Origin: Bacteroidota bacterium | GTDB lineage: Bacteria > Bacteroidota > Bacteroidia > UKL13-3 | Direction of reading: 5' to 3' | Length of the DNA stretch: 49,565 nucleotides | Assembly (NCBI GenBank): GCA_034439655.1 | Contig: JAWXAU010000003.1 | Location: 1 to 49,565, forward strand | In this document: positions 1-49,565 of the stretch, piece by piece | How the letters are laid out: each line of letters starts with the position of its first letter | Position numbering within the stretch: position 1 is the first letter of the stretch | The notes under the pieces: generated by a model | Seen by the model: only the letters and a program-made list of their open reading frames with translations | Told to the model about the DNA's origin: nothing | Databases searched by the model: none | Program-made: the position numbers and the translations under genes

Positions 1-1028
1 CCAGAAACTGTTTGGTTAAGTGTGCTGTTGTCCAACACCAAGTTTCCTGTTCCACTAATCGTACCATTACAAGCTACATCGCGTTTGGCAGTAAGGTTAA
101 AACCTGCGGTTGCAACTGTTACACCGCTAACGATGTTCAAGTTACTGTTCACAATAGTATTTCCAGACAAGGTATAAGTACCTGAGCCATTTAGGCTTAA
201 CCAGTAGTATGCGTTAGCTGGAAGTGTTTGTGGCGAGGTAAATATAATTTTACCATAGTTGTGGGTAAGCGTTCCGTTCTTGGTAAACGTGCCACCTATT
301 TGAAGCACACCTCCATTGTTTATGGTAAGTGTGGCTCCTGAATTAATGGTAAGGTTACTACAATATACGGTACTTGTAAGTACAGGTTGGAATGTACCAG
401 TACTGATAGTCACATTTGAACTGTTGGTGGGCACTGTGCCTGAACACCAGTTAGGGCCATAGGTCCATACTGTGCTATAAGCACCTATCCACACCGCTGC
501 AGTACCAATGCTAACTGTAACTTGGGTAGAGTATGCAGAACCACAAACACCTAAAGTTGATTTACAACGATAAGAGGTAGTAACCGAAGGCATAACCACA
601 TAAGTTGTTGTTGTTGCTCCAGATATATCTGTCCATGCACCTGCTCCAACTTTAGACTGCCATTGAGGGCTACCAGAATTTCCACTCACGCTCAATGTAT
701 CAGTTTGTCCTGAACAAAGTGCAGTAGATGTTACTGATGTAGTTCCACCAACAGGGTTAGAGTTGATAGTGATAGTGGTTGCAGGAGAAACACCTGTCTG
801 GCTATATTGGTCCGCGATAGTACATGTGATACTGTATGTGCCTGTATAGGCTGGGTTATAGCTATAGGTAGCATAACTTGTACCTGTACCAGTTAGCTTA
901 ACAGTAGCACCTTCTTTCCATGTATAGGTATAAGCATTATTTACTGGGCTTGCAGTGAATACTTGACCTATTCCTTGACACATAGAAGTCGCTGTATTAG
1001 GACTAATAGTTGCATTTGGTGCATTTGG
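1..1028 (-). other. Ig/PKD-like modules and beta-rich tail segment of the giant protein
   Basis: After the last GEVED module the protein continues with a segment from about residue 3915 that has CQGIGQVFTASPV and YTYTWKEGATV, typical of PKD/Ig-like folds, then a second Ig-like module with CSGQTDTLSVSG, PQWQSK and TSYRCKSTLGVC. From about position 500 leftwards the sequence becomes short Asn/Thr/Gly/Ile-rich strands (NLTINSGATLTINNGGVLQI), the look of a parallel beta-helix or autotransporter-like passenger, and it is still open at the window edge. Confidence 0.6.
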
Positions 1029-4000
1029 CCCCAGTACTACCACATTGTAATCTTCACATTCGCCAGCATAATAGTTACTACCGCAAGCTGTTGCTACCGA
1101 ATAACCATAATAAGTAGAAATTACACGCAAACGTGTTGTGCCAATTAAGGCACCAGAAGCCACGCTTACAGGTATATTAGCCAATGACGTTCCAACAGAA
1201 GTATTGCCGCCTAAGCTTTCGCCTGCATCTGCAAAGTCTCCATCTTGGTTAGCGTCAATATACACATTAACTGTTTGGGTATAACCACTGCCTGCTTCCA
1301 CTTTAATTGTATCGTTGCCAGTAATTGTTAACGAACATGTTTGGCTGCTGTAGTAGGTATAATAGTTTGGTCCACTACCATAAGATGTGGTATTGTCTAT
1401 TGACGATCCAATTTTTACTCTAGCTATATACATTTGTGTATTGTAACCATTGTAGCCCCATGTTGGAGTACAATATTGAGCAATAACTTTACGTTTGCCA
1501 GCAGGACAAGTAACAGTAGGGGTATGAGTTGCTGCATTAATGGTAATTTGTGAGCAACACGCAGTTACTGAATCGCCAGTAGTTGCACCTGTTTTGATAC
1601 TGTATGAAACCCAGAAGTGGTTAGTACCTGGTACTAAAGCTTGGGTTCCTGTTGCTGTGAATGTTCCATTGGGACCAACTTGTGTAGCAAACAAAGTAGT
1701 AGTGGCAAATGTGCCGCTATTTCCAGTAAAGTACACTCTAGCTGTGTCTATATCTCCAGAAGCATTCGTACTAGCCCCCGTGCTCAAGTTAAGTTGAGTG
1801 AGGTTAACAGTAGCACCAGTAGACATTACAACTTGTATATCGGCTACTTCATAATAACGCTTTCCTTTTTCAACTGGGCTGGTGGTAGGAGCCACGGTGG
1901 TAGAACTAGTGTATGACATGGCCACGTTAATCATTCTGCTTCCGCTTGGAGCTTGAGTTGTAGGAGTATAGTTGCTGCTACTAACTGTAACACTACTACA
2001 TTCAACATCAACATTGTTATTGGTGGTTGCTCCACTAGCAATATCATAAGTAACCCAGAACCAGTTTGTATCGCTCGCTAAAGCCATACTGCCTGATACG
2101 CTGAAATTACCTACTGGACCGCTACTCGTAGAACCGAACTGCGTAGATGCTGCAAACACATTGCTACTTCCTGTAAACCAAACTTTAGCATTTGCAATGT
2201 CATTGCTAGCACTGCTCGAACCATTGGTGTTTAAGTCTAGCTGTGTAATTGTTTTAGAGCCAGAACATCCTTTAAGTACAACAGGTATAGCAATCATCTG
2301 TTGATTGGTTGCCCCTGCAAATACATCCAAAGTAGAAGATGTGCTTGTAGTTACTGATACCACTGTTAGTGGGCTGTCGGTAATATTAACACTGTAGTCT
2401 TCTACCTCGCCACCGTAGTAGTAAGTATAATTACAAGGATCAAGTGCTTGACCATTGTTGGCATAGTACTCGTTTCTAACACGCATGCGTGTTGAACCTA
2501 AACTAGCACCACATGGCACTGTAAAGCTAAACGATACTGTACCTGTAGTACCATTCGTTCCAACTTGTCCCAGTTTTTCAGATGCATCAAAATTGGCATC
2601 ACCATCGAAGTCAATCCAGGCTGCTGTATATTGAGGAGTATAGTTGGTAGAAACACTAACACTTAAAGTATAGTTAGCAGCTTTTTGAATGTCGGTTGAC
2701 TGAGCCAAATAACTGTTATTGGTACTTGTGCTATTAGGAACACTAGTAGTATTGTTAATGGTTCCCATAGTTACATTGGTAATACCTGTAAGTGAGTATT
2801 GGTTATACTGATACGTTTGAGCTGTACAATAAGGTTGAACCAATTTGCGTTTGCCTGCTGGAGCAGTTACCGATGGAACATAGGTATTGGTAGTTCCATT
2901 TGAATCCAAATCGAATTGTTCGAAAGTACCATCAACCGAATCGCCAGTATTTCCTGAGGTAGGAACATCATAAGTCATCCAGAAATAATTGGTTCCTGGC
3001 AATAATGATTGATTTCCGTTAAACGATACATTGTAGGTAGGAGAGTTATAAACACTACCATATTGCGTGGTAGTTGCAAATGCGTTGCTAGTACCAGTAT
3101 ACCAACATTTGGCATTGCTAATATTTGTGCTTACATTTTGCGAGCCTACTACAGTAAATTCAAGGTTTGTTGCATTTTGTGCAGAGCCCGTTGTCATTAC
3201 AATTTGAGCACCTATAATTGCATTATTGGTGTTTCCTTTTACAATATTTGCTACACTTGCTTGCGTAGAAGTAGCACTAACATAAGAAGCAGGGATATTG
3301 ATGGTACGGCTTCCTGTAACGGTAGCAACCGATGAGTAGGTTGTAGCGTTAATAGTAGCTGCTGTACCTTCGGCATCAACCAAATTGCCTATTGAGGCAC
3401 CGCTTGCTATATCGTAAGTTAACCAGAACCAAGCAGAATCTGTGGTAAGGTTTTGTGTACCTGTTATACTAAATGCTGCACTTGGGCTGCTTAATGTAGA
3501 ACCAAATTGTGTGGTTGTAGCAAATGTAGGGCTAGAAGCAGTATACCAAACTTTGGCATTGGTAATATCGGAAGTGCTAGTAGTGCCTGCAGTGTTGAAG
3601 TTAAGCTGGGTTAAAGCAGCAGTACCACAACCTTGCGAGTTTACACGAATTCTCATAATTTGAGCATTGGTATTACTAGGCGATACATCAACCGTAACGG
3701 GTTGTGCACTTACTACTGAAGTAATATTACGTGGACTATCAATAATATCTACAGAATAATCTTCTGTTTCACCAGCAAAGTTGTAGTTATAGTTACATGG
3801 ATCCAATCCTCCTCCGTTAGCATAATATTCCCCTCTTACACGTAGACGTGTAGTACCAGCTAAAGCTGAACATGGAGTAGTAAAGTTGAAGGTACAAGTG
3901 GCTGTACTAGAATTCACTGTTACTTCACCTAGCTTTTCACCACTAGCGAAAGTTCCATCATTGTTCCAGTCAACCCATGCTGCAACGTATTGCGTGTAAT

Positions 4001-7000
4001 AGCCGCTGTTCGATGCTGCAACAGTCATGGTATATGCCTGTGCCTTTTGTACTGAAGCATGTTGTGCAGTATAATCTGAGTGCGTAGTAGAACTTGTACT
4101 TACTGTTGTAGTGTTATTAATACCTGCAACGGTAACGTTTGTCATTCCTACTGCATAACCATATTGATTATAACTGTAGTCTGAGGGAGTACAATATGGG
4201 GCATTGATACGACGCTTAGTAGAAACCGTAGAATTAGAAGGTGCATAACCTGTGGCTGCAATAACAACTGAGTCTAAAGTAGCAGTAACAGAATCATTGG
4301 TGGTAGCTCCTGTTTTAATATCATAAGATAGATAGAAATAGTTAGCTCCTGGAACCAATAATACTGTTGTGCTTCCAAATTTCATTGTGCCGTTAGGAGA
4401 CGCAATGGTAGAGCCAAATTGTGTTGTTGCTGCAAAGCCTGCACTACTTCCAGTATACCAAATTTTTGCATTTTGGATGTCGGTAGAAGGTGCTGTGCAA
4501 CCAGTTGTTGTAAGTTTTAAACTGTCTAGTGCAATGGTCGAACCTGTGCTGCTCATATTAATTAGAATACGAACTATCGACTGATTGTTAATACCTTTGG
4601 TTACCGCTGAGGTAATAGGCATTGACAAAGATGAGCTAACATAAGTAGCAGGGTAGTTGATTTGTCTTCCACCTGTAGGGCTACTATTTGTTGGATTATA
4701 GGTATTGCTGTTAATAGTTAATGAAGTAACTGCGGCATCTAAATAATTTGCAATTGTTGCTCCGCTTGCTACGTTATAAGTTAACCATAACCAACAAGAA
4801 TCGGGTACTGTTTGTGAACCACTAAAGCTCATAGCTCCATTTGGGCTAGATATTGTACTGCCATATTGCGTGGTTGTAGCAAACACATTAGTGGTTGTAT
4901 ACCATAATTTAGCATTGGTAATATCTGAAGTTGCTGTAGTACCATTGCTACCTGATGTATTCATGGTAACATTGGTTAAAGGATAGGTACCACAACCAGC
5001 CGCATTAATACGAACACCCATTATTTGGGCATTTGTTGCACCAGGCATAACATCAATTAATGAAGGGTGGAAAGCATTTGTGCTTGTAATGTTACGCGAG
5101 CTATCGGCAATATCTACAGAATAGTCTTCTGTTTCGCCTAGATAACCAGCATATTGATAACAAGGATCAAGAGCACCAGAACCACCATAATGGTTTTCGT
5201 GAACAATACGCATGCGGGTAGAACCTAAAGTAGCACTACAAGGTATTGTTACCGAAAGTTGGCCTGTGCTGCTTCCTCCTGAACCATCACTTGTTTCACC
5301 AATTTTTTCACCACTTGAGAAAGTGCCATCATTGTTCCAGTCAATCCAAACACCAGTATATCCTGTCCACCAGTAGTTTGCTACTTCCGCTGTTAAGCTT
5401 ATGGTATAGGTTTGTGATTTTTGCACAGAGGCTGTAAGGTAAGAATAATCATTAGTAGTACTTGAGCCCGAAGGAGCTGAAGTTGTATTATTAATTCCTG
5501 CAAATGTAACATTGGTAATACCTTCTGGGTATCCATACTGATTATAATAGTAATCGGATGGAGCACAATAACTAGGGTTGATTTTGCGTTTGGTAGAAAC
5601 AGTTGTATTTGTAGGTACTTGAGCCGTTCCGTTAACTGTTACCGAATCAAATTTAGCAGTAACCGAATCGTTAGTTGTAGCACCTGATTTAATATCGTAG
5701 GTAAGCCACAAATAATTATCGCCAGGGTTCACGTTATCGGTAGATGAGGTAAAGCTCATAACTCCGTTAGGTGCGGCAATGGTAGAACCATATTGGTAAG
5801 TGCTAGAAAATGTAGTGCTAGCCCCTGTTAGGAATAGTTTTGCGTTGCTGATATCTGTAGTGGGGTCTGTACACCCTGTTGTGTTTAACTTAATAGAGTT
5901 TAAGGGTACAGGGGATCCTGTGCTGCTTTGTGTTATTTTTAACAAAACGATTTTTTGTTGAACCCCGCCTTTTGCCACAGCCGATGTAAACGGCATAGTC
6001 ATAGAAGAGCTTACATAAGTTGACGGATTGTTAATGGCACGCGAACCTGAAGGGTCGCTATTGGTAGGCGTGCTACTTGAGCTGCTAACTACCATAGAGG
6101 TAATTTTTGCATCCACTACATTGGTAACAGTGGCTCCCGATGCAATATCATAGGTAAGCCAATACCAAACCGAGTCATTTGCTATAGTTGTAGAACCATT
6201 CACAGTAAATGCACCATTGGGACTGCTTACGGTACTTCCCCATTGGGTAGTAGTAGCAAATATGGGGCTATTGCCGGTGTACCAAACTTTGGCATTGGTA
6301 ATGTCGCCACTTGCATTGGTAGAACCTGGAGTGCCTGCAGTACTAAAGTTCAATTGTGTTACATTTAAATTGTTGCCACAACCCGCAGAATTAATACGAA
6401 GTTTCAATATTTGTTGGTTGGTAGAACCTGGTTGTACGTCCAAGTTTAGTGGAAGTGCTGCAACGCTAGAAAGAATGCTACGTGGGCTATCCAATATGTC
6501 GATGCTATAATCTTCTACTTCTCCCGCATAATAATAATTATATGCACATGGAACAAGATTTCCTCCATAGCCATAATACTCTGAACGTATACGCATACGA
6601 GTAGAACCGACTGCTGCAGTACATGGAGGGGTAATATTCATAGTATAGGTGCCAGAATAATTGCTCTGGTCAGAATATTCTCCTATATTTTCACCTGCAT
6701 CTGTCCAGTCTCCATCACCATTCCAGTCAATCCAAACTGCACCATAATAAGATGAATAGTTAGCTGACCAACTTACACTAATTGTAGAGGATTTAGCTTT
6801 TTGAAGTGTACCTGTTTGAGATGTATAGTCAGAATAAGTTGTTGTTGAGGATGGTACACTAGAAGTATTGTTAATGCCTCCCAAAGTTACATTGCTGATA
6901 CCTGTAACACCATATTGGTTGTACTGGTAATCGGAAGTCGTACAATAGGTAGCACGTATTCTGCTTTTGCCAGCTATCGTAGCAGGGCTTGCATTGTATG

Positions 7001-10000
7001 ATGACCCTCCAGTAGCAAGTCTAACTAAATTAGCGTTTACTGAATCGCCGAGCGTAGCTCCTGATGGGATATCATAAGTGAACCAGAAATAATTATCTCC
7101 TGGCTGTAATGCTGCAGAGCCATAGATGGAAAGAGTTCCATTAGGCGAAGCAATGGTAGCACCATACTGGGTAGTAGTAGCAAATGTGCTGCTGCTGCCT
7201 GTAAACCATACATTCGCATTAGTAACATCTGAAGCACTTGTGTTTCCTGTAGTATTAAAGATTAAAGAATCTAAATTTACACCAGCACCGCTGTTCATAG
7301 TAATTTTCACTCTAGCAACCTTATTGTTTGTAGAATTTGTTCCTAACGAAATGGTATATTTAGACCAGGTGTGTGTGTTATAGGTGGCAGGAGATGCAAT
7401 AGTTCTATCGCCCGAAGGGTTAGAAATAGATGGAGAATAAGTAGAAGCCCCTACAGTAATACCTGTACATTGAGCATCAATCTTATTGCCATTGGTAGCA
7501 CCACTGTTAACATTATATGTTAACCAGAAGTGGTTACTATCAGCGTTAAGGGCCTGTGTGCCGCTAATGCTGAAATTGCCATTAGGGGAAGCCACTGCTG
7601 AACCAAATTGTGTAATTGCTGCAAAAGCATTGCTTAAGCCTGTAAACCAAACTTTGGCATTGGTAATATCAGCTGCTGCTGCAGTGGTACCTGTTGTATT
7701 AAAATTCAACTGGGTAACATTCAATGTACCGCCACATCCACTAGTATTTATTAACATACCTATCACCTCAGCATTGTTAGAACCTTGAGGAACTATGCTA
7801 GTGTTTTGCTGGGTGGTTGTGCTGTTAGTATAAGTAAGTGGGTTGTTGTTTATATCAACTGTATAGTCTTCTGTTTCACCTGCGTTAGGATATACATAAT
7901 TACAAGGATCAAGAGGTTGACCACCATTGGCATAATACTCTTCACAGATACGCATACGTGTTTGACCTGTTACCACTCCAGCACAAGGAACTGTAAAGTT
8001 AATGGTGACTGTTCCACTTGAATTGCCAGTACTATATGCTGGTTGTCCAATTTTTTCGCCTGCATCAGCAAAGTCGCCATCTCCGTTCCAGTCAATCCAT
8101 GCTGCTATGTTACCATAACCATATTGGGCTAAATAACTAAGAGACAATGTATATGATTGGTACTTGTATAATGTAGCCGACTGTGCTGTATAATCATTAT
8201 ATTGTGCATAAGCAGTAGGTGTATTGGTTGTATTATTAATAGCACCCAAGCTCACATTTGTAATACCGTAGTTATAGGAATTGTAATACTTTGATGATAC
8301 ATCACAATAGTTAGGTATTACATAACGTTTGCCTGTAACAGTTGTAGGCGAGGGAGTATAGGTACTACCTGCAATTCGAACACGAGCTATGGTAGCATCT
8401 ATTGAATCGTCTGTAGTAGCACTTGTTTTGATGTCGTAGGTTAACCAAAAATAGTTAGTCCCTGGCAAAATCGCCATAGACTGACCAAAACGAATTTCAC
8501 CACCCGACACAGTAGTTAGCGTGCTTGCATATTGTGTTGTTGTAGCAAAAGCACTACTGTTGCCAGTATAGAAACAACGCATGTTTGATACATTAGTTGA
8601 GAAGTTTGCAGTACCTGTATTGGTGAATATCAAACTGTCCAAGTTAATTGAAGTACCCGTGCTCATCACTATTTCCAATCCTGCTATCTTTTGGTTGCTA
8701 GATCCTTTAGGCATGCCGTTGAAAGCTGTTTGGGTTAAGTATGAACTTGTATAGCTCATTGGGTTCAATATTTGTCTGTTTCCCGAAGGAGAAGGAATGG
8801 TAGTGCTATAGTTCACACTGTTTACATCTACGCTGTTCGCTTGTGCATCCAAATAGTCGCCAACAGTGGCAGAACTAGGCACATTGTAAACCAACCAGAA
8901 ATTGTTGGTATCGGTAACCAATGCCCTAGAACCTGTAATACTAAAATTAGCATTACTAGATAGGCTGCTACCTGCAATTTTACCAAACAAGGTAGTGGTA
9001 GCAAATGTATTGCTATTTCCAGTAAAATATATAATAGCAGAGTCTATATCGCCTTGAGGGTCGGTATTGCCTGTAGTATTTAAATTAATAGATGTTAAGG
9101 TTTGTGTTCCTGTACATCCTTTGGTAACTACTTGTACACGTACTATTTGGTTATTGTTAGTACCTGTACCAACAGCCAATGTTACATTTTGTAAAGTGGT
9201 AGCACTTACCACAGTAAGGGCACTATCGGAAATAGTTAGTGTATAATCTTCGATTTCATCATAGTAACCATAGTATAAATCGTTACAAGGGTCTTGAGTA
9301 CCACCAGTTTGATAAAAATACTCTTCTTTAACACGCATCCTGGCTTGGCCAAGAGCTGCATTGCAGGGAACAGTAAAATTAAATAAATTTGTAACCGGGC
9401 TGGTCGCATCCGTGAACTGAGCAAGTTTCTCAGTAGATTGGAAAGTTCCATCTTGGTTCCAATCAACCCATACAGAGGTATACATATACTGATATGTTTG
9501 CGAAGTAACTGAAACGGATTGTGGTGAACCTCTTTGAATTGTGGTGCTCATACTAGTATAATCAGTATAAGTATTATTAGCAGCAGGTAAACCTGTATTG
9601 TTATTGATGCTTCCTATGCTCACATTGGTGATACCACCATTGCCATAGTTGTATCCAGAGGTATAAGGAGTACATGGTTGTGGAATGATTTTGCGTTTAC
9701 CTGTAGGATCTGTTACACTTGGAGTATAAGGAGAGCCCGCAATGGTAACTTGACTAACTCTAGCATCAACACTATCGCCAGTGTTTGCCCCTGTTTTTAT
9801 ACTGTATACAACCCAGAAATAATTATTGCCTGGCAACAATGCTCTAGTTGAATTAACTGTATAGGTAGTAGTGGCTGCTGGGCTAAGTTGGTAGGTGCCA
9901 AACAGTGTGGTAGGAGCAAAAGTAGCACTGTTGCCTGTGTAATAGATACGGGCAGTGTCAACATTGCTTGTAATGTTATTCGTACCGTTTGTTTGCCATT

Positions 10001-12776
10001 TAAGTTGGGTCAAATTCACCGAAGAACCTGAGCTCATATTAATTTGGACACCCAATACCGCATGATACCTTGTTCCTTTACCAACAGAGCCAGTAGAGGG
10101 TTGAATACCTGTGGTGCTATTCCAAGTCATTGGGTTATCAATAACCCTACTGCCCGAAGGGGCTGTGCTTGAAGGTGTATAAGCATTTCCACCAACTGTA
10201 ACGCTGGTAAACTCTCCATCTACAACATTGGAAATAGTAGCACCTCCATTTAGGTTATATGCTAACCAAAACCAGTTTGTATCTGACACGAGTGCCTGAG
10301 TTCCTGTAATATTATAAGAAGCTGTCATGCTTCCTGTATACGTAGATCCAAACTGAGTGGTTGTGGCAAAAGCACTGCTATTGCCTGTCCAATATATTTT
10401 TGCACCAGTAACATCGCCAGATACACTAGTAGAACCATTAGCATTAAGGCTAAAGCTGGTTGCATTCAAGCTACCATTGCAACCTGAAGTTATTACCGGC
10501 ATTGCAATAATTTCTACATTGCTTGTACCGGGACTAACCGCTAAAGTGTTGTTTTGAGCTGTGAAACTAGCTGCATAGGAAAGCGGACTATCGGTAACAT
10601 TTACCAAATAGTCTTCTGTTTCACCATAACCATAAGTAATGCAGGGATCAGACCAATAACTGGCTGAATAATATGCCGCCATTACACGAATTTTTGTATA
10701 TCCCAAACTGCTTGTACAAGGAATAGGGATAACAAATGTGTGCGTGGTGCTTGCGGTACCGTTGCCAGAAGCAGTAGTCACTACTTGTTCTCCTGCATCG
10801 TAAAAGTCTCCATCTTGGTTGAAGTCAATCCAAGCAACAATTCCAATAGGACTACCACTGAATGCACCTAAACTTACAGCTAATGTCGGGTTGGACTTGC
10901 GTTGAACTGTGGCAAAAGAATTACTGGTAGTGTAAGCGGGGCTACTGGTAGCACCAGCAGTTGTGGTAACATTTAAGTTGTTGAGCGATACATTGGTAAT
11001 ACCCATTCCTGCAAGACCACTATAGTTATAAGAATGGCTTGGGGTACAATAAGCTGGAATAATTCTGCGATAACCAGCAGGGCTAGTTACAGTAGGTGTT
11101 TGTGCAGTTCCAGCAACCCTCATCCTAATAGCTCTAGCATCAACCGAGTCGCCTGTGTTAGCACCCGATTTGATATCGTAGGTTAACCAAAAATAGTTTG
11201 TATTGTTTGTAAGGGGCTGTGTACCCAGAAAGTTCATTTGACCATTTGGGGCAGCGATAGTACTTCCATACTGGGTGGTAGCAGCAAAAGCACTGCTATT
11301 AGCTGTATACCAAATTTTAGCATTGGAAATATTGGTGGTTGCATTGTTAGTACCATTGGTACCTGTTGTGTGCAATACAATAGAGTCCATATTAATAGGA
11401 GAACCAGTTACAGACATATCTACGTTTATACCTAGTATAGCATTAGTAGTTGAACCTTTAGTTACAAAAACAGTGCTTGCTTGGGTTACGGTAGACGATG
11501 TGTAAGTCATTGGAGGAATTAACTGTCTGTTTCCAACAGGAGACTTGTTTGTGCTTGGGAATGTAACTCCACTTATGTGAATATCGCCAGCATTTATTTT
11601 AGCATCCAAGTAATCGTACATTGTTGGACTGGCAACTACATCATACACCACGTATAAATAGGTAACTGCACATGGAAGGCTGTGATTTAAACCATAAAAC
11701 GACGCTTTGCCGCTTACAAAAGAAACACCAGCACCAGCACCTATTTGTGTAGCTGTGCTTGTGCTAAATACATTCGATGAAGAAACATAAAGTTTTACCT
11801 TTGATACGTCAGCATCGGCTGTGTTGTTTGAAGTAACTATAACAGTATCCAAAATCTGTGTTCCAGTAACACCTTGCACATCAATATCCATACGAATAAT
11901 TTCGTTTGCATTTGAACCTGCAGAAACTGAGTTTACACTAGCTGTACTGTAATTAATATTATTTACTGCCATTGATGAACCACTAGAAGGTGTATAGGTA
12001 TAGGTAAGGCCTTTATCGGGCCTGTTACCGCTACCGCCCATATTACAATAAGCAGAATTTGATGAACCATTTGCATCATTTGCAAACCAGGTTCCTGAAC
12101 TAGAGGTACGGTTTAAATAATCCGAGTTTGATGAGCCTCGTAGACCTACTTGTCTAGCGGTGTAGCTTCCCGTTGGTTGAGTTAGAACTGAGTCGTATAC
12201 TATTTTAATAACACCATTACAGGTGTTCATCCTAATTTGAAATCCAAATCTTCCATCTTGATAATAACAAGCATGATCTGTCCATTGAACGATAAATTCG
12301 CTACCTACCTGTTGGTAGATAATAGAGGGAGAGGTGCCAGAAGCACCTGTATAACTATAATAACCACTTGCACAAATTACACCGCTGTAACTTGATGAAG
12401 AACTGATTGGTTGTGGGTCGCAGTTTGGTACTGTTGACCCAAAAACCACATAGCCGTTTGCTTGAATTTGCAAACTTGTGTAGGAACTACCATTAAAGTT
12501 AAAAGAGGGAATGGTAATCGCACTTGATACACCACAGTAATCATAAGTACCAGACTTAAACACCGAAGCACCACCACCAGTAGTAATAGGTGTGTAAGTT
12601 CCCAGAGCTTTACTGAAACTGTAGTTAGAGGTTAGCTGAGCTTTTGCACCCCCGTAGGAGAACAACATCAGCATGATCATGCCAAGACAAGACATCAATG
12701 TCCTTCTTGACGAGCGGGTGGGCGTCGGAGATACCGAGCCAAGCCACTCATTTTGTTGAGTAGATTTGGATAACAT
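1..12776 (-). CDS. Giant modular secreted surface protein (GEVED and neuraminidase-N-terminal-type repeats), C-terminus beyond left edge
   Basis: One frame stays open from an ATG at 12776 to the left edge: at least 4,258 codons, with coherent sequence in the same frame at both ends. Residues 1-46 look like a signal peptide with a long n-region (Arg24-Arg25), a hydrophobic core rich in Met/Leu and a cut after Ala-Lys-Ala46. Residues about 47-266 are a beta-rich domain of the kind found at the front of large Bacteroidota secreted proteins. Residues about 267-3915 are eight triple units, each two modules resembling the BNR-neuraminidase N-terminal domain (motifs such as NAKVWYTGNS and NYFWLTYDI) plus one GEVED module (ends GETEDY). 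Then come two Ig/PKD-like modules and a repetitive beta-rich stretch. No sialidase Asp-box domain or type IX sorting domain is visible, but the C-terminus is missing. Likely a long surface adhesin or stalk (inference). Next gene upstream is dnaN, 481 bp away. Confidence 0.9.
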   Translation of the reverse strand, partial: MLSKSTQQNEWLGSVSPTPTRSSRRTLMSCLGMIMLMLFSYGGAKAQLTSNYSFSKALGTYTPITTGGGASVFKSGTYDYCGVSSAITIPSFNFNGSSYTSLQIQANGYVVFGSTVPNCDPQPISSSSSYSGVICASGYYSYTGASGTSPSIIYQQVGSEFIVQWTDHACYYQDGRFGFQIRMNTCNGVIKIVYDSVLTQPTGSYTARQVGLRGSSNSDYLNRTSSSGTWFANDANGSSNSAYCNMGGSGNRPDKGLTYTYTPSSGSSMAVNNINYSTASVNSVSAGSNANEIIRMDIDVQGVTGTQILDTVIVTSNNTADADVSKVKLYVSSSNVFSTSTATQIGAGAGVSFVSGKASFYGLNHSLPCAVTYLYVVYDVVASPTMYDYLDAKINAGDIHISGVTFPSTNKSPVGNRQLIPPMTYTSSTVTQASTVFVTKGSTTNAILGINVDMSVTGSPINMDSIVLHTTGTNGTNNATTNISNAKIWYTANSSAFAATTQYGSTIAAPNGQMNFLGTQPLTNNTNYFWLTYDIKSGANTGDSVDARAIRMRVAGTAQTPTVTSPAGYRRIIPAYCTPSHSYNYSGLAGMGITNVSLNNLNVTTTAGATSSPAYTTSNSFATVQRKSNPTLAVSLGAFSGSPIGIVAWIDFNQDGDFYDAGEQVVTTASGNGTASTTHTFVIPIPCTSSLGYTKIRVMAAYYSASYWSDPCITYGYGETEDYLVNVTDSPLSYAASFTAQNNTLAVSPGTSNVEIIAMPVITSGCNGSLNATSFSLNANGSTSVSGDVTGAKIYWTGNSSAFATTTQFGSTYTGSMTASYNITGTQALVSDTNWFWLAYNLNGGATISNVVDGEFTSVTVGGNAYTPSSTAPSGSRVIDNPMTWNSTTGIQPSTGSVGKGTRYHAVLGVQINMSSGSSVNLTQLKWQTNGTNNITSNVDTARIYYTGNSATFAPTTLFGTYQLSPAATTTYTVNSTRALLPGNNYFWVVYSIKTGANTGDSVDARVSQVTIAGSPYTPSVTDPTGKRKIIPQPCTPYTSGYNYGNGGITNVSIGSINNNTGLPAANNTYTDYTSMSTTIQRGSPQSVSVTSQTYQYMYTSVWVDWNQDGTFQSTEKLAQFTDATSPVTNLFNFTVPCNAALGQARMRVKEEYFYQTGGTQDPCNDLYYGYYDEIEDYTLTISDSALTVVSATTLQNVTLAVGTGTNNNQIVRVQVVTKGCTGTQTLTSINLNTTGNTDPQGDIDSAIIYFTGNSNTFATTTLFGKIAGSSLSSNANFSITGSRALVTDTNNFWLVYNVPSSATVGDYLDAQANSVDVNSVNYSTTIPSPSGNRQILNPMSYTSSYLTQTAFNGMPKGSSNQKIAGLEIVMSTGTSINLDSLIFTNTGTANFSTNVSNMRCFYTGNSSAFATTTQYASTLTTVSGGEIRFGQSMAILPGTNYFWLTYDIKTSATTDDSIDATIARVRIAGSTYTPSPTTVTGKRYVIPNYCDVSSKYYNSYNYGITNVSLGAINNTTNTPTAYAQYNDYTAQSATLYKYQSYTLSLSYLAQYGYGNIAAWIDWNGDGDFADAGEKIGQPAYSTGNSSGTVTINFTVPCAGVVTGQTRMRICEEYYANGGQPLDPCNYVYPNAGETEDYTVDINNNPLTYTNSTTTQQNTSIVPQGSNNAEVIGMLINTSGCGGTLNVTQLNFNTTGTTAAAADITNAKVWFTGLSNAFAAITQFGSAVASPNGNFSISGTQALNADSNHFWLTYNVNSGATNGNKIDAQCTGITVGASTYSPSISNPSGDRTIASPATYNTHTWSKYTISLGTNSTNNKVARVKITMNSGAGVNLDSLIFNTTGNTSASDVTNANVWFTGSSSTFATTTQYGATIASPNGTLSIYGSAALQPGDNYFWFTYDIPSGATLGDSVNANLVRLATGGSSYNASPATIAGKSRIRATYCTTSDYQYNQYGVTGISNVTLGGINNTSSVPSSTTTYSDYTSQTGTLQKAKSSTISVSWSANYSSYYGAVWIDWNGDGDWTDAGENIGEYSDQSNYSGTYTMNITPPCTAAVGSTRMRIRSEYYGYGGNLVPCAYNYYYAGEVEDYSIDILDSPRSILSSVAALPLNLDVQPGSTNQQILKLRINSAGCGNNLNVTQLNFSTAGTPGSTNASGDITNAKVWYTGNSPIFATTTQWGSTVSSPNGAFTVNGSTTIANDSVWYWLTYDIASGATVTNVVDAKITSMVVSSSSSTPTNSDPSGSRAINNPSTYVSSSMTMPFTSAVAKGGVQQKIVLLKITQSSTGSPVPLNSIKLNTTGCTDPTTDISNAKLFLTGASTTFSSTYQYGSTIAAPNGVMSFTSSTDNVNPGDNYLWLTYDIKSGATTNDSVTAKFDSVTVNGTAQVPTNTTVSTKRKINPSYCAPSDYYYNQYGYPEGITNVTFAGINNTTSAPSGSSTTNDYSYLTASVQKSQTYTISLTAEVANYWWTGYTGVWIDWNNDGTFSSGEKIGETSDGSGGSSTGQLSVTIPCSATLGSTRMRIVHENHYGGSGALDPCYQYAGYLGETEDYSVDIADSSRNITSTNAFHPSLIDVMPGATNAQIMGVRINAAGCGTYPLTNVTMNTSGSNGTTATSDITNAKLWYTTTNVFATTTQYGSTISSPNGAMSFSGSQTVPDSCWLWLTYNVASGATIANYLDAAVTSLTINSNTYNPTNSSPTGGRQINYPATYVSSSLSMPITSAVTKGINNQSIVRILINMSSTGSTIALDSLKLTTTGCTAPSTDIQNAKIWYTGSSAGFAATTQFGSTIASPNGTMKFGSTTVLLVPGANYFYLSYDIKTGATTNDSVTATLDSVVIAATGYAPSNSTVSTKRRINAPYCTPSDYSYNQYGYAVGMTNVTVAGINNTTTVSTSSTTHSDYTAQHASVQKAQAYTMTVAASNSGYYTQYVAAWVDWNNDGTFASGEKLGEVTVNSSTATCTFNFTTPCSALAGTTRLRVRGEYYANGGGLDPCNYNYNFAGETEDYSVDIIDSPRNITSVVSAQPVTVDVSPSNTNAQIMRIRVNSQGCGTAALTQLNFNTAGTTSTSDITNAKVWYTASSPTFATTTQFGSTLSSPSAAFSITGTQNLTTDSAWFWLTYDIASGASIGNLVDAEGTAATINATTYSSVATVTGSRTINIPASYVSATSTQASVANIVKGNTNNAIIGAQIVMTTGSAQNATNLEFTVVGSQNVSTNISNAKCWYTGTSNAFATTTQYGSVYNSPTYNVSFNGNQSLLPGTNYFWMTYDVPTSGNTGDSVDGTFEQFDLDSNGTTNTYVPSVTAPAGKRKLVQPYCTAQTYQYNQYSLTGITNVTMGTINNTTSVPNSTSTNNSYLAQSTDIQKAANYTLSVSVSTNYTPQYTAAWIDFDGDANFDASEKLGQVGTNGTTGTVSFSFTVPCGASLGSTRMRVRNEYYANNGQALDPCNYTYYYGGEVEDYSVNITDSPLTVVSVTTSTSSTLDVFAGATNQQMIAIPVVLKGCSGSKTITQLDLNTNGSSSASNDIANAKVWFTGSSNVFAASTQFGSTSSGPVGNFSVSGSMALASDTNWFWVTYDIASGATTNNNVDVECSSVTVSSSNYTPTTQAPSGSRMINVAMSYTSSTTVAPTTSPVEKGKRYYEVADIQVVMSTGATVNLTQLNLSTGASTNASGDIDTARVYFTGNSGTFATTTLFATQVGPNGTFTATGTQALVPGTNHFWVSYSIKTGATTGDSVTACCSQITINAATHTPTVTCPAGKRKVIAQYCTPTWGYNGYNTQMYIARVKIGSSIDNTTSYGSGPNYYTYYSSQTCSLTITGNDTIKVEAGSGYTQTVNVYIDANQDGDFADAGESLGGNTSVGTSLANIPVSVASGALIGTTRLRVISTYYGYSVATACGSNYYAGECEDYNVVVLGPNAPNATISPNTATSMCQGIGQVFTASPVNNAYTYTWKEGATVKLTGTGTSYATYSYNPAYTGTYSITCTIADQYSQTGVSPATTITINSNPVGGTTSVTSTALCSGQTDTLSVSGNSGSPQWQSKVGAGAWTDISGATTTTYVVMPSVTTSYRCKSTLGVCGSAYSTQVTVSIGTAAVWIGAYSTVWTYGPNWCSGTVPTNSSNVTISTGTFQPVLTSTVYCSNLTINSGATLTINNGGVLQIGGTFTKNGTLTHNYGKIIFTSPQTLPANAYYWLSLNGSGTYTLSGNTIVNSNLNIVSGVTVATAGFNLTAKRDVACNGTISGTGNLVLDNSTLNQTVS
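1029..11976 (-). repeat. Eight tandem ~1.36-kb coding units (module A, module B, GEVED)
   Basis: GEVED signature codons lie on the minus strand at 10608-10625, 9243-9260, 7863-7880, 6507-6524, 5121-5138, 3756-3773, 2394-2411 and 1047-1064, that is at residues 718, 1173, 1633, 2085, 2547, 3002, 3456 and 3905. The spacing is 449-462 residues. Each unit has a type A module (a Gly-Cys pair near its start, e.g. in SAGCGGNLNV-like strings, ends with PSG.R), a type B module (starts with a TKG/EKG segment, contains TYDIKTGA, ends GKR) and a GEVED module opening with YCTPS and containing WIDWNGDGDF-like Asp-rich loops. The first unit starts near residue 267. Copies are clearly diverged, not recent identical duplicates. 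The second copy ends DEIEDY and the last GECEDY in place of the usual GETEDY or GEVEDY. Confidence 0.9.
11977..12640 (-). other. N-terminal beta domain of the giant protein
   Basis: Residues about 47-266 of the giant protein. The segment begins QLTSNYSFSKALGTYTPI just after the predicted signal-peptide cut and contains a FNFNGSSYTSLQIQANGYV stretch followed by an aromatic- and Gly-rich region. Similar segments stand at the front of many large secreted Bacteroidota proteins, usually before Fn3, Ig or GEVED modules (family knowledge). I cannot name a precise family. It is not repeated elsewhere in the window. Confidence 0.55.
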
Positions 12777-12824
12777 AATTTGATTAGATTAATTTAATTG
12801 ATTTTTCTAAGTAAGTTGTGTGAG

Positions 12825-12832
12825 CAAAGTCA
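12825..12832 (-). promoter_or_regulatory. Possible promoter -7 box of the giant gene
   Basis: The minus strand reads TGACTTTG, one mismatch from the Bacteroidota TAnnTTTG box, about 50 bases before the ATG at 12776. No clear -33 element was seen. A weak candidate. Confidence 0.25.
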
Positions 12833-13198
12833 GAAAATAAATTTTCTGTGCTTTCGATGAGGCAATGCTCGAACCTCTGTTCCATAAAGAACTGCTGGGT
12901 ACGCTGAAAGCTAAGAACGTTTTGTTGAAGAGTACAAAATTTCACCATAGGCTTTTGTTTAGGTTTTTTTTTAAAGTGTTAAACTTTTGTATATATTAAG
13001 TGGTTCGGCCACCTACCGCTAACACAAGTACCAAAAACACTACGAACTGCATTTAAATATGATGTTCAGTACATGAAATTGACACCTCTGATAGAATATG
13101 GAATTTACGTGTTTTTCTTCAAAAAGGAGTATTTAAAAAAATTTTTATTCCTTGATTTTCTACGTTTTATAATTTCGTCTGCCTTGTTTAAATCTTGT

Positions 13199-13227
13199 GC
13201 ACATCGTGCCTTTCGACACAATGGTGC
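13199..13227 (-). terminator. Stem-loop downstream of dnaN
   Basis: The minus strand can fold GCACCATTGTG against CACGATGTGC: ten pairs with one bulged C and one G-T wobble around an eight-base loop. It starts 30 bases after the dnaN stop. There is no U-run directly after it on the minus strand, so it is either a weak or Rho-type 3' end or an RNA-stabilising structure. Confidence 0.4.
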
Positions 13228-13257
13228 TTAGCTTTGTTTTACTTATTTTGTTTTTAG

Positions 13258-14376
13258 TTAAACATTTATCATCATTGGCATGATGAGCATGAGTATGTCT
13301 TCATCGCTATCGTTTTCTGCTGGCAATAATAGTCCCGCCCTGTTGGGCATTGAAAACTCCATCCTCACATCTTCCGTGTCCATAGCATTAAGCATCTCGG
13401 TTAGAAAACGGGCATTAAAGCCTATTTCAATATCGGATCCTTCATAATTACAAGACAATCTTTCGGTGGCCTCGTTGGCAAAATCATAATCTTCTGCAGA
13501 TATTGTCATCTCACTTCCGGCAATCTTTAATCGAACCTGGTTAGTTGTTTTATTGGCATATATAGAAACCCTTTTCATCGCACTGATAAAATCGTTTCGG
13601 TTAATGCTTAACTTATTTGGGTTCTCAGTCGGTATAACCGCCGTATAATCAGGATAACGCTCGTCTATCAAACGGCAAATTAGGCTTACGCCTGCAAAGG
13701 AGAAAAAAGCATAAGAGGTATTAAAATCTATTTTTACCGGGGTATCATCATTGGGCAGGGAGCTTTTTAAAAGGTTCATCGCTTTTTTGGGCAAAATGAA
13801 TGATGTTTCAAAACCATTGTTGAACCCCTTCCTTTGCACTCTCACCAGTCGGTTGGCATCTGTTGCCACAAAATTTATGTTGCTATCGGACACTTGGCAA
13901 TAAACACCTGTTAGGTTAATACGCAACTCGTCGGTGCCTGTTGCAAAAATTGTCTTATTAATGGCTTTTGATAGTACTTTAGCTGAAAGCACAATTGAGT
14001 TGTCGCTTTCTAGCACAGGAAATTTTGGAAAATCTTTAGCGTCATTTCCGGTAAGTTTATACCGCCCATTTCCTGTGTTTATTTCTATACTTTTGCTTGC
14101 CTCATCCACAGAGAATGTAACAGGCTGGGTGGGAAGGTTTTTCAAAGTTTCAAGAGAAACCTTAGATGGGACTGCAATGTCAATATCGCTATCGGCTTCT
14201 ACCTTTAATGAGGTTGTCATAAACGTTTCCAAGTCGGTAGTGGTGATTTTAAGATTTCCGTCCTTTATTTCAAAAAGGAAGTTTTCCAAAATAGGAATAA
14301 GTGGCTTGGAAACCACTACACCGTCTACTAAATCTAGTTGTTTAAGCAGGTCGTTGGTTGATACTATAAATTTCAT
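13258..14376 (-). CDS. dnaN: DNA polymerase III subunit beta (sliding clamp)
   Basis: 372 residues, the usual length of the clamp. It forms the ring that tethers DNA polymerase III and other replication or repair proteins to DNA. Recognisable parts are the N-terminal MKFIVSTNDLLKQL, the central LTGNDAKDFPKFP, the ATDANRLVR segment, LICRLIDERYPDY, and the C-terminal tail LMLIMPMMINV that corresponds to the usual PMR/L-type end near the peptide-binding pocket. The three clamp domains are present in order. It follows the S1/P1-type nuclease gene but is separated by a terminator-like hairpin and its own promoter-like box, so it is probably transcribed alone. dnaA is not in the window. Confidence 0.97.
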   Translation of the reverse strand: MKFIVSTNDLLKQLDLVDGVVVSKPLIPILENFLFEIKDGNLKITTTDLETFMTTSLKVEADSDIDIAVPSKVSLETLKNLPTQPVTFSVDEASKSIEINTGNGRYKLTGNDAKDFPKFPVLESDNSIVLSAKVLSKAINKTIFATGTDELRINLTGVYCQVSDSNINFVATDANRLVRVQRKGFNNGFETSFILPKKAMNLLKSSLPNDDTPVKIDFNTSYAFFSFAGVSLICRLIDERYPDYTAVIPTENPNKLSINRNDFISAMKRVSIYANKTTNQVRLKIAGSEMTISAEDYDFANEATERLSCNYEGSDIEIGFNARFLTEMLNAMDTEDVRMEFSMPNRAGLLLPAENDSDEDILMLIMPMMINV

Positions 14377-14419
14377 TTGGTTGTCTTTTTATTGCTTATA
14401 AAGTTGTTTGGAAAGTCTG

Positions 14420-14427
14420 CGAAGTTA
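14420..14427 (-). promoter_or_regulatory. Possible dnaN promoter -7 box
   Basis: The minus strand reads TAACTTCG, one mismatch from TAnnTTTG, 43 bases before the dnaN ATG. It lies between the terminator-like element of the upstream gene and dnaN. No convincing -33 element was found. Confidence 0.35.
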
Positions 14428-14448
14428 ACCTTCTGTTTTCAAGAATTG

Positions 14449-14478
14449 AAAAAAAAAATGCTGTTGATTGGTTATCAA
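14449..14478 (-). terminator. Intrinsic-terminator-like element after the S1/P1 nuclease gene
   Basis: On the minus strand TTGAT pairs with ATCAA around a five-base loop (14464-14478), followed after five bases by a run of ten T (14449-14458). The stem is short, so termination may be partial. Confidence 0.4.
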
Positions 14479-14494
14479 AAGTTTGCCCTTAAAA

Positions 14495-15451
14495 TCATTC
14501 TTCCTGCCTTCCTAACATCATTTTTTTTATTTCCAAATCAAGTTCTTTTGTGCCTTGTCCTTGCAGATCGAAGGCGTCCAAACCTTCCAAAACTGGCTGC
14601 CCGGCATCAAACCAACAGGTATACCAAACACTTGCCGTCATTAATGCCGAAAGCCTAAGCCTTCTTTCAACTTGGTCGTCGAGCATTCTTGCATAAGCCA
14701 ACGAAAAATCGTTGGAATATACCTTAATATTACGTCCGCTCTTTTCTTCAAAACCATATTTTCGGTCATCTCCAAAAAGTTTGGACAAGCGTTTTTCAAA
14801 ACCTAAAACAGAGTCCAAACAAGCATAGCTGTCATTTATTGTTTTCCATATTTGCTGGTTAAGGCTGTCAATATAATAGCACGGCCCAATCATCAAATCA
14901 TATCCTTCCGAGAAAAGCTCAGGCAACCTAGACTCCCAAAAAGCGTGAATACCGTGCTGCCCCGAGAATTGTCCATTATAATTGTGCGTTGTGTGGAGCG
15001 GAACATGTGCATCGGCGATATAATGTCCTATGTCGGCCGAAAGCCTGAGAACCGTCATCATATCCTTCACCCTGAAGGCTTCGGTAAGCCTGTTTTTCAT
15101 GAGCATAATATGCCAGGGCACAATTCCGTGAGCGACGAGTGTGTCTCGACCATATTTTTCTACTGCTTCTGGCCAATAGCGTGGTATGCTGTCTATCGGT
15201 AGCGTTTTCTCATAATAATCTATATCTATATAATGTCTGCATGCTTCAGCGGTATCGCTATATCTTCTTCTGTCCGGGTCAACAGAGTGTTCTGTTATAA
15301 AGTCAATATAGTTTTTATAGAAAATAAACATCTCGGGTGGAAGAGCATAAACTGCCGAGTTGTTTACAATCTTATGCCCGTGAAAGCCCCAAGAATATGC
15401 CTTCTGTGCAATAAATAAAAAAAATAAAAGACCCGCAAAAAGTGTTTTCAT
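14495..15451 (-). CDS. Secreted S1/P1 nuclease / zinc-dependent phospholipase C-superfamily protein
   Basis: 318 residues. A signal peptide ends at Ser20, leaving Trp21 as first mature residue with WGFHGH; in this superfamily the new N-terminal Trp and a His five residues later bind the zinc cluster, which fits exactly (Trp21, His26). The zinc-site motif DIGHYIADAHVPLHTTHN and the later HGIHAFWESRLPEL supply the other His/Asp ligands. The family cleaves single-stranded nucleic acids or phospholipids outside the cytoplasm; which substrate applies here cannot be told from sequence. It starts 11 bases after the DUF4920 lipoprotein gene and is likely co-transcribed with it and the S46 peptidase. 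Confidence 0.85.
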   Translation of the reverse strand: MKTLFAGLLFFLFIAQKAYSWGFHGHKIVNNSAVYALPPEMFIFYKNYIDFITEHSVDPDRRRYSDTAEACRHYIDIDYYEKTLPIDSIPRYWPEAVEKYGRDTLVAHGIVPWHIMLMKNRLTEAFRVKDMMTVLRLSADIGHYIADAHVPLHTTHNYNGQFSGQHGIHAFWESRLPELFSEGYDLMIGPCYYIDSLNQQIWKTINDSYACLDSVLGFEKRLSKLFGDDRKYGFEEKSGRNIKVYSNDFSLAYARMLDDQVERRLRLSALMTASVWYTCWFDAGQPVLEGLDAFDLQGQGTKELDLEIKKMMLGRQEE

Positions 15452-15462
15452 TGAAATAATTA

Positions 15463-15921
15463 TTACTTATGTACCCAAGCAGAAGTAGCCCAATAGGTAA
15501 GCTCTCCCAATTCTTTACTGTGTTTGTCTTCTGGTGTTTGCCTGTATAGATAACCTGCAAAAAAAGCTTCCTTGCCCAAAGCTGTTGTGTCTAGAAAAAA
15601 ATTACCTCCTGTCTTAATATGGAGCGTTTTGTTTTTCTCGGTTAATACTTCACACCAGCATCCTGCTTCGCGACATACCTCAATTATTTTTCCCTTGAGC
15701 TCCGTAACAAACGAATCTTTATCGTTCAATATTTCGTGAGCCATAACAGCCTCGATTGGTGTGCCAGGTATATAGGTGCTATCGCCGTATTTTTCGTACA
15801 AGGCCATGTCGTCGGGCATGTGTTTTATAGTATCGGGTTCCTTTTCTGGTGTCGGGACTTTTTGCTCGCTTTTGCATGATACCAAACAGAAAAGTGTGAA
15901 TATATATATATAATACTTCAT
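15463..15921 (-). CDS. DUF4920-type lipoprotein
   Basis: 152 residues. The N-terminus MKYYIYIFTLFCLVSC followed by Lys-Ser-Glu is a lipoprotein signal with lipobox Leu-Val-Ser-Cys16; no signal for secretion beyond the envelope is seen. The core GKIIEVCREAGCWCEVL matches the Cys-pair motif of the DUF4920 family (usually VC..KGCW), and the end YWATSAWVHK is also family-like. The two or three cysteines suggest metal binding or redox chemistry, but no function is established. The start is followed by a TA-repeat that encodes Tyr-Ile-Tyr-Ile. It sits 27 bases after the S46 peptidase and 11 bases before the nuclease gene. Confidence 0.7.
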   Translation of the reverse strand: MKYYIYIFTLFCLVSCKSEQKVPTPEKEPDTIKHMPDDMALYEKYGDSTYIPGTPIEAVMAHEILNDKDSFVTELKGKIIEVCREAGCWCEVLTEKNKTLHIKTGGNFFLDTTALGKEAFFAGYLYRQTPEDKHSKELGELTYWATSAWVHK

Positions 15922-15948
15922 GCTGTTTTTTCTAATCGATATATCATA

Positions 15949-18105
15949 CTATTTCACCAATGTCATTTCCTTTATCAAATTCCCTGCCCCTCCAAGTTTG
16001 TCAATAATAAACAAGGTATATCTCACGTCTACGCATATAGTGCGTTTAAATTGTGCATCGAACGCTATATCGCCACTCATTGCTTCCCAGTTACCATCGA
16101 ATGCTGTTCCTATTAATTCACCATTCCCGTTTATTACAGGGCTGCCACTATTCCCTCCTGTAATATCGTTTGTGGTAAGAAACCCAACGGGTACTTCTCC
16201 ATCTTTGCCTGCATATTGTCCGTAGTCTCTGTTCTTGTATAGTTCTTTAAGTTTTGCTGGCACCACAAACTCGTCGTTGTTTGGATCTTCTTTTTCCATT
16301 ATGCCTTTAAGAGTGGTGAAATGCGAAAAATGAACAGCGTCTTTGGGGCTATAATCTTTAATGTTTCCGTAAGTACAACGCATGGTACTATTTGCATCAG
16401 GATAAAAATATTTATTGGGTTGCATTTGCATTAATCCCTTCATATACTTGTTGCCAAAGTTTGCATTTGCAAAATTGAATGCATCTATATACTTTTTATA
16501 GTTGTTATTGTAGTTTTTCATAAAAGCCAAAGCGTATTGAATGGCGGGGTCTTTTTGAATGGCTTTGAGATTTGGTTTGTCAAAAAATTTATTTAATTTC
16601 ACAGAGTCGGTAATCATGGTTTTGGCAACAATCTTTTCTACCGTTTTATTAATAAGTTCCCTTTCTTTTCCTGTTTTGGTTTTGGCCATAAGCTTTGTAA
16701 GCATTTCTGGGTGTTGGCTTTTGTCAATATCATTATAATACATTTCGAGTGTTGCGGCCATAATTGCTTCATCGCTTGCTTTATTATAATATGCTTTATA
16801 AAAAGAAGCATATCTTGCTTTTAAAATAATTATTTGTGCTTGTATTTTTGAGTTGTCTAGCTCGGGTTTCATAAATTCCTTTTCTAAATCGATAAAAGCG
16901 GCTGCATACGAAACAAGTATTGACCCACGAATTCCCTCGCCTAAATAAACTTGGTGCTTATTATATAGTTTATATATATCATATTCTTTTTCTAAATTGC
17001 CAAAAAGCACTGAATAATTTGGGTTGGAAGTGGCCCATTGATTAAAAACTGCTTCGTCGGCAAACTTGCGTTCAAATACTTTATTATGTTTCAATTGTTC
17101 CGTTTGGCCAATAAAATATTTCCAATAGTTTGCTATCTGTGCATAGCGGCTGGCCAGTTGTAAGCGAACTTCTACATCTGCATCCATTTGCTCCTTCATT
17201 AATTGCAAGCGTTTTGTGCGTAGCTTTACAATAGCTGGGTTTGTTTGCTCTATCGCTAATTTCACACCCATGGAGGTCTCATATCTATTGGTGCGTCCGG
17301 GAAAACCAAATATCATTGCAAAATCTCCATTTTCCACACCCTTAAGCGAAACGGGCAAGTATTTTTTAGGTTTGAAAGGTACATTTTCTGTACTGTAGGT
17401 TGCGGGCTTATTATCCTTGTTTGCATATATACGAAACATGCTAAAATCGCCCGTGTGCCTAGGCCACATCCAGTTGTCAGTATCTCCTCCAAACTTACCA
17501 ATGCTTTCTGGCGGTGTTCCTACTAAACGCACGTCTGTATAGCGTTCCATAACAAACAAATAAAATTGATTCCCTTTAAACATGTCTCTAACAAATGCCT
17601 CGTAACGACCATCTTCTTTTGCAGCTTTGGCTAGTTTTTCGCCCTCTTTTTGTGCATAAAATAATTGCGAATCGGCTGGATATTTAGCAAGTTCCGCCAT
17701 CATTCTTTCCGTTACGTCTTCCATTCTTACCAAGAATGCTACCGACAATCCTTGTGCGGGTAGTTCTTGCGATTTGTCCAATGCCCAAAACCCGTTTGCC
17801 AGTCTATTATTATCTGGCGTGCTAAGTGTTGCTATAGCATCGTAACCACAATGATGGTTGGTAAGAACCAATCCCTCGTTAGAAATAACTTCACCGGTGC
17901 AACCTCCGCCAAACCAAATTACCGCATCTTTCATGCTGGCGTTGTTCACGTCATACAATTGTTGGGGGGTTAGTTTTAGACCCATCTGTGTCATTTGGGT
18001 ATAGTTTTTTTGTCCCAATAAAATTGGGAGCCACATGCCTTCATCGGCAAGAGTTGCCGAAGTAAAAGCTAAAAATGTAAGAATGCTTAGTATCTTTTTT
18101 TTCAT
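15949..18105 (-). CDS. S46 family dipeptidyl-peptidase, DPP7-like
   Basis: 718 residues, the normal length. Signal peptide up to Ala20, mature start DEGMWLP as in the family. The enzyme releases dipeptides from peptides in the periplasm. The catalytic triad is visible: His85 in NHHCGYD, Asp in GGDTDNWMWPRHTGDFS, and Ser653 in GGNSGSPV. After the Ser the sequence is AFDGNWEAMSGD; DPP11 enzymes have Arg in place of the Gly in this FDG, which gives their Asp/Glu preference, so this protein is expected to be of DPP7 type with hydrophobic P1 preference (family knowledge applied by motif). It lies 35 bases after korB and begins a three-gene run with the DUF4920 lipoprotein and the S1/P1-type nuclease. 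Confidence 0.95.
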   Translation of the reverse strand: MKKKILSILTFLAFTSATLADEGMWLPILLGQKNYTQMTQMGLKLTPQQLYDVNNASMKDAVIWFGGGCTGEVISNEGLVLTNHHCGYDAIATLSTPDNNRLANGFWALDKSQELPAQGLSVAFLVRMEDVTERMMAELAKYPADSQLFYAQKEGEKLAKAAKEDGRYEAFVRDMFKGNQFYLFVMERYTDVRLVGTPPESIGKFGGDTDNWMWPRHTGDFSMFRIYANKDNKPATYSTENVPFKPKKYLPVSLKGVENGDFAMIFGFPGRTNRYETSMGVKLAIEQTNPAIVKLRTKRLQLMKEQMDADVEVRLQLASRYAQIANYWKYFIGQTEQLKHNKVFERKFADEAVFNQWATSNPNYSVLFGNLEKEYDIYKLYNKHQVYLGEGIRGSILVSYAAAFIDLEKEFMKPELDNSKIQAQIIILKARYASFYKAYYNKASDEAIMAATLEMYYNDIDKSQHPEMLTKLMAKTKTGKERELINKTVEKIVAKTMITDSVKLNKFFDKPNLKAIQKDPAIQYALAFMKNYNNNYKKYIDAFNFANANFGNKYMKGLMQMQPNKYFYPDANSTMRCTYGNIKDYSPKDAVHFSHFTTLKGIMEKEDPNNDEFVVPAKLKELYKNRDYGQYAGKDGEVPVGFLTTNDITGGNSGSPVINGNGELIGTAFDGNWEAMSGDIAFDAQFKRTICVDVRYTLFIIDKLGGAGNLIKEMTLVK

Positions 18106-18140
18106 GTTGTTGTTTTTCGAATTTGCGTTTTATATATAAA

Positions 18141-19178
18141 TTAGTTAATTGTCCACGTTTCTTTCCCCGCTATAAGTTTATCCAAATCGCCTTTGCCAAA
18201 TTTATCAATCGCAAATTCTATTTGTTCGTTAAGCAAATCATTATAGGTTGCACGTTCGATGGCATAAAAAACACCAAAGGGCCTTGGGAGATGATCCTCT
18301 TTAGATGGGTCGTCGAAGAACCTAGCTAAGATATTTGCCTTTACCTGGTCTTGTTCATCGTGTATCCAGCAATCGTTGGCACTATAATTTTCTCCTATGT
18401 TAATAACCTTGGGTTTAAACCCATCCAGAATTATTCCCTTGTCGTTATTTTCACCAAACATAAGTGGCTTCCCGTTCTCAACAAAAAGTGTTTCTAATTT
18501 CTTGCTGCTTTTCTCAGTATATATTTCAAACGCTCCATCGTTGAACACATTGCAGTTTTGATATATTTCTATCATCGAAGTGCCTTTATGGTCATAGCCT
18601 CTTCTAATTACCATTTGCATGTGTTTTGGGTCTCTGTCCATACTGCGGGCTACGAAGGTTGCATCGGCACCAAGGCTCAAAGCTGCTGGATTAAAAGGAT
18701 GATCAATACTCCCCATCGGCGTCGATTTCGTTACTTTGCCCGCTTCAGAAGTTGGTGAATATTGTCCTTTGGTAAGCCCATATATTTGATTGTTGAATAA
18801 CAACAAGTTGATGTCGAGATTGCGGCGAAGTAAGTGTATAAAATGGTTGCCGCCAATAGACAAAGAATCACCATCGCCCGAAATCATCCAAACGGAAAGT
18901 TCGGGTCGCGAGGTTTTAATGCCCGTAGCAATTGCTGCTGCCCTTCCGTGAATACTATGTAGCCCATAAGTGTCCATATAATATGGAAATCGGCTGCTAC
19001 AACCTATCCCCGAAACAAATACAAACTCTTCTTTGGGTCTACCCAAATCGGGCAAAACTGTTTGTACTTGTTTTAGAATACTATAATCTCCGCAACCTGG
19101 GCACCAGCGAACGTCTTGATCGCTGGCAAAATCTTTGGCAGTGAGTTTCGGTGCAGTTTGGTCAATAATATTTGACAT
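18141..19178 (-). CDS. korB: 2-oxoacid:ferredoxin oxidoreductase, beta subunit
   Basis: 345 residues. The beta subunit binds thiamine diphosphate and, with the alpha/gamma subunit, oxidises a 2-oxoacid (most likely 2-oxoglutarate) to the acyl-CoA with ferredoxin as acceptor. WCPGCGDY (residues 25-32) gives the first cysteines of the iron-sulfur site, with further Cys60 in GIGCSSRFP; the ThDP motif starts GDGDSLSIGGNH at residue 101 and ends with the NNQIYGLTKGQ segment. There is no fused ferredoxin domain. The gene starts 20 bases after korA, in the usual korA-korB order. Substrate assignment to 2-oxoglutarate is by overall resemblance; other 2-oxoacids are possible. Confidence 0.92.
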   Translation of the reverse strand: MSNIIDQTAPKLTAKDFASDQDVRWCPGCGDYSILKQVQTVLPDLGRPKEEFVFVSGIGCSSRFPYYMDTYGLHSIHGRAAAIATGIKTSRPELSVWMISGDGDSLSIGGNHFIHLLRRNLDINLLLFNNQIYGLTKGQYSPTSEAGKVTKSTPMGSIDHPFNPAALSLGADATFVARSMDRDPKHMQMVIRRGYDHKGTSMIEIYQNCNVFNDGAFEIYTEKSSKKLETLFVENGKPLMFGENNDKGIILDGFKPKVINIGENYSANDCWIHDEQDQVKANILARFFDDPSKEDHLPRPFGVFYAIERATYNDLLNEQIEFAIDKFGKGDLDKLIAGKETWTIN

Positions 19179-19198
19179 GGTTTTATGTTTTTAAGGTC

Positions 19199-21034
19199 TT
19201 ATATAAGTTCTTTAATTTTGGACACTATTTCATGGGTGGCAAATGGTTGACCCTGCACTTTGCTATAGCCAATTGCATCGATTAAAAACTTTTCCCGAAT
19301 TATTTTTATGAACTGTCCACTGTTCATTTCTGGTACTAATATTTTATCAAATCCTTTTAATAAATTCTCCAAGTTTGAAGGCAACGGGTTCATATATTTT
19401 ACTTGGGCATGGCTAACACTATATCCGCTCCCTCTCAACTCGTGAACGGCTGTTTTTATTGCTCCGTAAGTGCTACCCCAACCTAATACCAATAATTTCC
19501 CTGTAGTGTCGCCATTGTCTATTTCTTGCAGTGGAATATATTGTGCAATGCGGTTTACTTTTTCTTGGCGTAGGTTTACCATAAATTCGTGGTTGTCGCC
19601 ATCATAACTAATATTTCCTGTGATATTCTGTTTTTCTAAGCCTCCTATTCTATGTTCTAAACCTGCGGTACCAGGCACAGCCCAAGGCCTAGCAAGTTTT
19701 TCATCACGCAAATAAGGCATAAATTTCTCTTCTGTTTGTTTTGCAAATTGGATGTTTATATCACGCAAATCTTTGGCTTGCGGGAAACACCAAGGTTCAG
19801 CTCCGTTAGCTATATATCCATCGCTTAATAAAAAAACTGGTATCATGTGTTCCAAGGCTATTCTAACGGCTTCGTATGCCATTTCAAAACAATCGGCAGG
19901 GGTGGATGCAGCCAAAATAGCTACCGGACATTCTCCGTTACGCCCATATAAGGCCTGCATTAAATCTGCCTGTTCTGTTTTGGTGGGAAGCCCTGTGCTT
20001 GGCCCTCCGCGTTGTATATTACATATCACTAAGGGTAACTCCAATACTGTTGCCAACCCAATTGCTTCCGATTTGAGGGCGATACCCGGTCCACTTGAGG
20101 TGGTTATTCCAATACTTCCACCATAAGCTGCACCTATTGCGGCACAAACGCCTGCTATCTCATCTTCTGCTTGGAAAGTGCGAATACCAAAGTTTTTTAA
20201 TTTGGCAAGTTCGTGTAAAATATCTGATGCTGGGGTAATAGGATAAGTCCCAAGAAAAATAGGTAGCCCACTTTTAACCGATGCAGCCACCAAACCGTAA
20301 GACAATGCTTGGTTTCCCATAATACTGCGATAAACTCCGCTTGGCATTTCTGCTCGTTTTACTTCATATCGAGAGTTAAATGTTTCTGTGGTTTCGCCAT
20401 AATGGTATCCTGCTTTTAAAAGTTTAATATTGGCTTCGGCTATTTGGGGTTTATTTTTAAATTTTGAGGTGATAAACTCAATTGAGTTATCAATACTTCT
20501 ATTATACATCCAGTACACCAAACCCAGCACAAACATGTTTTTGCTACGGTCTATTTCTTTGGTCCCCATGCCGCTATCTGCCAGGGCCAAGCGGGTTATT
20601 TTTGTGATGTCTAATTTCTTTACTTCGTATTTATCAAGGCTTCCGTTTTCAAGAGGGTTTTCTGCTTCTGGAACATTGGCAAGCCTCAAGTTTTTAGTGT
20701 CAAATCCATCAGTATTAACTATAATAGTTCCTCCCAGTTTTAGTTGTTTAATATTGGCCTTGAGGGCGGCTACATTCATGGCTACCAGTACATCGCAAAT
20801 ATCACCAGGGGTGTTAATTTTTTTGGAGCCGAAATGAATTTGATAACCCGAAACGCCTGCGAGTGTTCCTTGAGGAGCACGTATTTCGGCAGGAAAGTCG
20901 GGGAATGTGGCCAAATCGTTACCATATAGGGCAGCCGCATTGGTAAATTGTGTGCCCGTAAGCTGCATGCCATCGCCGCTATCGCCAGCAAAGCGAATTA
21001 CCACTGATTCTAATATTTGTTCTTCTGTTACCAT
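19199..21034 (-). CDS. korA: 2-oxoacid:ferredoxin oxidoreductase, fused gamma-alpha subunit
   Basis: 611 residues. The gamma domain comes first (about 12-200, with FAGDSGDGMQLTG and FPDFPAEIRAP), then the alpha pyrimidine-binding domain from about residue 235 (GTYPITPASDI at 261-271, FQAEDEIAGVCAAIGAAYGG, TSSGPGIALKSEAIG). This fused form is the one common in Bacteroidota and other KorAB enzymes. The pair works either in the oxidative TCA cycle in place of 2-oxoglutarate dehydrogenase or in amino-acid breakdown. A TAnnTTTG box stands 37 bases before the ATG, and korB follows after 20 bases. Confidence 0.93.
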   Translation of the reverse strand: MVTEEQILESVVIRFAGDSGDGMQLTGTQFTNAAALYGNDLATFPDFPAEIRAPQGTLAGVSGYQIHFGSKKINTPGDICDVLVAMNVAALKANIKQLKLGGTIIVNTDGFDTKNLRLANVPEAENPLENGSLDKYEVKKLDITKITRLALADSGMGTKEIDRSKNMFVLGLVYWMYNRSIDNSIEFITSKFKNKPQIAEANIKLLKAGYHYGETTETFNSRYEVKRAEMPSGVYRSIMGNQALSYGLVAASVKSGLPIFLGTYPITPASDILHELAKLKNFGIRTFQAEDEIAGVCAAIGAAYGGSIGITTSSGPGIALKSEAIGLATVLELPLVICNIQRGGPSTGLPTKTEQADLMQALYGRNGECPVAILAASTPADCFEMAYEAVRIALEHMIPVFLLSDGYIANGAEPWCFPQAKDLRDINIQFAKQTEEKFMPYLRDEKLARPWAVPGTAGLEHRIGGLEKQNITGNISYDGDNHEFMVNLRQEKVNRIAQYIPLQEIDNGDTTGKLLVLGWGSTYGAIKTAVHELRGSGYSVSHAQVKYMNPLPSNLENLLKGFDKILVPEMNSGQFIKIIREKFLIDAIGYSKVQGQPFATHEIVSKIKELI

Positions 21035-21071
21035 GTTGCTATTATATTACTTTTTCTCAAATGGTTGCCGA

Positions 21072-21079
21072 CAAAGTTA
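21072..21079 (-). promoter_or_regulatory. korAB promoter -7 box
   Basis: The minus strand reads TAACTTTG, a full match to the Bacteroidota TAnnTTTG box, leaving 37 bases to the korA start. No clear -33 TTTG was found. Confidence 0.5.
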
Positions 21080-21152
21080 AGGAAATATTTGAGTGAGTTG
21101 TTTCTAAATTTTTTATTCTTTTTTCATATTTGTATGCAGCGGTTTTGCTCTG

Positions 21153-23636
21153 CTAAAACTTAAATTGGGCACTAAGCTTTATACCAAAGGCACGAGTATT
21201 TGGATTGCTTAAATAGGTTAGTCTGTGTAAAAAATCTATTCTAATTACTTTTAATATGTTTTCGATGCCGTATCCCACCTCTGCATAAGGTTGGTTATTC
21301 AATAGCTGGAAACGAGTTATAGTTACATTGTCGGGGTTTGCTTGGGGTAAAAAATCCCAGTTTGCTTGCCTTAAGGAACCCCATAAGGTTTTACCATTGA
21401 CGAAGAAACGCAGATTCCATTTTTTGATAATAGGCAGCCTACTGAAAAACAAACCTTCAAAGTGGTGTTCGTATTCAGCACTAATAGATTTGTCGGTTAC
21501 AAATTCAACAAAATTCATCATATTAAATGTTGATGAGTTATATACAAAAGCTTGATTTCCTTTTTGTATGTCGAGCAGTAAATAGGGTATGGTTCCCAAA
21601 ATATAATTCCCTCTTATTTTATAATATGCTGTTCCTAGTTTTTTTAGGAACACCTTGTGGTCTATATAAAAAGAAAAACTATGATAAGAAAAACTTTTGG
21701 GCAATACATCCTTTACTCCAAGAGTATATGAAACATTAAATCTTGGTGATACTGACCCCAGATTAATTCTTTCATTATTGTTCTGTATATATACATCCTT
21801 TCTTGAATAAGTGTTGTCAATAGTTAGCGAAAAATCGTTGAAAGTTTTATAATGATTGTTCTGTGCATCATTCCATCCAAAAGTATATAACCCTTGTGGA
21901 TTGAAATTCTTGGTTCTAATATAGCATAGTGTTGTCAATCCTCTAGTAGGAGCCGATTCTAACCACAATAAATGCTCTGTTGCTAAGTTAAATTTCTTTA
22001 AACTTGTAAAAAAAGAAACTACTGCAAATAAATTGTTTTTGGTTGAAAAATTAACATCTCCTAAGCCCAGTCCTTCTATATCGTGTCGGTGTGCATAGCC
22101 TGCTTTTATCCATGGTTTGCGGCTGAAAACATAGTCAACACGCACCCTGTATTTTACTCTTTGGTCTTGAAAACCATATGCAACGTACCCTGCAAATTGT
22201 AAATCTCGGTTCCATTTATAGCTTGTTTTAAAACCCAATCTTACCTTGTAGCCCTCAACATAATTATGGTTAAACAGATATAAATAATGTCCGAAATCAA
22301 GTTTTTTATAATGAAAATACCCATTAGCTATTATATCAACTATATCTGTATACCTTTTTATTACCGGCACTTCTTTAACTGAATCAACCATACTGATAAA
22401 TCTAGGGTCTGCATCGGCTGTGTTTTCCTGCCTTTTGTTGTTCCAAAAGGAATCTTGGTATAAATGCGAATCTTCATTCACTGTAACTCTATCCTCGAAA
22501 AACTTAAGCGGTTTGGGGCTGTTTACTATTATGTTGCTAGAGGTGGTGTAGTATTTTGCAATTACACCTGCTGCTTTCTTTTGAAACTGGTCAATATCTA
22601 TTGTGATTCTTGTTTTTGAAGGGAGCCAAGGGCCTGCGGTGGTCGCATAAAATTCTTGTTGGAGTTTTATTTTTTCAACGAAGTTTATGTTTGCTGATTT
22701 GTCTGTTTCAAGTACCATTCTTTTTAAAGCAAAGGTTGAGTCCTCAATCCAAATGTCGCCCGTGAATAATAAATCTTGAGAATGTTTTTTCCTTAAAGAA
22801 ATTTGGTAACATTTCTTTCCATCTATATCCATTGAGTCTACTAGTTTTATATAATAAAGTTTTTTTGATTGTGGGTTCAGCGGTGAAGCAAATTGCTTGT
22901 CGACAACGGTAATCCAATTATTATAAAAATTATATTCTTGAAATACTGAGGCTGTTAATTGAGAAATGGTGGCACCGTCTTGAACCCCCACCCCTGTTAT
23001 TTTTACCGCTTTTATAATATCTCGTTCTTTGAGGGGTTTCTTTATGCAATAATAATCGCTCACACTTTCTGAAATAAAAACAGGCAATACAAATTTTCCA
23101 TCTTCGTTCAATATTTGTTTGTTTGTGTCCATTAAAACTGCTAGTTTTTTTGTCAATGTTTTGTTGGTCATACTTTTTGATAGGTTGTTCACCGCTAGTT
23201 CTATCCTATTAAAATTTTCGCACTGATAGGATATCAACAAATCAGGGCTATTATATTGTTTATGAATATATACACTGTCCAATATTCGTAATGCTTTGTT
23301 TGCTTTAGGTTTTATTACCACTGCTTTTAATTCTGTGGTTTGTCTACTCAATTTAATGAGCAATATTCCTGTGTCGATTATTTTTATGTTTTTAGTTATA
23401 AATCCAGATGCCGATATTTCTAAAGAGTCCAACTGTGTGTTTAGTTGTATAATAAAGCTCCCGTCAAAGTTTGCTTGTGTTTTAGTCCCCGATATAATAG
23501 CTTTTATTGTTGCATAAGCCACTGCATCGCCCGACTCTGAATCTTTTACGCTGCCCGAGATGCTTCCTTGTGCGAGTAAATTAATCGGTAAAAAAACAGA
23601 TAAATATATATATATAACTTTTCTATATACGCTCAC
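21153..23636 (-). CDS. DUF5686 outer-membrane protein with carboxypeptidase-like regulatory domain
   Basis: 827 residues with a GTG start at 23636 that directly follows the stop of the cyclophilin gene; that start is needed to include the signal peptide, which ends near Leu-Leu-Ala-Gln. Residues about 24-105 are a carboxypeptidase-regulatory-like beta sandwich (GSISGSVKDSESGDAVAYAT). The remainder matches DUF5686, with a beta-barrel-like alternation in the C-terminal half and an aromatic end, GIKLSAQFKF, typical of outer-membrane proteins. The family is widespread in Bacteroidota, close in layout to TonB-dependent receptors but without a plug; its role is unknown. The DNA start carries a TA-dinucleotide run coding Ile-Tyr-Ile-Tyr. 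Confidence 0.85.
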   Translation of the reverse strand: MSVYRKVIYIYLSVFLPINLLAQGSISGSVKDSESGDAVAYATIKAIISGTKTQANFDGSFIIQLNTQLDSLEISASGFITKNIKIIDTGILLIKLSRQTTELKAVVIKPKANKALRILDSVYIHKQYNSPDLLISYQCENFNRIELAVNNLSKSMTNKTLTKKLAVLMDTNKQILNEDGKFVLPVFISESVSDYYCIKKPLKERDIIKAVKITGVGVQDGATISQLTASVFQEYNFYNNWITVVDKQFASPLNPQSKKLYYIKLVDSMDIDGKKCYQISLRKKHSQDLLFTGDIWIEDSTFALKRMVLETDKSANINFVEKIKLQQEFYATTAGPWLPSKTRITIDIDQFQKKAAGVIAKYYTTSSNIIVNSPKPLKFFEDRVTVNEDSHLYQDSFWNNKRQENTADADPRFISMVDSVKEVPVIKRYTDIVDIIANGYFHYKKLDFGHYLYLFNHNYVEGYKVRLGFKTSYKWNRDLQFAGYVAYGFQDQRVKYRVRVDYVFSRKPWIKAGYAHRHDIEGLGLGDVNFSTKNNLFAVVSFFTSLKKFNLATEHLLWLESAPTRGLTTLCYIRTKNFNPQGLYTFGWNDAQNNHYKTFNDFSLTIDNTYSRKDVYIQNNNERINLGSVSPRFNVSYTLGVKDVLPKSFSYHSFSFYIDHKVFLKKLGTAYYKIRGNYILGTIPYLLLDIQKGNQAFVYNSSTFNMMNFVEFVTDKSISAEYEHHFEGLFFSRLPIIKKWNLRFFVNGKTLWGSLRQANWDFLPQANPDNVTITRFQLLNNQPYAEVGYGIENILKVIRIDFLHRLTYLSNPNTRAFGIKLSAQFKF

Positions 23637-24344
23637 TTATTTAACTTTAGCTGTTGTAATAATTAACTTCGTAGAGAGTATATATATATTAGTGTTGGGT
23701 CTGTTACTACCATCGCCTGGCACTACTGCAATCCTATCTACTACTTCTATTCCAGAAATAGTTTCTCCATATACTGTATAACTGTTGTCCAAGAACGGTG
23801 TTCCTCCTATTGTCTGATATATCTTTCTTTGCTCGGCTGTATATTGCAAACCATTGCGTTTTTCCAACATGTTTAGTGTAAGTGAATCTGTTTTTTTACC
23901 TTGTACTATATAAAACTGACATCCACTTGAGGCTTTTTCTGGATTGTCGTTTCTTGCTGCTGCCAAGACCCCCTTTTTATGTATCAATTTTGTGTTAAAC
24001 TCTGCTGGAACTGTATATCCCACATCGCCATCGCCAAGCATCGCCCCCGCTTGTGCATTTTTCGAGTTGGGGTCTCCTCCCTGAATCATAAAATTATTAA
24101 TCACTCTGTGAAACAACAGGCTGTCAAAAAAATTCTTTTTTACTAAATCTATAAAATTGTCTCTGTGCTTAGGAGTTTCATTATATAGTTTTAATGTTAT
24201 ATCGCCCATTGTTGTTTTCATCAATACCATATAGGTTGTGTCAATTTTTGGTTTGGTTTGGTTTTTTGAAACCTTTGAGGGTTGCTGGTTTGCAAATGAG
24301 TATATTACTAAGCAAACAGGAATAAAATATAATAGTTTTTTCAT
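23637..24344 (-). CDS. Secreted cyclophilin-type peptidyl-prolyl cis-trans isomerase
   Basis: 235 residues. A signal peptide (MKKLLYFIPVCLVIYSFA) sends it to the periplasm; there is no lipobox Cys in place. The cyclophilin domain spans about 42-232 with MGDITLKLYNETPKH, the catalytic-loop region LFHRVINNFMIQGGDP, and SSGCQFYIVQG. It speeds up prolyl isomerisation during folding of envelope proteins. Its stop codon is immediately followed by the GTG of the DUF5686 gene, and it starts 18 bases after an unknown gene, so folding helper and outer-membrane protein are made together; a chaperone role for the neighbour is inference. Confidence 0.93.
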   Translation of the reverse strand: MKKLLYFIPVCLVIYSFANQQPSKVSKNQTKPKIDTTYMVLMKTTMGDITLKLYNETPKHRDNFIDLVKKNFFDSLLFHRVINNFMIQGGDPNSKNAQAGAMLGDGDVGYTVPAEFNTKLIHKKGVLAAARNDNPEKASSGCQFYIVQGKKTDSLTLNMLEKRNGLQYTAEQRKIYQTIGGTPFLDNSYTVYGETISGIEVVDRIAVVPGDGSNRPNTNIYILSTKLIITTAKVK

Positions 24345-24362
24345 TTTGTAAATAATATTTAA

Positions 24363-24725
24363 TTATATTATGATTTGGTATGTTATAATGTTTTCTTGTT
24401 CAAAATAATTGATTATTTTTTCTTTTAATACCTTTTCCTGAGTAAATATATCAATGGCGGGTAATTCCTTTAATTGCTCATAGTGAGGCCATCCGTCATC
24501 ATCGTAACCCATCATTTCATAGTACCCATCTTGGCTTAATAGTTTGCAGATAGCTACATGGAAAAAATCCATTTTTTCTTGCTTTTTATATTTGATTTTG
24601 GGTTGGTCTGTCTCTCTCTGGCCAATTAAAAAAAGCATGCTATTCAGGTCGGGTGGTTTATTGAATGTTTTTTGCCAATACTGATTTACCTGACTCCACT
24701 TTAATATATATTCTTCTTCGCTCAT
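24363..24725 (-). CDS. Conserved-looking cytoplasmic protein of unknown function
   Basis: 120 residues with the start at ATG 24725, which overlaps the stop of the preceding gene as ATGA; a longer reading from 24743 would add MERDGK and is less likely. No signal peptide or membrane segment. The sequence has a compact helical look with PPDLNSMLFLIGQRE, a HVAICKLLSQDGYYE segment and a DDDGWPHYEQL segment. I have the impression of a small Bacteroidota-specific family with exactly these conserved blocks but cannot name a function. Its place between a secreted protein and a cyclophilin suggests co-expression only. Confidence 0.75.
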   Translation of the reverse strand: MSEEEYILKWSQVNQYWQKTFNKPPDLNSMLFLIGQRETDQPKIKYKKQEKMDFFHVAICKLLSQDGYYEMMGYDDDGWPHYEQLKELPAIDIFTQEKVLKEKIINYFEQENIITYQIII

Positions 24726-25402
24726 TTTCCCATCACGTTCCATTTATTGTCTATTATTGCTAATGTTATATCGCTTTTTAAGGGTTTCCCTGTGCTATTT
24801 ATTTTTGCATAATTCACTCTTTTCACCGCTAACCGGTCGTTCCCTTGCCATTTACATGCACCTAAATAGCTAAGTGCCCCATCGGGTTTAAACTCAAATT
24901 CTTTTTCAAAGTCTCCTTTTTTATTTAAATATATTTCCACCATTTCAGGCGAATAGGTATTGTACTCAGTACCACTCACTACCGCAAACCTTTTATTGTC
25001 GGGTGAAAAAACGGGGAGCCAGTTAGTTTCCACCTTTTTTCCGGTGTTTAAATTTACAACCAACATCACGGCTCCGTTATTGGTAATTCTTTCTACTACG
25101 ACAACGTTATTTTCCCTATAATGTTTTTTAAATATAAATGTTTTCACTGAATCATATTTGGGCGAAACACTATCTAATATCGCATTGGTAAATGTTAGCG
25201 TGGTTTTGTTCGTTAATTTTATTGTTAACGTATTTGCTTTGCGAACAGCTATCGATTGGCTGCCATTCATATATCTTGGCTCGTTGTTTTGTTCACATAC
25301 CACATAGTCGTTACTACTTGTTTGGCAAGCGGTGTCTATTTGGGCTAAAGCTGTTCCGCAAACAGCAAAGAAATAAATTACCAGAAATATGTTTTTTTTC
25401 AT
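24722..25402 (-). CDS. Secreted protein of unknown function
   Basis: 226 residues. Signal peptide MKKNIFLVIYFFAVCGTALA, cut before Gln. The mature part is mixed beta with two early cysteines (TACQTSSNDYVVCEQ) and segments such as NWLPVFSPDNKRFAVVSG that recall a single WD/beta-propeller-like blade pair, but no family is recognised. It is the first gene of an apparent four-gene unit (unknown secreted protein, unknown cytoplasmic protein, cyclophilin, DUF5686 protein). It is divergent from the methyltransferase gene, with 80 bases between the two starts. Confidence 0.75.
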   Translation of the reverse strand: MKKNIFLVIYFFAVCGTALAQIDTACQTSSNDYVVCEQNNEPRYMNGSQSIAVRKANTLTIKLTNKTTLTFTNAILDSVSPKYDSVKTFIFKKHYRENNVVVVERITNNGAVMLVVNLNTGKKVETNWLPVFSPDNKRFAVVSGTEYNTYSPEMVEIYLNKKGDFEKEFEFKPDGALSYLGACKWQGNDRLAVKRVNYAKINSTGKPLKSDITLAIIDNKWNVMGK

Positions 25403-25453
25403 TACTAAAAATCAGCTTACAAATATGGGGCAAAAATTATTATTTATATGGGT

Positions 25454-25461
25454 TAACTTTG
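25454..25461 (+). promoter_or_regulatory. Methyltransferase promoter -7 box
   Basis: TAACTTTG, a full match to TAnnTTTG, ends 21 bases before the GTG at 25483. It supports a start downstream of 25461 and rules out the long upstream extension of the frame, which would cover the coding region of the divergent gene. Confidence 0.5.
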
Positions 25462-25482
25462 TCGCCTAATTTAATACCTATT

Positions 25483-26262
25483 GTGATATACGATCGTGAA
25501 CGCCCAAGTTTTGAAGACTCGAACAATGTTACTGTTCAGCGTTGTTTTTTTGCCTACGAATTTGCCGAACCCTACATAACTGGAAAGTCTGTTGCCGATG
25601 TGGGTTGTGCCAATGGTTATGGAACAGTGCATTTGGCTAAATTTGCCACGCAGATTAAGGGTCTCGATTATTCCGAAATCACCATTGAAAATAATAAAAA
25701 AGAATATGCCGATAAGCCCAACATGTCTTTCCTGCAATGCAAAGTGCCCCCTTTGGATCTAGAAGACGAAAGTGTTGATGTAGTTACAGCTTTTCAGTTT
25801 ATTGAACATATTCAAGACCAATTGGGCTTTATAAAAGATGTGAAACGGGTGCTTAAACCTGGCGGTGTTTTTATTTGTACCACACCAAATGCTCTTATGT
25901 CAATTGCCCGAAACCCTTTCCACGTTCATGAATATTCTTTTGCTGAAATGAAAAGGCACATGGAACAAGTGTTTGGAAGCAGCTATGAACTTATGGGGCT
26001 GAATGGCAATGTTGTAGTCAATAAGTATTATGACGATAATTCGCGTTGGGCAAAGAAAATTCTTCGTTTAGACCCTTTGGGTTTACACAAACTAATACCT
26101 GCTGCTTGGCTAGTAAGACCCTATAATTACCTAACTAGTAAAATGCGGAAGAACCTAAAGGATACTAATAGCAACACGCTCCATATCACCACAAAAGACT
26201 TTGCTCTGCAAAAGGAAAATCTTGATAGCTGCTGGGATATTTTTGCTGTGGCTAAAAAATAA
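25483..26262 (+). CDS. Class I SAM-dependent methyltransferase
   Basis: 259 residues from a GTG at 25483; the frame is open further upstream (to 25192) but that part overlaps the opposite gene and the promoter box, so it is not used. A TTG at 25459 is inside the promoter box. Motif I is VADVGCANGYGTVHLA, followed by an acidic loop GLDYSEI and by DVVTAFQFIEHI and VLKPGGVFICTTPNA. This is a methyltransferase-11-type fold, common for small-molecule or sugar methylation; the substrate is not predictable. It stands alone on the plus strand, convergent with the dipeptidyl-peptidase III gene six bases downstream. Confidence 0.85.
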   Translation: MIYDRERPSFEDSNNVTVQRCFFAYEFAEPYITGKSVADVGCANGYGTVHLAKFATQIKGLDYSEITIENNKKEYADKPNMSFLQCKVPPLDLEDESVDVVTAFQFIEHIQDQLGFIKDVKRVLKPGGVFICTTPNALMSIARNPFHVHEYSFAEMKRHMEQVFGSSYELMGLNGNVVVNKYYDDNSRWAKKILRLDPLGLHKLIPAAWLVRPYNYLTSKMRKNLKDTNSNTLHITTKDFALQKENLDSCWDIFAVAKK

Positions 26263-26268
26263 CAGCCA

Positions 26269-28572
26269 CTAATTGTCTAATGGTAAGAAAGAATAATTCT
26301 TTCCATACTCTAACATTTGCTCCGCAAATGTTTTTGGGTAGCTCACTTTTATTTCCGTTATTTTTCCGTTCACATATACTGGGCTGAGCTTGGGTTGTAT
26401 GAACCCTTTGTAGGGTGCAACATTTAGTTTGCTATAGCGTGCCAAAACCTCTTTATGTAAATCGCGGTCTACTTTAACACCATAATTTTCAACCAAATTT
26501 TTTCCGGCCTCATAATCTCCTTCCGATTTTATGCGTTGTATTTCACGCAGCAGTTCACCAAATATTGTTCTTAGTTTGTCATAGTCATTTATCACGATAT
26601 ATGTTTTTCCGTCTCGGGTTATCATTTCTGTTGTTTTTTCAGGAACGCCTCTTTCGTATGACCATTTAGCTATAAGCTGCCTGTTACGCATATGTGCTTC
26701 TTCTAATTCTTTTCCTGGCTCAATACGATTAAGTTGCAACATAAGTCCGTTCATCATATAATTATCATACTCGGCCTTTCCGCAATCTATGGAGGGCATT
26801 ACACCTATTTCAACAAGTTTTGGGTCTACGATATAATATAGTGCTACCAAGTCTGCCCTTGCTTCTTCCAATGCATTTTGATAGTTTTTTAAGGTAACAT
26901 CGGGCGTTCCAACACCTGCCTTTATTTGTCCCGAAGCGTGGCCTATCACCTCGTGCATATCGGTGTGCAATTCTCCTGCAAGGGCTCCATATTTTTTGGC
27001 CCTTTCTAATATGGTATTGTCTGCCGCAAACTCAGCCATTACTGGACTTTTACTGCTCACCACATTATAAGATTCTACTATGTTTCCTAGGCTTACAGAC
27101 TTTGACCCATGCATTTGTCTAATCCAGTTTGCATTGGGCAGATTTATTCCTATAGGTGTGTAAGGTGCTGCATCTCCGCTTTCTACTACTATATTGATAC
27201 TTTTTCCAATAATACCCTTTACTTCTAGTTTTTTATATTCTTGTTGTATTGGCGATTGGTCTTCAAACCATTGTGCGTTGCGGGCTATCGTTTCAATCTT
27301 TTTAGTCGCTTCAAAATCTTTGATCGAAACTACCGATTCAAAACTTCCGCGTTTGCCCATTGCATCTTGGTAAACTTCTATAAAACCATTAACCACATCT
27401 ATGGTGGATTCTACGTCTTTAACCCATTCAATATTATACTCATCCCAAACTATTAGACTACCTGTATTATAAAACTCTATTAGTTTAATTATGGTCTTTT
27501 TCTGTTGCTCATTTTCGGCCACCTTGCTTGCCTTGTCCAGCCAAAAAACAATGCGTTCAATTGCTTTACTATACATGCCCCCAACCTTCCACGAGGTCTC
27601 TTTAAGCGTCTTTCCTTCCTTTTTTAATTTAGAATTGAGGCCATAAGAAATTGGTGTTTCTGGGACTACAGCCAACGATGGAGACACCTCTACTGGTGCA
27701 TCTATATTTACAGCACTAATTGTGGCGGGAGAAACCACCTCGTTTTCTACTGTCGGGGTTAATGTTTGAGGTTTTAATGCTGGGTAGGTTTCTGCAAGTT
27801 TTTGCATTTGTTCTGGGTTTAAGCCATAGAGGTTTGGTATTTTATTTTCAGATGTATTCCTGTTTTTGTAATAGTTCTCAACTTCTTCTTCGCTCACGTT
27901 TTCATAAAAATTATTGCAGGATGTCTTCACATTGTCAACACCATCGGCCAGGTTTACAGTTTTAGAATCCATTTTGGGGTCGAACATCATTGGCGTAAGC
28001 ATGTTAAAATGCATATCTATATTCATTCCGGGCAGAAGAGGCATTTTGCTTATCTCGCTATTGGCCAACAACTTTTTAAAATATTCGCGGCTAAAAGTAG
28101 GAATTATTTTATCACTTGCATAATGGTGATGAATTCCGTTGCTAAACCAAACTCGCTTCGTATATGTTTCGAACAAGCCCCATTCCGGACCACCGCGGTC
28201 ACCTTTATAGGTATTCCAAATAGTCTCTAGGGTCTTGCGTATTTTAAGGTTGTGTTTATATTTTTGATCATAAATAATGTCTCTTCCGCAAAGTGCTGCT
28301 TCATAAAGATAGTATACTAGTTCCTTTTGCTTTAGGCTTAATTTATCAAAATCCTTAATTTGATAACGCAATACTTGTATGTCTCCAAACTTTTCTGCTT
28401 CATACTCAAATGCTGTCGGTCCCGTTGGCTGTGTTGGTTTTAGTGCCTTTGCAGAGCTGGTTTGTTTTGCCGTTCGCTTGTTGCTTGCAGGCTTTCCTGG
28501 CTGTTGAAGTACTATATTTGCCAAGGCTGCTGTTGTAATTGCTATTGCTGTTAGCATGTAGTGTTTTTTCAT
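26269..28572 (-). CDS. Dipeptidyl-peptidase III (M49 metallopeptidase)
   Basis: 767 residues. N-terminal hydrophobic segment MLTAIAITTAALANIV indicates export or membrane anchoring. Zinc motif HEVIGH at 540-545, preceded by LHTDM, and second motif EEARAD at 569-574 provide the ligands and catalytic Glu as in the M49 family (HELLGH and EECRAE in well-known members). The enzyme removes dipeptides from the N-terminus of short peptides. Another extended stretch, residues about 20-60, is low-complexity Lys/Thr/Ala/Pro-rich. Together with the S46 peptidase it forms a second dipeptide-releasing activity in this window. Convergent with the methyltransferase gene. Confidence 0.93.
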   Translation of the reverse strand: MKKHYMLTAIAITTAALANIVLQQPGKPASNKRTAKQTSSAKALKPTQPTGPTAFEYEAEKFGDIQVLRYQIKDFDKLSLKQKELVYYLYEAALCGRDIIYDQKYKHNLKIRKTLETIWNTYKGDRGGPEWGLFETYTKRVWFSNGIHHHYASDKIIPTFSREYFKKLLANSEISKMPLLPGMNIDMHFNMLTPMMFDPKMDSKTVNLADGVDNVKTSCNNFYENVSEEEVENYYKNRNTSENKIPNLYGLNPEQMQKLAETYPALKPQTLTPTVENEVVSPATISAVNIDAPVEVSPSLAVVPETPISYGLNSKLKKEGKTLKETSWKVGGMYSKAIERIVFWLDKASKVAENEQQKKTIIKLIEFYNTGSLIVWDEYNIEWVKDVESTIDVVNGFIEVYQDAMGKRGSFESVVSIKDFEATKKIETIARNAQWFEDQSPIQQEYKKLEVKGIIGKSINIVVESGDAAPYTPIGINLPNANWIRQMHGSKSVSLGNIVESYNVVSSKSPVMAEFAADNTILERAKKYGALAGELHTDMHEVIGHASGQIKAGVGTPDVTLKNYQNALEEARADLVALYYIVDPKLVEIGVMPSIDCGKAEYDNYMMNGLMLQLNRIEPGKELEEAHMRNRQLIAKWSYERGVPEKTTEMITRDGKTYIVINDYDKLRTIFGELLREIQRIKSEGDYEAGKNLVENYGVKVDRDLHKEVLARYSKLNVAPYKGFIQPKLSPVYVNGKITEIKVSYPKTFAEQMLEYGKNYSFLPLDN

Positions 28573-28757
28573 GTGTCGTTTTTATTTGGGGTTACAATTT
28601 TAGGCTTAATTTAAGCAAATACAAATACGGGAAGTGAAAAAAAATTGTTACAAAGCGTATTGAAAACAGCAACAGTAACAATAGCTTGTTCGGTTTGGCA
28701 TATTTTTTCGCTGTTTGCACGTCTCCAAAAACCTCTTTATATATTTCAAATATTACT

Positions 28758-28765
28758 TAGCTTTG
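28758..28765 (+). promoter_or_regulatory. E1 gene promoter -7 box, very close to the start
   Basis: TAGCTTTG, a full match to TAnnTTTG, with only seven bases before the ATG at 28773. A TTTA at 28736-28739 lies 18 bases upstream, near where a -33 TTTG is expected. The transcript would be leaderless or nearly so. Confidence 0.5.
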
Positions 28766-28772
28766 CCGCCCC

Positions 28773-30824
28773 ATGGTAGAAAGAGATATTTTAATAGAGG
28801 CTTATGAGCATATGTGTTGCGTGGGGGCTATGGCTTCCATCTATGAAGCCAACAGGCAAATATGCAAATATGTACACAGCACTAGCAGAGGGCACGAAGC
28901 CATACAATTGGCTGTAGGAATGCAGCTCAAATCCTGCGACTATGTAAGCCCATATTACCGAGACGAAAGTATGTTGTTAGGTATGGGTTTAAGCCCCTAT
29001 GAGCTGATGCTGCAGCTTTTAGCAAAAGCCGATGACCCTTTTAGCGGTGGAAGAAGTTATTATGCTCACCCTTCGCTAAAAAGAGAAGGATTCCCTCGTA
29101 TACCACATCAAAGCAGTGCCACAGGTATGCAGGCAATCCCATCTACAGGAATGGCACATGGCATAGCTTATATGGAAAGCATGGGTCTGCTACCTAGTGA
29201 TGAAAAGCCTATTGTTGTTTGCTCCTTAGGCGATGGGTCTGTTACCGAAGGCGAGGTCTCGGAGGCGTTCCAAATGGCAGTGTTGAAAAAATTGCCCATT
29301 CTGTTTTTGGTGCAAGACAACGATTGGGGAATCTCAGCAACTGGTAAAGAAATGCGAGCCGTTGATGCCTATGATTTTGCTGCCGGTTTCGGCAACCTTA
29401 AAAGACTTCGTGTGGATGGGAGTAATTTTGAAGATTCGTGGGTTGCTGTGGGAAAAGCCATGGATTGGATTCGGGTTAAAAGAAAACCTTTGCTAATTCA
29501 CGCAGCTGTTCCACTTTTGGGCCATCACACATCTGGTGTACGCAAAGAATGGTATCGCGGTGATGACGATTTGAAAGAACATCTTTTAAAAGACCCAAAG
29601 CCTAAACTAAAAACAACATTAAAAAAACTCGGATTAACAGAAGAAGAACTTAATGATATAGAACATAAAGCCTCGGAACATATAGCAAGTCAGTTTAACT
29701 TAGCCTGCAATGCTGCAGAACCAGACCCACTAACAGTTAATGAACATGAGTTTGCAGAGACAGCCATCAAACTAGAAACAGGAAGCCGAAGCCCTACGGA
29801 TAAAGAACCCTGTTTAATGGTAGATGCTGCTCTTCATGCAGTTGATGAACTAATGGCAAAACATCCTGAATGTTTGTTTTATGGTCAAGATGTTGGCAAA
29901 AGGCTTGGTGGGGTGTTTAGAGAAGCTGCCACTCTTGCAGACAAATACGGTGAAAATAGGGTTTTTAATACTCCCATTCAGGAAGCTTATATTATTGGTT
30001 CTACTGCGGGTATGAGTGCTGTGGGGCTAAAGCCCATTGTGGAAATACAGTTTGCCGACTATCATTGGACGGGAATTAATCAATTGGTAACTGAACTTTC
30101 CAAGTCGTGCTACCTTACAATGGGCAAATATCCTGTAAGTTCTGTCATCCGAATACCTTGCGGGGCTTACGGTGGCGGTGGCCCTTACCACTCAGGCTGC
30201 ATCGAGTCAACTCTTCTCAATATTCGGGGTATCAAAGTATGCTACCCGTCCAATTCGGCAGACATGAAAGGCTTGATGAAAGCTGCTTTTTATGACCCAA
30301 ATCCCGTGATAATGCTTGAACACAAAGGTCTTTACTGGAGTAAAAACCCCGGCACAGAAGAGGCGAAATGCACAGAGCCCGACGAAAACTATATCCTTCC
30401 TTTGGGAAGGGCCAATATTGTTCTAAGTGCACAAGAAACATGTATTGATGCAGGGGAATCTCTTTGTATTATTACTTATGGGATGGGTGTTTATTGGGCT
30501 AAAGCTGCTGCAAAAAACTATCCTGGCTGTGTAGAAATTCTGGATCTACGCACGCTAAACCCCTTAGACGAGGAGGCCATCTTTGATTTAGCTAAACGAC
30601 ACGGAAAATGCATAATACTCACCGAAGAGCCGTTGTTAAATTCTTTTGCTGAGAGTTTGCAAGGTCGCATTTCACAGAATTGTTTTCGTTATTTAGATGC
30701 CCCTGTCACGCTAGTTGGTGCATTAAACCTGCCAGCGATTCCAATAAGTCTTGGACTTGAAAGGGCAATGTTGCCAAATCCTGAAATGGTATCTGCCGCT
30801 ATAGGAAATTTGCTTTCTTATTAA
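28773..30824 (+). CDS. 2-oxoacid dehydrogenase E1, fused alpha-beta (branched-chain type)
   Basis: 683 residues. The alpha part (about 1-300) has the thiamine-diphosphate motif GDGSVTEGEVSEAF starting at 153 and ending with QDN at 181-183; the beta part (about 345-683) has YGQDVGKRLGGVFREA, FNTPIQEAYIIG, GGGGPYHSGCIE and ILDLRTLNPLDE. The enzyme decarboxylates a branched-chain (or related) 2-oxoacid and passes the acyl group to a lipoyl E2. Both subunits in one chain is a known form in Bacteroidota, usually called 2-oxoisovalerate dehydrogenase E1. E2 and E3 genes are not in the window. The start is fixed by the promoter box just upstream. Confidence 0.92.
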   Translation: MVERDILIEAYEHMCCVGAMASIYEANRQICKYVHSTSRGHEAIQLAVGMQLKSCDYVSPYYRDESMLLGMGLSPYELMLQLLAKADDPFSGGRSYYAHPSLKREGFPRIPHQSSATGMQAIPSTGMAHGIAYMESMGLLPSDEKPIVVCSLGDGSVTEGEVSEAFQMAVLKKLPILFLVQDNDWGISATGKEMRAVDAYDFAAGFGNLKRLRVDGSNFEDSWVAVGKAMDWIRVKRKPLLIHAAVPLLGHHTSGVRKEWYRGDDDLKEHLLKDPKPKLKTTLKKLGLTEEELNDIEHKASEHIASQFNLACNAAEPDPLTVNEHEFAETAIKLETGSRSPTDKEPCLMVDAALHAVDELMAKHPECLFYGQDVGKRLGGVFREAATLADKYGENRVFNTPIQEAYIIGSTAGMSAVGLKPIVEIQFADYHWTGINQLVTELSKSCYLTMGKYPVSSVIRIPCGAYGGGGPYHSGCIESTLLNIRGIKVCYPSNSADMKGLMKAAFYDPNPVIMLEHKGLYWSKNPGTEEAKCTEPDENYILPLGRANIVLSAQETCIDAGESLCIITYGMGVYWAKAAAKNYPGCVEILDLRTLNPLDEEAIFDLAKRHGKCIILTEEPLLNSFAESLQGRISQNCFRYLDAPVTLVGALNLPAIPISLGLERAMLPNPEMVSAAIGNLLSY

Positions 30825-30876
30825 TTTAATTGTAAGAAATACACACAAATGCTTTAACCAACGGATCTTTATAAGA

Positions 30877-30884
30877 TATCTTTG
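30877..30884 (+). promoter_or_regulatory. Promoter -7 box of the small secreted protein
   Basis: TATCTTTG matches TAnnTTTG fully. It leaves 14 bases to an ATG at 30899 and 23 to the preferred ATG at 30908. TTTA at 30853-30856 is a possible weak -33 element. Confidence 0.5.
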
Positions 30885-30907
30885 CTGCAACAAATAGTAT
30901 GTTTACC

Positions 30908-31399
30908 ATGAAAAGACTATTATATCTATCCCTTCTCCTCCTTATTGGGTTCGGAACTTCTTCTTTTGGTGTTCAAGAAGATTTTGCTGATAACTTAAAA
31001 AAGATTGTTGAAGCCAGTCGTCAGAATTTTGACCCGATAAAAAGTGAGCGAAAGAACGGTATCATTGATATATATTATACTTCAAAAGTTTCATTGCCAA
31101 ATGCTACAGATACTAGAATTTGGGTAGGTAATGATCAGTTATATTTCACTTGTAAAATGACAGAGAAGAATAATAAAAGCGAAATTGAAGTTGAGTACAA
31201 AAAAACCGTTGCGTTGGTGAGGGCCTGTTTGGGAAAATGGAAAGAATTTGTACCAAAAAATACCTCTTTGCATTCCATAGACCAAGGCTTTAAAGAAGAA
31301 GCAGCCGAGAAATGTGGTCCTGTGGTAATTGTAAGTATGCAGGACAATCCAGTGAAATATGGCTTTTATAAGGTTATTATTACAGTAAAAACTTTTTAA
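30908..31399 (+). CDS. Small secreted protein of unknown function
   Basis: 163 residues from ATG 30908 (MKRLLYLSLLLL); an in-frame ATG at 30899 adds MFT and is possible. Signal peptide ends near SSFG. The mature part is a single domain of mixed alpha/beta with two cysteines in the middle and one near the end (YFTCKMTE, VRACLGKW, AEKCGPVV). I do not recognise a family. It follows the E1 gene by 83 bases and has its own promoter box. Convergent with cysS, which ends eight bases away. Confidence 0.75.
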   Translation: MKRLLYLSLLLLIGFGTSSFGVQEDFADNLKKIVEASRQNFDPIKSERKNGIIDIYYTSKVSLPNATDTRIWVGNDQLYFTCKMTEKNNKSEIEVEYKKTVALVRACLGKWKEFVPKNTSLHSIDQGFKEEAAEKCGPVVIVSMQDNPVKYGFYKVIITVKTF

Positions 31400-31407
31400 T
31401 CGTTTGT

Positions 31408-32871
31408 TTAGTCTCTGCTCCAAACTGTTCCCTCTTTTCCGTCTTTTATAATAAAACCTGAAGCTTCAAGTCTTTTTCTAATTTTATCTGATGTTTCGTA
31501 GTCCTTGCGAAGCTTGGCTTCTTCTCTTATTTGCAAAAGTATTTGCATAGCTATGTCGAGTTTGTCTTCGTTTTGGGTGTGTTCTGACATCAAGCCCAAT
31601 ATATCAAAAACAAACACTTTCATTTCCTTCTTAAACACCTCTAAGTCCGCTGCTGTTATGCATTCTTTTCCGTCGTTAGCTGAATTAATAAACCTAACAG
31701 CATCAAACAAATTGGCCAATAATATTGGGGTGTTTAAGTCATCATTCATTGAATCAAAACATTTTTTTCTCCATGCTTCCAAGTTAAATGTTGTTGTGTC
31801 ACCAGTATCAATTTTTTCCAATAAATCCATCGCACTCATCAATCTTTGAAAACCCTTCTCTGCTGCTGATAATGCTTCGTTGCTAAAATCGAGCGTGCTT
31901 CTATAATGTGCTTGCAACATAAAAAAACGGATACTCATGGGGCTATAGCCTTTATCTAAAAGTGCGTGTTTCCCTTCGAAAAGCTCACCTGGCAAAAAAG
32001 AATTTCCTTGGCTTTTGCTCATCTTTTGCCCATTAACCGTTAACATATTGGTGTGAACCCAATAATGGGCTGGTGTTGTATGGTGACAAGCGATGTTTTG
32101 AGCTATTTCGTTTGTGTGGTGGGTCGGTATAAGATCCATCCCACCACCATGTATATCAAATTCGTTGCCGAGATATTTAGAACTCATTGCCGAACATTCA
32201 ATGTGCCAACCAGGGAAGCCCTCACCCCACGGGCTTGGCCAATGCATAATATGTTCTGGTTTTGCCTTTATCCAAAGGGCAAAATCTAATCTTCCTTTCT
32301 TTTCTTCCTGCCCTCCAAGTTCACGGGTATTGTTAAGCAAGTCATCTAAGTTTCTGTTAGATAATTCTGTATAATTGTTTTCTTCGCTATATCTGTTTAC
32401 ATCAAAATATATGCTTCCATTTTTTTCATAAGCATATCCCTTTTCTATTATTTTTTTTGTCATCTCAATCTGTTCAACAATATGCCCTGTGGCGGTGGGC
32501 TCAATGCTGGGAGGAAGCGTATTAAACATTTGCAGTACCGTATGGAAATCTATGGTATATTTTTGAACTATCTCCATCGGTTCTAATTGTTCGAGTTTAG
32601 CTTTTTTAGCAAATTTATCATCTCCTTCGTCTTGGTCCCCCTCTAAATGGCCTGCGTCTGTAATATTCCTTACGTAGCGTACCTTATAACCCTGATGTAA
32701 TAGATATCTAAATAAAATATCAAATGATACATAGGTTCTGCAATTTCCTAAATGTGCGTTACTATAAACTGTTGGCCCACAAACATACATACCTACATGT
32801 GACGGTGTAATTGGCTTAAAAACTTCTTTTTGCCCGCTGATTGTATTATATATTTTAAATTCTTCTTTCAT
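31408..32871 (-). CDS. cysS: Cysteinyl-tRNA synthetase
   Basis: 487 residues. Class I synthetase that loads Cys onto its tRNA. The zinc-binding Cys31 in YVCGPTVY, the HIGH-like HLGN (40-43), the GWHIECSAMS zinc segment and the KMSKSQGN loop are all present; the C-terminal DALR-like helical domain ends the protein. Its ATG overlaps the pheS stop by one base (TAATG), so the two are probably translated in a coupled way. Confidence 0.97.
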   Translation of the reverse strand: MKEEFKIYNTISGQKEVFKPITPSHVGMYVCGPTVYSNAHLGNCRTYVSFDILFRYLLHQGYKVRYVRNITDAGHLEGDQDEGDDKFAKKAKLEQLEPMEIVQKYTIDFHTVLQMFNTLPPSIEPTATGHIVEQIEMTKKIIEKGYAYEKNGSIYFDVNRYSEENNYTELSNRNLDDLLNNTRELGGQEEKKGRLDFALWIKAKPEHIMHWPSPWGEGFPGWHIECSAMSSKYLGNEFDIHGGGMDLIPTHHTNEIAQNIACHHTTPAHYWVHTNMLTVNGQKMSKSQGNSFLPGELFEGKHALLDKGYSPMSIRFFMLQAHYRSTLDFSNEALSAAEKGFQRLMSAMDLLEKIDTGDTTTFNLEAWRKKCFDSMNDDLNTPILLANLFDAVRFINSANDGKECITAADLEVFKKEMKVFVFDILGLMSEHTQNEDKLDIAMQILLQIREEAKLRKDYETSDKIRKRLEASGFIIKDGKEGTVWSRD

Positions 32872-33890
32872 TAGTTTTCGGGTACAAATTGTTTTAAAAA
32901 CCTTAAGTCATTATCAAAGAATATGCGTAAATCACTGATGCCATACTGCAACATGGTAAGCCTTTCTATGCCCATTCCGAAAGCAAAGCCTGAATATATA
33001 TCTTGATTAATATTACAATTGGCTAATACCTGCGAGTCTACCATACCACAACCCAAAATCTCTACCCAACCGCTGTGTTTGCAAACATTGCAGCCTTTGC
33101 CTTTGCATATTTGACAACTAATATCCATTTCGGCACTTGGCTCAGTAAAGGGAAAGTAGCTAGGCCTAAATCGTATTTTTACTTCCTCATTAAAGAACTG
33201 TTTCACAAATTCATATAAAGTATATTTTAAGTCAGCAAAAGAAACATCCTTATCTATATATAAACCTTCTACCTGATGAAAAAAACAATTTGCTCTTGCT
33301 GATATAGCTTCGTTTCTATAAACCCTGCCTGGCATAAGACTTCTAATAGGGGGTTTAGTACTCTCCATTAACCTTACTTGCACACTACTGGTATGTGTAC
33401 GCAAGGCATAATCGTTATTAATAAAAAACGTATCTTGCATGTCCCTAGCTGGGTGTTCAGCTGGAAAATTTAAAGCACTGAAATTATGCCAATCGTTTTC
33501 TAATTCTGGCCCATTTGAAATAGTAAAACCAAGTTTTGAAAATAATTCTACTATACTATTTAATGTAATTTGCAAAGGATGTCTAGAACCTGAATATTGA
33601 CCACCTTGAGCCAGCGTATAATCAAAAACAGTTTGGTTTTTTATAGTTGCCACATGGTGAAGCTCTTTGTTTTTTTCAAACTTTGCTTCTGCATGTTGCT
33701 TTAAATCATTTATATACTGTCCTATTTGTTTTCTTTCATCAATACTAGTATTTTTTAAAAGGCTGAACAAATCTTGTATTGGACTTTTTTTGCTAAGATA
33801 TTTTAACCTGAAAGTCTCTAAACTTTCAGTAGAATCAATTGTAAATAAATTGATATCATTAATTAACTCTTTACATCTATCCTGAACCAT
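32871..33890 (-). CDS. pheS: Phenylalanyl-tRNA synthetase alpha subunit
   Basis: 339 residues, the normal size. It has an N-terminal coiled-coil region, then the class II catalytic core: RHPLQITLNSI, LNFPAEHPARDMQDTF, RTHTSSVQVRLME, GRVYRNEAI, FHQVEGLYID, and the last motif GFAFGMGIERLTML. A CXXC-rich insert (QICKGKGCNVCKHSG) may bind zinc, as in some relatives. The beta subunit pheT is not adjacent; cysS follows instead with a one-base overlap. The sequence TTATTTTG, one mismatch from the promoter box, lies just before the ATG. The 461-bp AT-rich gap lies upstream. Confidence 0.96.
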   Translation of the reverse strand: MVQDRCKELINDINLFTIDSTESLETFRLKYLSKKSPIQDLFSLLKNTSIDERKQIGQYINDLKQHAEAKFEKNKELHHVATIKNQTVFDYTLAQGGQYSGSRHPLQITLNSIVELFSKLGFTISNGPELENDWHNFSALNFPAEHPARDMQDTFFINNDYALRTHTSSVQVRLMESTKPPIRSLMPGRVYRNEAISARANCFFHQVEGLYIDKDVSFADLKYTLYEFVKQFFNEEVKIRFRPSYFPFTEPSAEMDISCQICKGKGCNVCKHSGWVEILGCGMVDSQVLANCNINQDIYSGFAFGMGIERLTMLQYGISDLRIFFDNDLRFLKQFVPEN

Positions 33891-34351
33891 ACTGCAAAAT
33901 AAAAGGATTTAAGGTCTTATAAAAAATTTGATTTTATTTTAGACTTTTCAACAGTATTATAATTTAATATAAACTTTTAAACTTTAATCTTTCTCTATTC
34001 TTATGTCTGTGGATTTGTAGAATATATATATATTAATATATTTGTTTAGTACAGTATTAACATAGTTTCTAACACCTATTAACAAATTACTTTCATTCTA
34101 TTTTATTTATATTTAATGATTTAAGTTAGATATAAGAAGGGCTTGATAAGTAACTTAACATGCAATTGTGAACAGTTATTGTAGTTAATAAGAGTAGATT
34201 TAAGGTTTATAAGGAGCGTATATTATAACTAAAATGTATATATGTATAGGTTAAGTTTTAACAACTAAAATTATAATAAAACTTAGAACAGTTAACCCAC
34301 ACAAAAAGGAGGTTTTATTAAATATTTGTTGATTTTATTTTTGCAGTATTA
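33891..34351. other. 461-bp very AT-rich intergenic region
   Basis: No gene seen. It lies downstream of the lipoprotein gene and upstream of pheS. It is visibly poorer in G and C than its surroundings, with TA tracts (34021-34040) and scattered DnaA-box-like words such as TGTGGATTT near 34008 and TTTTCAACA near 33955, none a perfect TTATCCACA. It probably holds the terminator of the upstream operon and the pheS-cysS promoter; none is clearly defined. Confidence 0.5.
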
Positions 34352-35962
34352 TTAAAATTTAACCTTATCTAGGTCAATATTAATATTATCTAGATCAATA
34401 TTTTGTGTTATAGGTATTATATCATCGAACAAAAACGTTTTTTCGGGATTTTTGCCCTTATTTATATAACCATCATCCATTTTATTATTCAAATTTATAT
34501 CGTCCACAATCCTTATCCTATAGTTTCCGGGCAACAAATATTTATATTCTAGTTTATTAGAACCATTTATAATATTACTCCTTATAGGGTTTAGTTTTTC
34601 ATCGAGTAGTTCTACCAATAAGGGTTTGGCTTGTGTTTGATTCATGGTTATTATTAAGCTACCATATAAATCCGATTTTTCTGTTTTGAATTTTATGGAA
34701 AAGGAATCTATTTTTTGATTAAAAATATCATTAAAAGCTCCATCTTTAAATTTTATTAAATAATTCTTGTCTGGTTTTAAATCTATTGGTAATACATATT
34801 GACTTTTTTCGTTATCTCTAAAAAAGGAGTTACCTACGTATTTTATTTTAATAGAATCTTCGTACAGTTCCAGGTTTCTATCATCATAGTTCCAAATAGG
34901 ACTGTGAAAACGGATGTTTAAGGTATCAAATAAATCTAGCTTACCGTTTTCTTTGATATTATTTGTAAGCCAGCATTGCCGCCTTATTTTATTGCTCATT
35001 TGGTGTGCCATTGTTACATCACGCCACCACCAATCATTCACATACACATCAAAATGTCCGTCCTGCATTTCAGCCGAGGGAGAAAACCAAATTAAGGTGT
35101 CTTCATCAATTCCACCGAATTCTAATAAGTAAGCCTCATCTGTAAACAAGTTGTTTTCCACCAATCTTTTATAAGCACCTTTGGGAGCCACAACAAATTC
35201 GAAAACACCATAGTTTTTACAGAAGTATTTTCTAAGTTCAGGCGTCTCTAAACTTTTATCATATGATGTTCTAATTGTAATATTATTGGTATTGCTATCT
35301 ACGTAAAACATAGGACCATAAAAACCAAACATTTCATTTTTGTCAGGCTTATTATTGTTGTTCTCGTCTTTGAAAACATAGATTCTATAGTTCTCGTCCT
35401 TTACTCCGCCGAAATCAAACTCACCCTTACTGCTTGAGAAGGTGACGTAATCAGGTTCTGTTCTAAATATGGAAGAGTCTTCATTTTGTTTATTTAAAAT
35501 AACAGTATATCCCGTGCCGTCATGTCCTGTGTACGCATCAATTATATTTCCTTTTATATTTCCCTTATTGATTATATTTCCTGTAGAAAAATAGAAATCA
35601 ATTAAGTTATTGGTATTCCCTTCGTTTATATCAGAAATTGCTTCTTTTAACTGTATATGATATGTTGTGTTTGGTTTTAAGGAATCTTTTAGCTTTATAT
35701 TTAATACCTTTCCGACTGCTTCATATTCTGGAGGATTAGTTTGCTTTGGGAAAATATTAATATTGTTTTCTCCACGAATCAATAGGATGTTTTCATCAAA
35801 ACGAAGCTTAATAATATTACCAGTAAAATTGATGGAATAATTTTCTGGGATTGATTTGATTTGTTTTGGTGGAGTTTTGTCTTTTTGCCCTCCAGAGGGA
35901 GTGCCGATATTCGCACATGAAGCAAATAAAAGCAATGTAAAAGTAAAGTATAATGTTTTCAT
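34352..35962 (-). CDS. Ig-like (Big_5 type) domain lipoprotein
   Basis: 536 residues. Lipoprotein signal MKTLYFTFTLLLFASC, with SC as lipobox, then ANIGTPSGGQKDKTPP. Residues about 30-130 are an Ig-like domain of the SbsA/Big_5 type (FDENILLIRGENNI, LNIKLKDSLKPNTTYHI). The rest repeats beta-rich segments with DENNNNKPDKNEMFG and DINLNNKMDDGY, calcium-loop-like Asp/Asn stretches. Such proteins are widespread and unassigned in Bacteroidota; surface anchoring is inferred. Its start overlaps the methyltransferase stop as ATGA, the last gene of the ybeY-mnmG operon. Confidence 0.75.
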   Translation of the reverse strand: MKTLYFTFTLLLFASCANIGTPSGGQKDKTPPKQIKSIPENYSINFTGNIIKLRFDENILLIRGENNINIFPKQTNPPEYEAVGKVLNIKLKDSLKPNTTYHIQLKEAISDINEGNTNNLIDFYFSTGNIINKGNIKGNIIDAYTGHDGTGYTVILNKQNEDSSIFRTEPDYVTFSSSKGEFDFGGVKDENYRIYVFKDENNNNKPDKNEMFGFYGPMFYVDSNTNNITIRTSYDKSLETPELRKYFCKNYGVFEFVVAPKGAYKRLVENNLFTDEAYLLEFGGIDEDTLIWFSPSAEMQDGHFDVYVNDWWWRDVTMAHQMSNKIRRQCWLTNNIKENGKLDLFDTLNIRFHSPIWNYDDRNLELYEDSIKIKYVGNSFFRDNEKSQYVLPIDLKPDKNYLIKFKDGAFNDIFNQKIDSFSIKFKTEKSDLYGSLIITMNQTQAKPLLVELLDEKLNPIRSNIINGSNKLEYKYLLPGNYRIRIVDDINLNNKMDDGYINKGKNPEKTFLFDDIIPITQNIDLDNINIDLDKVKF

Positions 35963-36843
35963 TTCTTTTTTATAACATAGAGCATGCTTGAGTACTTATG
36001 GTTGCCTGCGGCTTTAATATTAGATATCAAACCGCGGTAAAAGCCACGCAATATTTTCATTCCTCTCCCGTTATGCATTTCACTTCGCATACTCACATAA
36101 AAGGCATCGTAAAACATTCCTCTTTTTTCTACTATTTTAAAACCTAAGCGATTCATTAGGACACCCATATCTTCCGGAGAAAAGTGATAGATATGCCGCG
36201 GAACATCGTATGCATCCCATTTTTCTTTATAATGTAAAGCATCATAGCTTTTTCTGTTGGGGACAGCTATAAACAAAGTTCCCGAGTCTTTTAATATTCT
36301 ATGAAACTCTAGTACAGTTTCATCTATGTCGTACACATGTTCAAGGACATGCCATAATGTAATTATATCATATTTGTTGTTACCTTGATTTTTTATTTCA
36401 GCATTTGGAAAAACGTTTATGTCATATCTTTCCTTTACCACATTTCTAGCATTTTCCGACACATCCATTCCTGTTGATTTCCAACCTTGCTGTTTGCAAA
36501 AGTTAAGAAAATTACCTAGTCCACAACCGTAGTCAAGAATCTCTCCAGTTATCTTTTGGTATTTAGAAATTACTTTAAGTTTCCATTTTAAGTTTCTATT
36601 TCTAACCCAGCGGTACAAATATAAAACAAAGCTTTTGTCGTTGTCTTGGTGCGACACATATTTATCGCTTTCATAATACCTGCCGCACTCATTAAAATCG
36701 GGCCTCGGATTTGTAAAAACAAACCCACAATTATTGCATTGATCTAGGCTAAAATCTTCCCCAGAAGCAACATAATCTTTACATGAAAGAAAACGTTTTA
36801 ATAAATCTTCTTTGCAAACAGGGCACAATATTAATTTTTCCAT
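35959..36843 (-). CDS. Class I SAM-dependent methyltransferase with N-terminal zinc-ribbon-like segment
   Basis: 294 residues from ATG 36843, four bases after the mnmG stop; an upstream ATG at 36882 would read back into mnmG and adds a residue string of no family likeness. Two CXXC pairs (CPVC and CNNC in residues about 6-40) suggest a zinc ribbon. Motif I is EILDYGCGLGNFLNF, then GMDVSENARN, DIITLWHVLEHV and RILKDSGTLFIAVPN. Methyltransferases of this layout often act on sugars or polysaccharide precursors; the true substrate is unknown. Confidence 0.85.
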   Translation of the reverse strand: MEKLILCPVCKEDLLKRFLSCKDYVASGEDFSLDQCNNCGFVFTNPRPDFNECGRYYESDKYVSHQDNDKSFVLYLYRWVRNRNLKWKLKVISKYQKITGEILDYGCGLGNFLNFCKQQGWKSTGMDVSENARNVVKERYDINVFPNAEIKNQGNNKYDIITLWHVLEHVYDIDETVLEFHRILKDSGTLFIAVPNRKSYDALHYKEKWDAYDVPRHIYHFSPEDMGVLMNRLGFKIVEKRGMFYDAFYVSMRSEMHNGRGMKILRGFYRGLISNIKAAGNHKYSSMLYVIKKK

Positions 36844-36847
36844 ATGT

Positions 36848-38710
36848 TTATTTTCCCAAATGAACCAGTAGCAAGGACACATCCGAAGGGTTTACACCAC
36901 TAATTCTGCTAGCCTGTCCGAGTGTTCTTGGTTTTTGTTTAATTAGTTTTTCTCTTGCTTCGCTTGAAAGGTTGTGGACAATAGAATAATCAAAACCATC
37001 AAAAATGACCAAATCATCAAATTTTAGTAGCTTTAATGCAAGCTCTTTTTCCTTTAGGATATAGCTTTCATACTTTATCAAAATTTCAGCTTCAATTTTT
37101 GTTTCTTCATCAAACAGAGACAAAAATTTAGCAATTTCGGAGTTATTCATTTCTAATCCCAAAAGGGAAACTTGTGGCCTTGTTATAATAGAAATTAGTT
37201 TAACCTGTTGGCTAATGTTTGAGGAACCCACAGAGTTCAAATAGTCATTTACCGAATCAGCAGCAACGCTGGTTTTTTTAACAAAGTCAATTATTTTGAA
37301 AATATTGGACTCCTTTTCTTGTTTTCTTAATAATCGAGTATCTGAAGCCAGACCAATTTTATGCCCAATATTTGTTAGTCTCAAGTCGGCGTTATCCTGT
37401 CTTAATAGAATTCTAAACTCAGCTCTTGAGGTAAACATCCTATAAGGCTCATCTGTGCCCTTGTTTACGAGGTCGTCTATTAGAACACCGATATATGCTT
37501 CCGATCTATTTAGAATCAAAGGCTCTTTTTCTGTGTTTTTTAAATGGGCATTTATTCCAGCCATTAAACCTTGACAGGCCGCTTCTTCATATCCCGTAGT
37601 GCCATTTATTTGTCCTGCAAAATAAAGGTTTGTTATATTATGTGTTTCTAATGTTGGCTTTAGTTGGGTAGGAGGGAAGTAATCATATTCAATTGCGTAA
37701 CCTGGTCTAAACATTTTCACCTTTTCAAAGCCTGCAATTGCCCTTAATGCTTTTATCTGAATATGGTCGGGCAAGGAAGTAGAAAACCCATTAACATAGA
37801 TTTCGACAGTGTTCCAGCCTTCAGGCTCTACAAAAATCTGGTGTCTTTCCCTTTCCGAAAACCTGTTTATTTTATCTTCTATTGAGGGGCAGTACCTTGG
37901 ACCAAGGCCTTTTATTCTTCCAGAATACATGGGAGATTTATCAAAACCCTCTTTTAAATAGCTATGTACCGTTTCGTTAGTATAAGTAATCCAACAACAC
38001 CTTTGTTCTTTAGGTTTTGGTGTGTTGGTGTAGGAAAATTTTCCAGGGTTTTCGTCTCCCAATTGAGTTTCCATTTTTGAATAATCAAGTGTTCTACCAT
38101 CAACCCTTGGGGGTGTTCCTGTTTTCATTCGACCCGACTCGAACCCGATTTCCTTAAGCTGTTCTGTTATACCCGAAGAAGACTTTTCGCCCATCCTGCC
38201 GCCGCTCATTTGGGTTTCTCCAATATGGATTATACCATTCAAAAACGTACCGTTTGTTAATATAACAGATTTAGAATAGATGCTTCGTCCTGCAGAGGTC
38301 TTAACTCCTACAACAGCCTTGTCTCTTATCAAAAGCTCTCGTACTGAGTCTTGCCAAAAATCAACTCCAAGATTTTGTTCCAATTGATTTCTCCATTCTA
38401 ATGCAAACAAAGCCCTGTCGTTTTGAGTCCTCGGGCTCCACATTGCTGGTCCCTTAGACCTGTTTAACATTCTGAACTGTATAGTGGAAAGGTCTGATAC
38501 AATACCTGATAGGCCGCCGAGAGCATCAATTTCTCTTACAATTTGTCCTTTTGCTACTCCACCCATGGCGGGGTTGCAACTCATCTGTGCAATTTTGGCC
38601 ATGTCCATAGTTATGAGCAGCACAGAGGAACCCATTTTTGCAGCAGCATTAGCTGCTTCACAACCAGCATGACCAGCACCAACCACTATTAAATCATATT
38701 CTTTAAACAC
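36848..38710 (-). CDS. mnmG: tRNA uridine-5-carboxymethylaminomethyl modification enzyme
   Basis: 620 residues. FAD-binding enzyme that, with MnmE, makes cmnm5U at the wobble base of certain tRNAs. The dinucleotide motif GAGHAGCE is at residues 11-18; further family blocks are MSCNPAMGGVAKGQIVREID, GRMKTGTPPRVDGRTLD, YCPSIEDKINRF, and in the C-terminal helical region TSRAEFRILLRQDNADLRLT, PRTLGQASRISGVNPSD. The start overlaps the ybeY end by eight bases. Also called gidA; linked to oriC in some bacteria, not shown here. Confidence 0.98.
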   Translation of the reverse strand: MFKEYDLIVVGAGHAGCEAANAAAKMGSSVLLITMDMAKIAQMSCNPAMGGVAKGQIVREIDALGGLSGIVSDLSTIQFRMLNRSKGPAMWSPRTQNDRALFALEWRNQLEQNLGVDFWQDSVRELLIRDKAVVGVKTSAGRSIYSKSVILTNGTFLNGIIHIGETQMSGGRMGEKSSSGITEQLKEIGFESGRMKTGTPPRVDGRTLDYSKMETQLGDENPGKFSYTNTPKPKEQRCCWITYTNETVHSYLKEGFDKSPMYSGRIKGLGPRYCPSIEDKINRFSERERHQIFVEPEGWNTVEIYVNGFSTSLPDHIQIKALRAIAGFEKVKMFRPGYAIEYDYFPPTQLKPTLETHNITNLYFAGQINGTTGYEEAACQGLMAGINAHLKNTEKEPLILNRSEAYIGVLIDDLVNKGTDEPYRMFTSRAEFRILLRQDNADLRLTNIGHKIGLASDTRLLRKQEKESNIFKIIDFVKKTSVAADSVNDYLNSVGSSNISQQVKLISIITRPQVSLLGLEMNNSEIAKFLSLFDEETKIEAEILIKYESYILKEKELALKLLKFDDLVIFDGFDYSIVHNLSSEAREKLIKQKPRTLGQASRISGVNPSDVSLLLVHLGK

Positions 38711-39170
38711 CTCGTTTTATATTATAACTCTGTTTCACGTGAAACAATAAAAGTTTAGCTATGTATTGCGATTCCTTTTCCCTCATCCTTTCTCTTTCTG
38801 TCTTTTTTTTATCGTTGTAACCGACGAGGTGCAGTATTCCGTGGGCGATTACCCTATAAAGCTCCTCAGAAAAACTTAATTTTAGATTATTGCTGTTTTC
38901 TAATACGCTATCTACACTAATATATATTTCAGACTCAACTATATTCAATTCCGAATCGGCAAGATCAAAGGTTATAATATCTGTATAATAATCATGCGAC
39001 AAATATTGCTTATTTATATTTAGCAAAAACAAGTCATCACAAAAAATCAAATTAATTTGTTTCACGTGAAACGATTCAGACTGAACAATTGACTCCATCC
39101 AAGCTTTAATGATTCTTTTTTGTTTCACTTGAAAATTAACCCCGACAGAAAAAATACCGATTTTTGGCAA
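38703..39170 (-). CDS. ybeY: rRNA maturation endonuclease YbeY
   Basis: 155 residues. Single-strand endonuclease for 16S rRNA 3'-end processing and 70S quality control. Metal site: His110 and His114 in HGILHLVGYND; the third ligand, usually His in GYDH, is Asp120 here, as in many Bacteroidota members. Family segments SHDYYTDIITFD and EIYISVDSV are present. It ends within mnmG's start (eight-base overlap), so ybeY and mnmG are co-translated. Confidence 0.93.
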   Translation of the reverse strand: MPKIGIFSVGVNFQVKQKRIIKAWMESIVQSESFHVKQINLIFCDDLFLLNINKQYLSHDYYTDIITFDLADSELNIVESEIYISVDSVLENSNNLKLSFSEELYRVIAHGILHLVGYNDKKKTERERMREKESQYIAKLLLFHVKQSYNIKRGV

Positions 39171-39183
39171 TACTATAAAACAA

Positions 39184-40977
39184 TTATCTGATTAGATCGA
39201 AAACGCCACTGTAGTTTTTATGTAGCTTGTCAAGTCCTTTTATATATCCCCAAAACATATAGGTTGATTCGGGGTAATAATTCCCGTGAGAGTCTTTACC
39301 GTCCCAACCCTTTCTTATTTCATCTCCTTCCAGGGTTTTCAGTATGCTTCCCCAGCGATCGTATATTCTAACATATGATTTATCGTAATCTATATATGAA
39401 CCAACCGGTTTCCATTTTCTATTTACGCCAAAAGGACAAAAAGCATTTGGAAAATAGATTTGGTGCTCACGCAATTCACAGAATATGTTTGAACGTGATC
39501 GTTCAACCTTTCCAGTATATGGATTTGTTTTCCCTTCTACGGCCTCAATATAGTAGCAAACACCATGGCAGCTCATGTCATACGGCAATTCTAAATCATG
39601 ATAAAAACTGTCTGTTGGTTTATTTGCTCCCAATAAATTATAAGTACTTGCAGCCCCACAATTTCCACCTCTATAAACATAATACAAAGAAACTCCGTTG
39701 TACGGCCAACCTTGATAATGAAACCATTTAAGCTCTAAATCTGTATCGTACAAACCAAGAATACCAAAAGAGTCTAAAATCATATTATTGGCAATATTGG
39801 AACCACTGTCTGATATGTTCCCGCAGTTGTCAAAAACTTGTATTTTATAATAATACCTTTTATTAGCTACGTCTACTTTAGAATCAGTATAGGAATATAT
39901 AAATTGGTTATTAAAAGGAATTTTGGCAGTTTGCAACCATGAAAAGGAATCTCCTTCACTTCTCAATAGTTTAAAAGAGCTTATTGCGGCAGAGGTGTCT
40001 GTTACCCATTCAATTTCAACTTTTTGGTCATCGGTAACTGTTGCATGATTTATATAGTTAATTTTAGGCTTTTTAATATTTTTTAAGTTATAACCAATAA
40101 TATTTGATGTCGAAAAAACCTTACTATCATCTCTTGTTGCTCTTACAAAAACAGCAACACTATCGCCTGAAACAAGGCTAGCTATTTGGGCAGAATCGGT
40201 AATACCGTCTACTGTTTTTTCCAAAACAAACGGACTACCATTTCTTGAAACATATACATCGTATTGGAGTACTTGCCAAGCCTGGTAAAGGGTCCAGCGA
40301 ATACTTACAAAACCCTTACAATCATTTAATTGACTACTTAAAAGGATGGAACTATGGAAGGATGGAACAGCAGCCGTTAAACCACAGCTATCGAAAGCAG
40401 CAATACCAAAAGAATAGGAAGAGTCTTTAACATTAGAGCCTTTAATAATAAAAAAGGTATCAGAGGTTTGCCCGATGATAATGTTAGAGGCTCCAAGATT
40501 TTGAACTATTAAATAACCAGCAATGTCAGGTGAACTATTTTTCTGCCAACCTAAGAAAAGGTCACCATTTACATAGTTAACACTCACAGAGTCTAATGAC
40601 GATGTTTGAGGCCTGTTAATGTCTATAGTTATTGTGTCGGAAGCAAGTGAGGAATCGCCATTACAAAGATTATGATATATAAGAAAATATTGCCAATCTT
40701 TAGATATTTTATTAGCTCCTTTGTGCGAATAAGTATTTTGTGCCAAAAACATTACACTATCAATAATATCAAAAGACTTGGTGGTGTCTTGTCTTCCCCA
40801 AATATGCATACTTATAAAGCCATTACAGCCATCGGTTGGGGTAATCCAATATAGTATAATGTCAGAATCATTATCGGAGACACACGCCCTCCTTAAGTTA
40901 GGGGTCTGAGAAAATGAATTATGCATTGTAAAACACAGCACAATAAACAACATTAATCTTTTCGTATTGTATATCAT
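39184..40977 (-). CDS. Secreted Fn3-like protein with gliding-motility-associated C-terminal (CHU_C) domain
   Basis: 597 residues. Signal peptide ends around NSFSQ. The interior has several Fn3-like segments, e.g. VNGDLFLGWQKNSSPDIAGY and KRYYYKIQVFDNCGNIS. Residues about 505-597 are the CHU_C domain: IYFPNAFCPFGVNRKWKPVG, VRIYDRWGSILKTL, GWDGKDSHGNYYPESTYMFW. This domain is a type IX secretion signal or anchor of the B type; the protein is thus predicted to be exported to the cell surface. It starts 11 bases after the M16 gene and ends 13 bases before ybeY. Confidence 0.88.
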   Translation of the reverse strand: MIYNTKRLMLFIVLCFTMHNSFSQTPNLRRACVSDNDSDIILYWITPTDGCNGFISMHIWGRQDTTKSFDIIDSVMFLAQNTYSHKGANKISKDWQYFLIYHNLCNGDSSLASDTITIDINRPQTSSLDSVSVNYVNGDLFLGWQKNSSPDIAGYLIVQNLGASNIIIGQTSDTFFIIKGSNVKDSSYSFGIAAFDSCGLTAAVPSFHSSILLSSQLNDCKGFVSIRWTLYQAWQVLQYDVYVSRNGSPFVLEKTVDGITDSAQIASLVSGDSVAVFVRATRDDSKVFSTSNIIGYNLKNIKKPKINYINHATVTDDQKVEIEWVTDTSAAISSFKLLRSEGDSFSWLQTAKIPFNNQFIYSYTDSKVDVANKRYYYKIQVFDNCGNISDSGSNIANNMILDSFGILGLYDTDLELKWFHYQGWPYNGVSLYYVYRGGNCGAASTYNLLGANKPTDSFYHDLELPYDMSCHGVCYYIEAVEGKTNPYTGKVERSRSNIFCELREHQIYFPNAFCPFGVNRKWKPVGSYIDYDKSYVRIYDRWGSILKTLEGDEIRKGWDGKDSHGNYYPESTYMFWGYIKGLDKLHKNYSGVFDLIR

Positions 40978-40988
40978 ATTTACAATTT

Positions 40989-42281
40989 TTATTTACTCCC
41001 AACTACAATAGTGGTGAAGTCTTCTTTGTTTAAATATTTATTAGCCAAAAGTTGAACCGTTTGAATAGAAGTATTTTTTATCGCATTTAAATAAGTTGTA
41101 TAATATTCCCAATCTAGTTTCTCATTTAAAAGCATTTGTAGTCTGTCTGCTTGGGCAAAAGAACCATCAAAAAGTCGGGCCAAATTACCACACATATAGT
41201 TTTTCACCGTGCGAAGCTCTTCCTCCGTTACAGGCTCTGTTTTTAATTTGTTAATTTCGTAATCGATGCAAGCAAGGGTATCGTTCCATTTATCATTCAG
41301 CACCTCTGTGTGTATGGAGAACACACCAAAATCCGCAATGTTTTGCAAGCTACAACCAATCCCATAAGTATAACCTTTTTCTTCGCGTATGTTTTTCATC
41401 AACCTAGAACCAAAGTAACCACCAAGCAGCGTACTTACCACCTGCATACATACGAAATCTGGGTGCTTGCGATTAATTAGTTTTGTTCCCATGTGAATGG
41501 CTGCTTGAATAGATTCGTCCTTTTGAATAAAGATCAATCCTTTTTGGGGTATATAGTCAGACAATAAATCTGTGTGGGTAGTTGCTTTTGTGCTAGTATA
41601 AATGTTTAATTCTTTAATAGTGTCAATTATTATGTTGCTACAGCATCCTGAAAGTACGATTTGTTGCAAACCGGATTTGATTAATGTTTCAAAAAAAGCA
41701 TTTAGATCAGATTGTTTTAATGCATCATAGTCTGTGGTTTCTGAAATGTTGCCCAAGGGGTGTTGTGTACCCCAAAAAGCTTTAGCAAATGCTCGTTTGC
41801 AAATAGTTCCGTTTTTTTGCAAATCAACAAGAAGCCGTTGTTTTTGGCGATTTATATATAAGTCTATTTCCTTGTTTTCAAAAGACGCATTGCTTATAAT
41901 ATCTATTATGAGAATAAAGATGTCTTTAAAATTCGGCTCAGTACCGAAAACAGTGAGCTTTGAATAATTATAGGCAATATCTTTCTCGAGAAAGGAGCCG
42001 TAAAAGTCAAGGCTTTCATGAATCTGTTCCGAGGACTTACCAAATGTTCCCTCTGTCATTAAATTGAATGCAGCGTTAGATGTTGTGGGCTGCAAATTGT
42101 GCTTAATACCTGCTGCAAAATATAAATCTATCCGAAACCCGATGGTGTTAAGCTCAGGCAATAAATGCAATGTTACGCCATTATCCAAAACCAACTTTTT
42201 ATGATTGGGCACAGGGAGTGTATCCACCAAGTTAATAGCAGGAGAGGCTTGTCTAAAATCAAAAGTTTTACTTTGGTTCAT
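40989..42281 (-). CDS. M16 family peptidase-like protein lacking the zinc motif
   Basis: 430 residues. M16 fold, but at the place where HXXEH is expected the sequence is NAAFNLMTEGT, so it cannot bind zinc and is probably the non-catalytic partner. Later family features are present: VSTLLGGYFGSRLMKNIREEKGYTYG, the R/Y-containing substrate-contact motif. It overlaps the active M16 gene by 14 bases. No signal peptide is visible. Such pairs assemble into a clam-shaped heterodimer (family knowledge). Confidence 0.88.
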   Translation of the reverse strand: MNQSKTFDFRQASPAINLVDTLPVPNHKKLVLDNGVTLHLLPELNTIGFRIDLYFAAGIKHNLQPTTSNAAFNLMTEGTFGKSSEQIHESLDFYGSFLEKDIAYNYSKLTVFGTEPNFKDIFILIIDIISNASFENKEIDLYINRQKQRLLVDLQKNGTICKRAFAKAFWGTQHPLGNISETTDYDALKQSDLNAFFETLIKSGLQQIVLSGCCSNIIIDTIKELNIYTSTKATTHTDLLSDYIPQKGLIFIQKDESIQAAIHMGTKLINRKHPDFVCMQVVSTLLGGYFGSRLMKNIREEKGYTYGIGCSLQNIADFGVFSIHTEVLNDKWNDTLACIDYEINKLKTEPVTEEELRTVKNYMCGNLARLFDGSFAQADRLQMLLNEKLDWEYYTTYLNAIKNTSIQTVQLLANKYLNKEDFTTIVVGSK

Positions 42282-43503
42282 AATATAGGGTAGAGCAATT
42301 GGTTGGAACTAAAACTTGCTTTGCCACTTTTTGTATATGTTCTTTTTGTACGTTATTATATAAATCTAGTTCAGTATTTACCCAATCAATGTGGCCAATG
42401 TTTTCGGCAAATGCAAGATTCATGGCCTTATTCATAAGGTTTAGTTGGCCAAAAACAAATATGCTTTCTGCTTTGTTTTTCACCTTTTGTAATTCGGTAT
42501 CAGTTACAGTTTCTTGCTGCAGCTTGATGAGTTCAATACTTATACCTTCCTCCGCTTGTTCAAAAGTAATATTATCATTCAAGCGTCCTTCCACAACAAA
42601 CAATCCAGCATCAATATCGCCACTTATGTATGCGTTGATGTCGCTAAACAATTTTTGTTCCTTAACAAGTTTGTTTAACAAACGTCCTGATTTCCCCCCA
42701 GAAAGTATATCGGACATAAAATCGGTGGCATGGAAATCGACGTGGAGGCGATCGCACATGTGATAGGCCTTATATATTGCTTTTTGGGGAACATCAGCTT
42801 TTACGGTTTCGAATCTTTCCTCATTTTGCAGCGGCTCTATGGGCATATTTGTTTTTGTAATATTGCGGTTTTCAATTCCACCAAACCACTTTTCGGCGAG
42901 CCTTACCGTTTCATCAAAAGATATGTTGCCCGCTATAGACAGTATTGCATTGTCAGGCCCATAATGTTTGTAGAAGAATTCTTTCACATCTTTTAGAGAA
43001 GCGTTTTCAATATGCGATAGTTCTTTACCAATAGTAGCCCACTGGTATGGGTGGGTTTTGTATGCCAGAGGTCTTAGCTTTAACCACACATCGCCATAAG
43101 GTTGGTTTAGGTAGCGTTGTTTGAACTCTTCGCACACTACTTTGCGTTGCACCTCGAGGCTTTGTTCGCTGAAGTCTAACTGTAACATACGATCACTTTC
43201 TACCCACAGTGCTGTTTCAATATTTGCTGCGGGCAGTGTTTCGTAATAGTTTGTGATATCGTTATTGGTAAAAGCATTGTTGTCTCCACCTGCAAGTTGC
43301 AAAGGGGTATCGAAGTTAGGCACATTAATACTGCCACCAAACATTAAGTGCTCGAACAAGTGAGCAAAGCCTGTCTTAGCGGGGTTCTCGTTCTTTGCCC
43401 CCACTTTATATAATACATTTACCACCACCATCGGGGTGTTTGCATCGTAGTGGTGAATAACGGTTAGACCGTTTTTAAGCTGGTATTTTTCGTATTTAAT
43501 CAA
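42268..43503 (-). CDS. M16 family zinc peptidase (active subunit)
   Basis: 411 residues. The HXXEH motif is HLFEH at 48-52, with the third ligand in the EVQRKVVCEEFKQR segment. Later blocks SDILSGGKSGRLLNKLVKEQ match the family. The enzyme cuts short peptides inside a closed chamber. No signal peptide is seen, so it should be cytoplasmic or exported by other means. A TATTTTTG box (43578-43585) lies 75 bases before the start. Confidence 0.93.
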   Translation of the reverse strand: MIKYEKYQLKNGLTVIHHYDANTPMVVVNVLYKVGAKNENPAKTGFAHLFEHLMFGGSINVPNFDTPLQLAGGDNNAFTNNDITNYYETLPAANIETALWVESDRMLQLDFSEQSLEVQRKVVCEEFKQRYLNQPYGDVWLKLRPLAYKTHPYQWATIGKELSHIENASLKDVKEFFYKHYGPDNAILSIAGNISFDETVRLAEKWFGGIENRNITKTNMPIEPLQNEERFETVKADVPQKAIYKAYHMCDRLHVDFHATDFMSDILSGGKSGRLLNKLVKEQKLFSDINAYISGDIDAGLFVVEGRLNDNITFEQAEEGISIELIKLQQETVTDTELQKVKNKAESIFVFGQLNLMNKAMNLAFAENIGHIDWVNTELDLYNNVQKEHIQKVAKQVLVPTNCSTLYYEPK

Positions 43504-43577
43504 AGCTGTGAGTTAAGGAAAACAAAGCAAAATGCTATGGAAATAACATAGTATAGATTTGCTGATTTTTCAACCCA

Positions 43578-43585
43578 CAAAAATA
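43578..43585 (-). promoter_or_regulatory. Possible promoter -7 box for the M16 pair
   Basis: The minus strand reads TATTTTTG, a full match to TAnnTTTG but in an A-rich stretch where chance matches are more likely. It is in the 110-bp gap upstream of the M16 gene. Confidence 0.35.
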
Positions 43586-43613
43586 AAGGAAAAAAAAGAT
43601 ATATGAGGCTAAG

Positions 43614-43919
43614 TTATTTACGGTACTGCAACCGCGTGTATACTTTTTGCAACAAACGGTCTATTACCAACTGGGCCAAAGTATTAGGCTGTTCTGCTTC
43701 GGGAACATTTTGAAGTGTATCCTTAAAAAGCTCTTCTTTCACATCAACAAGGTACATAAAACTCATGAGCTTTGCAATGCCCTGCCCTTGTTTATCGTGG
43801 ATATGGGCCGCAATTTTGCTTTTTACAGCATTCATAGAACTAGCCTCGGTGTAGGTTTCGAGATATTGGCCAAGCAAAACCTCAAGCTCAATAATAACCA
43901 ATTGTTCATTGGGCTCCAT
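43614..43919 (-). CDS. Small helical protein of unknown function
   Basis: 101 residues, predicted mostly alpha-helical and acidic at the start (MEPNEQLVIIELEVLLGQYL), with no signal peptide or membrane segment. No family recognised. Its ATG overlaps the stop of the preceding adenylyltransferase gene by one base (TAATG), so its synthesis is likely coupled to it. It is the last gene of the panD operon. Confidence 0.7.
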   Translation of the reverse strand: MEPNEQLVIIELEVLLGQYLETYTEASSMNAVKSKIAAHIHDKQGQGIAKLMSFMYLVDVKEELFKDTLQNVPEAEQPNTLAQLVIDRLLQKVYTRLQYRK

Positions 43920-44416
43920 TATTTTGACGAATGGACTAAGATAATCTTTCGCTCGATGCCCGAGGTAGAATAACCGGGGAGGAAGGGGATTGTGGTTACG
44001 AGCCCGCCCTTTTCAGTAACTATATCAAAACCCACAATATTTTCAGGTATGTAATCTCCGCCCTTTACCAGTACATCGGGCTGAATGGATTTGATGAGGT
44101 TAAAGGGCGTATCCTCGTTGAAGAGCATTACGGCATCCACAAAAAAGAAGGCCGCCATAATTTGTAAGCGACTTTGTTCATCTTGCAGCGGACGGTGTGA
44201 GCCTTTTAGGGTGCTAACTGAGCTGTCGGTGTTGATACCCACAAAAAGTTTAGTTCCCAAAGCTTTTGCTTTTGCCAGATAATCTATATGCCCACGGTGT
44301 ATAATATCGAAGCACCCGTTGGTGAACACTACCTTTTCGCCCTGCCATTTTTGTAAAAGGGTGGGCAAAGCATGAGGTGTAATAATTTTACACAATATTT
44401 GTTCGCTTGGGTTCAA
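43919..44416 (-). CDS. rfaE2: RfaE2-type nucleotidyltransferase (D-glycero-beta-D-manno-heptose 1-phosphate adenylyltransferase family)
   Basis: 165 residues. The cytidylyltransferase-fold motif is FTNGCFDIIHRGH (31-43) with HRGH as the nucleotide-binding HXGH; VGINTDSSVSTLKG, RLQIMAAFFFVDAV and PDVLVKGGDY follow. It corresponds to the second domain of HldE; a kinase domain is absent. It would activate heptose 1-phosphate for lipopolysaccharide core synthesis, but small members of this fold also handle other sugars or polyols. The start overlaps the flippase-like gene by 29 bases; a shorter start (no internal candidate is clearly better) is possible. Confidence 0.88.
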   Translation of the reverse strand: MNPSEQILCKIITPHALPTLLQKWQGEKVVFTNGCFDIIHRGHIDYLAKAKALGTKLFVGINTDSSVSTLKGSHRPLQDEQSRLQIMAAFFFVDAVMLFNEDTPFNLIKSIQPDVLVKGGDYIPENIVGFDIVTEKGGLVTTIPFLPGYSTSGIERKIILVHSSK

Positions 44417-45395
44417 GGTTTTTACTTTTAAAAATGAGCCAAAAATAACAAAGAGAACCCATCACAACAAACATAATAAGCTGGGCGAAGAAAACGATAT
44501 TGGCCCAAGCGTCGCCATCGGCACGGGGCACACTGAATAGCATAAGGGTATAGGCAGATATAAGCTGAAATGCACCCACACCACCTGGGGTAGGCACTAT
44601 CATAGCCAAGCTGCCCGCCACCAATACGGTAATCGCATTCGAGAAAGTAAGATCATGCGTGGCCGGAATGCTTTTAAAAGCTGTATACATCATCATTAAG
44701 TAGCAGAACCAAATAGCGACAGTGTATAATAGGAACAAGAACTTGTTTTTAACCACAAGGATGCTTTTAAGCCCTTGCCAGAAACCAAAGAAAAGGTTCT
44801 TTACTTTGTGGTATAAGGCCATTTGCACTATGCGTTTACGTAGCACAAAAACAAGCATGGCAAACCCGGCCATACAACCTAGCAGAATAGGCATTAGCAA
44901 AGAGTTGCCGTTTGTGCCTTCTGTTTGTTTTTTAAGATCGTTATATAACTGGCTTATTAATTCGTATTGGAACACAAAGGCGAGGCCTAGTAAAAGCAGC
45001 ATGACCACCACATCAAAAACACGCTCTGCAACCACACTTCCCACAGATTTTTCCAAATCAATATCGTCCGACTTTTTGAGCATTGCACAGCGGCTCACTT
45101 CGCCGGCCCGGGGTATGGCATAGTTTACCATATAGCCTACCATTACGGCACAAAAAGTATTGAGGGTAGAGGGGGCACGGCCTGTAGCGGCGAGCAATTG
45201 GTTCCAGCGAAGTGCACGAAGAATATGGCTAAGCAAACCTATACTCATGGCAATAATAACCCACTTATAATCAGCATGGGTGACGGTGCTCCAAAGCTTT
45301 TTAGTATCCTGGCCACGCAAGGCGAGCCACAGCAAAGCAAGGCCAAGAAGAATAAAGGCAGTGGTTTTTAATCCGTTTTTGCTTGAAGGTTTCAA
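44388..45395 (-). CDS. Flippase-like integral membrane protein (lysylphosphatidylglycerol synthase TM-region family)
   Basis: 335 residues with around seven or eight hydrophobic segments. Family blocks are ALRWNQLLAATGR, YMVNYAIPRAGEVSRCAML, VVAERVFDVVVML and LAMIVPTPGGVGAFQ, the signature of the UPF0104/lysylphosphatidylglycerol synthase transmembrane family. Members are proposed to move lipids or act as transferases; the substrate is unknown. It overlaps panD's stop by ATGA and its own end overlaps the next gene's start, so it sits inside a tight operon. Confidence 0.85.
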   Translation of the reverse strand: MKPSSKNGLKTTAFILLGLALLWLALRGQDTKKLWSTVTHADYKWVIIAMSIGLLSHILRALRWNQLLAATGRAPSTLNTFCAVMVGYMVNYAIPRAGEVSRCAMLKKSDDIDLEKSVGSVVAERVFDVVVMLLLLGLAFVFQYELISQLYNDLKKQTEGTNGNSLLMPILLGCMAGFAMLVFVLRKRIVQMALYHKVKNLFFGFWQGLKSILVVKNKFLFLLYTVAIWFCYLMMMYTAFKSIPATHDLTFSNAITVLVAGSLAMIVPTPGGVGAFQLISAYTLMLFSVPRADGDAWANIVFFAQLIMFVVMGSLCYFWLIFKSKNLEPKRTNIV

Positions 45396-45742
45396 CGTAC
45401 TACTTTGTTATTTTCATCAGGGAATATGACCCAGGGTTTAAAGGCTTTAGCTTCTTCGAACTCCATAGAGCAATAGGAGATTATAATTACCGTGTCGCCG
45501 GTTTGTGCCAAACGGGCAGCGGGGCCATTGAGGCATACCATGCCGCTATCTAGCGGGGCTTGTATCACGTATGTTTCTAGGCGGGCACCTGTTTGCACAT
45601 TGAGCACCTGTACTTTTTCGTTTTCTATAAGGTTAGCCGCTTCCATTAAAGCAAGGTCGAGGGTGATACTGCCCACATAATGTAGCTCGGTTTGGGTGAG
45701 GCGAGCACGGTGTATCTTTGATTTGAGGACTTGTATATGCAT
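45392..45742 (-). CDS. panD: Aspartate 1-decarboxylase
   Basis: 116 residues. Pyruvoyl enzyme that makes beta-alanine for pantothenate and CoA. The self-cleavage site Gly24-Ser25 is in LHYVGSITLD, exactly where it lies in the Escherichia coli enzyme; TGARLETYVI and CLNGPAARLAQTGD complete the family pattern. First gene of the operon, with a full promoter box 11 bases before the ATG. Other pantothenate genes are not in the window. Confidence 0.97.
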   Translation of the reverse strand: MHIQVLKSKIHRARLTQTELHYVGSITLDLALMEAANLIENEKVQVLNVQTGARLETYVIQAPLDSGMVCLNGPAARLAQTGDTVIIISYCSMEFEEAKAFKPWVIFPDENNKVVR

Positions 45743-45753
45743 AAATACGCTTG

Positions 45754-45761
45754 CAAAGTTA
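45754..45761 (-). promoter_or_regulatory. panD operon promoter -7 box
   Basis: The minus strand reads TAACTTTG, a full TAnnTTTG match, 11 bases before the panD ATG, implying a very short leader. A second full match, TAAATTTG, is at 45791-45798 further upstream and could be an alternative. Confidence 0.5.
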
Positions 45762-45834
45762 ACTCAAATCAAGCGATAGAAAACAATAGACAAATTTAAC
45801 CATTTCATTTTCTATCTCTTAGTTTTGATTAGGC

Positions 45835-46100
45835 AGAAGTGGTTGGTGAGGACACCATTGGTGTTCAGAAGAATTTATATATCGCCCCTGACGGGGCTAT
45901 GCAAATACCCCATTTCATATTTGCCAACGATGTTTTAACCTACGGGATATTAACTACGCCAGAAATGTTCCGTTATAGGCATTATCTCGGCAGCAAATAA
46001 TTGTAATAAAGTTTTTGAAACACCTAAGGTGTGATATGTACCAATGGTTTCAAGATGTTCCTAACATCTGTGGTGAGGAAACCAACCACGTGCAAGCTTT
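45835..46100. repeat. Cluster of small perfect stem-loops, possible dispersed intergenic repeat
   Basis: The 442-bp stretch 45743-46184 has no gene. In it lie ACACCA-T-TGGTGT (45852-45864), GCCCC-TGAC-GGGGC (45884-45897), ACACCT-A-AGGTGT (46020-46032), GATGTT-CCT-AACATC (46054-46068) and TGGT...ACCA (46071-46084). The words GGTTGGTGAGGACACC (45841-45856) and GTGGTGAGGAAACC (46070-46083) are near copies of each other. This layout resembles the GC-rich palindromic intergenic repeats seen many times in some Bacteroidota genomes; copy number here cannot be judged from one window. Confidence 0.5.
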
Positions 46101-46184
46101 GTTGAATTACGAATTACGACCCAGTCCGAGGGGGGATACCATAACACGCTATCCCAGCTCAAAGGAACATCAACACACCAGTGA

Positions 46185-46866
46185 TTAAAGACTAACCTTT
46201 GGGTGAAACTCGGCACTGGTGGGCTCTTCGCAATCTTTACCAGTAGGTTGAATCAAGATTGTATAATCACCTTGATGCGGAGCGACTCCTTTTATCATAA
46301 GTCCCTTCTTTAGCTTAAAGGCAAGCTCAGCTTTCCCTATCTCGAACATATTAGGCAAGCCCCTTTCTTCCAGTTCAGGATTTAAAATATTGATGGTATC
46401 TAAAACTTTTGAAGTTTTAGTCATTATATGTATTTCACTTTCTACTTGAAAAGTTAAGGCAGCAGTAAAAACATACACCTTTGCATCAAAGCAAACACCC
46501 TTGGTGGGATGTTCCAATTGGAACTCACGAATAAAATCGGATATATGTTTAGATGTTTTTTGCAATGTGATACAAACAAAAAGTGTAGTTGGGGCAAAGG
46601 TGAGCATAAGCAAAGAAAAGGAGCTTACACAAGTAGTGAAAGATATTACATGGTTCACAGGTTGTTGATGCAATTGCATCTTCCTGCCCGTTGATGTTCG
46701 CAAATGACGCCTGTGTGGCCACCATAAGGGCTTGTATGTTATTGTCCATGCGTAGCTTAAGCACATTGGGCGTGCTTGCTGTTTTTGATACCAGCTTGGT
46801 ATTAAAAATACATTTTAAAAGAACATCGTATATAGAAATGTAAATTAATGAAACCATGTGAGTCAA
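46185..46866 (-). pseudogene. Unknown protein gene interrupted by a one-base frameshift
   Basis: Two overlapping minus-strand frames make one protein if a single base is dropped from the six-A run (T6 at 46556-46561 on the plus strand). Frame one runs from ATG 46866 (MTHMVSLIYISIYD) to LYHIAKNI and a stop at 46549; without one A it would read HIAKTSKHISDFIREF and continue in the second frame through EHPTKGVCFDAKVYVF, SEIHIMTKTSKVLDTINILN and GLMIKGVAPHQGDYTILIQP to the stop at 46185, about 226 residues in all. The N-terminal reading of the second frame before the junction looks non-coding. No family is recognised. It may be decay, a sequencing error, or slippage. Confidence 0.55.
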
Positions 46867-46898
46867 CCCTAATAATAATTCTTAAACTAAAATAGTTC

Positions 46899-46913
46899 TC
46901 CGCCTGTGGCGGA
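46899..46913. repeat. GC-rich perfect stem-loop
   Basis: TCCGCC-TGT-GGCGGA, six pairs with a three-base loop, in the 205-bp gap between mlaD and the broken gene. On the plus strand it is followed by a T-rich stretch, on the minus strand it is not. It may belong to the same type of palindromic element as the stem-loops at 45852-46084. Confidence 0.45.
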
Positions 46914-46952
46914 TTTGGTTTGTAGAATGGTAATGCCGAACTACAATACATT

Positions 46953-46973
46953 TAGTCCCTTTCTTTTGGACTA
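46953..46973 (-). terminator. Stem-loop downstream of mlaD
   Basis: TAGTCC and GGACTA pair around a nine-base loop, 99 bases after the mlaD stop. There is no T-run after it on the minus strand. Possibly the end of the mla transcript, together with the GC-rich hairpin that comes next. Confidence 0.3.
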
Positions 46974-47071
46974 TTATATATTGAGTTTCGGTATAAGCAT
47001 AATCTCCTATAGGAAAAAGTGGTTTGTGTTGAGCTAATAGAACAAAGTTGAGGAATAAAATTATCGGGCTT

Positions 47072-48031
47072 TTATTTTTTAGCTTTGGGTTTCTTTTTAA
47101 AGAACCCTCTTAATAAAAAACTATGCTGAATTGCTTCCAAATCCTGATCTAGTTTTTTCGAACTGCTCTCTAGGTTTTTAATAGTTTCTTTAAGGTGTGC
47201 CCCTGCCACTTCATCATGAAGCAATACTCCTACAGGCGTATTTGGGTTGCTGCCCGCGTGCTTTAAGCCGTTTATAAAAACAGAGGCAGTATCCGAAATT
47301 TTTCTGAGCTGCAATACTGATAATCTTAGTGAATTATATAATATAGTGTCTGTTACCAATTCATTGGCTAGTGTCCCCTTTTTATTAAGTCCCGCACTAT
47401 ATACCGATAGTGAAGTTATTAATTGCTCAGCCTTTGCTGAAGCTATGTGTAGCGATGCTGTTGCCGCATCTATATTATTATACACATCATTGTTGTTCAA
47501 GAGTTTTCCCAGTGTGCCATCGCCACCTGCTAGTTTATGGCTGATGCTTTTAAAATCGGTGGTAATGGCTAAAAAATTCTTGTTGTTTTCTTGCAGCATA
47601 TTTATCATATCCTCGGTAGAAAATGCTTTTTCTACGCCTAGCGTATCGCCTTCTTCCACTTGGGCGTAGCGGGGGGTTCCGCCATATATAACTAAAATTT
47701 TATTCCCGATAAGGGCATCAGAACCAATTTTAACAAAGGCATCTTTACGAATATATTGTTGTGCATTCGTTTCTACCTTCATCATTATTACCACCTGCGA
47801 TTTTTTATATAGTTTTACCTCGCTCACTATACCTACTTTCACACCTGAAAACCAAATATTGCTTCCTTTTTGCAAACCATTTACATCCTCGAAAAAAGCT
47901 ACTATTCTTATTTTGCTTTTAAAAGTTTCGTGTACATTGCCTATTATCATAATTCCGGCTATAAGAAAACTTAGTCCTATGGCAATAAAAAGACCTACCA
48001 TTATTGCTCGTTTGTTTGGTGACTCGCTCAT
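47072..48031 (-). CDS. mlaD: MCE-domain lipid-transport protein, MlaD-like
   Basis: 319 residues. One N-terminal transmembrane helix (about 9-32, GLFIAIGLSFLIAGIMIIGN) anchors it in the inner membrane; the MCE domain (about 38-118) has FFEDVNGLQKGSNIWFSGVKVG and the DALIGNKILVIYGG end. The helical C-terminal part forms the outer region, ending in a Lys-rich tail. It binds lipid and passes it between the membranes, working with MlaE and MlaF. The gene starts four bases after mlaF. Confidence 0.92.
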   Translation of the reverse strand: MSESPNKRAIMVGLFIAIGLSFLIAGIMIIGNVHETFKSKIRIVAFFEDVNGLQKGSNIWFSGVKVGIVSEVKLYKKSQVVIMMKVETNAQQYIRKDAFVKIGSDALIGNKILVIYGGTPRYAQVEEGDTLGVEKAFSTEDMINMLQENNKNFLAITTDFKSISHKLAGGDGTLGKLLNNNDVYNNIDAATASLHIASAKAEQLITSLSVYSAGLNKKGTLANELVTDTILYNSLRLSVLQLRKISDTASVFINGLKHAGSNPNTPVGVLLHDEVAGAHLKETIKNLESSSKKLDQDLEAIQHSFLLRGFFKKKPKAKK

Positions 48032-48035
48032 AATA

Positions 48036-48812
48036 TTATTGTATAAAATTATATTTAAAAAAACTATTTATCTGTTCGTTGTCTGTATCAAAAACCTCCT
48101 CAAATGTTCCCACTTTTAAAAACTTACCATCAAGCAGCATCGCAATTCTATTGCTTGTTTCCTTGGCACAGGTAAGGTCGTGGGTTATAATAATGGAGCT
48201 TGTATTATATTGTTGCTGCACTTCATTTATCAGTTCATTAATTTCAATACAGGTAATAGGGTCAAGACCCGCAGTGGGCTCATCGTATAACATAATCTCT
48301 GGTTTAAGTATTAAAGTTCTTGCTATTCCTATTCTTTTACGTTGGCCGCCTGAAAGGTCAGAAGGCATATGGTTCATTTTGTCTTTCAAACCCACCGCAT
48401 CCAATACCTCTTCCACTGCCATATCTATATCTTTCTTCCCCATGTTTTTCCTGTTCATTTTTAGTGGAAATTCAAGATTTTGACGGACACTCATACTATC
48501 ATATAAAGCACTACTTTGAAACGAGAAACCCACACGCAATCGCAGAGCGTCCAATTCTTTTGTATTTAATTTATCTACTTGCTGGTCCAGCACATTTATC
48601 TCTCCCTTATCAGGCAGTAACAGGCCTACCATAAGTTTTATAAGCACCGATTTACCCGTACCCGATTTGCCTAAAACGGCCACATTCTCCCCTTTAAAGA
48701 CATCCAAATCAATGCCTTTTAATACCGCTAAATCGCCGAAAGATTTATATAATCCTCTAATGGAAATTACTTTCGTTTCTTTATTTATTATATCCTCTCC
48801 TTTCGTATCCAT
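48036..48812 (-). CDS. mlaF: ABC transporter ATPase, MlaF-like
   Basis: 258 residues. Walker A GKSGTGKS (48-55), signature LSGGQ (153-157), Walker B IMLYDE (173-178) followed by the D-loop TAGLD, and the H-switch in IIITHDL. It powers the MlaE permease. An unusually long N-terminal lead, MDTKGEDIINKETKV, precedes the ATPase fold. It starts eight bases after mlaE and is followed after four bases by mlaD. Confidence 0.96.
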   Translation of the reverse strand: MDTKGEDIINKETKVISIRGLYKSFGDLAVLKGIDLDVFKGENVAVLGKSGTGKSVLIKLMVGLLLPDKGEINVLDQQVDKLNTKELDALRLRVGFSFQSSALYDSMSVRQNLEFPLKMNRKNMGKKDIDMAVEEVLDAVGLKDKMNHMPSDLSGGQRKRIGIARTLILKPEIMLYDEPTAGLDPITCIEINELINEVQQQYNTSSIIITHDLTCAKETSNRIAMLLDGKFLKVGTFEEVFDTDNEQINSFFKYNFIQ

Positions 48813-48820
48813 ATATTATA

Positions 48821-49565
48821 TTAATACAAGCGTATCCAATTATATATTTGAACTACTATCATCTCTTCAATAAAAACCAAAAACATAGCAAGCACCACGG
48901 CCTCATTTGCCGCCCTGCCCACACCACGAGTGCCTTGTGTAGCATTATATCCTTTATAACACCCCACTAACCCTATGGTAAAACCAAACAAAATAGATTT
49001 GACAACCGAAGTAAATATATCGAGAAACTGTATAGTAGAAAATGCATTTTGAATAAAGGTGATAAAACTAGTAGCTTCATTGGCATTTATATTTAAATAC
49101 GAACCAAGCATGGCCACCAATCCACAATATAATGAAAGTATAGGAACAGAAATAGCTGTAGCCAATACCCTAGTAACAACTAAATATTTAAATGGATTAA
49201 TGGCAGATACTTCCATAGCATCTATTTGTTCGCTTACCCTCATAGAGCCCAGCTCAGCCCCTATGCCCGAGCCTACTTTTCCCGCACAAATTAAAGCTGT
49301 TACCAAAGCTCCCATAGCTTTTACTATAGCTATTCCAATAAGTGAAGGCAATAATGAGGCAGCCCCAAAATCGTCTAATGCTGGCCTCGATTGTTTGGTG
49401 AAAACAATTCCTATAATAAAACCTGTAAGCGTAATTAGCGGAAGTGATTTTAACCCAATCTCAAAGCAATAGTTAATAATCTCTCTAACGTGAAAAGGTG
49501 GCCTCACCGCTTCCTTAAAAAACCTAATAATAAATTTATAAGCACTATATATATTATATAAATAC
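48821..49565 (-). CDS. mlaE: ABC transporter permease, MlaE-like, start beyond right edge
   Basis: At least 247 residues are in the window and the frame is still open at the edge, so the GTG at 49507 is probably not the start: residues FIIRFFKEAVRPPFHV before and across it fit the N-terminal amphipathic part of MlaE. Five or so hydrophobic segments follow, with the family blocks GFIIGIVFTKQS, LICAGKVGSGIGAELGSMRV, SEQIDAMEVSAINPFKYLVV and FGFTIGLVGCYKGYNATQG. With MlaF and MlaD it moves phospholipid across the periplasm for outer-membrane asymmetry. Order mlaE-mlaF-mlaD is usual. Confidence 0.92.
   Translation of the reverse strand, partial: YLYNIYSAYKFIIRFFKEAVRPPFHVREIINYCFEIGLKSLPLITLTGFIIGIVFTKQSRPALDDFGAASLLPSLIGIAIVKAMGALVTALICAGKVGSGIGAELGSMRVSEQIDAMEVSAINPFKYLVVTRVLATAISVPILSLYCGLVAMLGSYLNINANEATSFITFIQNAFSTIQFLDIFTSVVKSILFGFTIGLVGCYKGYNATQGTRGVGRAANEAVVLAMFLVFIEEMIVVQIYNWIRLY

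Follow-up and report, generated by a model that had tools for sequence, protein, structure and literature searches.

What kind of protein is encoded by a frame that stays open for more than 12.7 kb up to the very edge of a contig, and where would such a protein act? The window analysed here, a stretch of 49,565 bases, is one entire contig (G000:C3:1-49565), and the frame in question, at positions 3..12776 of the minus strand, comprises 4,258 codons without a stop, with an ATG at 12776; the other two minus-strand frames over the gene contain 231 and 352 stops. A sequence-only reading of the window had claimed a single frame of at least 12.77 kb and more than 4,250 residues, complete on the right and incomplete on the left, and both points are confirmed: the 5' end of the gene is complete at its right side, and the 3' end is lost at the left, where the contig edge cuts it. 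The layout proposed in the same reading, namely a signal peptide, an N-terminal beta domain, eight A-B-GEVED units, Ig/PKD modules and a beta-rich tail, was found in full:

3..12776, minus strand: giant protein CDS, 4,258 residues; about 480 codons missing at the 3' end, judged by an orthologue
12639..12776, minus strand: signal peptide region, residues 1-46 (RR..LMSCLGMIMLMLFSYGGAKA/QL), assigned by eye and by conservation in orthologues
11979..12644, minus strand: N-terminal beta domain, putative head, residues 45-266; all-beta model
10590..11978, minus strand: unit 1, with A 267-418, B 419-571, GEVED 572-729
9225..10589, minus strand: unit 2, with A 730-878, B 879-1029, GEVED 1030-1184
7845..9224, minus strand: unit 3, with A 1185-1335, B 1336-1485, GEVED 1486-1644
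6489..7844, minus strand: unit 4, with A 1645-1792, B 1793-1939, GEVED 1940-2096
5103..6488, minus strand: unit 5, with A 2097-2247, B 2248-2398, GEVED 2399-2558
3738..5102, minus strand: unit 6, with A 2559-2705, B 2706-2856, GEVED 2857-3013
2376..3737, minus strand: unit 7, with A 3014-3158, B 3159-3311, GEVED 3312-3467
1029..2375, minus strand: unit 8, with A 3468-3615, B 3616-3763, GEVED 3764-3916
507..1028, minus strand: two Ig/PKD-like modules, residues 3917-4090; weak Y_Y_Y match, approximate boundaries
3..506, minus strand: start of a beta-rich, beta-solenoid-like tail, residues 4091-4258; weak Fil_haemagg match

In Pfam searches, the giant protein matched PF14873 (BNR_assoc_N/CBM93) in 16 stretches (E=1e-128) and PF20009 (GEVED) in eight (E=1.9e-117), and no further family above the cut-off; a match to DUF1687 was set aside as below the cut-off, and a match to NF047971, the NCBIfam thermolysin model, as arising through GEVED. 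Since both A and B match PF14873, they belong to one family as two sub-types; when six single modules were checked alone against this model, five exceeded its cut-off. Profiles made from the protein's own copies return a perfect A-B-G order eight times over, gap-free from residue 267 to 3916 (24 consecutive domains), and matched nothing in 20 shuffles of the giant protein. The GEVED motifs announced for residues 718, 1173, 1633, 2085, 2547, 3002, 3456 and 3905 are all in place, the one at 1173 as DEIEDY.

Fibrillar adhesin-like proteins are described as having a long tandem stalk of rigid, rod-like form, at least one known adhesive domain and a surface anchor (PMC8286594, PMC9210967), and GEVED is defined as a fibrillar-adhesin domain, its conserved role being given as unknown, in PMC10952558. 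The giant protein shares with this class its great length (4,258 residues or more) and its 24 tandem domains; no adhesive domain of known ligand was detected in it by Pfam. The explanation that we prefer, with a probability of roughly two in three, is a T9SS-exported, fibrillar-adhesin-like rigid stalk with a binding head. The earlier proposal, a stalk or adhesin that reaches out from the cell, is upheld as the best reading by the GEVED repeats and the T9SS tail of an orthologue, with adhesion itself presumed.

The gene appears to be soundly assembled. An orthologue from the same genus (G002:C14) is 77% identical to the giant protein across 4,225 residues and is colinear with it, the best match of each unit being the same-numbered unit at 64-83% identity, which makes misassembly unlikely. 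The eight copies are on average only about 40-43% identical to each other, so the array is old and a recent tandem duplication is ruled out. Given old copies and an orthologue that is colinear unit by unit, we see no sign of an assembly artefact.

The lost 3' end can be judged from another orthologue of the same genus, G001:C93, which is complete there and continues for 479 residues past the cut point, so that the full giant protein should measure about 4,740 residues. These extra residues hold the beta-rich tail, then a T9SS type A sorting domain, and nothing else; the C-terminus matches TIGR04183 (E=4.4e-12, 45.8 bits against a cut-off of 23) and PF18962 (E=3e-11). Joining the neighbouring contig had been proposed as the way to find a T9SS domain at the C-terminus; the domain was found, in the complete orthologue rather than in such a contig. 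Together with the Sec signal peptide recognized by eye, the TIGR04183 match in the orthologue gives the features of a type A substrate. The genome that carries the giant gene (G000) encodes the T9SS translocon SprA (2462 bits, over the cut-off), which was the T9SS component searched for, and its type A sorting tails number 150 or more. The presumed T9SS end, read from the orthologue, and the predicted stalk anatomy are both well supported.

Within its own genome, the last 600 bases of the giant gene's contig match nothing else; another contig begins within the final 25 codons of a gene of this kind (G000:C64:2-76) and may belong to a paralogue. In G002, two giant paralogues end at contig edges with exactly 149 identical bases in common, and two other contigs share exactly 149 edge bases, in which the terminator and the 24 codons before it are included; the same exact number, 149, is shared at contig edges by two giant paralogues of G005. 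The shared edges are:

L045 16355-16503 and the end of L048: shared 149-base edge
Ends of L164 and L165: shared 149-base edge
Ends of L046 and L047: shared 149-base edge

Paralogue identity climbs from about 60-70% to 100% towards the 149-base edge, and the giant gene's contig stops in the same stretch, about 33 codons beyond the break point of the paralogues. The simplest reading would be an assembly word length of 149 combined with near-identical paralogue 3' ends that are kept alike by recombination, and concerted evolution of the T9SS tail region among the giant paralogues is probable. As paralogues have their 3' ends in common, giant genes may thus end up truncated at contig edges when metagenomes are assembled.

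The strongest competitor of the stalk, which we nevertheless regard as unlikely, is a polyvalent glycan binder, in which each of the 16 PF14873 copies would bind sugar, GEVED would serve as a spacer, and the protein would grip polysaccharide or mucilage along its whole length. Membership of the 16 stretches in the CBM93 family is clear, their glycan binding putative. PF14873 corresponds to CBM93, which binds sialoglycans in the NanH sialidase of Tannerella forsythia (PMC9472817), and the profile of the 16 A and B copies matches solved sialidases of Bacteroidetes in their N-terminal domains (4q6k, E=1e-7; 6myv; 6mrv), while a phmmer search of the PDB with one 300-residue A-B stretch gave no match. 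However, the A and B copies are without roughly 19-26 mid-domain residues of the sialidase domains, they vary among themselves at most positions, and their few invariant residues (F74 and Y111 only) reveal no fixed pocket, a point that is not decisive because the CBM93 binding residues are not known. Moreover, the same modules follow an M4-type protease as accessory domains (AGAG arrays) in the same genome.

A different kind of evidence comes from the cysteines of the array. Two GEVED cysteines, C1 and C3, are nearly universal, both being kept in 197 of the 203 GEVEDs examined from other taxa, and would form an intra-domain bond; a third, C2, is absent from all 203. Wherever C2 is present in the arrays studied here, the A domain that follows the GEVED has one cysteine near its residue 37. 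Among a first set of 76 GEVED-A junctions, 68 have both cysteines, eight have neither and none is discordant; a second set of 26, drawn from 38 further loci fetched later and scored in alignment columns fixed beforehand, gave 20, six and none, so that the 102 pooled junctions stand at 88 with both, 14 with neither and zero discordant. In the giant protein, the first A domain, with no GEVED before it, and the last GEVED, with no A after it, are without the cysteines of this pair. As C2 and the A-domain cysteine occur together or not at all, the pattern suggests an inter-domain disulfide at each GEVED-to-A junction:

10479..10718, minus strand: predicted disulfide 1, Cys687-Cys766, GEVED-to-A
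9114..9365, minus strand: predicted disulfide 2, Cys1138-Cys1221, GEVED-to-A
7734..7985, minus strand: predicted disulfide 3, Cys1598-Cys1681, GEVED-to-A
6378..6623, minus strand: predicted disulfide 4, Cys2052-Cys2133, GEVED-to-A
4992..5240, minus strand: predicted disulfide 5, Cys2513-Cys2595, GEVED-to-A
3627..3872, minus strand: predicted disulfide 6, Cys2969-Cys3050, GEVED-to-A
2265..2513, minus strand: predicted disulfide 7, Cys3422-Cys3504, GEVED-to-A

The exceptions fit a predicted disulfide as well. Where a terminal GEVED retains C2, the domain behind it is of a different kind and has a cysteine early on (in GKDKxxC or a similar motif); where a first A domain retains its cysteine, it is preceded by a beta-helix with a late one. 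To what extent could common descent account for the pattern? A first tree-corrected test on 100 GEVEDs (four agreeing pairs, none opposing, p 0.125) was not significant, and for this reason the 38 further loci were fetched and the test was repeated with 150 GEVEDs, the C2 column being left out when their tree was built. Here the presence of C2 and being followed by an A/B domain agreed in about eight independent pairs, with none opposing (median p 0.008), which argues against common descent as the whole explanation; the pair-level version of the test, C2 against its partner cysteine, is thin, with only two independent contrasts, both agreeing (p 0.5). We lean somewhat towards a covalent clip that is written by neighbourhood, with paired cysteines present only where a GEVED and an A domain, or another domain with a suitable cysteine, face each other, and thus towards a disulfide-coupled, length-adjustable T9SS stalk. 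If this is true, whole units could be inserted or removed with no unpaired cysteine left behind. As a separate observation, the window genome encodes M4-thermolysin-like secreted proteins with A-GEVED (AGAG) arrays followed by a T9SS tail (L052 123-7616, L052 7866-13784 and L049 1672-9174), and the GEVED-A cysteine pair is absent from these arrays.

Fold models agree with a chain of beta domains. The AlphaFold model of a GEVED-A-B-GEVED stretch is all beta (mean pLDDT 88.8), its pTM of 0.57 leaving the inter-domain angle unresolved, and Foldseek searches with it returned only tandem Ig-like arrays, among them filaments such as mastigonemes, all unspecific (TM <0.25). The head (residues 45-266) was modelled confidently as an all-beta domain (pLDDT 86, pTM 0.89); no Pfam family could be assigned to it, and Foldseek found no PDB match better than E=0.35. 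Among viral models, its best match is an uncharacterised phage protein (A0A6J5P7T5, E=7.5e-7, TM 0.62). The domain is present in 37 of 58 related genomes, and the module is widespread in Bacteroidota. In addition, a motif scan found D-x-[ND]-x-D-[GA]-x-[FW] once in each GEVED (8/8) and nowhere else in the giant protein; it resembles an EF-hand loop, and a calcium ion is probably bound there.

A further alternative is a released matrix or sheath protein that forms extracellular fibres or a coat, the type A tail leading to release, as is possible for type A substrates (PMC12618676). Its predicted richness in disulfides, the calcium-type motif, the very regular sequence and the filament proteins among the Foldseek matches speak for this explanation. 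Nevertheless, none of those matches, all Ig arrays with TM below 0.25, is specific, and one long chain with a distinct head and tail has the layout of an adhesin rather than of a self-assembling protein, and we hold a matrix role to be improbable. A moving gliding adhesin like SprB of Flavobacterium johnsoniae is yet harder to sustain. SprB is likewise giant, repetitive and T9SS-exported, and the present genome is that of a member of the Bacteroidota with SprA, but the orthologue's tail is of type A, whereas the tail of SprB is of type B and is matched by a cognate PorP/SprF partner, and SprB stops moving when given a type A tail (PMC12618676); moreover, the next gene downstream in the orthologue contig encodes a 343-residue epimerase-like enzyme, not SprF. 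Finally, the accessory region of a secreted enzyme with its catalytic domain in the missing 3' part, an idea prompted by the same modules behind M4 proteases in the same genome and by the NCBIfam thermolysin match of GEVED, is scarcely credible, since the corresponding part of the orthologue holds only the beta-rich tail and the sorting domain.

The rigid stalk thus remains our favoured explanation, and the relatives of the giant protein indicate how its length may vary. The giant protein has eight units; its paralogues have seven (G002:C13), eight (G005:C52) and 12 (G005:C21). When paralogues are compared, units one and two and the final two mostly pair by position, which means that gain and loss of units take place inside the array. 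In other genera of the same family, A-B-G relatives have two to four units, some with other domains in front, and the architecture, with 2 to 12 units, is thus a recurrent one within the family. From these other genera, five more A-B-G proteins are complete and have type-A-like sorting tails, as judged by eye. GEVED arrays are common in Bacteroidota outside the family, and the strict A-B-G triplet was not seen there among the fetched loci beyond the five nearest. The sequence-only reading had taken the exact domain order to be undescribed. It was indeed not found in the literature searched, including the available part of the paper that defines GEVED (PMC10952558), yet it is a habit of the family and not unique to this genome.

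The genomic setting of the gene has been rearranged. Its upstream neighbour is:

13258..14376, minus strand: dnaN, DNA polymerase III beta subunit

The position behind dnaN is occupied by a giant gene in G000, G002 and G005, whereas G022, G012, G033 and G004 have none there. By sequence, the giant gene is the orthologue of G002:C14 and not of G002:C13, which adjoins dnaN, so that two paralogues exchanged places or one of them moved; similarity to G002:C14 begins 23 bases before the ATG (12777-13257 compared with L071 and L067). A block of an ECF sigma factor, an outer membrane protein and a DUF7619 T9SS protein lies downstream of the 3' end of a giant gene in the window genome (L163 1-4718) and upstream of the orthologous giant gene in G001 (L068 4714-9116), and this shift is a rearrangement around giant genes. 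In the 3.5-Mb genome G000, GEVED domains number 42 and BNR_assoc_N domains 28, and C161 and C179 have further open frames, 3,700 to 6,100 residues in length. Elsewhere in the window, 39184-40977 encodes a protein of 597 residues whose type B (CHU_C) T9SS tail is weak, and the product of 34352-35962, which lies where the G+C content is low (0.29), contains Big_5 and DUF2141.

From these data we propose the following tentative mechanism. The protein would be exported by Sec and then by the T9SS through a type A C-terminal sorting domain, and its C-terminal end would lie at the cell surface, with the beta-rich tail and the two Ig-like modules leading to the stalk. The stalk itself would be a rod in which eight A-B-GEVED units supply 24 Ig-like beta-sandwich domains in all, and a distinct beta head at its N-terminal tip would be the likely site of contact with a ligand. 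Each GEVED-to-A junction would be stiffened by the predicted inter-domain disulfide and probably also by a calcium ion in each GEVED, and at 4 nm or less per domain the head may be held some 80-100 nm from the cell. The reach would evolve as entire units are added or removed within the array, which numbers 2 to 12 units in relatives, while two units at either end remain fixed. Thus GEVED acquires a candidate stiffening role that can be tested, as it combines a unit junction, a calcium-type loop and an extra cysteine, the last in exactly those cases where the next domain is a PF14873 domain bearing the partner cysteine. The giant T9SS proteins of environmental Bacteroidota are mostly unnamed, and the order of head, N units, Ig pair, tail and sorting domain offers a readable stalk grammar for them.

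Various aspects of this architecture have parallels in known systems. The streptococcal CshA and CshB, as presented for PF20009 in PMC10952558, are also long secreted repeat proteins with GEVED, an N-terminal head and a C-terminal anchor, but their GEVED follows the ligand-binding NR2, whereas here eight GEVEDs each follow two PF14873 domains and the tail, as seen in the orthologue, is of the T9SS. By Pfam, the giant protein lacks CshA_NR2, the ligand-binding domain that usually accompanies GEVED, and this places it outside the CshA type. In the NanH sialidase (PMC9472817), the family of the A and B modules occurs as one PF14873 copy per enzyme; here there are 16 copies, no enzyme, and a missing mid-domain stretch. 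Among T9SS-exported surface adhesins of F. johnsoniae (PMC12618676), where proteins with type A tails are anchored statically at the surface or released and the type B tail of the SprB kind directs its bearer to the gliding machinery, RemA has the tail kind in common with the giant protein's orthologue and differs as a lectin-bearing protein of other architecture; the SprB combination of a TIGR04131/CHU_C tail with an SprF neighbour is not found here. Periscope proteins, as cited in PMC9210967, likewise have stalks of variable length with a reach set by repeat number, but their repeats vary between related strains, and here units of about 40% identity vary between paralogues and species.

The extenders of the RTX adhesins MhLap, AhLap and MpIBP and Salmonella SiiE resemble the giant protein in having many tandem beta-sandwich domains and a stiffening by calcium, which for the giant protein is predicted (PMC7493085, PMC5466336). 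They are exported by the T1SS and bind calcium in their linkers, in contrast to T9SS export and predicted disulfides at one of three junction types, and no sequence relation to them was seen. The Mobiluncus mulieris adhesin (7,651 residues, 51 Ig-like domains) is another giant Ig array with covalent cross-links, but these ester, isopeptide and disulfide bonds lie inside domains (PMC10619420), whereas here they are predicted between neighbouring domains. The stiffening device proposed here would differ from both the calcium linkers (PMC7493085) and the within-domain cross-links (PMC10619420), and, if the clip is true, would represent a principle distinct from those of the RTX and Gram-positive adhesins. 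Overall, the giant protein may be expected, by analogy, to work like the RTX adhesins, SiiE, the Mobiluncus adhesin and CshA, as a stiffened chain of beta-sandwich domains between a head and an anchor.
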